From positions 1-50,284 of the forward strand of contig JAKOTQ010000103.1 in the NCBI GenBank assembly GCA_029776205.1: a stretch of 50,284 nucleotides of DNA. The letters run 5' to 3'. The notes beneath the pieces are model-generated. The model worked only from the letters and a program-made list of their open reading frames with translations, ran no database searches and had not been told where the DNA came from. Both the position numbers and the translations under genes were made by a program. Source of the stretch: Bacillota bacterium. GTDB lineage: Bacteria; Bacillota; UBA4882; UBA8346. Of this stretch, positions 1 to 50,284 are shown piece by piece (position 1 is the first letter of the stretch; each line of letters begins with the position of its first letter).

Positions 1-69
1 CATTCGCCGCATTGCGCTGGAGATATTGCGCGTCAAACTGTTATTGATAACCTTTTCCGTAATTCTCAA
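1..69 (-). CDS. flgL: Flagellar hook-associated protein 3 (FlgL), N-terminal fragment
   Basis: The first 23 codons of a gene that runs off the left edge. Read from a TTG at 67-69 the peptide begins LRITEKVINNSLTRNISSAM, the typical FlgL start (a MRIT-type opening followed by an amphipathic D0 helix). A good Shine-Dalgarno site (AAGGTGG) lies 9 nt upstream, inside the 18-nt gap after flgK. FlgL is the second hook-filament junction protein, and the order flgM-flgN-flgK-flgL is standard in Firmicutes. Only the start is visible, so length and integrity cannot be judged. Confidence 0.85.
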   Translation of the reverse strand, partial: MRITEKVINNSLTRNISSAMRRM

Positions 70-87
70 AGCAATCACCCACCTTTT

Positions 88-1524
88 TTATCGTCCGACA
101 ACGCCAGTTCCCTGAATCAATCTATCCAACAGCTCGTCCATTGTCGTTAAGTACCGGGATGCCGCATTATATGCATTGCTGTATTTAATCATATTGGCCA
201 ATTCCTCATCCAGAGAAACACCGGCCACATTTTCCTGTCTTTCCTTGAGATAACTGATTAATGCTTCCTGGTTTTCATAGGTTGTATTTGCTTTTTCAGC
301 ATCAACGCCTAATTTAGCAATAAGTTCATTGTAGAACTGAGAAAGAGTGGCCGTACCGCCATTCATCAATTTGCTTTGACTGATGACTTGAGCCAGTTTC
401 AGTGCATTTTCACCGTTCCCAGGAGCTCCGCCAGGATATAACGGATCAGTCGAGACATTGACCGAAGCAGCAATATTATTTAAACTAGCCATAATTTCCG
501 GGTCGATACCGATATCCGAAGCATCGGTACCGGAGAAGAACCGTTTATTCGTCGAATTTTCAAGTCCGTAACCGCTTTGGTGAACGGCATTAAATTCTCT
601 AATCAAAGTTGATGCGAACGCATTAATCGAGTCAACATAATGCTGCACGTCTTCATCACGCATCGCCAATAAGCCTCTGAGCTTTCCGCCGGTAATCACT
701 GTTTTCGTCCCATTGCCCGCCCAGACAACATCTTGCAGGCCTTGATTTTCCAGATTCGGTTTAGTTGTTAACGTCGAGGCATAATTCCCGGCAACCAATA
801 TCGAACCACCGATCAAAATATTGTAACGGCCGTTCTGATCAGTAGTAACGCTGATATTCACCATCTCTGACAATTCCTGAACCAACTGCTCCCGTTGGTC
901 CAAAAGATCATTGGGAACTTGTCCACTTCCTTGGACCTTACCAATAACGTCGTTCAAATTAGCAATTTGAGTGGCTATCGTATTAACCTGCCCGACCATC
1001 ACCGACAGTTGATAATCTAAATCCTTTTGCAGATCAACCAATTGCTGATAAATTTGCTGAATACTTTCGATCATTACCACGGCATTTTCCCGAACCGCCG
1101 AACGTACCGACGAATCATCGGAACGATTGGCCAACTCCTGCAGTGAATCCCAAAACTGGTTAATCCGGGTACTGAGTGAAGAGTCGGAAGGCTCATTGAA
1201 TACAACTTCTAAAAACTCCAAAGTTTGCTGGCGTTTTTCCCATTCTCCCTTAAGGGAACTCTCTCCTTGAATTTGGGCATCAATAAACGAATCCCGCATC
1301 CGGAGAATCTGAGTCACTTCCACACCAGTTCCGATTTGTCCGGCAGTCGCAGAACGAGCCAATCCAGGATAAGAGTATGGATCAGTAGCAGCCATTACCG
1401 CAATTTGCCGGGAATACCCCGGAGTATCCGCATTGGCGATATTCTGTCCAGTTACCTGTAATGCTATTTGATTGGCACGAAGCGCACGAACGGCAGTTTC
1501 AATACTGACGAAAGTAGAACCCAT
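88..1524 (-). CDS. flgK: Flagellar hook-associated protein 1 (FlgK)
   Basis: 478 residues, close to the usual 500-550 of the family. FlgK forms the first ring of the hook-filament junction and is exported by the flagellar type III apparatus. The N-terminal D0 region (residues 1-45) has the classic NIANADTPGYSRQ motif near residues 28-40. The C-terminal D0 helix (residues 435-475) ends in a SLDEELANMIKYSNAYNAA-type heptad helix. The middle is variable, as expected. The ATG at 1524 follows an AAGGGGTG Shine-Dalgarno site that overlaps the end of flgN, so the genes are translationally close. No frameshift or missing terminus is seen. Confidence 0.96.
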   Translation of the reverse strand: MGSTFVSIETAVRALRANQIALQVTGQNIANADTPGYSRQIAVMAATDPYSYPGLARSATAGQIGTGVEVTQILRMRDSFIDAQIQGESSLKGEWEKRQQTLEFLEVVFNEPSDSSLSTRINQFWDSLQELANRSDDSSVRSAVRENAVVMIESIQQIYQQLVDLQKDLDYQLSVMVGQVNTIATQIANLNDVIGKVQGSGQVPNDLLDQREQLVQELSEMVNISVTTDQNGRYNILIGGSILVAGNYASTLTTKPNLENQGLQDVVWAGNGTKTVITGGKLRGLLAMRDEDVQHYVDSINAFASTLIREFNAVHQSGYGLENSTNKRFFSGTDASDIGIDPEIMASLNNIAASVNVSTDPLYPGGAPGNGENALKLAQVISQSKLMNGGTATLSQFYNELIAKLGVDAEKANTTYENQEALISYLKERQENVAGVSLDEELANMIKYSNAYNAASRYLTTMDELLDRLIQGTGVVGR

Positions 1525-1530
1525 TTCATA

Positions 1531-1989
1531 TCACCCCTTATAATCCAGCAGATGTGGGTTGACAATATGTTTGTTAACCGTCTTTCCGGAACTGCTATAT
1601 GTCCCGACGGTTTTATCTTCGGTAGGCAATAATGAATTCAGCATAAATCTCGCCAGATTCAGGGCATCGGTAATCAAGTCCTGATTAAATTGATTGGAAG
1701 CACGAAGCCGCGAAGCCAGCTGTCGAACTTCAACCATCAGCTCTTTGATGTCCGGAGGAAAATGCAAATGATCCGCATGTTCGCTTAAAAAAAATTGCAC
1801 CTGTGGAGAACAGGCGTCATCAATTTCTTTGAATGACTCGGTTAATTTCTCCTCCTTGAGCACGATCTCGGACAACGCATCCAGGTCATCCTTTAATAAA
1901 GCTTCTTTTTTAGCAAGACTTAAAGCGTTCAATTGCCTTAAAATATCAATTTCTTGTTCGAGTAATGAACGTAGTTCTTGATCGGACAT
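1531..1989 (-). CDS. flgN: FlgN family flagellar export chaperone
   Basis: 152 residues, highly charged and mostly helical, with repeated Leu/Glu heptads in residues 1-120, as in the FlgN family (PF05130). FlgN chaperones FlgK and FlgL before export, which fits the position directly upstream of flgK and downstream of flgM. The ATG at 1989 is preceded by AGGGGG. The C-terminal ~30 residues are polar and probably disordered (TYSSSGKTVNKHIVN), typical of this family. Sequence similarity to FlgN is weak in general, so the call rests on size, composition and gene order together. Confidence 0.85.
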   Translation of the reverse strand: MSDQELRSLLEQEIDILRQLNALSLAKKEALLKDDLDALSEIVLKEEKLTESFKEIDDACSPQVQFFLSEHADHLHFPPDIKELMVEVRQLASRLRASNQFNQDLITDALNLARFMLNSLLPTEDKTVGTYSSSGKTVNKHIVNPHLLDYKG

Positions 1990-1994
1990 CGGAT

Positions 1995-2291
1995 TTACCC
2001 CCTGGCAAGCACGTCCACCAGGCTCCGATCGATCATCTTTTCAGCGATGTCTGCTGCGGATACCTGGTATTTACCTTCTTTAATCTGTTTCTTCAATTCA
2101 TTTACTTTATCGGCACGAACGTCAGCAGACTTTAGAGTGATTTCTTTTGCCAATTGCATTTCTTTGGCACGATTGGAAAGTTCCAGGGAATCCGCTTTTA
2201 AACCGGAAACAGATGTCACCGGTGTATTTTTTTTGTAAGAATTCAATTGCAATTTTAACAGACTTTGTACCTGACCTGCAGAAATAATCAT
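1995..2291 (-). CDS. flgM: Negative regulator of flagellin synthesis, anti-sigma factor FlgM
   Basis: 98 residues, matching the FlgM family. The conserved C-terminal half (residues 50-98) shows the sigma-binding helices, with the V-x-ELKKQIKEGKYQVSAADIAEKM pattern near residues 63-85. FlgM binds the flagellar sigma factor (SigD/FliA) in the cytoplasm and is secreted once the hook is complete. The start at 2291 follows AGAGGTGAG. It is only 5 nt from flgN, so the two are co-transcribed. A SigD-like promoter in front of the chemoreceptor at 17 kb is a plausible target of this circuit. Confidence 0.93.
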   Translation of the reverse strand: MIISAGQVQSLLKLQLNSYKKNTPVTSVSGLKADSLELSNRAKEMQLAKEITLKSADVRADKVNELKKQIKEGKYQVSAADIAEKMIDRSLVDVLARG

Positions 2292-2334
2292 CCGAACTCA
2301 CCTCTTTTCTGTACCAAAATCAGCATTACCTTCA

Positions 2335-2772
2335 TCATCTGCGTTTATTGAGAATATTATCATATGTATGAACCACTGATCTCGGCCGCTCAGCCGACCG
2401 TTCTCCCGTCCGCTCCACACGGGTATCCAACTGGCGTGCTGCCTGTTTAAACCCGGTTTGCAGTTCATTCAGACAATCTTCACAAAAACGGCCGCTTTCG
2501 ATCTCCCGGCCACATTTCTCGCACTGTAGCCCCAAATCCGTACCGCTAAAAAACTCCGATTCCAATCGGCCTTCCCGCAGGAACCGGGTAATCGTTTTCA
2601 GCTCAACGCCAGTGGCCTTACTAATATCGATCGACGTCGAATTAGGATGGGCAATAATGTATTCCCGAACTTTACGAAAATCCTCATCGTCCTGCAGGAC
2701 ACAATTGGGGCAGATCGAATTCCCCTTATACTGAAAGATCTTCCCGCAACGTTTACAATTTCGAACATCCAT
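2335..2772 (-). CDS. YvyF-like flagellar operon protein (TIGR03826 type)
   Basis: 145 residues. An N-terminal zinc ribbon (CKRCG at ~6-10, CPNC at ~21-24) is followed by a helix-turn-helix-like segment (residues ~35-72, SIDISKATGVELKTITRFL). A second zinc ribbon follows (CEKCG ~84-88, CEDC ~98-101), then a charged tail. This is the organisation of the YvyF family found between comFC and flgM in Bacillus and relatives. Its biochemical function is not established; the sequence suggests an RNA- or DNA-binding regulator. The ATG at 2772 abuts the comFC stop codon, with AAAGGGG upstream inside comFC. Confidence 0.85.
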   Translation of the reverse strand: MDVRNCKRCGKIFQYKGNSICPNCVLQDDEDFRKVREYIIAHPNSTSIDISKATGVELKTITRFLREGRLESEFFSGTDLGLQCEKCGREIESGRFCEDCLNELQTGFKQAARQLDTRVERTGERSAERPRSVVHTYDNILNKRR

Positions 2773-3564
2773 CTAAAATTTCCCCTTTACTTCAGGATGC
2801 AGCCACTGCTTGTCTATAACTCCTGCTGCTAATGTTAAAAGTTTCACATCCAACGCTCCTGCACGAAGCAATGTTCGGGAAACTTCGGATGCAGTAGCTC
2901 CAGTTGTCATAATATCATCTATAAGTAATACGCGTTTCCCGGCTAAAGCCCCGGCCTGTACGGCCTGAAAAGCTTTATTAACATTAGAAAAGCGACTTTC
3001 TCTATCTAAAGCATTTTGAGTTTCTGTAAATCGGCACCTAATTATTATATCGTTTTTTATCGGAATCCCCAAGTGCTTTTGAAGAGGAATAGCTAACAAT
3101 TCCGCCTGATTATATCCTCTTATCGCCATTTTTTGGGGGTGGATCGGAACTGGTATGATTAGATCGAATTTCCCATATTTAGGATTAGCCTTCAGCCATT
3201 CCACCATCAATTCGCCTAAAGCGATCCCCAGATCCGGCCGGTAACGATATTTGACTTCAGATAAATATTCCCGTAATGCCCCATCATACAAGGCCACCGC
3301 TCGGGCCTGACTGAAGTAATATTCTGTCCCACTGCATTCAAGGCATTTGGAAACCGATGCCTGATGCACTCTGAGCATTCTGCCACAAATGCTGCAGATT
3401 GGAGGTACAATCAGAGCAATCCGGTTCAAACATTTTCGGCCTAGCCCCCGTCCCAATGCAGGTTCTTCTCTACACACCGGACAAACCGGTTCGGCCGGAA
3501 AAACGATCTCCATCATGCCCCGACTGATTTCTGTCAGGATCTTTTTTACCTCTGTCAACTTCAT
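2773..3564 (-). CDS. comFC: ComF family protein (ComFC), phosphoribosyltransferase fold
   Basis: 263 residues. An N-terminal four-cysteine metal-binding region (CPVC ~28-31, CSIC ~56-59, CLEC ~74-77) precedes a phosphoribosyltransferase domain. Its PRPP-binding signature is VLLIDDIMTTGATASE near residues 213-229. ComFC helps internalise transforming DNA with ComFA in B. subtilis, and homologues occur in many non-competent bacteria. It sits between comFA and the flagellar genes, the order known from Bacillus (comF-yvyF-flgM-flgN-flgK-flgL). It is separated from comFA by ~146 bp of AT-rich DNA, so it may have its own promoter. Confidence 0.93.
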   Translation of the reverse strand: MKLTEVKKILTEISRGMMEIVFPAEPVCPVCREEPALGRGLGRKCLNRIALIVPPICSICGRMLRVHQASVSKCLECSGTEYYFSQARAVALYDGALREYLSEVKYRYRPDLGIALGELMVEWLKANPKYGKFDLIIPVPIHPQKMAIRGYNQAELLAIPLQKHLGIPIKNDIIIRCRFTETQNALDRESRFSNVNKAFQAVQAGALAGKRVLLIDDIMTTGATASEVSRTLLRAGALDVKLLTLAAGVIDKQWLHPEVKGKF

Positions 3565-3710
3565 TTCTGATCTTCGACACTTTCTATCTTTTTTTTATAT
3601 GCCCAAAGACCTAATTTCTCCCAAATATATCGTCATAACCACTCAAACTCCAGCTAAAACAATTAATTGGAATTAAATTAATAATTTGTTAAAACCGCTG
3701 TTTGCTTTTC

Positions 3711-5468
3711 TCAATCCAAAACGGCATATCCCAAACGGACTGCCTCATCATTCATCCGCCGGATGGTATCGCAGCAATCCTTCATGGCCCGGGTAACTGT
3801 TTTCGAAAGGAAATACACGCTGGCTGGCTCCCCGTGCCTGCCCACCCGGCCGGCAATTTGAATTAATGTGCGGCTGTCAAAGACCGAATCATAATCGGCA
3901 TACAATACGATCACATCCAAATTGGGAATGGTAATACCCCGTTCAAAAATAGTCGAGGTGACGATAAAATGCAAGGTCCCTTCAACCAGAAGGTTCTTAA
4001 CCTCGGTTCGGTTTTCCCGGCGGGAATGGGTCCATTCTCCGCATATCCCGTGTTTTGCGCCCCAAAGGACCAGCTGACGACCGACCGCTTCTACCAATGG
4101 AAGGGTCGGCAAAAAAATCAACAGTTTCCGTCCATTTTCAACCGTTTCCCGAATTATACGTTCCAAAAGTTCAGGAATCTGCCATTCGCGGCTGTCGTTT
4201 AAAGGTAAAGGCTTTAGTGACAATAACCGGTAAACCGGAACGACCAACGGACGCCCATGATGCCTGACTGGAATCGAAATAAAGGGAAGAAGCCCTGCTT
4301 CGGCTTGCTCGATAAGATTTCGTGACGGTGTTGCCGACATAATGACCAGCTTCCCCCCTGGTTTTACAGCTCTTTCAACAGCATAATGAAGCATTTGGCT
4401 CCCTTGATAGGGAAAGGCATCGGCTTCGTCTAAAATGACCAAATCAAAGCAATGATAAAATCTTAAACATTGATGAGTTGTCGCCAAGGTTAACGGTGCC
4501 AGTTCCGTCCGTGAACCTCTGCACCCGCCGTATAAGGCGGCTGTTGAAACATAAGGAAACGCTTTGTTAAAACGGGGCAACAACTCAATCACAATATCCC
4601 GGCGGGGAATGGCAAACAAAACCCGTCCGCCTCTTGACAATACTTTAGCCACAATACCGAAACTCACCTCGGTTTTTCCGCTGCCACAAACGGCCCACAC
4701 CAAAAAACGGGGAGCATCGGTATGATAAAAAGCTTCCACAGCTTCAGCGGCGCGGCGCTGAGGCGGTGTCAATTCAAAATCCATCATCGGAACAACCGTC
4801 CGATTCTCAACCTCTCTATCAGGAACCTCAGCCGAATATAAGGGTATGCATCCTTTGGCCAGTCCCATGGATTGACAGTTGGAACAAGTAGGACAGTTGG
4901 AACTACCGCAAAGATAGCATGATTCTTCGGTAATACCTTCTCTGGAACCGCAACGGCGGCACACTGGACTTCCCCACGCTTCTCTGGTGACAGCCGCTTC
5001 CCGCCGTACCTTCCCCTGAAACACCAACCCTTGCATCCATACTTCAGGATCCCAGGGAAGGTCATAACCTCCCTCCCGTATTGCTGCCGGAATTTCAGAG
5101 CCCAATAAGTTTCTGCCCTGAAACAAGCGTTCCAAACCAGGAGGAATCATATCTATCGAAGGACTTGCCGAAAGGGGTTCAACCACCAGCCGGATAAACC
5201 GCCGGGAAAGATAAGGATCCAAATGGATGGCGACTTGCTTTTGAAACGTTTTAAGATTCTTCGGTAACCGTTCCGTTTGAAGTTGAACCAATACTTTTTC
5301 CGCGATCCATAACGGTAACGGCGGTTGAATCAATCCCATTTCCCGATATCCGGCAGCCGCCAAAAAAACAGCATCCATGGGAGGATGACTGCTAACAGTT
5401 ACTTTCATCGGAAGATCCGGCCCAACTGCCGCTAAGATAAAATATCGAGGAGAAAGCATTGGAAGCAT
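3711..5468 (-). CDS. comFA: Late competence DNA translocase ComFA (DEAD/DEAH-box helicase)
   Basis: 585 residues, longer than B. subtilis ComFA (463), because the N-terminus (residues 1-165) is extended. Key parts are a cluster of six cysteines at ~170-198 (C-x2-C repeats, the ComFA zinc finger), Walker A CGSGKTE at ~261-267, a DEAD box at ~347-350, SATPS motif III near 380, and motif VI QIAGRVGRHG near 540. ComFA is the ATP-driven motor thought to pull single-stranded DNA into the cell. It lies 20 bp downstream of recD2. Start at 5468 is the first in-frame ATG, with a second at 5459; the exact start is uncertain by a few codons. Confidence 0.92.
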   Translation of the reverse strand: MLPMLSPRYFILAAVGPDLPMKVTVSSHPPMDAVFLAAAGYREMGLIQPPLPLWIAEKVLVQLQTERLPKNLKTFQKQVAIHLDPYLSRRFIRLVVEPLSASPSIDMIPPGLERLFQGRNLLGSEIPAAIREGGYDLPWDPEVWMQGLVFQGKVRREAAVTREAWGSPVCRRCGSREGITEESCYLCGSSNCPTCSNCQSMGLAKGCIPLYSAEVPDREVENRTVVPMMDFELTPPQRRAAEAVEAFYHTDAPRFLVWAVCGSGKTEVSFGIVAKVLSRGGRVLFAIPRRDIVIELLPRFNKAFPYVSTAALYGGCRGSRTELAPLTLATTHQCLRFYHCFDLVILDEADAFPYQGSQMLHYAVERAVKPGGKLVIMSATPSRNLIEQAEAGLLPFISIPVRHHGRPLVVPVYRLLSLKPLPLNDSREWQIPELLERIIRETVENGRKLLIFLPTLPLVEAVGRQLVLWGAKHGICGEWTHSRRENRTEVKNLLVEGTLHFIVTSTIFERGITIPNLDVIVLYADYDSVFDSRTLIQIAGRVGRHGEPASVYFLSKTVTRAMKDCCDTIRRMNDEAVRLGYAVLD

Positions 5469-5488
5469 ACACCTCTCGTTGGCACGGT

Positions 5489-7675
5489 TTATTCACTCTT
5501 CCCTTGAAATGCATTTCTTAAGCGTTTTTGTAAGAACGAGTTTCGCTCTTCAATTCGATTATTATTGACTGCAATGGCAATAGCTTTTTTGGTGCCAATT
5601 AACACCACCATTTTTTTAGCCCGTGTCACCGCTGTATAGAGTAAATTTCGTTGCAACATCAAAAAGTGTTGTGTGGTTACCGGCATCACCACCACCGGAT
5701 ATTCATTCCCCTGACTTTTATGTACCGAGATGGCATAGGATAACACCAATTGATCCAACTCGTCTTCTTCGTATTCGACCAACCGCTCTCCTTCCACTTC
5801 CTGAAAGCCGACCACCAATCGCTGTTCCTCGGGTTCTAATTCCCGAATGCGGCCAATATCTCCATTGAATACCAGTTTCTGGTAGTTATTTTTGATTTGC
5901 ATTACTTTATCCCCTAACCGAAAGACCTGTGCTCCATGACGAAGCTCCGGAATTTCCGGCCGTTTCGGATTGAGCGCCTCTTGCAATACCAGATTCAGAT
6001 TATCGACACCAGTCAGAGTTCGCCGCATCGGTGCCAGTACTTGAATATCTTCAACCGGATCGCAATGGAGATAACCAGGAATTCGCCGGCTGATCAAATC
6101 CGGCAGCAACTTAATAATATTTTCCGGTTTTTCCTCCGACATAAAGAAAAAATCTGTGGACTTCACCAATTGCGGGAACTCACCCCGGTTAATCCGGTGG
6201 GCATTTTCGATAATCATACTCTCTTGGGATTGCCGAAAGATAACATTCAACCGCACTGCAGTAATCTGGCCTGAAGCAATCAAATCCCTAAGTACTGTTC
6301 CCGGCCCCACCGACGGTAATTGATCCACATCGCCAACCATAATCAACCGGGTCCCAGGAGCAAGCGCTTTCAGTAGATGGTAAAAAAGCATCAAATCCAC
6401 CATTGAAAATTCATCAACGATCAATACATCCTTATCCAATGGTTCTGATTCATCATGCTGGAACCGGCCGCCCTCTGCTTTTTCACTGCCAAATCCCAAC
6501 AACCGATGGATGGTTTGAGCCGCTTCTCCAGTAGCTTCAGCCAACCGTTTGGCAGCCCGCCCGGTAGGCGCTGCAAGGGCAACACGTAACCCCGCTTTTT
6601 TCAGCAACGATAGAATCGATTTGATAATCGTAGTTTTTCCGGTACCTGGCCCTCCGGTAATTACCATTAACGCGTTATCCATTGACTTCAAAACAGCTTC
6701 CCTTTGATTGGAAGCCAATTGAATCTGATGTTCCGCCGAAAACTGCTCCAATGCTTTTGCTGTGTCGATCTTCACCGGTTTTAGTTGAGCTTGAGCCATT
6801 TCAGCCAGGCGGGCAGCAACACCGATTTCACAATAATAAAACGGAGCCAGATAAAGGATAGGGCGGCCTTCCTTGGACTCCCGAATCAATTCTTTCTCAA
6901 CGATCAATGTTTCGATCTCGGTTGCGACCGGAGAGCTATCAACAGCTAACTCTTTAACCGCAGCATCGATAAGGGTTTGCTCATCAACAAAAATATGCCC
7001 CTCATTACAGAGTTCGTTCATGAGATAACGGAGGGCTGCCCGAATTCGATAGGGCGAATCCGGTTTAATCCCCAGGTTTTGAGCGATTTGATCCGCCTTT
7101 TTAAAACCGATACCAATGATTTCATCAGCTAACCGGTATGGATTTTCCCGTACCAACTTTACCGCTTCACTCTGATAGCGCTTGTAGATTTTCATGGCAT
7201 AACCGGGACCGATGCCAATGCCTTGCAAAAAAACGATAATCCGTTGAATATCACTGTAGGCTCTGACATTTTCTGCAATCTTTTTCGCCTTGGCCAGACT
7301 GATTCCAGGTATTTCGGCAACCAACTCCGGATCATTTTCGATCACATCCAAAGTTGAAAGCCCGAAGCGGGACACCAGTTTTTTAGCTGTTGCTGCTCGA
7401 ACCCCTTTCACAAACCCGCTGGCCAGAAAACGCTCGATCCCTTTTTCTGTAGTCGGTATCTCACTTTCACGGGTTTGAACTTGAAACTGTTTTCCATACT
7501 CTTTATGGACCACCCATTGACCGGTCAAACGCAGTTTTTCTCCAATATATAAATGAGGGAGCTCTCCGGTGACCGTAACCAGCTCGCCCGAAGACAGTCT
7601 CACTTTGGCAACGGCATAACTGTTTTCTTCATTGAAAAAGGTGATCCGCTCCACCGTTCCTTCGAGAGTAGTCAT
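5489..7675 (-). CDS. recD2: RecD2-family ATP-dependent 5'-3' DNA helicase
   Basis: I chose the ATG at 7675 (728 residues, MTTLEGTVERITF), the usual RecD2 opening. It overlaps the stop of the preceding gene as ATGA, although an upstream in-frame ATG at 7726 exists. Domains: N-terminal OB-like segment (1-80), helix-hairpin-helix region (~90-200, EIPGISLAKAKKI), SF1 helicase with Walker A GGPGTGKTTI (~340), DEFSMVD Walker B, GDVDQLPSVGPG, and a C-terminal YAISVHKSQGNEYP motif. RecD2 works without RecBC in Firmicutes and has roles in replication-fork and mismatch repair. The tie to comFA suggests joint handling of incoming single-stranded DNA; this is inference. Confidence 0.95.
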   Translation of the reverse strand: MTTLEGTVERITFFNEENSYAVAKVRLSSGELVTVTGELPHLYIGEKLRLTGQWVVHKEYGKQFQVQTRESEIPTTEKGIERFLASGFVKGVRAATAKKLVSRFGLSTLDVIENDPELVAEIPGISLAKAKKIAENVRAYSDIQRIIVFLQGIGIGPGYAMKIYKRYQSEAVKLVRENPYRLADEIIGIGFKKADQIAQNLGIKPDSPYRIRAALRYLMNELCNEGHIFVDEQTLIDAAVKELAVDSSPVATEIETLIVEKELIRESKEGRPILYLAPFYYCEIGVAARLAEMAQAQLKPVKIDTAKALEQFSAEHQIQLASNQREAVLKSMDNALMVITGGPGTGKTTIIKSILSLLKKAGLRVALAAPTGRAAKRLAEATGEAAQTIHRLLGFGSEKAEGGRFQHDESEPLDKDVLIVDEFSMVDLMLFYHLLKALAPGTRLIMVGDVDQLPSVGPGTVLRDLIASGQITAVRLNVIFRQSQESMIIENAHRINRGEFPQLVKSTDFFFMSEEKPENIIKLLPDLISRRIPGYLHCDPVEDIQVLAPMRRTLTGVDNLNLVLQEALNPKRPEIPELRHGAQVFRLGDKVMQIKNNYQKLVFNGDIGRIRELEPEEQRLVVGFQEVEGERLVEYEEDELDQLVLSYAISVHKSQGNEYPVVVMPVTTQHFLMLQRNLLYTAVTRAKKMVVLIGTKKAIAIAVNNNRIEERNSFLQKRLRNAFQGKSE

Positions 7676-8199
7676 AGCCCCTCCCATTCCCGTTTGATAA
7701 CCGGATATATTTGCTTGGCGATCCATCCCGTGATCATCCCAGCCGGAATTGACAACAGCAATAAACCGGGTAAGATATAGAATAATCCAGATAACCCTGG
7801 AAATAGGTTGGTAAAACTTAAAACAGCGAACTGCCCCAGATTATGCCCGACGGCTCCAACCATACTCAGTCCGATCAAACTAACCTGCTTCCGGGTAACA
7901 AGCCACACCAGCTGCATTAGTAAGACACTAACCACCGCACCGCCCAAACTCAAGGGCAGCATGACGGTTACCAGCGTTCCGGTTATTAAGGCCAAAATGA
8001 TCACGCGAAGGACCGATACGGTCAGAGCCGTTACCCATCCATCCACCAACAAAAGAATCAAAAAAACGGCATTCGCCAATCCAAGCTTTGCTCCAGGAAC
8101 CGGCAATACCGTCCATGGAAAAAACACATTCTCCATCCAGTTAAGAACGATACTTAACGCGATGAGAATGCTCATCAGCACTAGTTGCTTTGTCTTCAT
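7672..8199 (-). CDS. Gx transporter family membrane protein (annotated as heptaprenyl diphosphate synthase component I)
   Basis: 175 residues with about five membrane segments. Recognisable family features are LNWMENVFFPWTVLPVPGAKLGLAN at residues ~19-43 and the GxxGHNLGQ segment near residue 117. The family (PF07456) is often labelled 'heptaprenyl diphosphate synthase component I', but it resembles ECF-type substrate-binding membrane proteins and its true role is unsettled. Its last codons overlap recD2 by 4 nt. The ATG at 8199 follows a GGGGGAAG Shine-Dalgarno site. In many Clostridia it stands next to a NusG-domain II gene; none is present here. Confidence 0.85.
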   Translation of the reverse strand: MKTKQLVLMSILIALSIVLNWMENVFFPWTVLPVPGAKLGLANAVFLILLLVDGWVTALTVSVLRVIILALITGTLVTVMLPLSLGGAVVSVLLMQLVWLVTRKQVSLIGLSMVGAVGHNLGQFAVLSFTNLFPGLSGLFYILPGLLLLSIPAGMITGWIAKQIYPVIKREWEGL

Positions 8200-8292
8200 C
8201 GATTATGTCTTCCCCCGCCACGGCAACCCTGCAACAGCACAATTCGCCACTTGCTTCGCAAATTCCTTTAAATACCAGTTAAAAAACGGTAA

Positions 8293-8917
8293 TTATGTAT
8301 AATAGACCAAACTCTGAAGTTCTAACGTCACATCCGACGTTTGAATCTTAACACCTTCCGGCACTTTCAGCGAGGCTGGAACAAAATTCAAAAACGCTTT
8401 TACGCCATTGGCAACACAACAATCCACCACCGCTTGTACCCCCTCCGCCGGAAATGCCAAAATCATCATCCGAATATTTAATTCGTTAATCTTCTGACTT
8501 AAATCATTTATATGAAATATTTCCACATCGGCAATTTTTTTGACCGACCTTATTTTCATCGATATCAAAAATTGCCACAATTTCCAAGGGTTTATGATCT
8601 TTGCTTTTTTGATGATACCGTACCAAAGCAGCGCCCAAATTACCGGCACCGATCAAGCCGACTTTAATCTCCCGGTCCAATTTTAAAATACGCCGAAGCT
8701 CTTCCTTTAACGAATAAACCTGGTAACCTACGCCATGTTTGCCAAAAACCCCGAAGTATGATAAATCTTTGCGCACCTGTCCCGAAGAGGTTCCTACCAT
8801 TTTGGCAATATCGTCCGATGATACAATGGGCACTTCTTTAGGATCAAGTCTGTCCAGCGCCCTCAAATACATCGGCAGTCTGCGGATGACCACATCGGGA
8901 ACTTTTCGTTGAATCAT
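8293..8917 (-). pseudogene. rex: Redox-sensing transcriptional repressor Rex, split by a one-base frameshift
   Basis: Two overlapping frames together encode a complete ~207-residue Rex. The N-terminal winged helix (residues 1-80, MIQRKVPDVVIRRLPMYLRAL, then SSGQVRKDLSYFG) and the Rossmann GLIGAGNLGAAL lie in the first frame. The C-terminal half (KIADVEIFHINDLSQ to the end) lies in a second frame. The break is in an A7 run (minus strand; T7 at 8535-8541). With six A's the protein reads VGQKIADVEIF, exactly as expected. Rex senses NADH/NAD+ and represses fermentation genes. The lesion is either a homopolymer sequencing error or a real mutation that removes half the NADH-binding domain. GGAGG precedes the ATG at 8917. 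Confidence 0.88.
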
Positions 8918-9066
8918 TTTTTATTCCTCCAAGTTTCAATCCAAATAACATAAAGCAAAATGAGTTATCATAATTTTCTACGCCACCCCCCATTTTCCTT
9001 TCGAGTCTGTATCAATAAATCGTGCTTCCTTAAATAATTAGGAAGAAGTTTTACAGTTTTATGCTA

Positions 9067-9096
9067 AAACGGGCTCATTCGAGCCCGTTTCGGTTT
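9067..9096 (+). terminator. Strong intrinsic terminator-like hairpin in the rex/spoIIP divergent region
   Basis: A perfect 10-bp stem (AAACGGGCTC, loop ATTC, GAGCCCGTTT) is followed by CGGTTTTT. It lies between two divergent genes, where no upstream + strand gene needs it. A weaker inverted repeat (CTTCCT...AGGAAG) sits at 9025-9045. It may be an attenuator in the spoIIP leader or the end of a short RNA. Confidence 0.75.
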
Positions 9097-9150
9097 TTGT
9101 TCTAATTTTCTGAACACTAGCATAAGATTGAAGACGGGAAGGGTGAATCC

Positions 9151-10269
9151 ATGAATTCCAACAAACCATCTATCAAATCATCAACCAAAACTTCAGCTAA
9201 AAACCAAATATCATTTTGGGTAAGTTATGGCAGTTTTGGCGTTTTTCTCATGCTTTTGGGCGCTTTTTCAGTATTATTCTTTCAAAAGACCCGCCCTATC
9301 ATTCCCAAAATGGCCATTACACAAATTCACAGCGGGCTCATACGTTTGGATACCCAAAGCAGCCGGTTTATTCTTAAAAGCGGTATTCCTTCTTTGGAGC
9401 GAAACGCCGGAGAGGACGATCCTTTCCGTCTGTTTCATTTCAACTGGGCAGAATTTTATTGGAAACTTGCTGCCAATGTTCGATCCGCCACCCCTTATGA
9501 ATTGTTGAAAGCCCAACTTCCGACATTGGCTTTAAGCAAGCCTTCATTGGCACCAAAAATCCGTCTACCCCTCGAGATTGCGCATCCTCAGACCGTAACG
9601 CCGGAAATTGCTGACATTGAAGTTCCTGTGAAGCCGATAACCAGTGAACCTTTGATTTTGCTTTATCATACGCACACCACCGAATCGTATCTTCCGGAAA
9701 GCGGACGAGAGCATGCCAATCCGGAAAAGGGAGAACGGGGCGATATCGTCAAAGTCGGAGAATATATGCAAAAAATATTGGAAGAAAAATACGGCATTAA
9801 AACAATTCACGATGATACCATTCATGATTCGTATCCTTTTCGCGAATCCTATCTCCGATCCCAGACAACTATCAAAAAATACCTGGAGAAGTATCCGTCT
9901 ATCAAAGTTGTCTTTGATATCCATCGGGATGCAACTCCCGGTGTTACTGCCAGATGTACCATCAATGGACAAACCTTGTCCACCATTCTTATGGTCGTCG
10001 GAACCGACAAAATGGGGTTAGCACACCCTCACTGGAAGGAAAACCATCAATTTGCCAAAGACTTATCCGAAGCCATGAACCGTTATTATCCCGGATTAAA
10101 CAGCGGTATTATCATTTCCGATGCCCGTTACAATCAACATCTGCATCAACGGTCATTAATTTTAGAGTTCGGCGATCAAAATTCCAAACTTGAGGAAGTT
10201 TACCGTGCCGTCGATTCCTTCGTACCTATTTTAGTATCCTATCTGAATGATTCCGGGCTGATGCAATAA
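9151..10269 (+). CDS. spoIIP: Stage II sporulation protein P (SpoIIP)
   Basis: 372 residues. One N-terminal membrane anchor (residues ~24-47, VSYGSFGVFLMLLGAFSVLFF) precedes an extracytoplasmic amidase/endopeptidase domain. Conserved motifs are LILLYHTHTTESYLP (~170), DIHRDATPG (~256-264) and LILEFGDQNSKLEE (~338-351). These carry the His and Glu residues of the SpoIIP peptidoglycan hydrolase. SpoIIP works with SpoIID and SpoIIM in septal thinning and engulfment, so the gene is firm evidence for sporulation. The ATG at 9151 follows GGGAAGGG. The last 44 nt overlap, tail to tail, the 3' end of the rseC-like gene on the other strand. Confidence 0.95.
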   Translation: MNSNKPSIKSSTKTSAKNQISFWVSYGSFGVFLMLLGAFSVLFFQKTRPIIPKMAITQIHSGLIRLDTQSSRFILKSGIPSLERNAGEDDPFRLFHFNWAEFYWKLAANVRSATPYELLKAQLPTLALSKPSLAPKIRLPLEIAHPQTVTPEIADIEVPVKPITSEPLILLYHTHTTESYLPESGREHANPEKGERGDIVKVGEYMQKILEEKYGIKTIHDDTIHDSYPFRESYLRSQTTIKKYLEKYPSIKVVFDIHRDATPGVTARCTINGQTLSTILMVVGTDKMGLAHPHWKENHQFAKDLSEAMNRYYPGLNSGIIISDARYNQHLHQRSLILEFGDQNSKLEEVYRAVDSFVPILVSYLNDSGLMQ

Positions 10270-10696
10270 TTTCAACAATTTCCGGCCGCATTTTGGTCCC
10301 CAGGGCATAACGACGGTCCCACCAGCGGATCGTTAAATAGGAAGCAGCTAAAAAGGCAAATCCGGCAAAAATGCCAAAGTTCTCAGCGCTGTTCGGATTT
10401 AAACCGCCCCAAAGGGCCATTCGTTGTCCTGCCAAAAAACCCAGTACCAACCCTGCCAAAGGAAAAGTATACATCAAAACGGCAGCTTTAAATAACTGTC
10501 CAGTTTTCATCCTCAGCATCACGATATCGCCTTTTTCAACGCCGATCCGATCATCCGCAACCACAGCAATCTCCGGACGTTTGCCCATACCACAGGCACC
10601 GCATTTATCACAGGAAGCATGGCGTTGCAGCTTGATCTTGGCCGTTCCGTTTCCGGCTTCAATCACTTCGCCATGTTCTTCCACAAACCCATCCAT
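10226..10696 (-). CDS. SoxR-reducing system / RseC-MucC family protein
   Basis: 156 residues. The N-terminal domain (1-75) carries the cysteine motif CDKCGACGMG near residues 29-38, typical of RseC/RsxC-associated proteins (PF04246). Two membrane helices follow (~80-100, AVLMYTFPLAGLVLGFLAG, and ~112-130). In Clostridia such genes usually accompany Rnf/RseC electron-transfer systems, but no rnf genes are in this window. It is transcribed toward spoIIP, and the two coding regions overlap by 44 nt at their 3' ends. The start at 10696 follows GGAGGTGAT. Confidence 0.85.
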   Translation of the reverse strand: MDGFVEEHGEVIEAGNGTAKIKLQRHASCDKCGACGMGKRPEIAVVADDRIGVEKGDIVMLRMKTGQLFKAAVLMYTFPLAGLVLGFLAGQRMALWGGLNPNSAENFGIFAGFAFLAASYLTIRWWDRRYALGTKMRPEIVEIIASARNHSDRILK

Positions 10697-10878
10697 AGCA
10701 TCACCTCCCTTTTATTGTATCCTAAATAACTGGTGAATTAAAGGGGAAAGGACTGTATTTGGAAAAGGGTTAATGGTTTGTAAATTTTTCCATTTTTATA
10801 ATGGTGCCCGCCTAAAAAAAGGAGGACTTTACCACAAATATATCGAAGTCCTATACAAATCTAATGGAGGTGAATCTT

Positions 10879-12231
10879 TTGCGTACCAAATTTATTGCAG
10901 TTCTAGTGATTTCAATTATTTTGCTGTTCAGCCTGTGTTTAACAACATTGGCCACAGCGGTACCGGTGGTCACGGATATCTCACCCAACAAAGGCTTGGA
11001 TAGCCAGATTGTCCAAGTAACTATTGAAGGCGATAAATTTCATCCCAAAACCATCCATGTCAAACTCAGCAAAGAAGGAGAACCCGATATCGAAGCCATT
11101 GATCTGGTCTATGTTTCAAAGCAAAAAATTACATGCTCTTTTGATTTACGAGATAAAGCCGTAGGACAATGGGATCTGATCGTTAGCAATACCGGTGTTT
11201 ACACCAAACGGGAGAAAGTAAACATTTCCTATAACGCTTTCACCATCGAACCGACTGCGCCGATCATTACTTCCGTCGAGCCTCAGCAGGCGTTTAATAA
11301 CAGCACCGTCACCTTACTTATTAAAGGCGGTAACTTCCAAATCGGCGCACAGGTAACGTTGGTTTCCGACAATACGGTTCTGCATCCCATAAACACCATG
11401 GTGGTATCCGCGGAAGAAATCCAGGCCAAAATCGCTTTAAACGGTACCACTCCTGGCGACTATGATATCCAAGTCGCCAACCCGGACGGCCGAAAAGGTA
11501 CTTTAGCCAAAGGTTTTGCCATCAAACAAGGACCATTGGCTCTTTACGGCATTGAACCCAATTCAGCAACTAACAACGGTTCAGTCACGGTCACATTGTG
11601 GGGCTTCTCCTTCGACAAGGATATGAATATCCGCCTGAAACAAAATAACACCGTGATCAACGCCGCCAATTCCGAAATTATCTCCACCAGCGAAGCTAAA
11701 GTAAACTTCGACCTGGCCGGTGCAAATCCGGGTATTTATGATGTAGAAGTTAACAACCGCAAAGGCGAAACCGCCAAACTTCCTGGTGCATTTGGTATTG
11801 TTAAAGCCAATGAAACCCAAGTCATTACGCCTGTTCCGGAATCCGCAGAAATCGATCTCAACAGTCAACTCGGTTCAATTTTCTTTGATTTTGATAAATA
11901 TGATATTCGTGCTGATCAATATGAGACGTTAAAGCAAAACCTGAAGGTTTTGGAAAAACGCAACCCCAATAGTTACATCGTATTAGGCGGTCACGCTGAT
12001 GAACGGGGCCCCAATAATTACAACATCAATCTTTCCGCCAAACGCGCCGAAAGCGTCAAAAAATATCTGGTCAGCAATGGTTTTGATTCTTCCAAGATCA
12101 TTATCTATGCTTACGGTGAAGATTACCCGGCCAAAGAAGGCCATGACGAAGAATCATGGTCCTATAACCGCCGCGTCGACATTTCCATCTGGGAAACTTT
12201 GCCGACCAAGAATGATGCCTTAAAGAAATAA
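10879..12231 (+). CDS. Secreted protein with IPT/TIG repeats and a C-terminal Pal-like OmpA domain
   Basis: I chose the TTG at 10879 (450 residues). The upstream ATG at 10864 overlaps the GGAGGTG ribosome-binding site that serves the TTG. A signal peptide (RTKFIAVLVISIILLFSLCLTTLATA) is followed by three IPT/TIG-like beta domains of ~90-100 residues (each starting T/S-x-I/V-x-P then V-x-I-x-G-x-x-F). A C-terminal peptidoglycan-binding OmpA domain follows (residues ~335-445), with FFDFDKYDIR, GHADERGPNNYNINLSAKRA and NRRVDI. The last part is strikingly like Pal. No lipobox is seen, so it is not a canonical lipoprotein. It suggests envelope tethering in a diderm cell wall. It is probably monocistronic, followed by a strong terminator. 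Confidence 0.88.
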   Translation: MRTKFIAVLVISIILLFSLCLTTLATAVPVVTDISPNKGLDSQIVQVTIEGDKFHPKTIHVKLSKEGEPDIEAIDLVYVSKQKITCSFDLRDKAVGQWDLIVSNTGVYTKREKVNISYNAFTIEPTAPIITSVEPQQAFNNSTVTLLIKGGNFQIGAQVTLVSDNTVLHPINTMVVSAEEIQAKIALNGTTPGDYDIQVANPDGRKGTLAKGFAIKQGPLALYGIEPNSATNNGSVTVTLWGFSFDKDMNIRLKQNNTVINAANSEIISTSEAKVNFDLAGANPGIYDVEVNNRKGETAKLPGAFGIVKANETQVITPVPESAEIDLNSQLGSIFFDFDKYDIRADQYETLKQNLKVLEKRNPNSYIVLGGHADERGPNNYNINLSAKRAESVKKYLVSNGFDSSKIIIYAYGEDYPAKEGHDEESWSYNRRVDISIWETLPTKNDALKK

Positions 12232-12251
12232 ATCTCAAGTTCACAAGAGAT

Positions 12252-12281
12252 AAAAAAACCCGGCTTTAGCCGGGTTTTTTT
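12252..12281. terminator. Bidirectional terminator after the OmpA-domain gene
   Basis: AAACCCGGC, loop TTTA, GCCGGGTTT stem flanked by A7 and T7, so it can stop transcription from both sides. It follows the + strand OmpA-domain gene and backs up the rplT terminator next to it. Confidence 0.9.
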
Positions 12282-12301
12282 ATAATATTATAAAGTCAAC
12301 A

Positions 12302-12322
12302 AAAAAACCCCGAATGGGGTTT
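12302..12322 (-). terminator. Terminator of the infC-rpmI-rplT operon
   Basis: On the minus strand AAACCCC, loop ATTC, GGGGTTT followed by a T run. The 5' arm contains the TAA stop codon of rplT. Confidence 0.85.
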
Positions 12323-12671
12323 ATTTGCTTTTTGCTACACTGATTAATTCTTTGAATGCTTGGCTATCGTTGACGGCTAAATCGGCCAGTACTTTCCGGT
12401 TGATTTGAACTCCGGCTTTCTTAAGGCCGTTAATGAAAGTGCTATAAGACATTCCGTTCATACGTGCCGCAGCATTGATACGGGTGATCCACAATTTACG
12501 GAAATCGCGTTTCTTTGCCCGACGGTCTGCATATGCGTAGGCCAAAGATTTCAAGACTTGAGTGTTAGCCGGCCTAAATAAACGGCTTTTGGAACCCCGG
12601 TATCCTTTGGCAAGCTTTAAAATCTTTTTATGACGATGGCGGCTGGTAAATCCACCTTTTACTCTCGGCAT
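12321..12671 (-). CDS. rplT: 50S ribosomal protein L20
   Basis: 116 residues, family-standard length. It starts [24 protein letters not shown], and the C-terminal half carries [28 protein letters not shown], both diagnostic. L20 binds 23S rRNA early in 50S assembly. In Firmicutes it also represses its own operon by binding the infC leader, which matches the leader found at about 13430-13560. Third gene of the operon, 31 nt after rpmI. Confidence 0.98.
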
Positions 12672-12702
12672 TTCTCTTTCCTCCTAACAATTATAGACAA
12701 TT

Positions 12703-12897
12703 TTAGAGTCCCAACATACGTTTGACGCGTCCCATATCACCGGCGCTGACAAGGGTCGCCTTGCGAAGACCACGTTTACGTTTGGGAGATTTCGTCTCTA
12801 AAATGTGGCGTTTATAAGCATTGCTTTTTTTGATTTTCCCACTACCAGTCACTTTAAAACGTTTGGCAGCACCCTTGTGGGTTTTCATTTTTGGCAT
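12703..12897 (-). CDS. rpmI: 50S ribosomal protein L35
   Basis: 64 residues, [24 protein letters not shown] start and KRKRGLRK motif near residues 37-44, both typical of L35. Middle gene of infC-rpmI-rplT, 16 nt after infC, with a GAGAGGAG Shine-Dalgarno site. Confidence 0.98.
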
Positions 12898-12913
12898 AAT
12901 CGTTAGCTCCTCT

Positions 12914-13426
12914 CTATTCGGACTTACCTGATAAGATCATAATCATATTTTTACCTTCGATTTTAGGCTCCCGTTCCAGAAGTGCATGATCTTTGACACT
13001 TTCATAGAGTTGCATGAGAAGGCTTTTCCCCAACTCTGCATGAACAATCTCGCGGCCTCGGAAGCGAATGATTGCTTTGACTTTATCGCCATCTTTCAAG
13101 AACTTCTGTGCTGCTTTAACTTTCACCTGGAAATCATGGGATTCAATCTTCGGGGTCATCCGTATTTCTTTAATCTCGATTACTTTCTGTTTTTTACGTG
13201 CTTCCCGCTCCCGTTTGCTTTGCTCATAGCGGTACTTTCCATAATCCATAATCCGGCAAACCGGAGGTTTGGCATTGGGAGCTACCTCAACCAGGTCAAG
13301 TTCTTTCTCCTGAGCAATCCTTAACGCATCACGGACCGACATAATCCCCAATTGTTCACCTTCCGGACTGACAACCCGAACCTCTTTCGCCCGGATCTCC
13401 TCATTAACTCGCAACTCGTTACTAAT
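12914..13426 (-). CDS. infC: Translation initiation factor IF-3, starting at a rare AUU codon
   Basis: I chose ATT at 13424-13426 (170 residues, (M)[15 protein letters not shown]). GGAGGTG lies exactly 7 nt upstream of it, whereas the TTG at 13414 would be 19 nt away. The protein has both IF-3 domains: N-terminal to ~residue 75 ([24 protein letters not shown]) and C-terminal ([17 protein letters not shown]..., then VRFRGRE-like IIRFRGREI). AUU is the classical infC start codon in E. coli and Bacillus; IF-3 itself discriminates against it, giving autoregulation. A leader attenuator for L20 adds a second control layer. Confidence 0.96.
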
Positions 13427-13561
13427 AGACAGTCACCTCCAACAATAAAAAAACGGGTGCATAATCCACCCGCTCCAAAATGCAACAATCACTCTTGCAC
13501 TTATTAACCTGAAAGCTTCGGCTTCAGGTGAGAAGCGGATGGCTTCTACTTGATTAAAACT
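13427..13561 (-). promoter_or_regulatory. L20-type leader of infC-rpmI-rplT with a transcription attenuator
   Basis: The ~135-nt leader contains a hairpin (CCTGAA...TTCAGG region, about 13508-13530). Near its end is an intrinsic terminator: CGGGTG, 7-nt loop, CACCCG at 13454-13472, then T7 (minus strand). GTGCA at about 13496-13500 can pair instead with TGCAC at 13457-13461, which would break the terminator. This matches the known design of the Bacillus L20 leader, in which L20 binding favours termination. The mapping of the L20-binding part is inferred, not aligned to Rfam. Confidence 0.75.
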
Positions 13562-13567
13562 ATTCAA

Positions 13568-13596
13568 AATATACCACTACTTCTGAGTAATGTCAA
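13568..13596 (-). promoter_or_regulatory. Sigma-A promoter of the infC operon
   Basis: Minus strand TTGACA (13591-13596), 17-nt spacer, TATATT (13568-13573). It predicts a start near 13561, about 135 nt upstream of infC. Confidence 0.85.
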
Positions 13597-13665
13597 TACT
13601 TAATTCGGCATATGTTCCTAAATTGCTAGTTCACATGTCTGTCCGATTTGCGGTAACCGTCTCGA

Positions 13666-14574
13666 TTAATGTTTACTACACCACTCCAGGGCAGCTTCCA
13701 TCTCCGGCGGCAGTGGCGTTTCAAATTCCAGATATTCATCGGTACGGGGATGGACAAATCCCAAAACAGCTGCATGTAGCGCCTGCCCTTGGATGGGCAC
13801 AACTTCCTTTTTCCGTCCGTAAACCGGGTCTCCAACGAGAGGATACCCAAGGTAACTAAGATGCACCCGGATTTGATGGGTCCGCCCGGTCTCCAGACGC
13901 ACCTCTAACAGCGCATACTTTGAATAATATGTCTTCACCCGGAAATGAGTCACTGCTCTTTTTCCCCCGGGAACAACGGCGATCTTCTTCCGCTCTACCG
14001 GATGCCGACCTAACGGCGCATCGACCCGGCCTTCGGCATCCGGATGACCGTGTACTAAGGCCAAATACACCCGTTTCATCTGCCTCTCCTTTAACTGGGC
14101 AGATAAAGAAAGATGGGCATGATCATTTTTGGCGACTACCAAAACGCCCGAGGTATCCTTGTCCAGCCGATGGACGATCCCAGGACGAATTACACCGCCG
14201 ATTCCGGAAAGATCCTGACAATGATTGAGTAGCGCATTGACCAGTGTCCCCTCATAATTGCCGGCTGCAGGGTGAACGACCATACCCCGGGGTTTATTGA
14301 CGACGATCACATCCGAATCCTCATATAAAATATCCAACGGGATGGCTTCTGCCTGGACAGTCAGAGGTTTGGGATCCTCCCAATCGACCACGATTTGGTC
14401 GCCCGGCTCAACTTTATAACTGCCTTTCAACCGTTTACCATCCAGCGTCACGCCACCATTTTCGATAATCTTCTGGACAAACGAACGCGAGGGCCAAACC
14501 CCCGCATCGCTTAAAAATTTATCAAGCCGAGTTCCTGCATCCTGGGATTCAACGATGAATCTCTGAGACGGCAT
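13666..14574 (-). CDS. RluA/RluD-family pseudouridine synthase
   Basis: 302 residues. An S4 RNA-binding domain (residues ~12-70, AGTRLDKFLSDAG...RSFVQKIIENGGVTLDG) precedes the catalytic domain. The active-site motif is HRLDKDTSGVLVVAKND near residues 134-150; the first Asp after RL is the nucleophile. Length and layout match RluD/YlyB, which modify 23S rRNA; the exact target base cannot be read from the sequence. The ATG at 14574 lies inside the end of lgt (26-nt overlap) with GGGGAGG upstream. Neighbours lgt and lspA form the usual lspA-rluD cluster of Firmicutes, here with lgt inserted. Confidence 0.93.
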   Translation of the reverse strand: MPSQRFIVESQDAGTRLDKFLSDAGVWPSRSFVQKIIENGGVTLDGKRLKGSYKVEPGDQIVVDWEDPKPLTVQAEAIPLDILYEDSDVIVVNKPRGMVVHPAAGNYEGTLVNALLNHCQDLSGIGGVIRPGIVHRLDKDTSGVLVVAKNDHAHLSLSAQLKERQMKRVYLALVHGHPDAEGRVDAPLGRHPVERKKIAVVPGGKRAVTHFRVKTYYSKYALLEVRLETGRTHQIRVHLSYLGYPLVGDPVYGRKKEVVPIQGQALHAAVLGFVHPRTDEYLEFETPLPPEMEAALEWCSKH

Positions 14575-15334
14575 CTTGATTCATCCTCCCCTTTTTGAAA
14601 CGCGCCCTCTGCCACCATATTAATGTAAATGCCAAAATCCCCAACAGGAGACAGACTCCTTGGGCCAAACTCAGCCAAGGGAATATCATCGGGCCTTCAC
14701 GGAAAAACTCCACGCCAAACCGGAGAATTGAATATAAACCGATATACAATAAAAATAAAAATCCCGGAAATTGCTTATGATTTCGCAATTTAAAAAGAAT
14801 TACGGCCAATATCAAACTGCCAATAAGAGAATATAGCTGAGTCGGGTGCCTAAGCAATGAATCATTGGAAGCACAACGCAAGGCCCAAGGCAATGCTGAC
14901 GTTTTGCCATAGCAACAACCATTCAACAAGCATCCAACCCGTACCAATGCATACCCGAAAGCGATCATTGGAGCCACCAGATCAGCCAGCTGCCAGGTGG
15001 GAATCCGTTTTACCCGGGTGAACCAATACCCCGCACCGAAACCACCGATCAAACCGCCGTGAAACGCCAGCCCGCCGGAGTTGATCTTAAATATTTCCCC
15101 CGGAAAAATAAGAAAATATCGAAAATCCGTGATAATGTAGGCTAATCGCGCTCCAACAATTGCCCCGACTAACACCCATACCGCCAGATCAACCACAGCA
15201 TCAAAGGAAACATCCAGCCCTTTTTGGCGAATGAGGAATCTGACTCCAAAAATCCCTGTCAAAAATGCAATCGCCAACATTAAACCGTATGAGTAGATTT
15301 CAAAACCGTAAAATTGTATCAAAACCGGTTTCAA
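14549..15334 (-). CDS. lgt: Prolipoprotein diacylglyceryl transferase
   Basis: 261 residues with about seven membrane helices. Family motifs: SGGLAFHGGLIGGF (~83-97) containing the essential His, and RVGCLLNGCCYGKTS (~132-146). Lgt moves diacylglycerol from phosphatidylglycerol to the lipobox cysteine, the first step in lipoprotein maturation. It overlaps lspA by 4 nt (ATGA) and rluD-type synthase by 26 nt, so the three genes form one operon and carry successive steps of lipoprotein processing. GerC in this window is a predicted substrate. Confidence 0.96.
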   Translation of the reverse strand: MKPVLIQFYGFEIYSYGLMLAIAFLTGIFGVRFLIRQKGLDVSFDAVVDLAVWVLVGAIVGARLAYIITDFRYFLIFPGEIFKINSGGLAFHGGLIGGFGAGYWFTRVKRIPTWQLADLVAPMIAFGYALVRVGCLLNGCCYGKTSALPWALRCASNDSLLRHPTQLYSLIGSLILAVILFKLRNHKQFPGFLFLLYIGLYSILRFGVEFFREGPMIFPWLSLAQGVCLLLGILAFTLIWWQRARFKKGRMNQDAVSEIHR

Positions 15335-15840
15335 CCTTGTTCCTCCTCTGTCTCTTCCCGAATCATCACAACCTCATCGCCGGAATCGTCATGGACTTTG
15401 TTATGCTCCCTATTGGCCAGTAAATATCCGATGACAATCCAAAACGCCCCCACAGTGATCATAATATCCGCAATATTAAAAACCGGCCAAAAATGAAGAT
15501 CGATATAATCAATAACATATCCCAACCGGATACGGTCGATGAAATTGCCCAACGCTCCACCGAGTGTAAATGCTATCCCCATTTGCAACATCTTAGGATA
15601 TTGACGCAATTGTCGGCGATAAAACCAGGCCAATAAAAAAACCGCACCAGCTACCGCACTCAACAGAATTGTCTGGGATTCAAGCATTCCAAAGGCAGCA
15701 CCATAATTTTTGACATAAGTTAACGAAACATACTCGCCGATTACCGGTATATCCTGTAACAGCGAGATGTTTCGTTCAACGGCAATTTTGACGGCCTGAT
15801 CAATGATACATATGGCCACAATAAGAAATGAATAAGGCAT
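15331..15840 (-). CDS. lspA: Lipoprotein signal peptidase (signal peptidase II)
   Basis: 169 residues and four membrane helices. It has the Asp dyad typical of the A8 peptidases: GNFIDRIRLGYVIDYID (~111-127) and FNIADIMITVG (~132-142). LspA cuts diacylated prolipoproteins before the modified cysteine. It lies immediately upstream of lgt, overlapping by 4 nt. The acidic C-terminal tail (residues 152-169) is unremarkable. Confidence 0.96.
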   Translation of the reverse strand: MPYSFLIVAICIIDQAVKIAVERNISLLQDIPVIGEYVSLTYVKNYGAAFGMLESQTILLSAVAGAVFLLAWFYRRQLRQYPKMLQMGIAFTLGGALGNFIDRIRLGYVIDYIDLHFWPVFNIADIMITVGAFWIVIGYLLANREHNKVHDDSGDEVVMIREETEEEQG

Positions 15841-15905
15841 GATTTACCCTTGCGCTAACGATTTTATACTCCCTATTCTACACATTTCAACAAAATCCCT
15901 TTTAT

Positions 15906-16556
15906 TCATTGTAAACTTTCAGGATCCGGCGGTATATCATCGGGCCCTACATCGATAATAGCATCCACAGCCTGCACAATACCAGTTTCCTCCGGCGCAT
16001 CATAAAATGTAGCTCCATAGCTTGCAACTCCCCCTAAATCCGAAGGCGTTTCCGAAGTCCCATATTTCGCCACATCCTGCCAAATATCTTCGCCATCGGT
16101 TCCAGCCATCTCCGTTTTATCCAAAAAGGTCCGGCCGAAGGGGGGGCTTAAAAACTCTTCCTCCACAGGACGCTCTCTGTTCTGTCGATTTTCTTCTTGT
16201 TCCCGACGACAGTCTATACATAAGGTGGTGTATGGAATCGCTTCCAAACGTTCCAAATCGATCTCGGCTTGGCAGAGCTCACAAATACCATAGCTGCCGT
16301 TATCTATCCGTTCCAATGCTTCATTAACCTGGTCTAAAATATCATTGGTATTATTCCAAAGGGCCAAATCCTTTTCCCGTTCAAAGGTCTCCGTTCCGAG
16401 ATCCGCCGGATGATTGTCATAGGCTGATAGTTCAGAGACAGCATCCGTCAGCTGCTCTTCCAAATTAAACCGTCCGTCATCAGCCCGTTCTTCCTCCAGT
16501 CGTTCTTTTTCAGCCAGTAAACGTTTTTTGAAATAATTTAACTGTAGCGAATCCAT
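15906..16556 (-). CDS. YteA-family sporulation protein, TraR/DksA-type zinc finger
   Basis: 216 residues. An N-terminal helical region (1-60) contains the ELSAYDNHPADLGTETFEREKD signature (~39-60) of the bacillary YteA family (TIGR02890). A C4 zinc finger of DksA type follows (CELCQAEID...CIDC, ~99-122). The C-terminal ~90 residues are acidic and low-complexity. YteA-type proteins are found in spore formers and their role is unknown. DksA-like proteins usually bind RNA polymerase, so a regulatory role is possible, but this is inference. Confidence 0.88.
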   Translation of the reverse strand: MDSLQLNYFKKRLLAEKERLEEERADDGRFNLEEQLTDAVSELSAYDNHPADLGTETFEREKDLALWNNTNDILDQVNEALERIDNGSYGICELCQAEIDLERLEAIPYTTLCIDCRREQEENRQNRERPVEEEFLSPPFGRTFLDKTEMAGTDGEDIWQDVAKYGTSETPSDLGGVASYGATFYDAPEETGIVQAVDAIIDVGPDDIPPDPESLQ

Positions 16557-16576
16557 ATAAATCCCCCTTCAATGCA

Positions 16577-16882
16577 TTATGAGTAGAGACGCAATTGCTG
16601 ATTCACAATCCGGACTAATTCCGCAATAAATTGGCCGATAATCGGAAGATTGAGACTGGCTAACCTTGTAAGCAGCAGAAGAAATACCCCGGCAATGATC
16701 GTTAACCCGATAGCAATACCAAATCCCCGTGCCAATCCGGACAAAAAGTTTAAAAAGATTAATCGTACCGGATTTTGAATCAATTGCATAAATTCAGCTA
16801 AATTAGCTCGTTCCAATTTCAGCTCGACTGTTCTCAGCTTTTTATATAGAGCGATTGCCTGACGCCGATTAATAATTATCAC
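16577..16882 (-). CDS. DUF5665 domain membrane protein
   Basis: 101 residues. A basic N-terminal helix (YKKLRTVELKLERANLAEFMQLIQNPVRLIFLNFLSGLARG) leads into one hydrophobic segment (~57-76, IAIGLTIIAGVFLLLLTRLASL). This is the pattern of the DUF5665 family in Clostridia and relatives; function unknown. It lies 20 bp upstream of the yteA-like gene on the same strand, probably one transcript. No signal peptide is seen. Confidence 0.8.
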   Translation of the reverse strand: MIIINRRQAIALYKKLRTVELKLERANLAEFMQLIQNPVRLIFLNFLSGLARGFGIAIGLTIIAGVFLLLLTRLASLNLPIIGQFIAELVRIVNQQLRLYS

Positions 16883-16992
16883 CCGGATTAGTTTGCCTTT
16901 TTCGCTTTTCTGTATTCAACATTCAACCAAACCTTCCAAGCCATCCTTTTCCATAGAATTTTGTAGAAGTTTTAATAAATGATAAAAAACAT

Positions 16993-17020
16993 TAAAATTT
17001 TGTTAAATTTCGAACGATAT
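16993..17020 (+). promoter_or_regulatory. SigD/FliA-like promoter of the chemoreceptor gene
   Basis: TAAA (16993-16996), a 16-nt spacer, then AACGATAT (17013-17020). The consensus is TAAA-N15-GCCGATAT. The site is ~55 bp upstream of a motility gene, and flgM is in the same window, so a flagellar-sigma promoter is plausible. The first two bases of the -10 box deviate. Confidence 0.45.
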
Positions 17021-17072
17021 ATAAACATTAATTTATCAGGGATTTTATAACATTTCAAGGAGGATTACCCAA

Positions 17073-18755
17073 TTGATTCCTAAAAAAATCAAAAATTTAC
17101 TAAAAAGTATTTTTGAAAAACATCTCCATTTCTCCCGACAATTCAAATTATCAAAACGAATTGCCATTGCCTTTTCATTTGCCATAGGTACTATAACCTT
17201 GGTAGTTCTTTTGAATGCCATAACTTTAATCACCATCCGCTCCTCACTTTATCAAATCAACGAAACCAGGAAAGACCAGAAGATTTTATCAGATTTTGCA
17301 GATACATTAACATTAGCGCAAACCAATGCAAATTTTGCGAAACGGATGGTTTTTGGCGATATGACTTTGATAGCCTCTGAAGAAAACCAACTGTTATCCT
17401 TTGTATCAACCATAAAGAAAGATTTACCAACGATTATTCAAACCATTGAAAAAACAGCACCTTCTGATCTGAAAGCTTTTAGCGAATCCACAGACAACCT
17501 GCTGTCTTCGGCCCAAAAATGGAGGAAAAATAAAAATCCCCAAAACCTCCATTTTCTCGCCACTTATATGAAAAATACCCAGTTATCGATGCAGATCATT
17601 CTTTCGAAGGTTACTTTTAAAATGGATAAAACCATTCGAAAAATAGAAAATCGCATTAATATCACATTGATTTTCAGTATCCTTTTAAATGCCATTCTGA
17701 TTAGCTTACTATTTACCATGGTTTTCCCTATACTTAAAGACATGAAAACTGCTTTTGTTCCGCTTCATGATGCTTCGAAAAACAGTTTACAGGGAGCCCG
17801 TGAATCCCTTAGCTACGCTACACAAATCACCGATGCCATCAATCAGTTACAGCGTGTCCTTTATGAAATGGTACTCAATATTACCGATGTTGCCAATAAC
17901 GCCCAAGAAAGTTCTCTTCAATCATCCAGCATTATTCAGTCTGTCAATATCGCCACCGAATTAGTTAATGATCTCGCGGAAAAGGCCAATTTGACTCATC
18001 ATAGCCTCCATTCTTACCAAAATAATCTCAAAAATAAAATTGTTGAAATCAAGAAATTTACTGACGAGGTTAACCGATCTCTGGAAACGGTCCACAGTAA
18101 CACTGACATCGCCGAGAAACTCACCGAACAACTGGGTCTGTTGGAGCAGAGCATTCATCAGATTACCAATGTGTTAGCCTCCGTTTCAGATATCACCGAT
18201 CAGACCAACCTGTTGGCTTTAAACGCAAGTATTGAAGCAGCCCGGGCCGGAGAATACGGCCGCGGTTTTGACGTTGTGGCTGAACGCATTCGTGCACTTT
18301 CCGATCAAACGAAAAATCTTACTTCGGAAATTCACAAAAGCATCAAAGGGATTCAATTCGTATCTTCCGAAGTCGCTAAAACCCTAACCAATGTTATCGC
18401 TTCCGTTCGTTCTTCAGCCAAGGAAGTTGCCTCAGTCACTACTGAAATTGATCAACTGGACGTCGTTTTTGAGTCACTTTATCAATCCAATGAAGCAATT
18501 ATCACCGCTGCCAATTTACAATTGGAAAGCACAAACCGAATTAACCTTCAAACTCAAGAAATCATGCGTTCTATCCAAAATATTTCCCTCCAAACCCAAA
18601 ACGTATCCGCAGCGATGGAAGAGTTATCCGCTTCCAGTGAAGAGATCAACGCCCAAATTCAAATGATTGGGGCCATGGTCAGTGAGACGCATCAGGTTAT
18701 TGAAAAACAGGTAAAACTGGTGGAATTGGCAAAAGAAACGACTGAAAGCATCTAA
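17073..18755 (+). CDS. Methyl-accepting chemotaxis protein
   Basis: 560 residues. TM1 lies at ~31-53, an extracytoplasmic helical sensor at ~54-190, TM2 at ~193-217, then a long cytoplasmic coiled coil. The signalling tip DITDQTNLLALNASIEAARAGEYGRGFDVVAERIRALS (about 375-412) is the diagnostic MCP sequence. A clear HAMP domain is not evident after TM2. The ligand cannot be predicted. The TTG at 17073 has AAGGAGG 9 nt upstream. A SigD-like promoter precedes it and a terminator follows. It is an orphan receptor with no che genes near. Confidence 0.94.
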   Translation: MIPKKIKNLLKSIFEKHLHFSRQFKLSKRIAIAFSFAIGTITLVVLLNAITLITIRSSLYQINETRKDQKILSDFADTLTLAQTNANFAKRMVFGDMTLIASEENQLLSFVSTIKKDLPTIIQTIEKTAPSDLKAFSESTDNLLSSAQKWRKNKNPQNLHFLATYMKNTQLSMQIILSKVTFKMDKTIRKIENRINITLIFSILLNAILISLLFTMVFPILKDMKTAFVPLHDASKNSLQGARESLSYATQITDAINQLQRVLYEMVLNITDVANNAQESSLQSSSIIQSVNIATELVNDLAEKANLTHHSLHSYQNNLKNKIVEIKKFTDEVNRSLETVHSNTDIAEKLTEQLGLLEQSIHQITNVLASVSDITDQTNLLALNASIEAARAGEYGRGFDVVAERIRALSDQTKNLTSEIHKSIKGIQFVSSEVAKTLTNVIASVRSSAKEVASVTTEIDQLDVVFESLYQSNEAIITAANLQLESTNRINLQTQEIMRSIQNISLQTQNVSAAMEELSASSEEINAQIQMIGAMVSETHQVIEKQVKLVELAKETTESI

Positions 18756-18787
18756 ACCTTATAATCCGTAAAAACGCACTTGGCTAG

Positions 18788-18823
18788 CCCAAAGGCTTTA
18801 AGCCCAACAGCCTTTGGGTTTAT
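18788..18823 (+). terminator. Terminator of the chemoreceptor gene
   Basis: CCCAAAGGCT, 11-nt loop, AGCCTTTGGG (perfect 10-bp stem) followed by TTTATTG. Confidence 0.85.
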
Positions 18824-18973
18824 TGTTGATTGAATAGTCCTTGCCACACCGATGCTGTTTGTAATAAAGGGATTCCAAAAGGTTACGACACACAACCTCT
18901 TGAGAAAAATCGGTTTATCCGGCTCACCCTGATAGGAATTGAGAGAATGTTTTTTAGTAACCAAAAAGCAAAC

Positions 18974-18997
18974 AAAAAAGCCATCCCTAAGGATGGC
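18974..18997 (-). terminator. Terminator of ileS
   Basis: Minus strand GCCATCC, loop TTAG, GGATGGC followed by a T6 run, 11 nt beyond the ileS stop codon. Confidence 0.85.
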
Positions 18998-19007
18998 CTT
19001 TTATAAC

Positions 19008-22000
19008 TTACTGCTTACTCACTTTGAGCTCAGCCGGATAACCGTTGATCTCCCATTTTTCGAATCCTTCACCGCCGGTTTCGCTTTGCTCCAAGGAAAC
19101 AGCCAACGTTTCAGAGATAATATAATCCCGGAACCGTTCGATAGCTGCCGCAACGGTTTCATCCGCCCGATACTCCAGCTTGATACGGTCCGTCAGTTCA
19201 AATCCGGCACTTTTCCGCATATTTTGAACTTTGGAAACAACTTCCCGAGCTAAGCCTTCGTCGATCAATTCCTGTGACAGTTGTAGATCGAGTACCACAT
19301 ACCGGCCACGATCCATCTCAACGGCAAAACCTTCCCGATCTTGAATCCGGACTTCCACATCTTCGGATGTTAAGGTGAGCGGATTGCCGTCAATGGTCAA
19401 GGTCAACACGCCGGTTTCCCGCAGCGTTTTCACCATCACCGCCGCATTGCCCTGGGAAAGTTCTTTCGCAATAGCCTGCATCTGTTTTCCGTATTTGGGC
19501 CCCAAAACCGGGAAATTGGGTTTGATGGTATAACTGACATACGCATCCGGGTCATCAATATATTCTAAGCGTTTGACGTTTAACTCCTCCATGACCAGCG
19601 ATTCCATAGGAGTCAAGACGTCCCGGTGTTTGGAATCCACTTTCATATTGGAAAGCGGTTGACGGACTTTAATCTGAACTTTATTCCGGGCAGCCCGTCC
19701 CAAGGAAACCAGATCGATCACCAATCCCATATGTTCTTCCAGCGCAGTATCGATCAGGCTGGCATCGGCTTCCGGATAATCATCCAGATGTACCGAATCT
19801 TTAAACCCGTTTGCCCCTTGGGTGAGATTACGATAAATATCATCAGCCAGGAACGGAGCAAAAGGCGCCATCAGTCTTGAAACGGTCAGCAACACTTCCC
19901 ACAAGGTCCGGTATACCGATTGCTTATCGGCATTCATCTCTGAAGCCCAGAAACGTTCCCGGGTCCGCCGGACATACCAGTTGGAAACCTCATCGATGAC
20001 AAAGGCTTGAATTGCCCGGACCACCCGAGTCAACTCATAGGCTTTCATATCCGTCCGTACCTGTTGAATCAAGGTATTTAACCGGGAGATAATCCACCGG
20101 TCAATTTCCGGACGCTCGGTAACCGGAATATTGTAATTAGCCGGATCCGCATTATCAATATTCGCATATAACGTGAAGAAGGAATATACATTTTGTAAAG
20201 TACCAAAGAACTTGGCATAAACTTCCTTCAATCCGTCTTCATCGAAGCGGGTCGGCATCCAGGGCGGCGATACCGCCAACAGATACCAACGGGTTGCATC
20301 CGCACCGTACTTCTCAAAGAGTTTCCAGGGATCAACCGCATTTCCGCGGGACTTGGACATCTTTTGACCGTTTTTATCCAACAGCAAATCATTGACTAAG
20401 ACGTTTTTAAACGTGGGTTTATTGAAGAGGAATGTCCCAATGGCCAGCAATGAATAGAACCAGCCCCGGGTTTGGTCAATACCTTCGCAGATGAAATCAG
20501 CCGGGAACAGTTGATCAAAGTCATCCTTATGCTCAAAGGGATAGTGCCATTGGGCATAGGGCATGGAACCGGAATCAAACCAGCAGTCGATAACTTCAGT
20601 CGTCCGAGTCATCCGTCCGCCGCATTCACATTTGAGATGAACCTCATCGATATAGGGACGGTGTAATTCGATGGTTTCCGTATCCACCGGTTCGATGGCC
20701 CGTTCAGCCAATTCCTGCCGGGAACCAATGGAGGTCAACCGGTTACAGCTCTCACATCGCCAAATATTTAACGGTGTCCCCCAATACCGATCCCGGGAGA
20801 GAGACCAGTCAATCAGGTTTTCCAACCAATTGCCGAACCGTCCTTTGCCCACGTGTTCCGGGAACCAGTTGATCTGTTTGTTATTGGCAATCAGTTTATC
20901 TTTATACTTGGTCGTCGCGATATACCAGGATTTCCGGGCGTAATACAAAAGGGGCGTATCACACCGCCAGCAGTACGGATAGGAGTGAGTCAGCCGTTCT
21001 TTGTGAAGGAGTTTTCCTTCCGCTTTCAAATAGCGAATAATATCCGGATCGGCTTCCCGGACGAAACGTCCAGCCCATGGTCCTACCTCAGCTGCAAACT
21101 TACCTTCTTTGTCCACCGGCTGAATCACCGGAAGATCGTATTTCCGGCCCAATTGATAGTCATCTTCGCCAAAGGCCGGAGCAATATGGACGATACCGGT
21201 ACCGTCCTCCATCGAGACAAAGTCACCGTCATAGACTTTGAAAGCATTATCATTGTTAACTTTGACAAAGGGGAGGAATTGCTCATATGCCATACCTACC
21301 AGTTGAGACCCTTGAAGTTCTTCGAGGATCTCCGCATCTTTGCCAAGAACCGCTTCGACCCGCTCCCGAACCAAAATATAGACCGCCGGATCTTCCGGAC
21401 GGCGGGCCCGGACATAGGTAAATCCCGCATTAATGGCTAAAGCCACGTTGGACGGCAAAGTCCAGGGCGTGGTGGTCCATACCAGGAAATACTCATCATC
21501 TTTCCCTTTGACCTTCATCCGGACATAGATGGAGTCAATGGTTTCATCCTTATATCCCAGCGACACCTCGTGTGAAGCCAAGGGCGTCCCACAGCGTGAA
21601 CAGTACGGCATGATCTTATGGCCTTCATAAATGAGACCCGCATCAAAATATTGTTTCAAAATCCACCAGACGGACTCAATATAATTGTTGTCGAGAGTAA
21701 TATAGGGATGGTCCATATCCAGCCAATAACCGATACGTTCGGTCATCCGCCGCCATTCCCGCTCATAAGTGAAAACCGATTCCCGACATTTTTGATTGAA
21801 CGGCTCAATCCCGTATTCTTCGATTTGCGTTTTGGAGGTTAACCCCAAGGTTTTTTCAACTTCGATCTCGACCGGCAATCCATGGGTATCCCAACCGGCT
21901 TTTCGATTTACCTGATATCCTTCCATGGTCCGGTAACGACAGACTGTGTCTTTAATCGTCCGTGCTAACACATGGTGAATTCCAGGTTTGCCATTGGCCG

Positions 22001-22151
22001 TGGGCGGGCCTTCATAAAATATAAATCTCGGCGAACCCTCGCGATCGGTGACGCTACGTTCGGGAATATTCGCCTCTTTCCAATATTGCAGAATCATTTC
22101 TTCCCGTTGACTGACCGGTACTTTCAAGTCAGCCTCTCTAAACTTGCCCAT
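19008..22151 (-). CDS. ileS: Isoleucyl-tRNA synthetase, long (type 2 / eukaryote-like) form
   Basis: I chose the ATG at 22151 (1047 residues, MGKFREADLKVPVSQREE). AAAGGAG sits 8 nt upstream and would lie inside the ORF if the ATG at 22169 were used. The HIGH region reads YEGPPTANGKPGIHHVLART (~43-62) and KMSKSRGN is near residue 600. The editing CP1 domain (TTTPWTLPSN, GTGIVHIAPAFGEDD) and the C-terminal anticodon-binding domain are complete. Length above 1000 and the PGIHHV variant mark the IleS2 class, known for low mupirocin sensitivity; that phenotype is inferred. Expression is controlled by the T-box upstream. Confidence 0.96.
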   Translation of the reverse strand: MGKFREADLKVPVSQREEMILQYWKEANIPERSVTDREGSPRFIFYEGPPTANGKPGIHHVLARTIKDTVCRYRTMEGYQVNRKAGWDTHGLPVEIEVEKTLGLTSKTQIEEYGIEPFNQKCRESVFTYEREWRRMTERIGYWLDMDHPYITLDNNYIESVWWILKQYFDAGLIYEGHKIMPYCSRCGTPLASHEVSLGYKDETIDSIYVRMKVKGKDDEYFLVWTTTPWTLPSNVALAINAGFTYVRARRPEDPAVYILVRERVEAVLGKDAEILEELQGSQLVGMAYEQFLPFVKVNNDNAFKVYDGDFVSMEDGTGIVHIAPAFGEDDYQLGRKYDLPVIQPVDKEGKFAAEVGPWAGRFVREADPDIIRYLKAEGKLLHKERLTHSYPYCWRCDTPLLYYARKSWYIATTKYKDKLIANNKQINWFPEHVGKGRFGNWLENLIDWSLSRDRYWGTPLNIWRCESCNRLTSIGSRQELAERAIEPVDTETIELHRPYIDEVHLKCECGGRMTRTTEVIDCWFDSGSMPYAQWHYPFEHKDDFDQLFPADFICEGIDQTRGWFYSLLAIGTFLFNKPTFKNVLVNDLLLDKNGQKMSKSRGNAVDPWKLFEKYGADATRWYLLAVSPPWMPTRFDEDGLKEVYAKFFGTLQNVYSFFTLYANIDNADPANYNIPVTERPEIDRWIISRLNTLIQQVRTDMKAYELTRVVRAIQAFVIDEVSNWYVRRTRERFWASEMNADKQSVYRTLWEVLLTVSRLMAPFAPFLADDIYRNLTQGANGFKDSVHLDDYPEADASLIDTALEEHMGLVIDLVSLGRAARNKVQIKVRQPLSNMKVDSKHRDVLTPMESLVMEELNVKRLEYIDDPDAYVSYTIKPNFPVLGPKYGKQMQAIAKELSQGNAAVMVKTLRETGVLTLTIDGNPLTLTSEDVEVRIQDREGFAVEMDRGRYVVLDLQLSQELIDEGLAREVVSKVQNMRKSAGFELTDRIKLEYRADETVAAAIERFRDYIISETLAVSLEQSETGGEGFEKWEINGYPAELKVSKQ

Positions 22152-22179
22152 AACATAATCTCCTTTCAAATGCTAAAAT

Positions 22180-22440
22180 CGACAATCAATAATAAAAAAA
22201 CTCATCCCAAGATTGGGACGAGCTTTAACCCGTGGTACCACCCAGCTTAGAAGGAAAAGATATCCTTCCGCTTTAGGCCCGATAACGGTGGCTGCCGGCG
22301 ATCCCTACTGTATTCAGGACGCAACTCCAGGGTGATTTTCCTGTTCTTGTACGTCACCGGCTTGCACCTGCCCCGGCTCTCTGTGGACGCCTGCAGAACC
22401 ATACTCTTCCCCTTCAACGTCGATCGATAAAATAAATTTA
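22180..22440 (-). promoter_or_regulatory. T-box riboswitch controlling ileS (isoleucine)
   Basis: The minus strand carries the T-box core TGGTACCACGGGTT (about 22228-22241). After it comes a terminator CTCGTCCCA, loop ATCT, TGGGATGAG, T7 (22194-22222). The 5' part has the stem I landmarks AGTA (near 22406) and AGAGAGC. A likely specifier is ATC at 22334-22336 in GGAAAATCACCC, an isoleucine codon followed by a purine. Uncharged tRNA-Ile should stabilise the antiterminator. Specifier placement is by eye. Confidence 0.93.
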
Positions 22441-22446
22441 AAATTA

Positions 22447-22475
22447 ATTATAATATAACCTCGACAACCCGTCAA
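22447..22475 (-). promoter_or_regulatory. Sigma-A promoter of the ileS T-box transcript
   Basis: TTGACG (22470-22475), 17-nt spacer, TATAAT (22447-22452) on the minus strand, placing the start at the 5' edge of the T-box. Confidence 0.85.
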
Positions 22476-22642
22476 TCATTGCTGCAAAAAAAGGGATTTT
22501 CGAAATTCCACGATCGGATGATGGTAGAATCCCATTTATTAATTTTGGTATTTTCGTAATTTTATCTATGTATTTTAGAAATTTTTCCATAAAAAAGGTT
22601 TTACTCGATGACAGCCGAACTATTTTCATTAGGTGATACTAT

Positions 22643-23314
22643 TTGAAAAAACGAACACTCTGGTTGTTCCTGGCCTTGGCATGGTTCGTATTAGGATTGG
22701 ATACCCTGTCTTGGGGCTCTTTAGAATCCACCGGCTGGACGGTACCCTCCCATTCACCCCGGTATACGGTGACCCGGATTATCGACGGAGATACCATCGA
22801 AGTTGCCAAACTGGGCAAAGTGCGCTATATCGGGATCAACACGCCGGAACTGTCTCACCCTAAACTCGGGATAGAACTTTTAGCCGCCGAAGCCTGTGAG
22901 ATGAATAAACGGTTGGTTTTGGGGAAAACAGTAGCCCTTGAGTACGATGTTCAAACCAGGGACCGTTACGGCCGGATCTTAGCATATGTATATACCGGTT
23001 CTACCTTTGTCAATGCCTATCTGGTCGAAACCGGTTATGCCCAATTAATGACGGTCCCTCCGAATGTAAAATACGCTGCCCTCTTTCAACGGTTGCAACA
23101 GAAAGCCGTCTCAAACCACATAGGCCTTTGGTCCGAAAACCCACCGCAACTGTCGAAGACCGGCACCTATGTCAGCAGTATTAAAAGCTTTATCTTCCAC
23201 AGGCCAGACTGTCGTTGGGCTCAAGCCATCAGTCCCAGCCATCAAGTCTGGTTTAAAACGGAATCCGAGGCCACCGAAGCAGGTTACCAATCATGTAAGA
23301 TATGTAAACCTTGA
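22643..23314 (+). CDS. Secreted staphylococcal-nuclease-like thermonuclease with C-terminal Cys motif
   Basis: 223 residues. An N-terminal signal or anchor helix (residues 1-24) precedes an SNase domain (~45-165). Its motifs are IDGDTIEVAKLGKVRYIGINTPE (~48-71), RDRYGRILAYVY (~109-120) and NAYLVETGYAQ, which carry the metal-binding Asp and the catalytic Arg/Glu residues. The C-terminal ~45 residues (FHRPDCRWAQ...GYQSCKICKP) resemble the Ada-type metal-binding segment often fused to such nucleases. It probably degrades extracellular nucleic acid. TTG start at 22643 with AGGTG upstream, so the exact start is less certain. A terminator follows directly. Confidence 0.88.
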   Translation: MKKRTLWLFLALAWFVLGLDTLSWGSLESTGWTVPSHSPRYTVTRIIDGDTIEVAKLGKVRYIGINTPELSHPKLGIELLAAEACEMNKRLVLGKTVALEYDVQTRDRYGRILAYVYTGSTFVNAYLVETGYAQLMTVPPNVKYAALFQRLQQKAVSNHIGLWSENPPQLSKTGTYVSSIKSFIFHRPDCRWAQAISPSHQVWFKTESEATEAGYQSCKICKP

Positions 23315-23324
23315 TTAAAAATAA

Positions 23325-23353
23325 AAAAAACCGGATGGAACATCCGGCTTTTT
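23325..23353. terminator. Bidirectional terminator between the nuclease and TRAP operon
   Basis: CCGGATG, loop GAA, CATCCGG (23331-23347), with an A8 run before and CTTTTTT after. It can serve both convergent transcription units. Confidence 0.9.
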
Positions 23354-23374
23354 TATTGAGATTCTTTTTTTAGT

Positions 23375-24682
23375 TTATCCGCCAATGACCCGTACCAACC
23401 ATAAGCTCAGATCGGGAATAAACGTGACCATCATTAAAACTGTAACCATCACAGCAAACATCGGTATCATTTTTACCGAAGTACGCTCAATAGGCGTTTT
23501 TCCGACGGCACAACCCACGAAAAGTGCACTACCAACCGGCGGTGTACATAGTCCTAAAGCCAAGTTGAAGATGAGCATGATCCCGAAATGTACCGGATCC
23601 ATACCAATGGTCGGGCTAGTAACAACCGGCAGTAAGATGGGGGTCATGATCAGAATGAGTGGTGCCATATCCATGAAACAACCCAATACCAACAACAAAG
23701 CGTTAATAATTAATAACAACAGGTATTTGTTGTTGGTGATGCCAATCAATCCAGCAGTCATCGCATCCGGAATCCGGAGCAGGGTCATCATATATGCAAA
23801 AGCTTTTGCCGAGGCGATCAACGTGAGCACAATAGCCAGAGTCTTCAAGGTGTTTTTCAATACACCTCCCAGAGTGCTCCACTTCGCCGAACGGAAGAAG
23901 ATATAGGTCAGGAAGAAGGTATACACGCAAGCAACAGCTGCAGATTCAGTAGCCGTAAAGATACCGGCAGCCACGCCACCCATGATGATAACCAACGTCA
24001 ACATCGGGAAGAAGGCATTGATCACGATCTTCATCCGTTGACCTTTAGGTACCGGTTCACACCGAGGGAAATTATATTTTACTGCATAGTAATAAGATAA
24101 TCCCATCATTGAAAATCCTAAAAGCATTCCCGGAATAATTCCGGCAATAAACAGGTCACCGATGGCACCTCCGATACCTGCAGCCAACGCATAGATAACC
24201 ATGTTATGGCTGGGAGGAATCAACACGCCCTGACAAGCAGTAACAACTGTCAAACCGACTGCAAAGTCTTCGTCATAACCCTGTTGAACCATCATCGGGA
24301 TAACAACTGCTCCCAAACTGGAAACGTCGGCAACAGCTGAACCGGAGATACCACCAAAAAACATACTGTCTAAACAGTTTACATAGGCCAGTCCGCCCCG
24401 GAACCGTCCCACCAGTAAGTTCGCAAAATCAATAATTTTATCAGAGATTCCGCCCACGCTCATGATTTCGCCCATAGCAATGAAGAACGGAATGGCTAAT
24501 AAGCTAAAGTTATCGACGCCCTTCACCATTTGCTGCACAATGGTTGATAAACCTTGTCCCGCAACCATTGCGCTAAATATGGATGACAGCAACAGTGAGA
24601 AGGCAACAGGGACGCGCACAAACATCAGCACTACAAAACTTCCGAGAAGTATAATCGTAGCAAGAGTATAGCTATCCATCAA
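23375..24682 (-). CDS. dctM: TRAP transporter large membrane subunit (DctM)
   Basis: 435 residues and about 12 membrane helices, the usual DctM size. Family features: ILLGSFVVLMFVRVPVAFSLL at the N-terminus, GGISGSAVADVSSLGAVVIPMM (~109-130), and CQGVLIPPSHNMVIYA (~150-165). The subunit forms the Na+-coupled translocation channel. It overlaps dctQ by 4 nt. With dctQ and dctP it forms a tripartite carboxylate or sugar-acid importer. The substrate is not readable from the sequence; the KDG/KDPG genes 15-20 kb away hint at uronate-derived acids, which is only inference. Confidence 0.95.
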   Translation of the reverse strand: MMDSYTLATIILLGSFVVLMFVRVPVAFSLLLSSIFSAMVAGQGLSTIVQQMVKGVDNFSLLAIPFFIAMGEIMSVGGISDKIIDFANLLVGRFRGGLAYVNCLDSMFFGGISGSAVADVSSLGAVVIPMMVQQGYDEDFAVGLTVVTACQGVLIPPSHNMVIYALAAGIGGAIGDLFIAGIIPGMLLGFSMMGLSYYYAVKYNFPRCEPVPKGQRMKIVINAFFPMLTLVIIMGGVAAGIFTATESAAVACVYTFFLTYIFFRSAKWSTLGGVLKNTLKTLAIVLTLIASAKAFAYMMTLLRIPDAMTAGLIGITNNKYLLLLIINALLLVLGCFMDMAPLILIMTPILLPVVTSPTIGMDPVHFGIMLIFNLALGLCTPPVGSALFVGCAVGKTPIERTSVKMIPMFAVMVTVLMMVTFIPDLSLWLVRVIGG

Positions 24683-25254
24683 TGTGCACCTCCCTTTTGC
24701 TCATCAAGATGGATGACTTCTAATTCCTCTTCTTTTTCGGAATACATCCGATCATCTTCATTCAAAATGCCAAGAATATAAAGGAGCGAATCGAAAATCA
24801 TAATGGCTCCGCAAATCGGCATCGAGATATACTGAACCCAGCGGGGCCACTCGGTGGCCGGCATGGTAAACGGTGCCAACTGAATACAGAGATTCCAGCC
24901 ATAGTAAAGCATGATGGCACCAGCCAACATCGTCGATCCGTAATTTACCATATCCATCACTTTTTGGGCTTTTCCACCTTTAGGGAAACGGTTATAAAAG
25001 ACACCGATTCCAACATGGAGTTGATCCCGTACGCCCATGGCGCAAGCGATAAATGCGAACAAAGCAACTAAAATGCGGGGCACTTCTTCAGCCCAGATGA
25101 TCCCGGCATTCAGTACATATCGATAGTATACAGTAGTACAGACGATGATAATCATCGCTGCTAAAGCGATCTGGGCAATCACCAGTAAAATTTTGTGGAA
25201 AAACGTGTCGATCGCATGCAACACTTCTCCAACTTTTGTCATGTATGACTTCAC
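24679..25254 (-). CDS. dctQ: TRAP transporter small membrane subunit (DctQ)
   Basis: 191 residues with four hydrophobic helices (~21-43, 50-70, 92-115, 135-160) and the conserved IIWAEEVPRILVALFAFIACAMGVRDQLHVGI segment (~54-85), typical of DctQ. The charged cytoplasmic tail (residues 163-191) is rich in Glu. It works with DctM as the membrane part of the importer. It lies ~86 bp after dctP, with a large stem-loop between them that may reduce its expression relative to the binding protein. Confidence 0.92.
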   Translation of the reverse strand: MKSYMTKVGEVLHAIDTFFHKILLVIAQIALAAMIIIVCTTVYYRYVLNAGIIWAEEVPRILVALFAFIACAMGVRDQLHVGIGVFYNRFPKGGKAQKVMDMVNYGSTMLAGAIMLYYGWNLCIQLAPFTMPATEWPRWVQYISMPICGAIMIFDSLLYILGILNEDDRMYSEKEEELEVIHLDEQKGGAH

Positions 25255-25272
25255 CCCAATGTTGTGATCAAT

Positions 25273-25301
25273 GAAGGGGGAATCGTGAGGACTCCCCCCT
25301 C
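25273..25301 (-). promoter_or_regulatory. Intercistronic stem-loop between dctP and dctQ
   Basis: A 12-bp stem (GAGGGGGGAGTC with GATTCCCCCTTC, two G-U pairs, 5-nt loop) lies in the dctP-dctQ gap with no T run following on the minus strand. Such hairpins usually protect the 3' end of the binding-protein mRNA, giving excess DctP over the membrane subunits. Role inferred. Confidence 0.65.
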
Positions 25302-25340
25302 ATTTTTCTTTTTATTCAGTTAAGTTAAACCGTGAAGTTC

Positions 25341-26344
25341 TTAGAATTTCTTACCGATTTCTTCGATCTCTTTAATAATGCTGGTATATTGGCTACCGAA
25401 TTCTTTGTAAATCGGTTCTACTGCTTTCTGGAAGGCTTCCATTTGTTGAGCAGTCAACGGAACGACGATGGTACCTTCAGCACGAACTGCTTGTTCGGAC
25501 TTCTTCTCCATCTTTTCCCATTCTTTGATTTCGAATGCTTGGGTTTCTTTCGCAGCTTGTTTAATGAGTTTGATATCAGCATCAGAAACCTTGGCTTTCT
25601 TCAATGCAGCTTCAGAAGCTAACAAGATTTCCGGTACCCGGGTGTGGTGGTCAAGGATATAGTATTTGGCTGCTTTGTAGTCACCTTTGGTATGATAGGT
25701 CGGCCAGTTGTTTTCAGCACCGTTGATAACACCAGACATAATGTTGGAGTAGATGTCGTTCGGGCCGATACCGGTAACCGGGGTAGCACCCAACAATTCG
25801 ATCATCCGAACCATCATCTTGTTGTCTTGTACCCGGATCTTGAGACCAGCCATCTCTTTCGGGGAGGTTACTTTCTTGGTCAAGTAGAAGCAGCGGCTTC
25901 CCGAGTCATACCAAGCCAAACCGATTAAACCGGACTTGGAAGCTTGGATCTTATCTAACATGCTTTGACCAACTTTTCCATTGAGAACTGCCCACATATG
26001 ATCCTTATTCTTGTAGAGGTAAGGAAGTTGAATGGCGTTAATCTCAGGGACAAAGTTAGCAACCGGAGAAGCGGATACACGGGCGAAACCAAGTTCGCCG
26101 ACAACCATTGCTTCGAGGGCTTCCGGTTCAGAACCATACAAAGTACCGCCATGATAAACATCAATCACAATACGACCTTTGGTTTTCTCTTTAACTAAGC
26201 GGGCAAATTCCTGGTCGGCTAAAGTAGTCGATAACCGGCGATGTGCACTTCGCTCAGTTTGAGTTTGATCGGCTTGGTAGCGGCCATTGCACCAATCGAC
26301 ATGATTAGTACAACAATGAGGACAACTGCAAATAATTTTTTCAT
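25341..26344 (-). pseudogene. dctP: TRAP transporter substrate-binding protein (DctP), one-base frameshift near the start
   Basis: The N-terminal 32 codons from the ATG at 26344 encode a signal peptide and KLSEVHIAGY, then hit a stop. The rest (TTLADQEFARLVKEKTKGRIVIDVYHGG... to the end) is in another frame. Adding one C at about 26229-26230 restores VHIAGYPTTLADQEFA and a normal ~334-residue DctP. The mature part has the family signatures LKIRVQDNKMMVRMIELLGATPVTGIGPNDIYS and GAENNWPTYHTK. GGGAGGATCTCACC precedes the start. Either a sequencing error or an inactivating deletion; downstream dctQM look intact. Confidence 0.88.
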
Positions 26345-26773
26345 TGGTGAGATCCTCCCTTTTGAATTATATTGTTTCACTGCGAAGTCGCAGTAAAAGC
26401 CAGGTTGATGAAATAATTACGGAAACTGAAACGAAATCTTACTTCACTGGAATTTTTTCACTTGATTTTTTTGGAAACATTCTTGTTACATTTTTTTAAA
26501 ATGAATTTAACTTTATTATACTCGGCTTGTCTATAAAATACAACCACAGTTAAACAATATTTTCTACGGAAATAAATAACATTTCCGATCAGATTTTGCA
26601 TAAACTTTATAAACCGTCTACCATTTATGTGGAAAAGTCCAGTTTATGATATACTATTATCAAGCTCTACCTTGAATTTTAAAATACTATTTTGCCTATT
26701 CTAAATTACGTTTAAATAAATCGGAAACAATCCTGAAACACTTTAGAAAAATTTTCTGAAAGGGGGAACTTTT
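26345..26773. other. Intergenic region between dctP and gpmA
   Basis: 429 AT-rich bases with divergent promoters expected but no clear consensus boxes. The notable feature is a perfect inverted repeat ACTGCGA-AG-TCGCAGT at 26379-26394, in the dctP leader, that could be an operator or a short hairpin. No coding capacity is seen. Confidence 0.5.
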
Positions 26774-27466
26774 TTGGAGCGGTTAATTTTACTGCGTCAT
26801 GGAGAAAGTGTGTGGAATCAAAGCAACCGGTTTACCGGATGGACCGATGTGGATTTATCCGAAAAAGGAATAAAAGAAGCCCAGCAGGCTGGCCAACGCT
26901 TAAAAAAAGCAGGATATACATTAGATTTAGCCTTTACTTCCCTTTTAAAACGGGCGATTAAAACCCTACATTTAGCCTTAGAAGAAATGGATCAATTATG
27001 GATTCCTGTTGAAAAGTCCTGGCGACTGAATGAACGCCATTATGGGGCTTTACAAGGTTTAAATAAAGCGGAAACTGCGGAGAAATATGGAGAGGAACAA
27101 GTGCGGATTTGGCGGCGCAGTTACGATGTCCGCCCGCCGGCACTGGAGAAAACCGACCCGCGTTATCCTGGATTTGACCCGCGTTATCGGGGGTTAGCCC
27201 CGGACGAATTACCTTTAACCGAAAGTCTTAAGGATACAGTAGACCGGTTTCTCCCTTTATGGGAAACACGAATCGCTCCTGAGATCTCCAGCGGCAAAAC
27301 AGTGATCATTGCCGCCCACGGCAACAGTTTAAGGGCATTATGCCAACATTTGGAGCACTTAACTAAGGAACAGGTCTTAAATTTGGAGATTCCTACAGGC
27401 ATCCCGCTCATTTATGAGCTGGATTCCAGTCTAAAGCCATTACGCCACTATTATCTTACCGATTAA
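26774..27466 (+). CDS. gpmA: 2,3-bisphosphoglycerate-dependent phosphoglycerate mutase
   Basis: 230 residues, the standard dPGM length. It has the catalytic histidine in [10 protein letters not shown] (~6-15), [13 protein letters not shown] (~19-31), [12 protein letters not shown] (~87-98) and the second catalytic His in [10 protein letters not shown] (~180-189). It interconverts 3- and 2-phosphoglycerate in glycolysis and gluconeogenesis. The TTG at 26774 follows AAAGGGGG. It is a single gene convergent with the efflux operon. Confidence 0.95.
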
Positions 27467-27512
27467 GGAATTTTTTAATTTCGAATGAATAAACCCAGAA
27501 CGTTAAGGTTAA

Positions 27513-27716
27513 TATAATACCGGTGGCAGCGCAAGAGGAAACGTTTGATAAACGTTTCGCGCTAATCGTCGTACCTACTGACGCCGGCCTGAATTAGATG
27601 AGTTCTTTCTGCCCGGTGATTCGACGGTTCATATCGTTCCCATCCGGCCCAAAGGGTTAAGGTATGGTGGAATGTACTGAACGAAAACATCAGTAGGCCA
27701 CCACTTTATTTTTTCC
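27513..27716 (+). ncRNA. Candidate structured RNA, about 190 nt, class unknown
   Basis: A TATAAT box (27513-27518) stands just before a compact structured block. The ends pair as GGTGGC (27522-27527) with GCCACC (27697-27702), stacked on CCTACTGA (27574-27581) with TCAGTAGG (27690-27697). Inside is a hairpin GCGC...GAAACGTTT-GAT-AAACGTTTC-GCGC (27529-27562). The same 3' arm can instead pair with GGTGG (27666-27670) and TACTG (27675-27679), giving a terminator-like hairpin followed by TTTATTTTTT. I recognise no known riboswitch, SRP, RNase P or tmRNA core in it. It lies between convergent genes, so it is unlikely to be a leader. Confidence 0.45.
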
Positions 27717-27718
27717 TC

Positions 27719-28870
27719 TCACCCTTTGGCCATCCGGTATTTGACAACTGTCATCACGATAGGCAGCGTCATCAGAGAAAACACTACTAAAACGCCCAAC
27801 CCCGGCCATACCAATTCCCAACCGTTACCCATTAATACCACCGATCGGGCAACCTTCAGAAAATGGGTCAACGGTAACAATTTGGACAACCACTGTATCA
27901 GTACCGGCATACTCATGGCCGGCCAAGTATACCCCGAGATCAAAAATGACGGAACGGCTATCAACATGGAGATTTCAAGTGCCTGGGCAGCCGAAGGCGT
28001 CAAAACAGAAATGACCATGCCAATACCGATCATGGCCGCAATAAACAAAAGTAGCGCCACCAATAGCAGACCTGCATCGCCGCGCATCGGCATCCCAAAA
28101 CAATGAATTGCCAAAGTGAACATAACCAATGCATTCATAGTATAAATCGTAAAATATACAATAAACTTTCCTGCAATCAACTCCCACCAACGCAACTGAG
28201 AACCTATGAGATGCTTCCAGGTTTGGTCTTCCCGCTCTTTCACAAAGGACAAAGCCACGCCTAAAAAAGTAACCTGCTGCAAAACTGTTCCCAACAAACC
28301 CAATACCATAAAAGTCACATAACTGGTGGTAGGATTGTACCAAACCCGAGTCCGGAATGCCAAAGCTGTTACAGCTTGGTAAGCTTTCGCTTCCGAAATG
28401 CCAAACCCCTGCATGATTTTGATGGTAATACCACCCGATAAGGTCTGCACCACTTGATTGGCAGCATTGGCTGCTGTATTCATAATCAACAAATTACTGC
28501 CATTTAAGATGATCCCCACTTGACTGCTTCTCCCCTGCTTCACATTGGAAGATACATCCGGCGGAATGACCACACCCATATAAGCCCGTTCTGAGGCTAC
28601 CGCCTTCTCCAATTCGGCAAATGAGTCCGCAGTGTGGATCAATTGAAACTTCTCCGAGTCTTTGAATGCCCGAACAATCATCCGGCTGATCTCGGATTGG
28701 TCCTGGTCCAAAATAATAATGGGAATCCCGTTGACAGAATGCTGAATATATAAAAATCCGAATAAAACCGTTAATACCAAAGGGGCCACAAAAGCAACTA
28801 TCATCATAATTTTATCCCTGGTGATTAACAACAACTCTTTACGGATAACTGCCCAAATTCTCCGTATCAT
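27719..28870 (-). CDS. ABC-2 type efflux permease
   Basis: 383 residues. TM1 lies at ~24-42, a large extracytoplasmic domain at ~45-180, then five more helices (~185-375), the YhhJ/YadH-like layout. The N-terminus (RRIWAVIRKELLLITRDKIMMIVAFVAPLVLTVLFGFLYI) is characteristic of ABC-2 permeases. It pairs with the ATPase just upstream (4-nt overlap) and with HlyD and TolC homologues to form a putative drug or lipid efflux pump spanning the envelope. Only one permease gene is present, so a homodimer is likely. Last gene of the tetR-tolC-hlyD-ABC operon. Confidence 0.92.
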   Translation of the reverse strand: MIRRIWAVIRKELLLITRDKIMMIVAFVAPLVLTVLFGFLYIQHSVNGIPIIILDQDQSEISRMIVRAFKDSEKFQLIHTADSFAELEKAVASERAYMGVVIPPDVSSNVKQGRSSQVGIILNGSNLLIMNTAANAANQVVQTLSGGITIKIMQGFGISEAKAYQAVTALAFRTRVWYNPTTSYVTFMVLGLLGTVLQQVTFLGVALSFVKEREDQTWKHLIGSQLRWWELIAGKFIVYFTIYTMNALVMFTLAIHCFGMPMRGDAGLLLVALLLFIAAMIGIGMVISVLTPSAAQALEISMLIAVPSFLISGYTWPAMSMPVLIQWLSKLLPLTHFLKVARSVVLMGNGWELVWPGLGVLVVFSLMTLPIVMTVVKYRMAKG

Positions 28871-29511
28871 GAACCAATCCCGCCTCTCATTTCCACTTCC
28901 GGCAAAATTTCCTTCCGGATCAATCGGCCATCTTCCAACCGGTAATGACTGCCGTCAAGCTCCGGATATTCCCTGGAGGAAGTCAATAGGATCCCTTTCC
29001 CCTCTAAAGATAATCTTGTACATAGTTCTGTCACCGTCGCCTGTTGGATTGGATCCAAGCCACTGTCCCACTCATCTAAAAGCATCAACTGGGCTGGATT
29101 CAATAACCCTGCTGCCACCTGCAACATTCTTTGATGCCCGGCAGTCAAATGTGCAGCACGAACCTTTTCAAAGCCGGCAAGACCTGTTCTCGTTATGACC
29201 TCTTGACAGAATTGGGAAGAAACCCCATTGATCGCCCCGATAAACTCAAGATTTTCCATAACCGTCAGATCCGAATAAAGGGAAAAAGCTTGAGTCACCA
29301 ACGCGATCGGCTGCACGGTTTCCACATGGCCCGAGAACGGTTTGCGTAATCCATAGATCAACTCCACGAGCGCTGTTTTTCCCGAACCGCTCCTTCCCGA
29401 GATCACTACCAACTCTCCCGGTTCCACAGTAAGATTGACTTCATTCAACATCCAAGAAGCAGATTTTTTTATCCTATATCTGACCCCGGATAAATTCAAA
29501 AGTTGCACCAT
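28867..29511 (-). CDS. ABC transporter ATP-binding protein with degenerate signature motif
   Basis: 214 residues. Walker A is GRSGSGKTAL (~38-47), the Q-loop is LVTQAF (~70), the signature reads LTAGHQRMLQVA instead of LSGGQ (~122-133), and Walker B is LMLLDEWDSGLDP (~141-153), with the catalytic Glu kept but the usual Pro-Thr replaced. The H-loop histidine is not evident (LTSSREY follows Walker B). This suggests altered ATP hydrolysis rather than loss. It is coupled to the permease by a 4-nt overlap and follows hlyD by 25 nt. Confidence 0.9.
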   Translation of the reverse strand: MVQLLNLSGVRYRIKKSASWMLNEVNLTVEPGELVVISGRSGSGKTALVELIYGLRKPFSGHVETVQPIALVTQAFSLYSDLTVMENLEFIGAINGVSSQFCQEVITRTGLAGFEKVRAAHLTAGHQRMLQVAAGLLNPAQLMLLDEWDSGLDPIQQATVTELCTRLSLEGKGILLTSSREYPELDGSHYRLEDGRLIRKEILPEVEMRGGIGS

Positions 29512-29536
29512 GCGTCTTCCTCCTTCCCGGTATTCC

Positions 29537-30532
29537 TCATTGGAGGTTCACCACTGCCGTCATCCCGGGGCGCAGTTTTAAATCATGATTATCCAACTTG
29601 ATCCGGACTGCAAAAGCCACTATATCTTTCTCAGCTTTCTCCTGATAAGCCCGTTCCGTCGCATAAGACGGTTTGGCGGCGATATACACTACCTTACCTT
29701 GATAACGAACCCCCGGATAAGCTAAAATTTCAACCGGAACCGTATCGCCAAGCTTAAACCGGTTTAACGCTGTCTCCCGCACCTTAATCTCAACCCAGGC
29801 ATCACTGAAATCGCTGATGCTTACTAATGGCATGCCGGTGGACACTAATTCACCGGATTCCACATTTTTAGCAGTGATGATTCCCGACAAGGGAGCTGTT
29901 ACCCGGGCATCCTTCAAATAGGTTTGAACTTCGGCATAGGCAGCTTCCGCTTGTTTAACCAAAGCAGCAGCTGCAGCAATGTCCTCGTTTTGCGCTCCCT
30001 CCCGGACTAAGTCCGCTTGTTTTAACGCATTTTCATATTTCTTTTTCGCCACTTCCATTTCAGTACGGGCCATATCCAATTTTTGCTGAGGTAGAACCCC
30101 TTCCTGATACAAATACTCCATACGCTTATAGGTGGTTTCAGCCAATTCATATCCTGCTTTAGCCTGTTCAACCAGATTGTCCGCCTGATCCCGTTGTTGC
30201 GGACGAGCCCCGTTTTTTGCTTTTTGGTATTGGGCTTTGGCTGCTTCGATTGCCGCTAAAGCAAGTTGAGCCTTGGCTTCAATATTATCCGCTTCAATGA
30301 TAGCGATCTCGTCACCGGCCGTAATGGTATCTCCTTCATTGACTAAAATTTGACTGACCCTGCCCGGAACTTTTACATTCACATCCACCTGCTTCACTTC
30401 TACCGTTCCGGTAATTTGATAGGAAACCGCCTCATTATTCGCAGTTTTTACACCGGCTCCCAACAGAAAAAAGACGATCCCTATAATGCATATTACAGCC
30501 AGCAACCCAAATACAATACTCATACGTTTCAT
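29537..30532 (-). CDS. HlyD-family periplasmic adaptor (membrane fusion) protein
   Basis: 331 residues. An N-terminal anchor (residues 5-27) leads into a biotinyl-lipoyl half-motif (VNVKVPGRVSQILVNEGDTITAGDEIAIIE, ~51-80), a long alpha-hairpin (~85-195, Ala/Glu/Lys-rich) and the second lipoyl half and beta-barrel (~205-331, VTAPLSGIITAKNVESGELV). This YhiI/EmrA-like adaptor links an inner-membrane pump to an outer-membrane channel. Its start overlaps the tolC stop by 4 nt. Confidence 0.94.
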   Translation of the reverse strand: MKRMSIVFGLLAVICIIGIVFFLLGAGVKTANNEAVSYQITGTVEVKQVDVNVKVPGRVSQILVNEGDTITAGDEIAIIEADNIEAKAQLALAAIEAAKAQYQKAKNGARPQQRDQADNLVEQAKAGYELAETTYKRMEYLYQEGVLPQQKLDMARTEMEVAKKKYENALKQADLVREGAQNEDIAAAAALVKQAEAAYAEVQTYLKDARVTAPLSGIITAKNVESGELVSTGMPLVSISDFSDAWVEIKVRETALNRFKLGDTVPVEILAYPGVRYQGKVVYIAAKPSYATERAYQEKAEKDIVAFAVRIKLDNHDLKLRPGMTAVVNLQ

Positions 30533-31866
30533 TTTAGTCCCTCCTTCGAAATCCCCAATGCCTTTTGATATTGGGCCAAGGCAATCTGATAATTTCCCAC
30601 CGCTTGATGATAATTATTCCTCGCCTGTGTCAAACCGGTATCAGCATCGATCCGTTCCAATGAGCTTCCGAGTCCCGCCTGATACGCTAAGGAAGCCATT
30701 CGTAACGTCTCTTCCGCTTGGACTAAGCCTTTTTCCGCAACAACAACCGCTTCCCGGCAATTCATTAAATTGGTATAGGCCTGTTCCACTTCTAATTCAA
30801 CAGCCTGCACAGTCAGCTTTTCAGCGAGTTCAGCTTGTTCAATGACCTTTTGGGCTTCAGCTGCCTGGTGTTTAGCCATACCCCCGTCATACAGCTGAAA
30901 ACTGGCGACAATGCCGAAGGATAAATCGGGTTTTCCCTCTAAAAATTCGGTGGATTGATGTTGCCCTTCAGCAAACAGAGCCACTAAAGGTTTACGGGCA
31001 CTCTCCGCAATGGCCAACCCTTCTTTGGCCAACCGTACCTTAGCTTGAGCCGCCAATACCTCACTGCGTGATTTGAGAGCCAACTGTTTGCTCTCAGCCA
31101 AATCGTATTTCGGTGCAGTCACCGGTTCAGCCGGTGCCAAGACGTACTGGGAGTCTAAAGGAATACCCATGATAAAATTCAAATAACTCCGGGCCATCTG
31201 AACCCCGTTATCGGCAGCCAGCTTCTTTTGGCGTAAATCGGCCAGTTTCACTTCGGCCCGCATCACATCTAATTCCGCCACCATACCCGCCTGATAATAG
31301 GCTTTTTTGACCTCGTAGATTAAGTTGGCCTCAGCAGCAGCTAAATTGGCCTTAGCGTAATCGATGTTAGCCAACGCCTGACGATTGAGAGCCGTTAACT
31401 TTCCTCCCGTATATAACGGTTGTTCCAAGCGGAGTTTCACCCCATAATAAGTTAAACCATCGTCAGGAGGCTCCGCCATTTTCAACTGTTGAGCAAGTAA
31501 CTGATACAATTGAGAATCTTGCGAATATTGACCCATCAGTTGTGCCCATGCTGCCAGACCATTGTTAAGCGCTGCCAGTTTCCGGCCAATTTCGACCAGA
31601 TCCGGGACCTCATTGAAGACAGTCACTCCGGCACCGAAAGTGATCTTCGGAAGGTAGCCGGTATGGGCTTGCTCCGCTTTAAAACGGGCAATTTCCACAT
31701 CTTTAACAGCCACCTGATAGCGGAGACTGTGATTCAGAGCCAATTCCACCGCCCGTTCAATGGTTAAGGGAGACTCTAACAGAAGCTGATCTGCAGCTAG
31801 AGCCCCCCGGCTTCCCAGCATCAATATACTACAACATAATACCATCCACATCATTAAACGTTTCAT
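30529..31866 (-). CDS. TolC-family outer-membrane efflux channel
   Basis: I chose the ATG at 31866 (445 residues). It gives a clean signal peptide (MKRLMMWMVLCCSILMLG, then ALAAD) and has GGGAG 9 nt upstream; the longer ORF from 31977 runs through the operator and lacks these. Two homologous alpha-helical repeats of the OEP family (PF02321), about residues 35-225 and 250-435, carry the usual LTIERAVELALNHS and Asn-Tyr-rich C-terminal (TQARNNYHQAVGNYQIALAQYQKALG) segments. TolC needs an outer membrane to work, so it supports a diderm envelope. It is first in the efflux unit. Confidence 0.92.
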   Translation of the reverse strand: MKRLMMWMVLCCSILMLGSRGALAADQLLLESPLTIERAVELALNHSLRYQVAVKDVEIARFKAEQAHTGYLPKITFGAGVTVFNEVPDLVEIGRKLAALNNGLAAWAQLMGQYSQDSQLYQLLAQQLKMAEPPDDGLTYYGVKLRLEQPLYTGGKLTALNRQALANIDYAKANLAAAEANLIYEVKKAYYQAGMVAELDVMRAEVKLADLRQKKLAADNGVQMARSYLNFIMGIPLDSQYVLAPAEPVTAPKYDLAESKQLALKSRSEVLAAQAKVRLAKEGLAIAESARKPLVALFAEGQHQSTEFLEGKPDLSFGIVASFQLYDGGMAKHQAAEAQKVIEQAELAEKLTVQAVELEVEQAYTNLMNCREAVVVAEKGLVQAEETLRMASLAYQAGLGSSLERIDADTGLTQARNNYHQAVGNYQIALAQYQKALGISKEGLK

Positions 31867-31899
31867 AGCCACACACTCCCATTGACTTGCGTTCAAAAA

Positions 31900-31914
31900 T
31901 CGACCAACGGTCAT
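31900..31914. promoter_or_regulatory. TetR-type operator upstream of tolC
   Basis: A palindrome GACC-AAC-GGTC (31902-31912) in the tetR-tolC gap. It has the same half-sites as the two sites in front of tetR, so it probably places the efflux genes under the same repressor. Confidence 0.6.
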
Positions 31915-31984
31915 GATAGATACACCTGGTCCGATGGACGGTTCACCATCCGTTTCGGATAAACTCGTTGGCTTCAATTCCTTC

Positions 31985-32602
31985 TTAAAGCTGGTTCTTT
32001 AAACCTTCCAACACCAACCGGAAGAGAGAGTCCCGGTATTGATCCAACTCTTGTTCAGAGTTACCCATCTCATGCTGAATAATCATCCCGATGATCATTC
32101 CGATAATCATCCGCGCTGTCGGTTCGATTTCGAGCGGCCTGAACTCCCCTGTATCCATCCCTCGGCGCAAAACGCTGCTTACCAGTTCCAACCAGACGGA
32201 GGATTTCTTTTGCAGACCTGCCACTACACTGTTCACGCGAAACGTATTCTTCCGTTCCACCTGGAAAAAGAGGGTTTCAATAAAAACATTTTGTTCGTGA
32301 TGATAGGCGATAAACGTATCATAGAGATTTTGCAGGGCTTCAACCGCCGTGGCACTTTGTTCAATCGCAGCCATCATCCGGTCTTCTAAAACTTCCAATC
32401 CTTCTTCTAAAATGGCAATATAAATCTCTTCTTTACTCTGAAAATAAGAATATATCGTGCCTTTTCCAAGCTCAGCTCTTGCTGCGATCGCCTCAACCGT
32501 GGTGCTCTCAAACCCCTTCTCTGAAAACAAATGTTTGGCGGATGCTAAGATCTGATACCGCCGGGTTTGCTGTTCCCGTAGTTTGCGGTCGCTAACTGCC
32601 AT
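31985..32602 (-). CDS. TetR/AcrR-family transcriptional repressor of the efflux operon
   Basis: I chose the ATG at 32602 (205 residues), with GGAGGTG 4 nt upstream, over the ATG at 32620. The N-terminal HTH (residues ~10-55, ILASAKHLFSEKGFESTTVEAIAARAELGKGTIYSYFQSKEEIY) is the classic TetR DNA-binding domain. The C-terminal ligand-binding domain (60-205) has no recognisable specificity. The gene heads the tolC-hlyD-ABC operon, and three GACC-N3-GGTC palindromes lie at its own promoter and in front of tolC. This implies autoregulation and ligand-triggered derepression of the pump. Confidence 0.94.
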   Translation of the reverse strand: MAVSDRKLREQQTRRYQILASAKHLFSEKGFESTTVEAIAARAELGKGTIYSYFQSKEEIYIAILEEGLEVLEDRMMAAIEQSATAVEALQNLYDTFIAYHHEQNVFIETLFFQVERKNTFRVNSVVAGLQKKSSVWLELVSSVLRRGMDTGEFRPLEIEPTARMIIGMIIGMIIQHEMGNSEQELDQYRDSLFRLVLEGLKNQL

Positions 32603-32613
32603 ATCACACCTCC

Positions 32614-32693
32614 TGACCATCGGTCTTTTTTCGACCGGCGGTCAATTAGATCATAAATTATTTATATAGAGAAATAAATAGAAGTTTTGTAAA
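32614..32693 (-). promoter_or_regulatory. tetR promoter with two tandem operators
   Basis: Promoter TTTACA (32688-32693), 17-nt spacer, TCTATA (32665-32670) on the minus strand. Downstream of it are two palindromes, GACC-GGC-GGTC (32633-32643) and GACC-ATC-GGTC (32615-32625), with centres 18 bp apart. They sit between the start site and the tetR ATG and could block the polymerase. Confidence 0.65.
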
Positions 32694-32854
32694 CAGTTCA
32701 TAAAATTCCATTTCATGCTATTGTCCATAGGGCAAATTACGGACAGATACATATGTTATACCAAGGGCAAATAATTTAGAACTGAATAACCCTATCATTC
32801 ACCTTTCATCCCCGCCAAACCAAAATCCGACAAACGCCATCTTATATAGAAAAA

Positions 32855-32890
32855 GAAATCAGTTGGTTACCTGCCAACTGATTTCTCATT
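32855..32890 (-). terminator. Terminator after the small gene downstream of floA
   Basis: Perfect 12-bp stem GAAATCAGTTGG/CCAACTGATTTC with a 7-nt loop, followed on the minus strand by TTTTTCTATAT. Confidence 0.9.
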
Positions 32891-32911
32891 CGTAACACTT
32901 TTGAACGTAGA

Positions 32912-33163
32912 TTATCGTCTCCGTCGACATCTTGGTTTGCCTAAAACTTCCGCAAGAATCATTCCTCTCAGAAGATCTGTCCCATTTTCAATCAACGTGA
33001 AACCTTTATCCACCGGTTCGCGAGATTTCACAGGTGCCTTATTTTCCGGTTTTGCTGCATTTTCCGTCTGCTGCTTCCCTGGTGGCATCATCACATCCGG
33101 TCGATTCAAAGACGGTTTTAAAAACCGCTTCGACAATTTATCTATATTCCGTTGTCTGTCCAT
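32912..33163 (-). CDS. Small hypothetical protein next to floA
   Basis: From the ATG at 33163 it is 83 residues (MDRQRNIDKLSKRFLKPSLNR...). A longer version from 33190 would overlap floA by 23 nt and has no better ribosome site. The middle is Lys/Pro/Glu-rich and probably disordered. The C-terminal segment FTLIENGTDLLRGMILAEVLGKPRCRRRR looks folded or amphipathic and ends in an Arg cluster. I do not recognise the family. Its tight link to floA and the shared terminator suggest a flotillin-associated or membrane-surface partner, which is inference. The ribosome-binding site is weak (GAAAGAG). Confidence 0.6.
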   Translation of the reverse strand: MDRQRNIDKLSKRFLKPSLNRPDVMMPPGKQQTENAAKPENKAPVKSREPVDKGFTLIENGTDLLRGMILAEVLGKPRCRRRR

Positions 33164-33167
33164 CACA

Positions 33168-34166
33168 TCACTCTTTCTTATCCGAAGCATTCTCCGGCTT
33201 GCTCATGGCGGAGATGGCTCCCCGCATTTGCGTGTCGGCGATTAAATTTTGCAGATTGTAATAGTCCATAACGCTCATTTTACCTTCCCGTAATGCGCTG
33301 GCCATGGCTTTTGGAACTTCAGCCTCTGCTTCAACAACTTTGGCCTGCATCTCCTGAACCGCCGCTTTCATCTCTTGTTCATAGGCCACTGCCATGGCCC
33401 GTCGCTCTTCGGCTTTAGCCTGGGCAATCCGCTTGTCAGCTTCCGCCTGATCCATCTGGAGTTCAGCCCCGATATTCCGGCCCACATCCACATCGGCAAT
33501 ATCAATAGATAAAATTTCAAAAGCAGTTCCGGAATCCAAACCCTTACTCAAGACGGTCTTAGAAATCAAATCCGGGTTTTCCAAAACATCTTTGTGAGAT
33601 ATTGCCGAACCAACGGTGGTCACGATCCCTTCGCCAACCCGGGCAATGATGGTTTCTTCTCCGGCGCCGCCCACTAAACGATCAATATTGGCTCGTACCG
33701 TAACTCGGGCCCGGACCTTCAATTCGATACCATCTTTGGCAATGGCCGAAATGTTGGGTGTCTCAATGACTTTCGGATTAACACACATTTGAACTGCTTG
33801 TAAAACATCACGGCCTGCCAGATCAATCGCTGCAGCCCGTTCAAATTCTAAATTGATATTCGCCCGCTGAGCAGCGATCAGGGAATTGACAACCCGGTCC
33901 ACATTGCCGCCGGCCAAATAATGGGCCTCCAGTTTATTGATGGAAACATTTAACCCGGCTTTGCTGGCTTTTATCAGAGGATTGATGATGCTTGAAGGAA
34001 CGACTCGACGCAACCGCATGGCGATAAGCGTTAAAATATTGACATGTACTCCGGCGGCAAAAGCTGATATCCAGAGCCCCACCGGGATGAAACTGAGAAT
34101 GGTCGATACTGCAACAAAGAAAAGAACCAGAACCAATATAACTCCCAAAAGCTCAAAATCACTCAA
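33168..34166 (-). CDS. floA: Flotillin-like protein FloA (YqfA, UPF0365)
   Basis: 332 residues, same size as B. subtilis FloA. One hydrophobic hairpin at ~5-50 ([47 protein letters not shown]) is followed by the SPFH-like domain (~70-230: [18 protein letters not shown]-type, [42 protein letters not shown]) and an Ala/Glu-rich coiled coil (~235-310). FloA scaffolds functional membrane microdomains. In Bacillus it is usually paired with an nfeD gene; here only the 83-residue gene follows. A long gap with no gene lies upstream. Confidence 0.95.
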
Positions 34167-34584
34167 ACATATTCCCCCTTAATCAATTTGTCAGCGGAAA
34201 ATCTCCAACATCAGTGCAGATAAAGATAATCTCCGAACAAATGCTACTTATCGTCGGAATATATTTAATAAAAATTCGCGATAATCCATGAATTTCCTGT
34301 CCAATTCAATTCTTTATTCTCATGAAATATATTTATTGTTCGTATACAGTGTACATTGTATATTATAAACGTCCTGATATAATAAGGTAAGTTCATCCCT
34401 TTATAAGGCTTGAGATATCCATGGGAAAATCATTTACCGTTTCGTCAATCGATTTGATGGCACTTATACGGTATGGATGATCACATCTTTTAATACCTCT
34501 GGGATGTACTTCCCCAACTGATACACAGCATTATCTTGAACACCATCTCCATTTAATGCAAAAAGGCGTACTCCGGTACACCTC
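34167..34584. other. Gap upstream of floA with a possible coding remnant
   Basis: 418 bp. Near the right end, the minus strand has an open frame without a start codon (stop at 34464-34466, back to about 34590). It reads NGDGVQDNAVYQLGKYIPEV, followed by LKDVIIHTV, which looks protein-like but matches nothing I know. It overlaps the ger-operon terminator, so it may be chance. The rest is AT-rich and would hold the floA promoter; no clear boxes were chosen. Confidence 0.3.
34561..34582 (-). terminator. Terminator of the ger operon
   Basis: Minus strand GGTGTAC, loop CGGA, GTACGCC followed by TTTTT, three bases beyond the stop of the D-subunit gene. Confidence 0.8.
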
Positions 34585-34806
34585 TCACACTTTAATCCCT
34601 ATCATCCGGTAAATTTTTAGAAATCCTTCCAACATCAAACTGCCAACATTCGGAAACTCCACCCCTACCGTCATTAATCCCGATACAACCACGCCAATAG
34701 ACGTCACAGTACCAACCACCCAAAGTTCTTTCCATTGCTTAGCGATAGCCAGTTTTGTAATGATACCGATGAAATAACCGAATAAGATTAAAAAAAAGAT
34801 GATCAA
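34585..34806 (-). CDS. Small two-helix subunit of a spore germinant receptor (D-subunit type)
   Basis: 73 residues with two hydrophobic segments (~1-23 MIIFFLILFGYFIGIITKLAIAK and ~29-50 LWVVGTVTSIGVVVSGLMTVGV). It overlaps the gerB-type gene by 4 nt, so it is translationally coupled. Small 2-TM 'D' proteins at the end of ger operons are known modulators of germinant receptors in Bacillus and Clostridium. The call is by context and size; sequence similarity between families is poor. Confidence 0.7.
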   Translation of the reverse strand: MIIFFLILFGYFIGIITKLAIAKQWKELWVVGTVTSIGVVVSGLMTVGVEFPNVGSLMLEGFLKIYRMIGIKV

Positions 34807-35921
34807 ATGCTGTCACCTCCATTTCGCGGCAGTTTCCGGACGAGAGCCACCACTAAAGTTATCAACGGAATGATGAGCTGAAAGGGGAGCACATAGATGG
34901 GGTACACCAAATTATTAAATTCAATATTTTCCGACACCGTCGAAAAATTGATTAATGCGGCAAGTCCCATCAAAAACCCTACCGGCAAAACCAGAGGCTT
35001 ATAAGATTTTAAATTAAACACCTGAGCAATTCCCAATACAGTCGTATAAAGCAAAACCGACATTTTTAAAAAACCCATCAGTAAAAAGTTGACGCCGATA
35101 ACAATCTCCAACCGGGTGAATACATTCGCAATGTTGATTAATCGTCCCGATTGAAAACCCGGATAAACATACAACCGGGCCGTATCCCCCAAGACACCGA
35201 TAGTCTGCACAGAGCCAATACTAAAAATTAACGTTGCCAATAGTAAAGCCTTCAACGAACGTTTCTGTATTTCTTTCAAATTATTTACTGCCGGAAAAAT
35301 CATTAAAAAAGCCACCACTTCCCCATAGGGAAAGGATCCGGTCATCTGGGTGGCCCATAAAACTTTTGCTAAAGGAGCGCTGAAAAACGGCAGAAAGTTG
35401 GTCCATTCTATCTGCGAACAACTCATCAAAAAGATAATCACATAAAAAACACAAAGTAAAACAACCATCCCCTCACTGCACCGGGCGATGACTTCGATCC
35501 CTTTTCGAACGGCATAAACAATAACCAGGGAATTGAATAACAAAATCACAGATGAGGGCGTTTGGACCAGCATCGTCAATTTGATGAAGTCATGATAATT
35601 GGTACCAACGAGGGACCCCAAATGAAACAAATAGGCGAGAAAAAACAACGCTACCAAATTGCCTAAGAACCGGCCGTAAACTTCTTTGACAATCTCCACA
35701 AAATTCTTCCCGGGAAACCGAGACATCAGGGCTATATACACCAAAAGTAATATACAGCCTTCGACAAAACCTCCCCAAATAGCTATCCAACTCTCATTTC
35801 CGGCCCATTGGCCCGGATATATCAGGACAGCTGATCCAAACAGGAAACCAGCCATCAAGGTCATCAATTGCCTGCCGTCAATTTTTCCTTTTTCCAGTTT
35901 CAAGCGACTGCCCCCACTCAA
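34803..35921 (-). CDS. GerAB/ArcD/ProY-family spore germination permease (B subunit)
   Basis: 372 residues with about ten membrane helices, the amino-acid-permease fold of GerB subunits. The start (RLKLEKGKIDGRQLMTLMAGFLFGSAVLIYPGQWAGNESWIAIWGG) is the conserved N-terminus of the family. The B subunit is thought to contribute the germinant-binding site in the spore inner membrane. It overlaps the gerC-type gene upstream and the small gene downstream by 4 nt each. Confidence 0.93.
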   Translation of the reverse strand: MSGGSRLKLEKGKIDGRQLMTLMAGFLFGSAVLIYPGQWAGNESWIAIWGGFVEGCILLLVYIALMSRFPGKNFVEIVKEVYGRFLGNLVALFFLAYLFHLGSLVGTNYHDFIKLTMLVQTPSSVILLFNSLVIVYAVRKGIEVIARCSEGMVVLLCVFYVIIFLMSCSQIEWTNFLPFFSAPLAKVLWATQMTGSFPYGEVVAFLMIFPAVNNLKEIQKRSLKALLLATLIFSIGSVQTIGVLGDTARLYVYPGFQSGRLINIANVFTRLEIVIGVNFLLMGFLKMSVLLYTTVLGIAQVFNLKSYKPLVLPVGFLMGLAALINFSTVSENIEFNNLVYPIYVLPFQLIIPLITLVVALVRKLPRNGGDSI

Positions 35922-37078
35922 TAAGCATGTAATGGTCTGAGGGATTCCCCGATCAGTTCGAGCTTTGCTTTAACGTTCAATGAAAACTTCACTTTCGGAA
36001 AATGTTGTTCCCACTCCGGCTCCAGGCTTTTCCACTGTTTTGGGTATTTCCTGTGAAAGGCTTCGCCAATGCCGAAAATATCTGCCTTCATTTCCCGGGA
36101 ACGTTTGATGGCCTTCTCAATTTCCTTCTTTATTTCCGATTCAAGCTTTTTTTGAAATCTAAACAATTTCTCCGGTTTAGATACATCTTCACCGCCCTGC
36201 TGTTCACCGATGTTGCAGATGGCTTTGACGTCAACCCGGACAGTTAACTCTTTTCCGTCCAGTTTCGGTTGGATTTTAGAAGATGCTTGAATAATTTCGA
36301 TACCAACTTCACCATAGTCTTTTGATGGCACACTGAAAATCCCGCTTTTGACTTTGCCAATCACCCAGAGCATCCCCCGGGTTTCCTTGGGATCAATCTT
36401 TCCAACACATTTCTCTCTTTTAAACACCGCTGTTCCAACCAACTGCAGTTTTTGATCTTTTCCTTCTCCAATAACCGCAACTACGGGAGCCGTTGCAGCC
36501 TTACTGTAACTCATCAGGTCATTTACAAATTCTTGCAAAGTCACGGGATAAATTTCCGAGGTCATTACAGCGTTTTTCATCATCCCTTCCAGGGTCTGAG
36601 CCGATGCTTTTTCCAGATTGGGCCTAAACTTAAAGATCTCTTCCATTCTTCCGTCAGCCACCAAAATATGTTGATGGGGCCGGGGCTCCGGATCCCGGAC
36701 AAAAAAGTCCAAAAATTTATCTACCCCCGCTTTAACGGCCCCCTTCCCGAAGATAATCACCATATTATGGGTCCAGTTCACCCGCCGGCTGATTTGAAAA
36801 CTGGCTTTCCGAACCGCTTCAAAAACCGTCTTTCCCTGGCTCTCAAGGATAAATGACGCTTTCTGGCCTCCCTGACCGGTGCTGCCTCCGCCTGATTCTG
36901 CCGATTTCATCTGGCCCGGCCTGATCACCTGAGTGATCAGCTTGACTTGCTTCTGTTCCATGTCATAATCCAAGCCCGCTGCAAATGCCAGCGCCAATTC
37001 GTCCAACTCTTGCCGGTCCCAGCACCCGCCGGCCAATAAACAGACCAAAACCGCCAAAACCATCCAGCCTTTTCTCAA
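35918..37078 (-). CDS. Ger(x)C-family germination lipoprotein (C subunit)
   Basis: 386 residues. A lipoprotein signal peptide (MRKGWMVLAVLVCLLAGGCWD) has the lipobox LAGG-C with the acceptor Cys at residue 19. Family motifs are CWDRQELDELALAFAAGLDYD (~19-39) and the VDxFLDFFVRDPEPRPHQHILVADG region (~120-145). It would be modified by Lgt and LspA, both encoded at 14.5-15.8 kb. It anchors the receptor complex on the outer face of the spore inner membrane. It lies 12 bp after the gerA-type gene. Confidence 0.94.
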   Translation of the reverse strand: MRKGWMVLAVLVCLLAGGCWDRQELDELALAFAAGLDYDMEQKQVKLITQVIRPGQMKSAESGGGSTGQGGQKASFILESQGKTVFEAVRKASFQISRRVNWTHNMVIIFGKGAVKAGVDKFLDFFVRDPEPRPHQHILVADGRMEEIFKFRPNLEKASAQTLEGMMKNAVMTSEIYPVTLQEFVNDLMSYSKAATAPVVAVIGEGKDQKLQLVGTAVFKREKCVGKIDPKETRGMLWVIGKVKSGIFSVPSKDYGEVGIEIIQASSKIQPKLDGKELTVRVDVKAICNIGEQQGGEDVSKPEKLFRFQKKLESEIKKEIEKAIKRSREMKADIFGIGEAFHRKYPKQWKSLEPEWEQHFPKVKFSLNVKAKLELIGESLRPLHAY

Positions 37079-37090
37079 TCTCAGCCCACC

Positions 37091-38665
37091 TCAACTTCGA
37101 TCATCATCATGTCCCTCTTCAGGAACTTCCGGCCGAATCCGCATTGCTTGCCGGATCCGATCCGGCGAATCGATGGACTTGGGACGGGTCCACATCATCC
37201 AGATGGGCACACGGACAGCCACATCCTTCAAATCCGCCGGTACTATCGGGGCGACAGGAGCCAAGAAAGGAACTCCGAAAGAACGGAGCGACGCAAGATG
37301 GATGTAAACGAAAATGAGCCCGTTAATAATGCCCAAAGCACCAAAGACGCCGGCCAAACAGGTAAAAACCACCCGTAAGAATGCAGCGGATTCCACCTGT
37401 GAAGGGACTAAAAACGAAGCGATAGCCGTCAAAGCCACAACGATAACCACCGGGGCGCCCACCAGCCCGGCGGTAACCGTAGCTTCTCCAATGACCAATG
37501 CGCCGACAATGGATACGGCCTGGCCCACCGGACGGGGCAACCGGATCCCGGCCTCCCGCAGGATTTCAAAGACAACCCCCATGCCTAAAGCCTCCACAAC
37601 CGCAGGAAAAGGCGTCCCTTCCGTGGCTGCAGCCATTGAAATCAGCAAATTGGTGGGAATAAGCTCTTGATGATAACTGGACAGCGCCACATATACCCCG
37701 GGCAATAACACACTGGTGAAGAAAGCCAGGTAACGGATCCAGCGCATGGTATTGGCGTAAAAAAGTCGGAAATTATAATCGTCAGGGCTTTGAAAACTCT
37801 CCCAAAACAAGAAGGGGACCGTATGAACCACCGGGGTTCCGTCAACAATGATGGCCACCCGGCCTTCCATAAGTTTGGCCGCACATACATCCGGTCGTTC
37901 GGTGTATCCTACCGTAGCGAACGGGGAGAAAGGGGCATCATCGATAAACTGGTCAATGGATTCGGTGGACAAAATTCCGGCCGTATCGATCCGCCGCAAA
38001 CGTTTTTTGACCTCTTCCACCAGCTTATCCTCAGCCACTCCTTGAATATAGGCCACACAAATTTCGGTGCGGGTTTTTTTCCCGATTTTCATGGTGTCGA
38101 AACGGAGGGCCGGATGCTCAATCCGCCTTCGCAACAATGCTGTATTGGTCCGAAGAGTTTCCGTGAAACCGTCCCGAGCCCCTTTAACGATGACCTCCGT
38201 ATCGGGTTCCGAGATTCCCCGTTGTTCCCACTTTTTAGTGCTTAACAATAAGGCCGACGGTTGTCCGTCGATCAGCAAAGCGGTGTCCCCGGTCAAGACC
38301 CCTTCAACCAATGTTTCCATCGTTTCCACCCTTTTGAGGCCGCCCACCGCCAGAAACGATTTTTCCAACACATCCAAATCCACCGGCCGTTCCAGTTCGA
38401 TCCGAAGCAACGGCTGAAGGATATTATCATTAATCATCTCCTGATCAACAAGGCCGTCAATGAATATTACCCCTGCCAGGACCGGAGCCGAACGGCCAAT
38501 CAAAAATTGACGGTTCACCACATCCGAACCGTTTCCCAATTCATCCATAATATGTTTGAGGTTGTGGGTTAAACCGGAATCCAGCTTTGTAACGGAAGAT
38601 TGTTTAACCGGACTTCGTTGACGCTTGGCTAATGCATTAAACAACTTGGCAAGGTAACGAATCAC
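37091..38665 (-). CDS. GerA-family spore germination protein (A subunit)
   Basis: 524 residues. A soluble N-terminal region (1-260) precedes about five membrane helices (~290-460) and a short C-terminal tail. Recognisable sequence: GRSAPVLAGVIFIDGLVDQEMIND (~49-72), YTERPDVCAAKLMEGRVAIIVDGTPVVHTVPFLFWESFQSPDDY (~251-294) and EGTPFPAVVEALGMGVVFEILREAGIRLPRPVGQAVSIVGALVIGEA. A subunits oligomerise into germinant-gated ion channels. First gene of the A-C-B-D operon. The germinant is not predictable. Confidence 0.95.
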   Translation of the reverse strand: MIRYLAKLFNALAKRQRSPVKQSSVTKLDSGLTHNLKHIMDELGNGSDVVNRQFLIGRSAPVLAGVIFIDGLVDQEMINDNILQPLLRIELERPVDLDVLEKSFLAVGGLKRVETMETLVEGVLTGDTALLIDGQPSALLLSTKKWEQRGISEPDTEVIVKGARDGFTETLRTNTALLRRRIEHPALRFDTMKIGKKTRTEICVAYIQGVAEDKLVEEVKKRLRRIDTAGILSTESIDQFIDDAPFSPFATVGYTERPDVCAAKLMEGRVAIIVDGTPVVHTVPFLFWESFQSPDDYNFRLFYANTMRWIRYLAFFTSVLLPGVYVALSSYHQELIPTNLLISMAAATEGTPFPAVVEALGMGVVFEILREAGIRLPRPVGQAVSIVGALVIGEATVTAGLVGAPVVIVVALTAIASFLVPSQVESAAFLRVVFTCLAGVFGALGIINGLIFVYIHLASLRSFGVPFLAPVAPIVPADLKDVAVRVPIWMMWTRPKSIDSPDRIRQAMRIRPEVPEEGHDDDRS

Positions 38666-38942
38666 TGGCGTCCTCTCCCAAGCTTATTTTTAACTATTAT
38701 GCACATTATCAGCGACTATATTTACCATTTTTGATAGATTTTCCTTACTTCAATGAATCCTAAAATAAAAACCTCCCGCTGAAATGCAGGAGGTGGATTT
38801 CGAATTATGGGTACTGGGTTCCGGCTACAAGAGCTCTAAGATAGTTGACAGTTAATAAATTTATAAATCAGAAGGGAATCCCTTGGTATCATAAAACTGT
38901 AAATCATGGTCCCGAAAAAAGAACTGTCAACTGCCCAACTGT
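38666..38942. repeat. Intergenic stretch with a MITE-like inverted-repeat element
   Basis: 277 bp. An 11-bp perfect inverted repeat AGTTGACAGTT (38843-38853) / AACTGTCAACT (38922-38932) bounds a 90-bp element like those at 48461-48595 and 49086-49247. The interior is AT-rich and non-coding. The rest holds the adh terminator (38768-38791) and the upstream region of the gerA-type gene. Confidence 0.6.
38764..38793 (-). terminator. Terminator of the alcohol dehydrogenase gene
   Basis: Minus strand CCTCCTGC, loop ATTTCA, GCGGGAGG (8 bp, one G-U pair) followed by TTTTTATTTT. It lies about 150 bp past the stop, with the MITE-like element between them. Confidence 0.7.
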
Positions 38943-40112
38943 TTATCGTGCCAGCTTAAGCACTTCCAAAATATCCTCCGATGTAAACTGACTGACGGCG
39001 CCGACGGAAGTGAGCCACGGTTTCATGGCTTTACGGGCCATCTCTTCCAAACGGTCATCCGGGACGCCCAATTCCGCCAAGGTTACCGGCATACCGATCT
39101 GCCGGTAAAAGTCCTCCAGGCGGCGGATGCCTTCCCATGCGGTCCGTTCCGGCTGATCGAAGTCATAGTCCACATCCCATACCCGGACGGCAAATTTGAT
39201 AAAAGTATTCAAATTCCGTTTGAAGGTATATTTCATCCAGGCCGGGAAAACTACAGCCAATCCGGCACCATGAGCCACATCATAGATGGCACTGATCTCC
39301 TGTTCGATCATATGGGCGGCCCAATCGCCGATCCGGCCGGTTCCAAGAAGATCATTATGGGCTAACGTACCTGCCCACATCATCTCCGCCCGGGCAGCAT
39401 AATTATCCGGCTCTTTGATGGCAATCAAGGTGTTGCGGATCATGGATTTTAACGCCCCTTCACACAGGCGGTCCGTTAAATCCACATCAGTTACGTTGGT
39501 GAAATACCGTTCCATGATATGAGCCATAATATCCACCGCGCCGCATGCCGTTTGATACGGCGGCAGAGTAAAGGTCAATTCCGGATTCATGATGGCGAAT
39601 TGAGGCCGGTTAAGCTCCACATTTAAGCCCCACTTATACCAGCCGTCTTCGTTGGTAATGACCGCGCTCTTGCTGGCTTCGCTGCCGGCCGCAGGGATGG
39701 TCAGCACGACCCCTTTCGGCAGAGCTTCCGCGGGAACCGCCCGATTGGCAAAAAAGTCCCAAACGTCCCCCGAATACGGCACACCGAGGGCGATAGCCTT
39801 TGCCGAATCGATGACACTTCCACCGCCGACGGCTAAAACCATCTCCAGCTTGTGTTCACGGCAAAGGGCGATCCCTTCCCGGACTAAACTTAACCGGGGA
39901 TTGGGTTGAACTCCCCCCAGCTCAACAAATTCCACGCCGGCCTCACGCAGCGATTGAGTTACCTTTTCATAGAGCCCGGACTTTTTGATACTACCACCAC
40001 TATAATGCAATAGAACTTTATTGGCATATTTTTTGGTTTCAGCTCCTACCCGGCTTTCCATGCCACGTCCAAAAATGATCTTCGTCGGGCTGCAAAATTC
40101 GAAATTTTCCAT
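38943..40112 (-). CDS. Iron-containing alcohol dehydrogenase (BDH/YqhD type)
   Basis: 389 residues. The N-terminal nucleotide-binding part has VLLHYSGGSIKKSGLYEKV (~33-51) and GGGSVIDSAKAIA (~94-106). The metal site residues are in GAVDIMAHIMERYF (Asp and His, ~190-203) and GDWAAHMIEQEISAIYDVAHGAGLAVVFPAWM (two His, ~262-293). These are the Asp-His-His-His iron or zinc ligands of the family. It reduces aldehydes to alcohols with NAD(P)H, fitting a fermentative anaerobe; substrate range is not readable. GGAGG precedes the ATG at 40112. In many Firmicutes such genes are Rex targets, but no Rex box is visible here. Confidence 0.94.
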   Translation of the reverse strand: MENFEFCSPTKIIFGRGMESRVGAETKKYANKVLLHYSGGSIKKSGLYEKVTQSLREAGVEFVELGGVQPNPRLSLVREGIALCREHKLEMVLAVGGGSVIDSAKAIALGVPYSGDVWDFFANRAVPAEALPKGVVLTIPAAGSEASKSAVITNEDGWYKWGLNVELNRPQFAIMNPELTFTLPPYQTACGAVDIMAHIMERYFTNVTDVDLTDRLCEGALKSMIRNTLIAIKEPDNYAARAEMMWAGTLAHNDLLGTGRIGDWAAHMIEQEISAIYDVAHGAGLAVVFPAWMKYTFKRNLNTFIKFAVRVWDVDYDFDQPERTAWEGIRRLEDFYRQIGMPVTLAELGVPDDRLEEMARKAMKPWLTSVGAVSQFTSEDILEVLKLAR

Positions 40113-40196
40113 AGCAACCTCCTCTAATGTGATAATGAATGATGCAAGCTGAACTGTGCATTGATGATCTATGCTCAGTCCCTATCTGAGACTTAG

Positions 40197-40478
40197 TTAC
40201 CGCCATCCCCTCATAATATAAACCAAAGAAATCCAATTGACGATAAGCAATACCGGAATTCCCAGCTTAAAACTGAGATGTTTCGTCTTATGGCGAAAAT
40301 AAATCATACCAACCCAGACTCCGAGAGCACCCCAGCAGAACGCACCGGCAAACAACGTCCGTTCCCTCACCCGCCATTTTCCCCGCCGGGCCTGATGTTT
40401 ATCAAATCCCATCATCATCATCCACAAACCGTTCCATATCAGGTAAACCCCGACTCCACGCAAGACTGGGCTAATCAT
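40197..40478 (-). CDS. DUF1294 family membrane protein
   Basis: I chose the ATG at 40478 (93 residues), with GGAG 7 nt upstream. The longer ORF adds 40 residues without family support. The signature is YLIWNGLWMMMMGFDKHQARRGKWRVRERTLF followed by GVWVGMIYFRHKTKHLSFKLGIPVL, exactly the DUF1294 pattern (PF06961) with two to three membrane helices. Function unknown. It stands alone between adh and the KDPG aldolase gene. Confidence 0.9.
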   Translation of the reverse strand: MISPVLRGVGVYLIWNGLWMMMMGFDKHQARRGKWRVRERTLFAGAFCWGALGVWVGMIYFRHKTKHLSFKLGIPVLLIVNWISLVYIMRGWR

Positions 40479-40581
40479 AGCTTTCTCCAATTGCCAATGA
40501 TGTATAAGAATCATTTCGCTGTTCACTCCGATATCCCTGCCAAAAGGAACCTGCCTGTCCATAATAAAGCTGGACAATATA

Positions 40582-40608
40582 AAAAGCCAGCACATCATGG
40601 TGCTGGCT
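40582..40608 (-). terminator. Terminator of the KDPG aldolase gene
   Basis: Minus strand AGCCAGCAC, 6-nt loop, GTGCTGGCT followed by TTTTTATATTG, ~17 bp past the stop codon. Confidence 0.88.
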
Positions 40609-40624
40609 TCTTTTACAAACTCAA

Positions 40625-41278
40625 TTATTTCTTAAGCGCCGCTCTAGCTTCTTTGATCTTCGCAATGAACTGCTCAGCGATGTTGGTGATGGATTCATAA
40701 TCACCGGTTTTGGCACCAGCGGTTAAGTTTCCGCCAACACCGACAGCTACTGCACCGGCTGCGATCCATTCATTAACATTGTCCAAGCTCACGCCTCCGG
40801 TCGGCATCATCTTAGCATAAGGGATCGGTCCTTTAACCGCTTTGATGAACTTCGGCCCGAAGAGTTCGCCCGGGAACACTTTAACCACATCGGCACCGGC
40901 TTGCATGGCTTCAACGACTTCTTTGATGGTCATGGCGCCGGGCATAACCGGAACCCGGTAACGATTACACAATTGAACGGTCTCCACATTCAAGTACGGG
41001 CTGACCACATATTGGGCACCGGCCAAAATAGCGGTCCGGGCAGTTTCGGCATCCATAACGGTCCCTGCTCCGATAATAATTTCACCATTATTGAAACGTT
41101 TGGCGCAATCGCGGATAACTTCAGCGGCGCCGGGAACAGTGAAGGTGATTTCGATACCGGCAACTCCGGCTTTAGCACAAGCTTCAGCAATTTTAATTGC
41201 TTGTTCGCCGCTTTCAGCGCGAACCACAGCCACCAAACCACATTCCGTTATCTTTGACAGTACTTGCTCTTTATCCAT
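40625..41278 (-). CDS. KDPG/KHG aldolase (bifunctional 2-keto-3-deoxy-6-phosphogluconate / 4-hydroxy-2-oxoglutarate aldolase)
   Basis: 217 residues, TIM-barrel of the Eda family. GLVAVVRAESGEQAIKIAEA is strand 1, GIEITFTVPGA (~39-49) holds the catalytic Glu, GAGTVMDAETA, and GADVVKVFPGELFGPKFIKAVKGP (~127-150) has the Schiff-base Lys in VKVFP. It splits KDPG to pyruvate and glyceraldehyde 3-phosphate. With the KDG-kinase-like gene at 43080 it would complete 2-keto-3-deoxygluconate degradation, although the two genes are not adjacent. GGAGGAGCATC precedes the start. Confidence 0.94.
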   Translation of the reverse strand: MDKEQVLSKITECGLVAVVRAESGEQAIKIAEACAKAGVAGIEITFTVPGAAEVIRDCAKRFNNGEIIIGAGTVMDAETARTAILAGAQYVVSPYLNVETVQLCNRYRVPVMPGAMTIKEVVEAMQAGADVVKVFPGELFGPKFIKAVKGPIPYAKMMPTGGVSLDNVNEWIAAGAVAVGVGGNLTAGAKTGDYESITNIAEQFIAKIKEARAALKK

Positions 41279-41392
41279 GATGCTCCTCCTATTAGGAAAA
41301 TTTTAAACCTTTTATTATTATACCAAATTTTTCGTTTACCGGACAGGCTAATACATAATTTTAAGGAATTATAATGATAAATCCGTTCGTTT

Positions 41393-42286
41393 TCATTTAT
41401 CTTCCCCAACTTCGGGGATCTGAGCCAACAGCATGCCGATTAACATCAAAGCACATCCCAAATAACCTCTGAAACCCAAATTCTCACGTAAAATCAGCCA
41501 TCCTCCAATACTTGCAAAGACCGTTTCCAAACTCAGAATAATCGCAGCATGGGAAGGTTCGGCATATTTTTGCCCAAACACTTGAAGGGTATAAGCAATT
41601 CCCACCGAGCATATCCCTCCATATAAAATCGGCACCATCGCCGACCTCACCCCTTCAAAAACACCATTCATGGGCTCCAAAAGCACTGCAAAACCCAAAC
41701 TCAACGCCGCACAGGTCAAAAACTGAATGGCCGAAAGCTTTAAACCATCTACTCTCCGGCTATATACATCAATGACCAGAATATGGAAAGTCCAAAACAA
41801 AGCACCAACGAGCACCAGCAAATCTCCACGGGTAATGGTAAACCGTTCGGTGACGCTCAATAAATAGAGCCCGACTGCAGTAACCCCTACTCCAGCCCAG
41901 GTGGAAACGGAAACTTTCTGCTTTAAGAAAAGGCCGGCCAGAGGAACTAAAACAATATAAAGGCCGGTAATAAAAGCTGCTTTTCCGGCGCCGGTTTCCT
42001 CCACGCCCATCTGCTGTAACGTTGCAGCTGTGAACAAAATGACTCCTGCAACCATTCCAGGCACCCAAGGACGGTCCAAAGCCTTTCCACTGAATTGAAC
42101 TTTACTCTTTCGGTTAAATAGAAGGATCAGGGGAACCAGGGACAAACTGCCTAAAGCAAAACGAATTCCGTTAAACGTAAAAGTCCCAAGATATTGTGCA
42201 CCAACCCGCTGGGCCACAAAAGCAAAACCCCAAATGGCTGCAGTCAGCAATAAGAAAATATTGGCTTGAATCTTTCTATATTCCAC
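41393..42286 (-). CDS. EamA/DMT-family membrane transporter
   Basis: I chose the GTG at 42286 (297 residues), with GGAGAG 9 nt upstream; the ATG at 42307 has no ribosome site. Ten membrane helices come as two EamA repeats, each ~140 residues, with the usual LLLTAAIWGFAFVAQRVGAQYLG start and FALGSLSLVPLILLF motif. Family members export amino acids, metabolites or drugs; the substrate is unknown. It is a single gene, possibly with a short leader. The neighbouring 42358 pseudogene is on the same strand. Confidence 0.9.
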   Translation of the reverse strand: MEYRKIQANIFLLLTAAIWGFAFVAQRVGAQYLGTFTFNGIRFALGSLSLVPLILLFNRKSKVQFSGKALDRPWVPGMVAGVILFTAATLQQMGVEETGAGKAAFITGLYIVLVPLAGLFLKQKVSVSTWAGVGVTAVGLYLLSVTERFTITRGDLLVLVGALFWTFHILVIDVYSRRVDGLKLSAIQFLTCAALSLGFAVLLEPMNGVFEGVRSAMVPILYGGICSVGIAYTLQVFGQKYAEPSHAAIILSLETVFASIGGWLILRENLGFRGYLGCALMLIGMLLAQIPEVGEDK

Positions 42287-42357
42287 TGTTCTCTCTCCAC
42301 GTAACATCTAATGCTACAAACCAAACATGGAAAATATTATATTACAAATTAAAGATT

Positions 42358-42780
42358 TCATAAAGCGCCCTTTGAGGTTTTTATTCCCTGATTTTTCTCA
42401 AAACTTGAATGCAGACCAGCCGCCAAACTATCCCAACCATCTTCAGGGAACCGGTATCGCTGTTTCTGAAACAAGCCTAAGCAAGCATCCACCACAGCCG
42501 GATCATAACGGTTCCCCCGGTTCCTATCGGTTTCCGCTATGGCCCGCATAGCTGTCAATGCCATTAAACGCTGATTCAACAAACTTTCCGTCCGTTTAAC
42601 CATCCCATTTAGCTGTTGACTCACTTCTGCCCGGGCATTTCGAATCAATATATTCTTAAAATAACGCTCAAACTGCATATACCCCAGGGCAAATACTAAC
42701 ACTATGAGCAACGTTTTGAACGCCGCACCGAACAAAAAAGATTGTCCAAAATAGTTCCCTGTAGATTTCGTTCGTTTCAT
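42358..42780 (-). pseudogene. Remnant of a membrane HD-GYP phosphodiesterase with an internal deletion
   Basis: 140 residues. Residues 1-82 are an N-terminal membrane anchor (FKTLLIVLVFALGYMQF, ~21-37) and the start of an extracytoplasmic helical sensor. After about residue 84 the sequence jumps to RNRGNRYDPAVVDACLGLFQKQRYRF. That matches the extreme C-terminal tail of HD-GYP domains (normally after the HD and GYP motifs). All catalytic motifs are missing. The simplest reading is an in-frame deletion that fused the two ends of a c-di-GMP phosphodiesterase. The ribosome site is weak. Confidence 0.55.
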
Positions 42781-42965
42781 AGCAATACCCCAAAACCCTT
42801 CTTACGAAAAATAAAGATATCCCATCCTGTTATGCTCATTATCGGTAGTTTTTGTCAAATGGTTGATATTCCTTTCCATTCAACCCATTGTACCCCAATA
42901 ATCCACAGCTTACCGTTGAGTCAAGTTGTTTTGTTAACTTTTTGTTTCCAAATTATTAATTTATA

Positions 42966-42994
42966 TTTACAAAATGTGGTGGAAACATTATAAT
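42966..42994 (+). promoter_or_regulatory. Sigma-A promoter of the PfkB-family kinase gene
   Basis: TTTACA (42966-42971), 17-nt spacer, TATAAT (42989-42994). A GTTTCC/GGAAAC inverted pair (42945 and 42981 region) surrounds the -35 side and could be an operator. Confidence 0.7.
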
Positions 42995-43079
42995 TCATAG
43001 AGTCAAGGTTTTATCATAGCCTTTTTCATTTTATGGGCTGTTATTGATTGAATTTTAAAAAATTAAGGAGGTCAGACAT

Positions 43080-44159
43080 ATGACAATCGAACTAAGGAAA
43101 GATTTTACTTACTCTCTGGTCGTTCCTACCAGCATGGGAGTTCGGATCACTCCTATTAACGGCCAACCTGTGCACTGCAGCGATACATTTATCATGCAAG
43201 CTACCAGTGCTGAATCCAATGTGGTTAGCATTGCATCATATTTAGGACTTCCGGTTAAAGTACTCACCACGTTCGTAAAAGGCAGCCCGATTGCTCAATT
43301 TATCAAAAACAACCTGGCCAGCCGGGGCATTATGTTCGAGGGTCCCGAAGTTCCTCAAGGCGGCCCCTGGGGTTACAGACATCAATTTAATATCGCCGAC
43401 AGCGGTTATGGTTCCCGCGGCCCCCGCGTTCATAACGATCGGGCCGGTGAAGTCGGTCGCACCTTGAATGTCAAAGATTTTGATCTGGAGCGGATTTTTG
43501 GCAAAGAAGGCGTTCAAATCCTGCATCTTTCCGGATTAATCGCCGCGTTGTCCCCCGAAACCAGTACCTTTTGTCTGGAGTTAGCTAGAGCTGCAAAGAA
43601 ATATGGTACCCGTATTTCCTTTGACTTAAATTACCGTGCTTCATTCTGGAAAAACCGGGAACAAGAGCTTCGCGCCATCTTCACCGAGATTGCCGGGATC
43701 TCCGATATCCTGGTCGGAAATGAAGAGGATTTCCAACTTGCTCTCGGCATCGAAGGTCCCGAAGCCGGCGGAAAAGACCTGGTTTCAAAGGTCGATAGTT
43801 TCAAAGAGATGATTGGCCGGGTCAGAAAGACATTCCCCAACGCCTCAGTTTTTGCCACGACCCTTCGGCAAGTCATCAGCGCCAACCTCCATATGTGGGG
43901 TGCCATCATGCTGGAAGGTGACAATTGGCATGTGGTCGAACCGCGGCAAATTGGCGTACTTGACCGGATCGGGGGCGGCGACGGCTTTGTCGGCGGTATG
44001 CTCTATGCTATCCTCAAAGGTTGGGAACCGGAAAAATGGATCCAATTTGGCTGGGCCAGCGGTGCTTTAGCAACGACCTTCCTCACTGATTATGCCCAAC
44101 CGGCAGATGAAGAACAGATCTGGAGCATCTGGGAAGGCAATGCCCGGGTCAAACGATAA
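43080..44159 (+). CDS. PfkB-family carbohydrate kinase, 2-dehydro-3-deoxygluconokinase-like
   Basis: 359 residues. Ribokinase fold: an N-terminal sheet and lid (~1-110), RISFDLNYRASFW (~179-191, a KDG-kinase-like motif), DILVGNEEDFQLALG (~210-224), and the catalytic segment VLDRIGGGDGFVGGMLYA (~295-312) with the Asp in GGGD. This points to a KDG kinase making KDPG. An unusual stretch HNDRAGEVGRTLNVKDFDL (residues ~117-135) and the length above the usual ~310-340 leave the substrate open. ATG after GGAGGTCAGACAT; terminators follow. Confidence 0.85.
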   Translation: MTIELRKDFTYSLVVPTSMGVRITPINGQPVHCSDTFIMQATSAESNVVSIASYLGLPVKVLTTFVKGSPIAQFIKNNLASRGIMFEGPEVPQGGPWGYRHQFNIADSGYGSRGPRVHNDRAGEVGRTLNVKDFDLERIFGKEGVQILHLSGLIAALSPETSTFCLELARAAKKYGTRISFDLNYRASFWKNREQELRAIFTEIAGISDILVGNEEDFQLALGIEGPEAGGKDLVSKVDSFKEMIGRVRKTFPNASVFATTLRQVISANLHMWGAIMLEGDNWHVVEPRQIGVLDRIGGGDGFVGGMLYAILKGWEPEKWIQFGWASGALATTFLTDYAQPADEEQIWSIWEGNARVKR

Positions 44160-44172
44160 AAAGATTAATATG

Positions 44173-44200
44173 AAAGGCCTGCAAATGGTGCAGGCCTTTT
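44173..44200 (+). terminator. Terminator of the PfkB-family kinase gene
   Basis: AAAGGCCTGCA, loop AATGG, TGCAGGCCTTT then TTTA; perfect 11-bp stem. Confidence 0.9.
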
Positions 44201-44227
44201 TAATGCCGAAAGTTAATTTAGACAATT

Positions 44228-44257
44228 AAAAAGACCTGCACTCGACTGCAGGTCTTT
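44228..44257 (-). terminator. Terminator of the diaminopimelate dehydrogenase gene
   Basis: Minus strand AAAGACCTGCA, 6-nt loop, TGCAGGTCTTT then TTTAATTG; perfect 11-bp stem. The stem core resembles the terminator 50 bp to the left. Confidence 0.9.
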
Positions 44258-44273
44258 GAGGTTCTCTTCATTA

Positions 44274-45251
44274 TTAAAGAAGTTCTTTCCGAAGCTCTTC
44301 GCCGGACTTGGGCGACAAATAGGCCAAAGGAATATCGAACACGGTCAATGCCCCGGTTTTCCCTTCCTTGGCCATCCGGTAAACTGCCCGGGCATAAGCT
44401 ACGAGAACGCTGGCTGTAAACTCCGGATTGCTACCTAAGGTCAGGCTGAACTCGATCCGTTGTTTGGTTCCTTCCCCGGTTTTTCCGGTCCGGATCACAA
44501 AACCGCCATGAGGCATACCGGAGTGATTGGCTTTTAACTCTTCCTCCGTAATGAAATGAACAGTCGTATCATAATCTGCAAAATAATTGGGCATTTCCTT
44601 GATGGTCTTTTCAATTTGCGCCCGGTCTGCCCCCTCTTCAGGTACCACGTAACACACACGGACATGTTTCTCTCTGGTGGTCAACTCCGGATTATCTCCG
44701 CGCCGGACTTTCTCAATGGCCTGTTCCACCGGAACCGTATATTGAATACCATTCTTAACACCAGGAACCCGGCGAATCGCATCGGAATGGCCTTGGCTGA
44801 CACCTTTACCCCAGAATGTATAATCTTTCCCTTCGGGAAGCACCGATTGGCCTAACAACCGGGCCAATGAAAATAATCCCGGATCCCATCCGGTAGAGAT
44901 CAAGCCGACTTTACCGTTGGCTTTGGCAGCCTTATCAATTTTCTCAAAATATTCGGGGATTTTGGCATGGGTATCGAAACTGTCGACCATATTAAATTGG
45001 GCGGCAACTTCCGGCCCTTGTTCCGGCAAATCCGTCGCTGAACCGCCGCAGAGAATCATCACATCGATTTTCCCCTGATACTTGGAAAGCTCTGAAATAT
45101 GAGCCACCGGAGCCCCAATGCTAAGGGTCCCCGGATCACGCCGCGTAAAAACAGACACCAGCTCAAAATCGGGATTTTGCTTTAAGGCCTGTTGAACACC
45201 ACGGCCTAAGTTTCCGTATCCCATAATGCCCACGTTGATCTTCTCGCTCAT
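44274..45251 (-). CDS. ddh: meso-Diaminopimelate dehydrogenase
   Basis: 325 residues from the ATG at 45251, 8 nt after AAGGAG; a GTG one codon upstream is possible. N-terminal NADP-binding VGIMGYGNLGRGV (~7-19), FTRRDPGTL, ILCGGSATDLPEQGPEVAAQFNMVDSFDTH, and the substrate domain GWDPGLFSLARLLG and GKGVSQGHSDAIRRVPGVKNGIQYTVP are all typical. It makes meso-diaminopimelate in one step from tetrahydrodipicolinate, feeding lysine and the peptide cross-bridge. Single gene with its own terminator. Confidence 0.95.
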   Translation of the reverse strand: MSEKINVGIMGYGNLGRGVQQALKQNPDFELVSVFTRRDPGTLSIGAPVAHISELSKYQGKIDVMILCGGSATDLPEQGPEVAAQFNMVDSFDTHAKIPEYFEKIDKAAKANGKVGLISTGWDPGLFSLARLLGQSVLPEGKDYTFWGKGVSQGHSDAIRRVPGVKNGIQYTVPVEQAIEKVRRGDNPELTTREKHVRVCYVVPEEGADRAQIEKTIKEMPNYFADYDTTVHFITEEELKANHSGMPHGGFVIRTGKTGEGTKQRIEFSLTLGSNPEFTASVLVAYARAVYRMAKEGKTGALTVFDIPLAYLSPKSGEELRKELL

Positions 45252-45393
45252 CACATCTTCTCCTTATATCCCTTTGATTTAGTATTCTAGAAATACGGTA
45301 GAACATAAGAATTTCCTTCCACAACGCAAAAAAACTTTTCATTCTTTTGATGTTTCTTATTATGATCATTCTCTGATGAGCGTATAAGCAAAA

Positions 45394-45414
45394 TGGAGGC
45401 CTAATCGGCCTCCA
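45394..45414 (-). terminator. Terminator of the 40-residue membrane protein gene
   Basis: Minus strand TGGAGGCC, loop GATTA, GGCCTCCA then TTTTGC, ~30 bp past the stop. Confidence 0.8.
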
Positions 45415-45444
45415 TCGGGAACTTCTGAACCAAACTGACGTCAA

Positions 45445-45567
45445 TCAACCTCCAGTCGTCATTTTGTTATAAACGATAAAAGCTAACATAGCTAAGAATG
45501 CGACCAGGATTAACCAACGAACGATCCCGATTTTTTGCTCTTCCGGTTGATTATTGTTATTAAACAT
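45445..45567 (-). CDS. 40-residue single-pass membrane protein behind the triple-repeat leader
   Basis: From the ATG at 45567 (AAGGAGG 7 nt upstream) the product is 40 residues: a short polar head (MFNNNNQPEEQKIG), then one transmembrane helix (VRWLILVAFLAMLAFIVYN) and KMTTGG. The longer ORF from 45648 reads through the leader and is not credible. I do not recognise the family. It is the only gene in the transcript that starts at the consensus promoter 46037-46065, so the elaborate leader presumably controls it. Confidence 0.7.
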   Translation of the reverse strand: MFNNNNQPEEQKIGIVRWLILVAFLAMLAFIVYNKMTTGG

Positions 45568-45612
45568 ATTTTCCCCTCCTTTCCAAAAAAACTCAGTATA
45601 GGATAAAATAAA

Positions 45613-45709
45613 GTGGGAGCCATGGATAAACCAAGAGCTCCCCCCCAAAAAGCTTCGTTTTTCTTGGAATCGAAGGTCTAACTTCGTCCAACCGTCAGTT
45701 TGGTATATT
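45613..45709 (-). repeat. Leader repeat unit 3 (nearest the gene, most diverged)
   Basis: Same unit with loop TTAGAC in hairpin 1, a shorter terminator stem (GGGAGC/GCTCCC core) and a broken T run (TTTATTTTATCC), so termination should be weaker here. Confidence 0.75.
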
Positions 45710-45764
45710 CGGTTTTAAATTTATAGAGCTTTTCACCCATCTTTTTTAAAATGAGATCAAAAAA

Positions 45765-45862
45765 GTGGGAGCTCATAGAGTCAACCAAGAGCTTCCCACC
45801 CAAAAAGCTTCGTTTTTCTTGGAATCGAAGATTACTTCGTCCAACCGTCAACGTGCTATATT
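45765..45862 (-). repeat. Leader repeat unit 2
   Basis: Nearly identical to the unit at 45909-46007; terminator stem GTGGGAAGCTC/GAGCTCCCAC with one bulged A, followed by T6. Confidence 0.8.
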
Positions 45863-45908
45863 CAATTTTCGATTTATACAATCACTTATTAAAATTGAGA
45901 ACAAAAAA

Positions 45909-46007
45909 ATGGGAGCTCATAGAATCAACCAAGAGCTTCCCACCCAAAAAGCTTCGTTTTTTCTTGGAATCGAAGATTACTTCGTCCAACCGTCAATGTG
46001 CTATATT
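45909..46007 (-). repeat. Leader repeat unit 1 (promoter-proximal)
   Basis: Terminator stem TGGGAAGCTC/GAGCTCCCA with one bulged A, followed by T7. Units 1 and 2 differ at only a few positions. Confidence 0.8.
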
Positions 46008-46036
46008 TAATTTTTAATTAACAATCGGTTAATTTT

Positions 46037-46065
46037 ATTATAACGTGACTAAGATATGTTGTCAA
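46037..46065 (-). promoter_or_regulatory. Consensus sigma-A promoter of the triple-repeat leader
   Basis: Minus strand TTGACA (46060-46065), exactly 17 nt, TATAAT (46037-46042): a perfect match to the consensus, so the unregulated initiation rate should be high and control must come afterwards, in the leader. Confidence 0.85.
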
Positions 46066-46133
46066 CATCCGAAATGAATACAATATTTGTAAGATAATTT
46101 AAACGCTTCTCTCAAGAGTGACTGTTATGAAAT

Positions 46134-46610
46134 TTATGCATTGGGTTGACGAGCCTTTCCGCTATACTGATGCACCACGATCTTAAAGACTGCGACAGCG
46201 CTTACCATCTTCTCATCAAAGGAAAATTCCCGGCCAGTCTGGTGCTTCATCAGCGCTGACAGCGCAGTTTTCTTCTCTTCAATATCATCGATAACTACTG
46301 CCGTACCGTTTCCGATGATACTTTTATAATAGTAACTGTATTTGCAGGCCGAATCACCGGTGATCAACGCATGTCCGCAATCCATTTCGATACACACCTC
46401 AGGATTTTCCTTTAAAGCATCAACCTTCCGGCCCTCTTTGGCACTGTGAAAATATAAAATTAAGGTATCCTCTTCGAAAGCGTACCCAAAATTCATCGGA
46501 ACGATATAAAGCCCATCCCGATCCTGCATCGCGATTCGGCACACCTTGCATTCTTCGATAATCTTGATTAATTCGGATTTATCAGTGACTTCCCGGTCTT
46601 TTCGGCGCAT
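46134..46610 (-). CDS. Pyridoxamine 5'-phosphate oxidase-family flavoprotein (NimA-like)
   Basis: 158 residues from the ATG at 46610 (AGAGG 6 nt upstream; the ATG at 46616 abuts the ribosome site). Split beta-barrel FMN-binding fold: CRIAMQDRDGLYIVPMNFGYAFEEDTLILYFHSAKEGRKVDALKENPEVCIEMD (~24-77), and YYYKSIIGNGTAVVIDDIEEKKTALSALM. Matches the small PNPOx-like group that includes NimA; the substrate is unknown. Single gene. Confidence 0.9.
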   Translation of the reverse strand: MRRKDREVTDKSELIKIIEECKVCRIAMQDRDGLYIVPMNFGYAFEEDTLILYFHSAKEGRKVDALKENPEVCIEMDCGHALITGDSACKYSYYYKSIIGNGTAVVIDDIEEKKTALSALMKHQTGREFSFDEKMVSAVAVFKIVVHQYSGKARQPNA

Positions 46611-46754
46611 TGTCATCCTCTTTCGACTTTTTAACGTTTCTTAGGCAGTTTCCTGTTATTTATTTCTTTCCTCAGGTTGATTCTAATCCCTGCCGATTTC
46701 GAAAATATTTCTCATCCCAAAAAGCGGCCTGACACACTCCATCTAGTGAGTTTT

Positions 46755-46782
46755 AAAAAACCGCCCTAGTCAAAGAGCGGTT
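46755..46782 (-). terminator. Terminator of the first secreted paralogue
   Basis: Minus strand AACCGC, 12-nt loop, GCGGTT followed by TTTT, ~24 bp past the stop codon. Confidence 0.7.
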
Positions 46783-46805
46783 GATAATACTCATTCCATG
46801 TAATT

Positions 46806-47378
46806 TTACAATTGATCCAAAACCTCTTTATCTTTCTTTTCCGGATCTTCTTTTAAATCTTTGCTCTCATAGATTATTGCGAGAGTAATTTCATAATTCT
46901 CACCCGTGAGCATCAATCCGACTTCAGTCGTAGGCGTCTCCCATCTCGCCACAAAAGCAAGATGACCCATAGCAACAGCCATTCCATATAGTTGATGATC
47001 ATTTTTAAAAAGATCATTGCTCCAAATGACTTCATCGTCCAAAGGTGTCCCATATTTCTTTATCAGAAGTTCTTTAAGTCTTCCATAATCCAAAATATAA
47101 TTGTTTTGATTCGTATGCCATATATCAAAAGCATATAAACCTGTCATTAACCGGTTATTTTGAAACTTGTAAAAAATACTGCAGTCTTTATTATCCAAAG
47201 AACTTTTATACTTCAATACCTCGGATGTCCTCCCAACCGGTTTGCCCGATTCCGACCGCATGACCTCTTCCTGCGACATCCCCCATCGGGCCTTGCGAAA
47301 ATCATACTCGTCAGCCGCAACAACCTGTACGCTCACAAACACTAAAATTGCAATAAAAAGCAGAAAATACTTTTTCAA
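46806..47378 (-). CDS. Secreted protein of unknown function, paralogue A
   Basis: From the TTG at 47378 (after GGAGGGAGGGG) the product is 190 residues. A signal peptide (LKKYFLLFIAILVFVSVQVVAA) leads into DEYDFRKARWGMSQEEVMRSE, then alternating strands with FDIWHTN (~85), LLIKKYGTPLDDEVIW, and YGMAVAMGHLAFVARWETPTTEV. Paralogue B next door has the same length and layout. The FRKxxWGMSxxEV opening recurs in secreted proteins of anaerobic Firmicutes, but I know no function. Each copy has its own terminator. Confidence 0.75.
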   Translation of the reverse strand: MKKYFLLFIAILVFVSVQVVAADEYDFRKARWGMSQEEVMRSESGKPVGRTSEVLKYKSSLDNKDCSIFYKFQNNRLMTGLYAFDIWHTNQNNYILDYGRLKELLIKKYGTPLDDEVIWSNDLFKNDHQLYGMAVAMGHLAFVARWETPTTEVGLMLTGENYEITLAIIYESKDLKEDPEKKDKEVLDQL

Positions 47379-47462
47379 AAAATCCCCTCCCTCCTTCCAT
47401 ATCGTAACATTACAGGTATAATTTATCAATAACCGGTTTCTTGTACAGCAAAACAAGGAAAA

Positions 47463-47488
47463 TAAAAACTCCTGTTTCAACAGGAGTT
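47463..47488 (-). terminator. Terminator of secreted paralogue B
   Basis: Minus strand AACTCCTGTT, loop GA, AACAGGAGTT, then TTTTATT. Resembles the terminator at 48219-48242, part of the duplicated unit. Confidence 0.85.
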
Positions 47489-47514
47489 AACTAAGCTAAA
47501 AACATTGAAATTGA

Positions 47515-48087
47515 TCATAATTTGTCCAAGACCTCTTTATCTTTCAATTGGGGATCTTCATTTATCGTTTTACTACTGTATATGGCCACCAAATTAATTT
47601 TATAATTTTCTCCATAAAGGGTTAACGTAATTTCAGTGGTTGGCGTTTCCCATTTTGCACCGTATACAAGATGGCCCATACCTATAGCGATTCCATACGA
47701 TTGATCATCTTCTTTAAAAAGTTCATCTTTCCAATGAACATTATCTTCAACAGGTGTTCCGTATTTCTTCGTCAAAAGTCCTTTAAACTTTTTAAAATCC
47801 AAAATATAATCATTTGGGTTGGTATGCCAGATATCAAAGTAATACATACCACCAATTAATCGGTTATTTTCAAATCGAAATAAAACATAACAATGCTCGC
47901 CATCCAAAAAATCAGTAAATACCAGTGCCTCAGAGTCCCCATCAATAGGTTGGCCCGGTTCGGATTTCGTAACCTCTTGCTGGGACATCCCCCATTTCGT
48001 TTTGCGGAAGTCATAATTTCCCCCCGCAACGATCTGAAGGCTCATCAATACTAAAATTATAGTTAAAAGCGTCACATATTTTTTCAA
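47515..48087 (-). CDS. Secreted protein of unknown function, paralogue B
   Basis: From the TTG at 48087 (after GGGGAGAGG) it is 190 residues, the same length as paralogue A and about 60% identical by eye. Signal peptide (LKKYVTLLTIILVLMSLQIVAG), NYDFRKTKWGMSQQEVTKSE, YFDIWHTNPNDYILD, KKYGTPVEDNVHWKDELF and MGHLVYGAKWETPTTEITLTLYG mirror the other copy. Unknown function. The pair looks like a tandem duplication including promoter and terminator. Confidence 0.75.
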   Translation of the reverse strand: MKKYVTLLTIILVLMSLQIVAGGNYDFRKTKWGMSQQEVTKSEPGQPIDGDSEALVFTDFLDGEHCYVLFRFENNRLIGGMYYFDIWHTNPNDYILDFKKFKGLLTKKYGTPVEDNVHWKDELFKEDDQSYGIAIGMGHLVYGAKWETPTTEITLTLYGENYKINLVAIYSSKTINEDPQLKDKEVLDKL

Positions 48088-48218
48088 AAAGCCTCTCCCC
48101 TTTTCCCACATCATAGCACTGCAAGAACATTTTATCAATTCACAATTTTATAATCGAATAACTTCAATTTTGACATACCTTTTTCACTAATAATCCAACC
48201 AGAAGAAAGGCAACAAAA

Positions 48219-48242
48219 AAACTCCTGCTTCACCAGGAGTTT
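48219..48242 (-). terminator. Terminator downstream of tRNA-Arg
   Basis: Minus strand AAACTCCTG, 6-nt loop, CAGGAGTTT followed by a T run; ends the tRNA transcript. Confidence 0.88.
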
Positions 48243-48256
48243 AAACAATCGATATA

Positions 48257-48332
48257 TGGCGCGCCTGGCACGAATCGAACGTGCGGCCAACGGATTAGAA
48301 GTCCGTTGCTCTATCCCCTGAGCTACAGGCGC
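48257..48332 (-). tRNA. tRNA-Arg (anticodon TCT), CCA encoded
   Basis: 76 nt on the minus strand. Acceptor GCGCCTG/CAGGCGC, D-arm TAGCTCAGGGGATAGAGCA, anticodon loop CTTCTAA (anticodon TCT, complement at 48297-48299), T-loop GTTCGATTC, discriminator G, then CCA encoded in the DNA. Reads AGA codons. Confidence 0.96.
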
Positions 48333-48739
48333 ATCTGACAGTATAAAATTATAGCACAAAACTCGTTCCGGTTCAATATTAAGGTTAAGATGTAATCTTG
48401 AACTTTTTACTTTAGGAAGCAGTAGACAGGAGTCAGGAGACAGAAGTCAGTAGTTCAAATAGTTGACAGTGGACAGCTTACAGTTAAATGTAAAGACAAA
48501 ATGTTAAGCTCGACCTTTATATGAACTGTGAACTAAAACCCCGAATCATAACCAAGCACCTAATCGTTTAATTGGTCAACTGTAAACTGTCAACTACAAT
48601 CGGCCTTGTGCCTCATGAATGTACTGTGCACTTAATCTTAGAACCCAAAGTCCGAATCCATCTCCTTTCTCCTAACTCCTGTATGTTGTGCTAAACCTGC
48701 CTGCTACATCATATCTTTTTCCCAAAGAGGTGATGTACA
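48333..48739. repeat. Non-coding stretch with nested inverted repeats (MITE-like)
   Basis: An outer 14-bp inverted repeat with one mismatch (48427-48440 and 48668-48681) surrounds an inner one: AGTTGACAGT (48461-48470) and ACTGTCAACT (48586-48595). The same ends occur at 38.8 and 49.1 kb. Short direct motifs such as AGACAG(G/A)AGTCAG recur in 48421-48455. Nothing coding is seen. Confidence 0.65.
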
Positions 48740-49072
48740 GTGACAGAAGTATCCCGGGAATACCGGATATTAGCCGGGCTCTCCTATTTATTTTGGCCTG
48801 TAAGTTTGCTCCTGGTCCTCACCGCATACAAGCGGGATCGGTTTTTACGATATCATGGCTACCAGGCGCTCTACTTTGGCCTTTGCTGTACTGTGTTTCA
48901 TCTGGTCGTCGGAGGTTTTTTGCAGATCATCCCCGTCTTCGGAATACTTATTTATAAGGTACTGGTTATGGCCTGGCTTTTATTTATGCTTCTCTTAATT
49001 TACCGAACCTTCCAAGGCGAACTCTTCCGCGTCCCACTTATATACGATTTGGCTCAGGGAGTAATGGAATAG
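48740..49072 (+). CDS. DUF4870/Tic20-like membrane protein
   Basis: 110 residues with three hydrophobic segments (~12-28, ~44-66, ~72-88). The motif RYHGYQALYFGL (~37-48) corresponds to the H-x-x-QA pattern of DUF4870/Tic20-like proteins, whose function in bacteria is unknown. The GTG at 48740 follows AGAGGTG with 7-nt spacing. It stands alone between two MITE-like repeats. Confidence 0.75.
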   Translation: MTEVSREYRILAGLSYLFWPVSLLLVLTAYKRDRFLRYHGYQALYFGLCCTVFHLVVGGFLQIIPVFGILIYKVLVMAWLLFMLLLIYRTFQGELFRVPLIYDLAQGVME

Positions 49073-49085
49073 TAATTGAGTTGAT

Positions 49086-49247
49086 AGTTTACAGTTGACA
49101 GATGACAGTTATATGAACAGGACCTTGAGTTCCAGTGCACAGAGCAGTGCTCGTTTATAGAAGGCTGCTCAAAAAGCAACAGTTCGGGCTATGTCAAGGG
49201 ATATTTAAACAAACTTACTGGTTACTGTACACTGTCAACTGTAAACT
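49086..49247. repeat. MITE-like element with 16-bp perfect terminal inverted repeats
   Basis: AGTTTACAGTTGACAG (49086-49101) and its exact complement CTGTCAACTGTAAACT (49232-49247) bound a 162-bp non-coding block. It fills the space between the DUF4870-like gene and the nitroreductase stop codon, reaching within 2 bp of the latter. Confidence 0.7.
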
Positions 49248-49248
49248 T

Positions 49249-49848
49249 TTATTTAAACACCCTCATCCTGTCCGCCAGCGGCTGCATTTCTTTGGGATCC
49301 GGTTGGGCAGTGGGTTTCCCGAAAGGCATTTGGGCGATGAGTTTCCAATGATCCGGTAGATTCCACTCCTGCTTGACTTGGGTTTCAATAAGTTCGCCAT
49401 AATGTTGCAGGGTAGCCCCAAGGCCTTCAAGTTCCAAAGCAGTCCAAACCACGTATTGGTGCATGCCGCTGGACTGCTGGGACCAGACGGGAAAATTGTT
49501 CTTATAGGCAGGGAACTGATTTTGCAGTGATTCAACGACCTTCTGGTCTTCGAAGAATAAAACCGTGCCATACCCATTTTGGAAAGCATCAATTTTGGCA
49601 GCCGTCGCGCCAAACTCATCCGGCGGGACAATCTTTCGTAACGCTTCTTTAGTGATATCCCATAACCGATCATGGGCAGCCTCTAACAATAGTACAATCC
49701 GGGCACTCTGGGAATTGAAGGCCGATGGTGTATACGTTAAAGCATGTTCAATAATCTCCCGGATCTTTTCCTCCGAAACAACGCTATCCTTCGAAATCCC
49801 ATATATAGAACGCCGATCCGCTACTGCCGTATAAAAATCTTTTGCCAT
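49249..49848 (-). CDS. Nitroreductase family protein (Frm2/Hbn1-like)
   Basis: 199 residues. DFYTAVADRRSIYGISKDSVVSEEKIREIIEHAL (~4-37) with the FMN-contacting RRS motif, TPSAFNSQSARIVLL (~40-54), SSGMHQYVVWTALELEGLGATLQHY (~126-150), QMPFGKPTAQP near the end. This is the short FMN/NAD(P)H nitroreductase type resembling Frm2/Hbn1. The physiological substrate is unknown. ATG at 49848 with GGGGGTGGAGGT just upstream. Confidence 0.92.
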   Translation of the reverse strand: MAKDFYTAVADRRSIYGISKDSVVSEEKIREIIEHALTYTPSAFNSQSARIVLLLEAAHDRLWDITKEALRKIVPPDEFGATAAKIDAFQNGYGTVLFFEDQKVVESLQNQFPAYKNNFPVWSQQSSGMHQYVVWTALELEGLGATLQHYGELIETQVKQEWNLPDHWKLIAQMPFGKPTAQPDPKEMQPLADRMRVFK

Positions 49849-50007
49849 ACCTCCACCCCCGCTAAATGATAGCTATTTTCAACAACTGAAATAGTTTATT
49901 ATCGGTAATGAAATTTGTTTACCATCTACAGTAATTCTATCTCCTATTAAAGATATCCATGAAATCGATTCATATCCCTCTTTCTATTATACCAAATAAT
50001 TACAAAT

Positions 50008-50033
50008 AAAAAGAGAGCGACCAAATCGCTCCC
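50008..50033 (-). terminator. Terminator of argG
   Basis: Minus strand GGGAGCGA, loop TTTGG, TCGCTCTC (one G-U pair) followed by TTTTTATTTG. Confidence 0.88.
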
Positions 50034-50043
50034 TTTTCTATTT

Positions 50044-50284
50044 TTACTTTTTTTTCAACGATTGTTCCAGCGTCGCCTGGACTTTCATCGGAAGACCGAA
50101 GAGATTGATGAATCCTTCCGCATCTTTCTGGTTATACACCTCATCAGCTCCGAAGGTCGCCAACTTCTCCTGATACAACGAATAAGGCGACTTCCGGCCT
50201 ACCGTCTGGACGCTTCCTTTATAGAGTTTCAATTTCACTGTTCCGGTCACCCGTTGTTGGGTCTCATCCACAAAAGCATCCAGC
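50044..50284 (-). CDS. argG: Argininosuccinate synthase, C-terminal fragment
   Basis: The last ~79 residues of a gene that continues past the right edge. [62 protein letters not shown] is the conserved C-terminal domain of ArgG, which joins citrulline and aspartate in arginine synthesis. The end ([14 protein letters not shown]) is typical. The upstream part, including the catalytic P-loop, is not in the window. Confidence 0.94.

Follow-up and report, generated by a model that had tools for sequence, protein, structure and literature searches.

Which regulatory RNA occupies the long leader of a 40-codon gene in this Bacillota genome, and what does it control? In the window, by which we mean the whole 50,284-nt stretch of DNA analysed here, the minus strand from 46065 to 45567 comprises a promoter and a leader with three repeats. 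The initial annotation, made from the letters alone, considered these repeats the best candidate for an undescribed regulatory RNA, recognized no known aptamer in them and named a dispersed repeat as the alternative. Here we report the identification of the RNA class, its predicted switching element and target gene, its counterparts in related genomes, and a likely regulatory mechanism.

Organization of the locus

The features of the locus are collected in Table 1. The promoter proved to be as perfect a sigma-A promoter as first described, and both its TTGACA and TATAAT elements are retained in a sister species of the same genus. Measured from a putative start near 46030 up to the ATG (45567), the leader spans ~463 nt, and the earlier reading of ~460 nt with three repeated units was confirmed, the conserved unit of ~90-100 nt being present in three copies spaced 144-155 nt apart (145, then 153-155). 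Copies 1 and 2 are 97% identical, and copy 3 shares 86% and 88% identity with the others. Every repeat consists of a first hairpin followed by a terminator-like hairpin with a U-tract. In the alignment of the window copies the P1 stems are kept and the P1 loops vary, in agreement with the proposal that structure is under selection. No ORF with a clear Shine-Dalgarno sequence was found between the units of the leader.

Table 1. Features of the promoter, leader and small gene, in the order of transcription
Feature	Position	Strand	Details
Sigma-A promoter, TTGACA-17-TATAAT	46037..46065	-	12/12 consensus positions
Na+-I riboswitch aptamer, copy 1 (distal)	45934..45991	-	RF03071, 48.1 bits
Copy 1 terminator with U-tract, its hairpin sharing the 3' strand of P2	45903..45942	-	fold -29.8 vs -18.3 kcal/mol without terminator; alignment
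Na+-I riboswitch aptamer, copy 2 (middle)	45790..45846	-	RF03071, 49.1 bits
Copy 2 terminator hairpin and U-tract	45759..45799	-	fold -31.7 vs -16.8 kcal/mol without terminator
Na+-I riboswitch aptamer, copy 3 (proximal), GGGGGG replacing GGGUGG	45636..45693	-	RF03071, 33.5 bits, E 3.7e-5
Copy 3 terminator hairpin, interrupted U-tract (UUUAUUUUAU)	45603..45646	-	fold -27.9 vs -15.7 kcal/mol without terminator
Shine-Dalgarno AAAGGAGG of the 40-aa gene	45575-45582	-	sequence
40-aa single-pass membrane protein MFNNNNQPEEQKIGIVRWLILVAFLAMLAFIVYNKMTTGG	45445..45567	-	sister ortholog 98% identical; pS 0.42, pN 0.01; best hydropathy window 2.56
Intrinsic terminator after the small gene	45392..45416	-	10-bp stem and T-rich tail; equivalent stem-loop in sister species

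Three near-identical tandem copies could in principle belong to a dispersed repeat that carries its own terminators. When one unit was used as a DNA query against the whole genome, only the three copies at this locus were recovered, the next match having an E-value of 0.68 over 18 bases; in the sister species the array is kept in synteny and under selection. As no copies are found beyond the locus, the dispersed-repeat explanation is refuted, and we give it practically no weight. Upstream of the promoter, at 46806-47480 and 47515-48138 on the same strand, the window encodes a pair of adjacent paralogs, secreted or lipoprotein-like, with the common motif YDFRK(A/T)(R/K)WGMSQ(E/Q)EV.

Identification of the leader units as Na+-I riboswitches

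The Rfam scan that had been suggested as a check was run on positions 45500-46150 (651 bases) and returned three matches in the leader (E 4e-9 to 4e-5), far beyond chance, all to RF03071, the family named 'Sodium' in Rfam, which is the Na+-I (DUF1646 motif) riboswitch. Copies 1 and 2 score above the gathering score of 40.5 and copy 3 below it. No other Rfam family was detected in this interval at E up to 1, and the three units are the only RF03071 matches in the whole genome. Because every unit matches RF03071, we assign all three by sequence to the Na+-I riboswitches and not to an undescribed RNA, which contradicts the initial annotation on this point, two of the matches exceeding the gathering score. 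It had recognized no T-box sequence in the leader, and Rfam gives only Sodium there. T-box, Li+-I and c-di-AMP leaders are classes with published tandem occurrence (PMC9481103, PMC12452182), but the probability that the leader belongs to any of them is close to nil, as only Sodium matches appear at this threshold and the T-box of the window lies elsewhere. Outside the locus, the Rfam matches of the window, all on the minus strand, are that T-box leader (22211-22426), a ribosomal protein L20 leader (13439-13557) and a tRNA gene (48260-48332).

A covariance model was built from an alignment of ten aptamers and searched against 58 sources, yielding 76 matches that include all window copies. Across these 76 related aptamers, the P1 stem, with its UUG:CAA base and bulge, and the P2 stem form standard pairs in 96.6% of cells, and 14 of the 17 pairs show changes on both sides. 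None of 500 shuffles was as good as the real P1/P2 pairing, nor was any slide. The homologous leaders with two-sided pair changes that the initial annotation had asked for thus exist, in an alignment that was fitted to the P1/P2 structure; the covariation is therefore supportive and not independent evidence, the family itself being already established.

Terminators and the predicted switching element

The 3' strand of P2 (GGGUGGGAAGCU) doubles as the 5' strand of the terminator in all three units of the window. RNA folding of each unit favors the terminator by ~11-15 kcal/mol over folds in which its 3' strand is blocked, and the RNA that precedes this 3' strand folds into P1 and a P2-like hairpin. 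According to these folding models, the mutually exclusive pair is the aptamer P2, through its 3' strand, versus the terminator, and not CCAAGA:TCTTGG. The initial annotation was right in reading the leader as a cis-acting regulatory RNA built of three serial transcription-attenuation units, while its CCAAGA:TCTTGG antiterminator did not survive comparison: the pairing is possible in 3/3 window copies and in 0/2 sister-species copies, and it is absent in other relatives. An undescribed regulatory RNA that switches through this antiterminator would explain why both strands occur in all three window copies, but with an RF03071 match in every unit, and with TCTTGG missing from both sister-species copies and from the other relatives, it is very improbable. 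In the Na+-I riboswitch of Clostridium acetobutylicum kefB, the layout with overlapping terminator and P2 is that of a Na+ ON switch, in which Na+ promotes readthrough (PMC9337991).

The small membrane protein and its surroundings

Comparison of the 40-aa gene with its ortholog in the sister species reveals 10 synonymous changes and 1 nonsynonymous change. Because pS (0.42) so exceeds pN (0.01), the ORF is, judged by its substitution pattern, a real protein gene under purifying selection. It is probably monocistronic, because the intrinsic terminator at 45392..45416 comes next. The conserved ORF and the terminator that follows it agree with the initial description of a leader serving one gene for a single-pass membrane peptide.

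Searches of the 40-aa protein against Pfam, NCBIfam and PDB gave no meaningful match, and outside the genus only matches with E above 0.2 were obtained. The OAD gamma subunit was considered as its identity and rejected, as there is no OAD_gamma match and separate OAD beta and gamma-like genes are present elsewhere in the genome; those genes have no RF03071 match. From its regulation and its single membrane span, the protein probably modulates an ion-translocating complex in the membrane.

Directly downstream of the small gene lies the meso-diaminopimelate dehydrogenase gene ddh (TIGR01921; 44274-45254, minus strand). The gene dapB is a published Na+-I target. Control of ddh via readthrough from the leader was considered and is unlikely, because a terminator separates the small gene from ddh in both species.

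Apparent array turnover and the atypical third copy

The sister species (G005, locus L006) has an array of two aptamers and their terminators at the corresponding position, together with the same promoter elements, a near-identical 40-aa protein, a comparable following terminator and ddh as the next gene. Its two units are 90% identical and window copies 1 and 2 share 97% identity, as against 82-89% for most between-species pairs; window copy 3, at 86-88%, stands apart. Since copies within a species are mostly more alike than between-species pairs, these identities suggest a turnover of copy number and copy identity in the array through duplication or conversion.

Of the 76 aptamers, 72 retain the U of the GGGUGG loop, window copies 1 and 2 among them. 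This U is replaced by G in window copy 3, in copy 1 of the sister species and in a weak outlier (L066), and by C in one further aptamer. Each array of this genus therefore holds one copy with an atypical loop, at a position that differs between the species (copy 3 in the window; copy 1, the distal one, in G005). Because copy 3 scores under the gathering cut-off and lacks the almost invariant U of the loop, its binding of Na+ may be weak or absent.

These features raise the possibility of a mixed array, in which copies 1 and 2 would be Na+ switches and copy 3 would be decayed or altered in specificity, so that a two-Na+ cascade would be combined with either constitutive partial termination or input from a second ion. 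The near invariance of the loop U, the restriction of the G variant to one copy per array of the genus and the weak outlier, the interrupted U-tract of copy 3, which fits a weaker terminator, and the published statement that specificity changes in some DUF1646 RNAs are not ruled out (PMC9337991) all favor such an arrangement; on the other hand, copy 3 has been preserved with an aptamer that is otherwise intact, and the different array positions of the variant in two species fit no fixed role. We consider a mixed array unlikely on balance. Still more doubtful is the specific proposal that the loop-changed copy (GGGUGG to GGGGGG) of the triple Na+-I array senses another ion or concentration, so that the small membrane protein would be subject to a multi-threshold or two-ion decision.

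Na+-I arrays and targets in other genomes

Same-class arrays were surveyed in roughly 600 distinct genomes, with stricter filters where a search took in more than 40 genomes. An independent Na+-I doublet was found in G448 (L065 1501-1728; G448:C6:20152-20378), with aptamers 169 nt apart and a 62-69-aa zinc-ribbon-like protein encoded by the next ORF. A genus from a different family has Na+-I triplets in G563 and G561 and doublets in G562 and G563, located before a CitMHS/NhaD-like transporter gene; the aptamers of these loci (L101, G563:C80:56500-62600; L102, G561; L103, G562) are ~265-300 nt apart and the transporter genes are paralogous. In G563 three consecutive CitMHS/NhaD-like genes are preceded by 3, 2 and 1 aptamers, and some units of G563 and G562 contain an additional, partial CAAG...GGGGTGG element. 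Locus L067 (G473:C45:5568-5823) has two weak Na+-I matches that lie ~150 nt apart on opposite strands, one of them before an ABC transporter ATPase-like gene; they may form a divergent pair or have arisen by inverted duplication.

Two sister genera, represented by the genomes G004 (L005, G004:C44) and G001 (L008, G001:C5), have Na+-I leaders before ~50-aa single-pass proteins with no Pfam family. These two proteins are a related pair (62% identity over 29 aa), and alignment found no homology between the 40-aa protein of the window and the G004 protein. The G001 aptamer scores below the RF03071 gathering score. Na+-I leaders in both genomes also precede a gene that we take to be of the oxaloacetate-decarboxylase alpha type, a name given from context and not by a profile match.

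Across 84,980 genomes, an exact pattern requiring two Na+-I cores at a distance of 100-130 nt was found 27 times, and none of the 17 matches that were scanned with Rfam was Sodium. This pattern is strict and missed the true G448 doublet, so the scan cannot show absence. Seven Clostridiales MAGs (L029, L033, L035, L036, L039, L041 and L046) share a 148-bp tandem-pattern match that is not Na+-I by Rfam and is probably a conserved coding stretch.

Proposed mechanism

The leader has the organization that defines a pseudo-cooperative (same-ligand) tandem riboswitch, namely at least two complete units of the same class with their own platforms, gaps under 300 nt (here 87 and 96 nt between aptamers, with a terminator after each) and no intervening ORF before one downstream gene. 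Building on the aptamer identity, the terminator overlap, the conservation of the array and the reality of the gene, we assign a probability of roughly 0.85 to the reading that three Na+-I switches in series gate the 40-aa membrane-protein gene as an AND cascade with sodium-induced output.

Presuming Na+ binding by these copies and ON polarity, at low cytoplasmic Na+ the P2 3' strand of each aptamer would pair with the downstream GAGCUCCCA(C) strand to form an intrinsic terminator. When Na+ is bound, P1 and P2 would be held together and the terminator blocked, allowing the polymerase to reach the next checkpoint. Under the presumed series logic, readthrough would be required at every working checkpoint, so that, compared with one switch, the leader would leak very little, respond more steeply and have a raised apparent threshold. 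At high Na+, readthrough at all checkpoints would yield a dedicated sodium-induced small membrane protein, its function being the putative one given above.

For three identical independent 1:1 switches, calculation (not measurement) moves the half-response from 1 to 3.85 K and narrows the 10-90% range from 81-fold to 32-fold, and an assumed 5% leak per terminator becomes 0.0125% over three. The principal benefit of the series, as modeled, would be low leak and a raised threshold. A steeper response is predicted for independent units with separate expression platforms (PMC9481103). The whole-leader fold permits many pairs between units, so that here we only infer their independence. If copy 3 is impaired, the leader would behave more like a cascade of two switches plus a partial terminator; were its aptamer dead and its terminator still functional, expression would be reduced whatever the Na+ level.

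Comparison with known systems

In a 2022 census of tandem riboswitches, same-class arrays include Li+-I (6 doublets, 1 triplet), Mg2+-I and others (PMC9481103, Table 1), the Li+-I triplet preceding nhaD (PMC9646797), and Na+-I is given only in combination with c-di-AMP (PMC9481103). Within the open main texts, same-class Na+-I arrays are absent from the published census (PMC9481103, Table 1). The switch class is known, and the stacked Na+-I arrangement and its target gene appear undescribed so far. Together with its two-copy counterpart in the sister species and with the doublets and triplets of other lineages, the window locus would add Na+-I to the list of same-class tandems and would show that cells stack Na+ switches, presumably for a tight sodium threshold. 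The sole Na+-I leader of the window genome serves one small membrane protein; together with the leaders before the ~50-aa proteins of two sister genera, it points to small membrane proteins as effectors of the sodium response.

Na+-I riboswitches such as that of C. acetobutylicum kefB (PMC9337991) have the same P1/P2 aptamer with GGUUG...CAAG and GGGUGG, a terminator that competes with P2, and a membrane-protein gene downstream; the window differs in having three units in series, a stand-alone 40-aa single-pass target and one copy without the loop U. The Na+-I/c-di-AMP tandem gate of Dehalobacter sp. CF (PMC9337991) is likewise a tandem leader with a Na+-I unit and one terminator per aptamer, but it responds to two different ligands, whereas the units of the window are all of one class. 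Among the Li+-I doublets and the one triplet before nhaD (PMC9646797, PMC9481103), the triplet also lines up three alkali-ion riboswitches that each have a terminator, although its aptamer is the nhaA-I motif, its alkali-ion ligand is putative and its target gene is another one. The triple-tandem c-di-GMP-I riboswitch Bc3-5 (PMC4759541) differs in ligand and aptamer, and resembles the window in combining three riboswitches of the same class in one 5' leader, with a more digital response.
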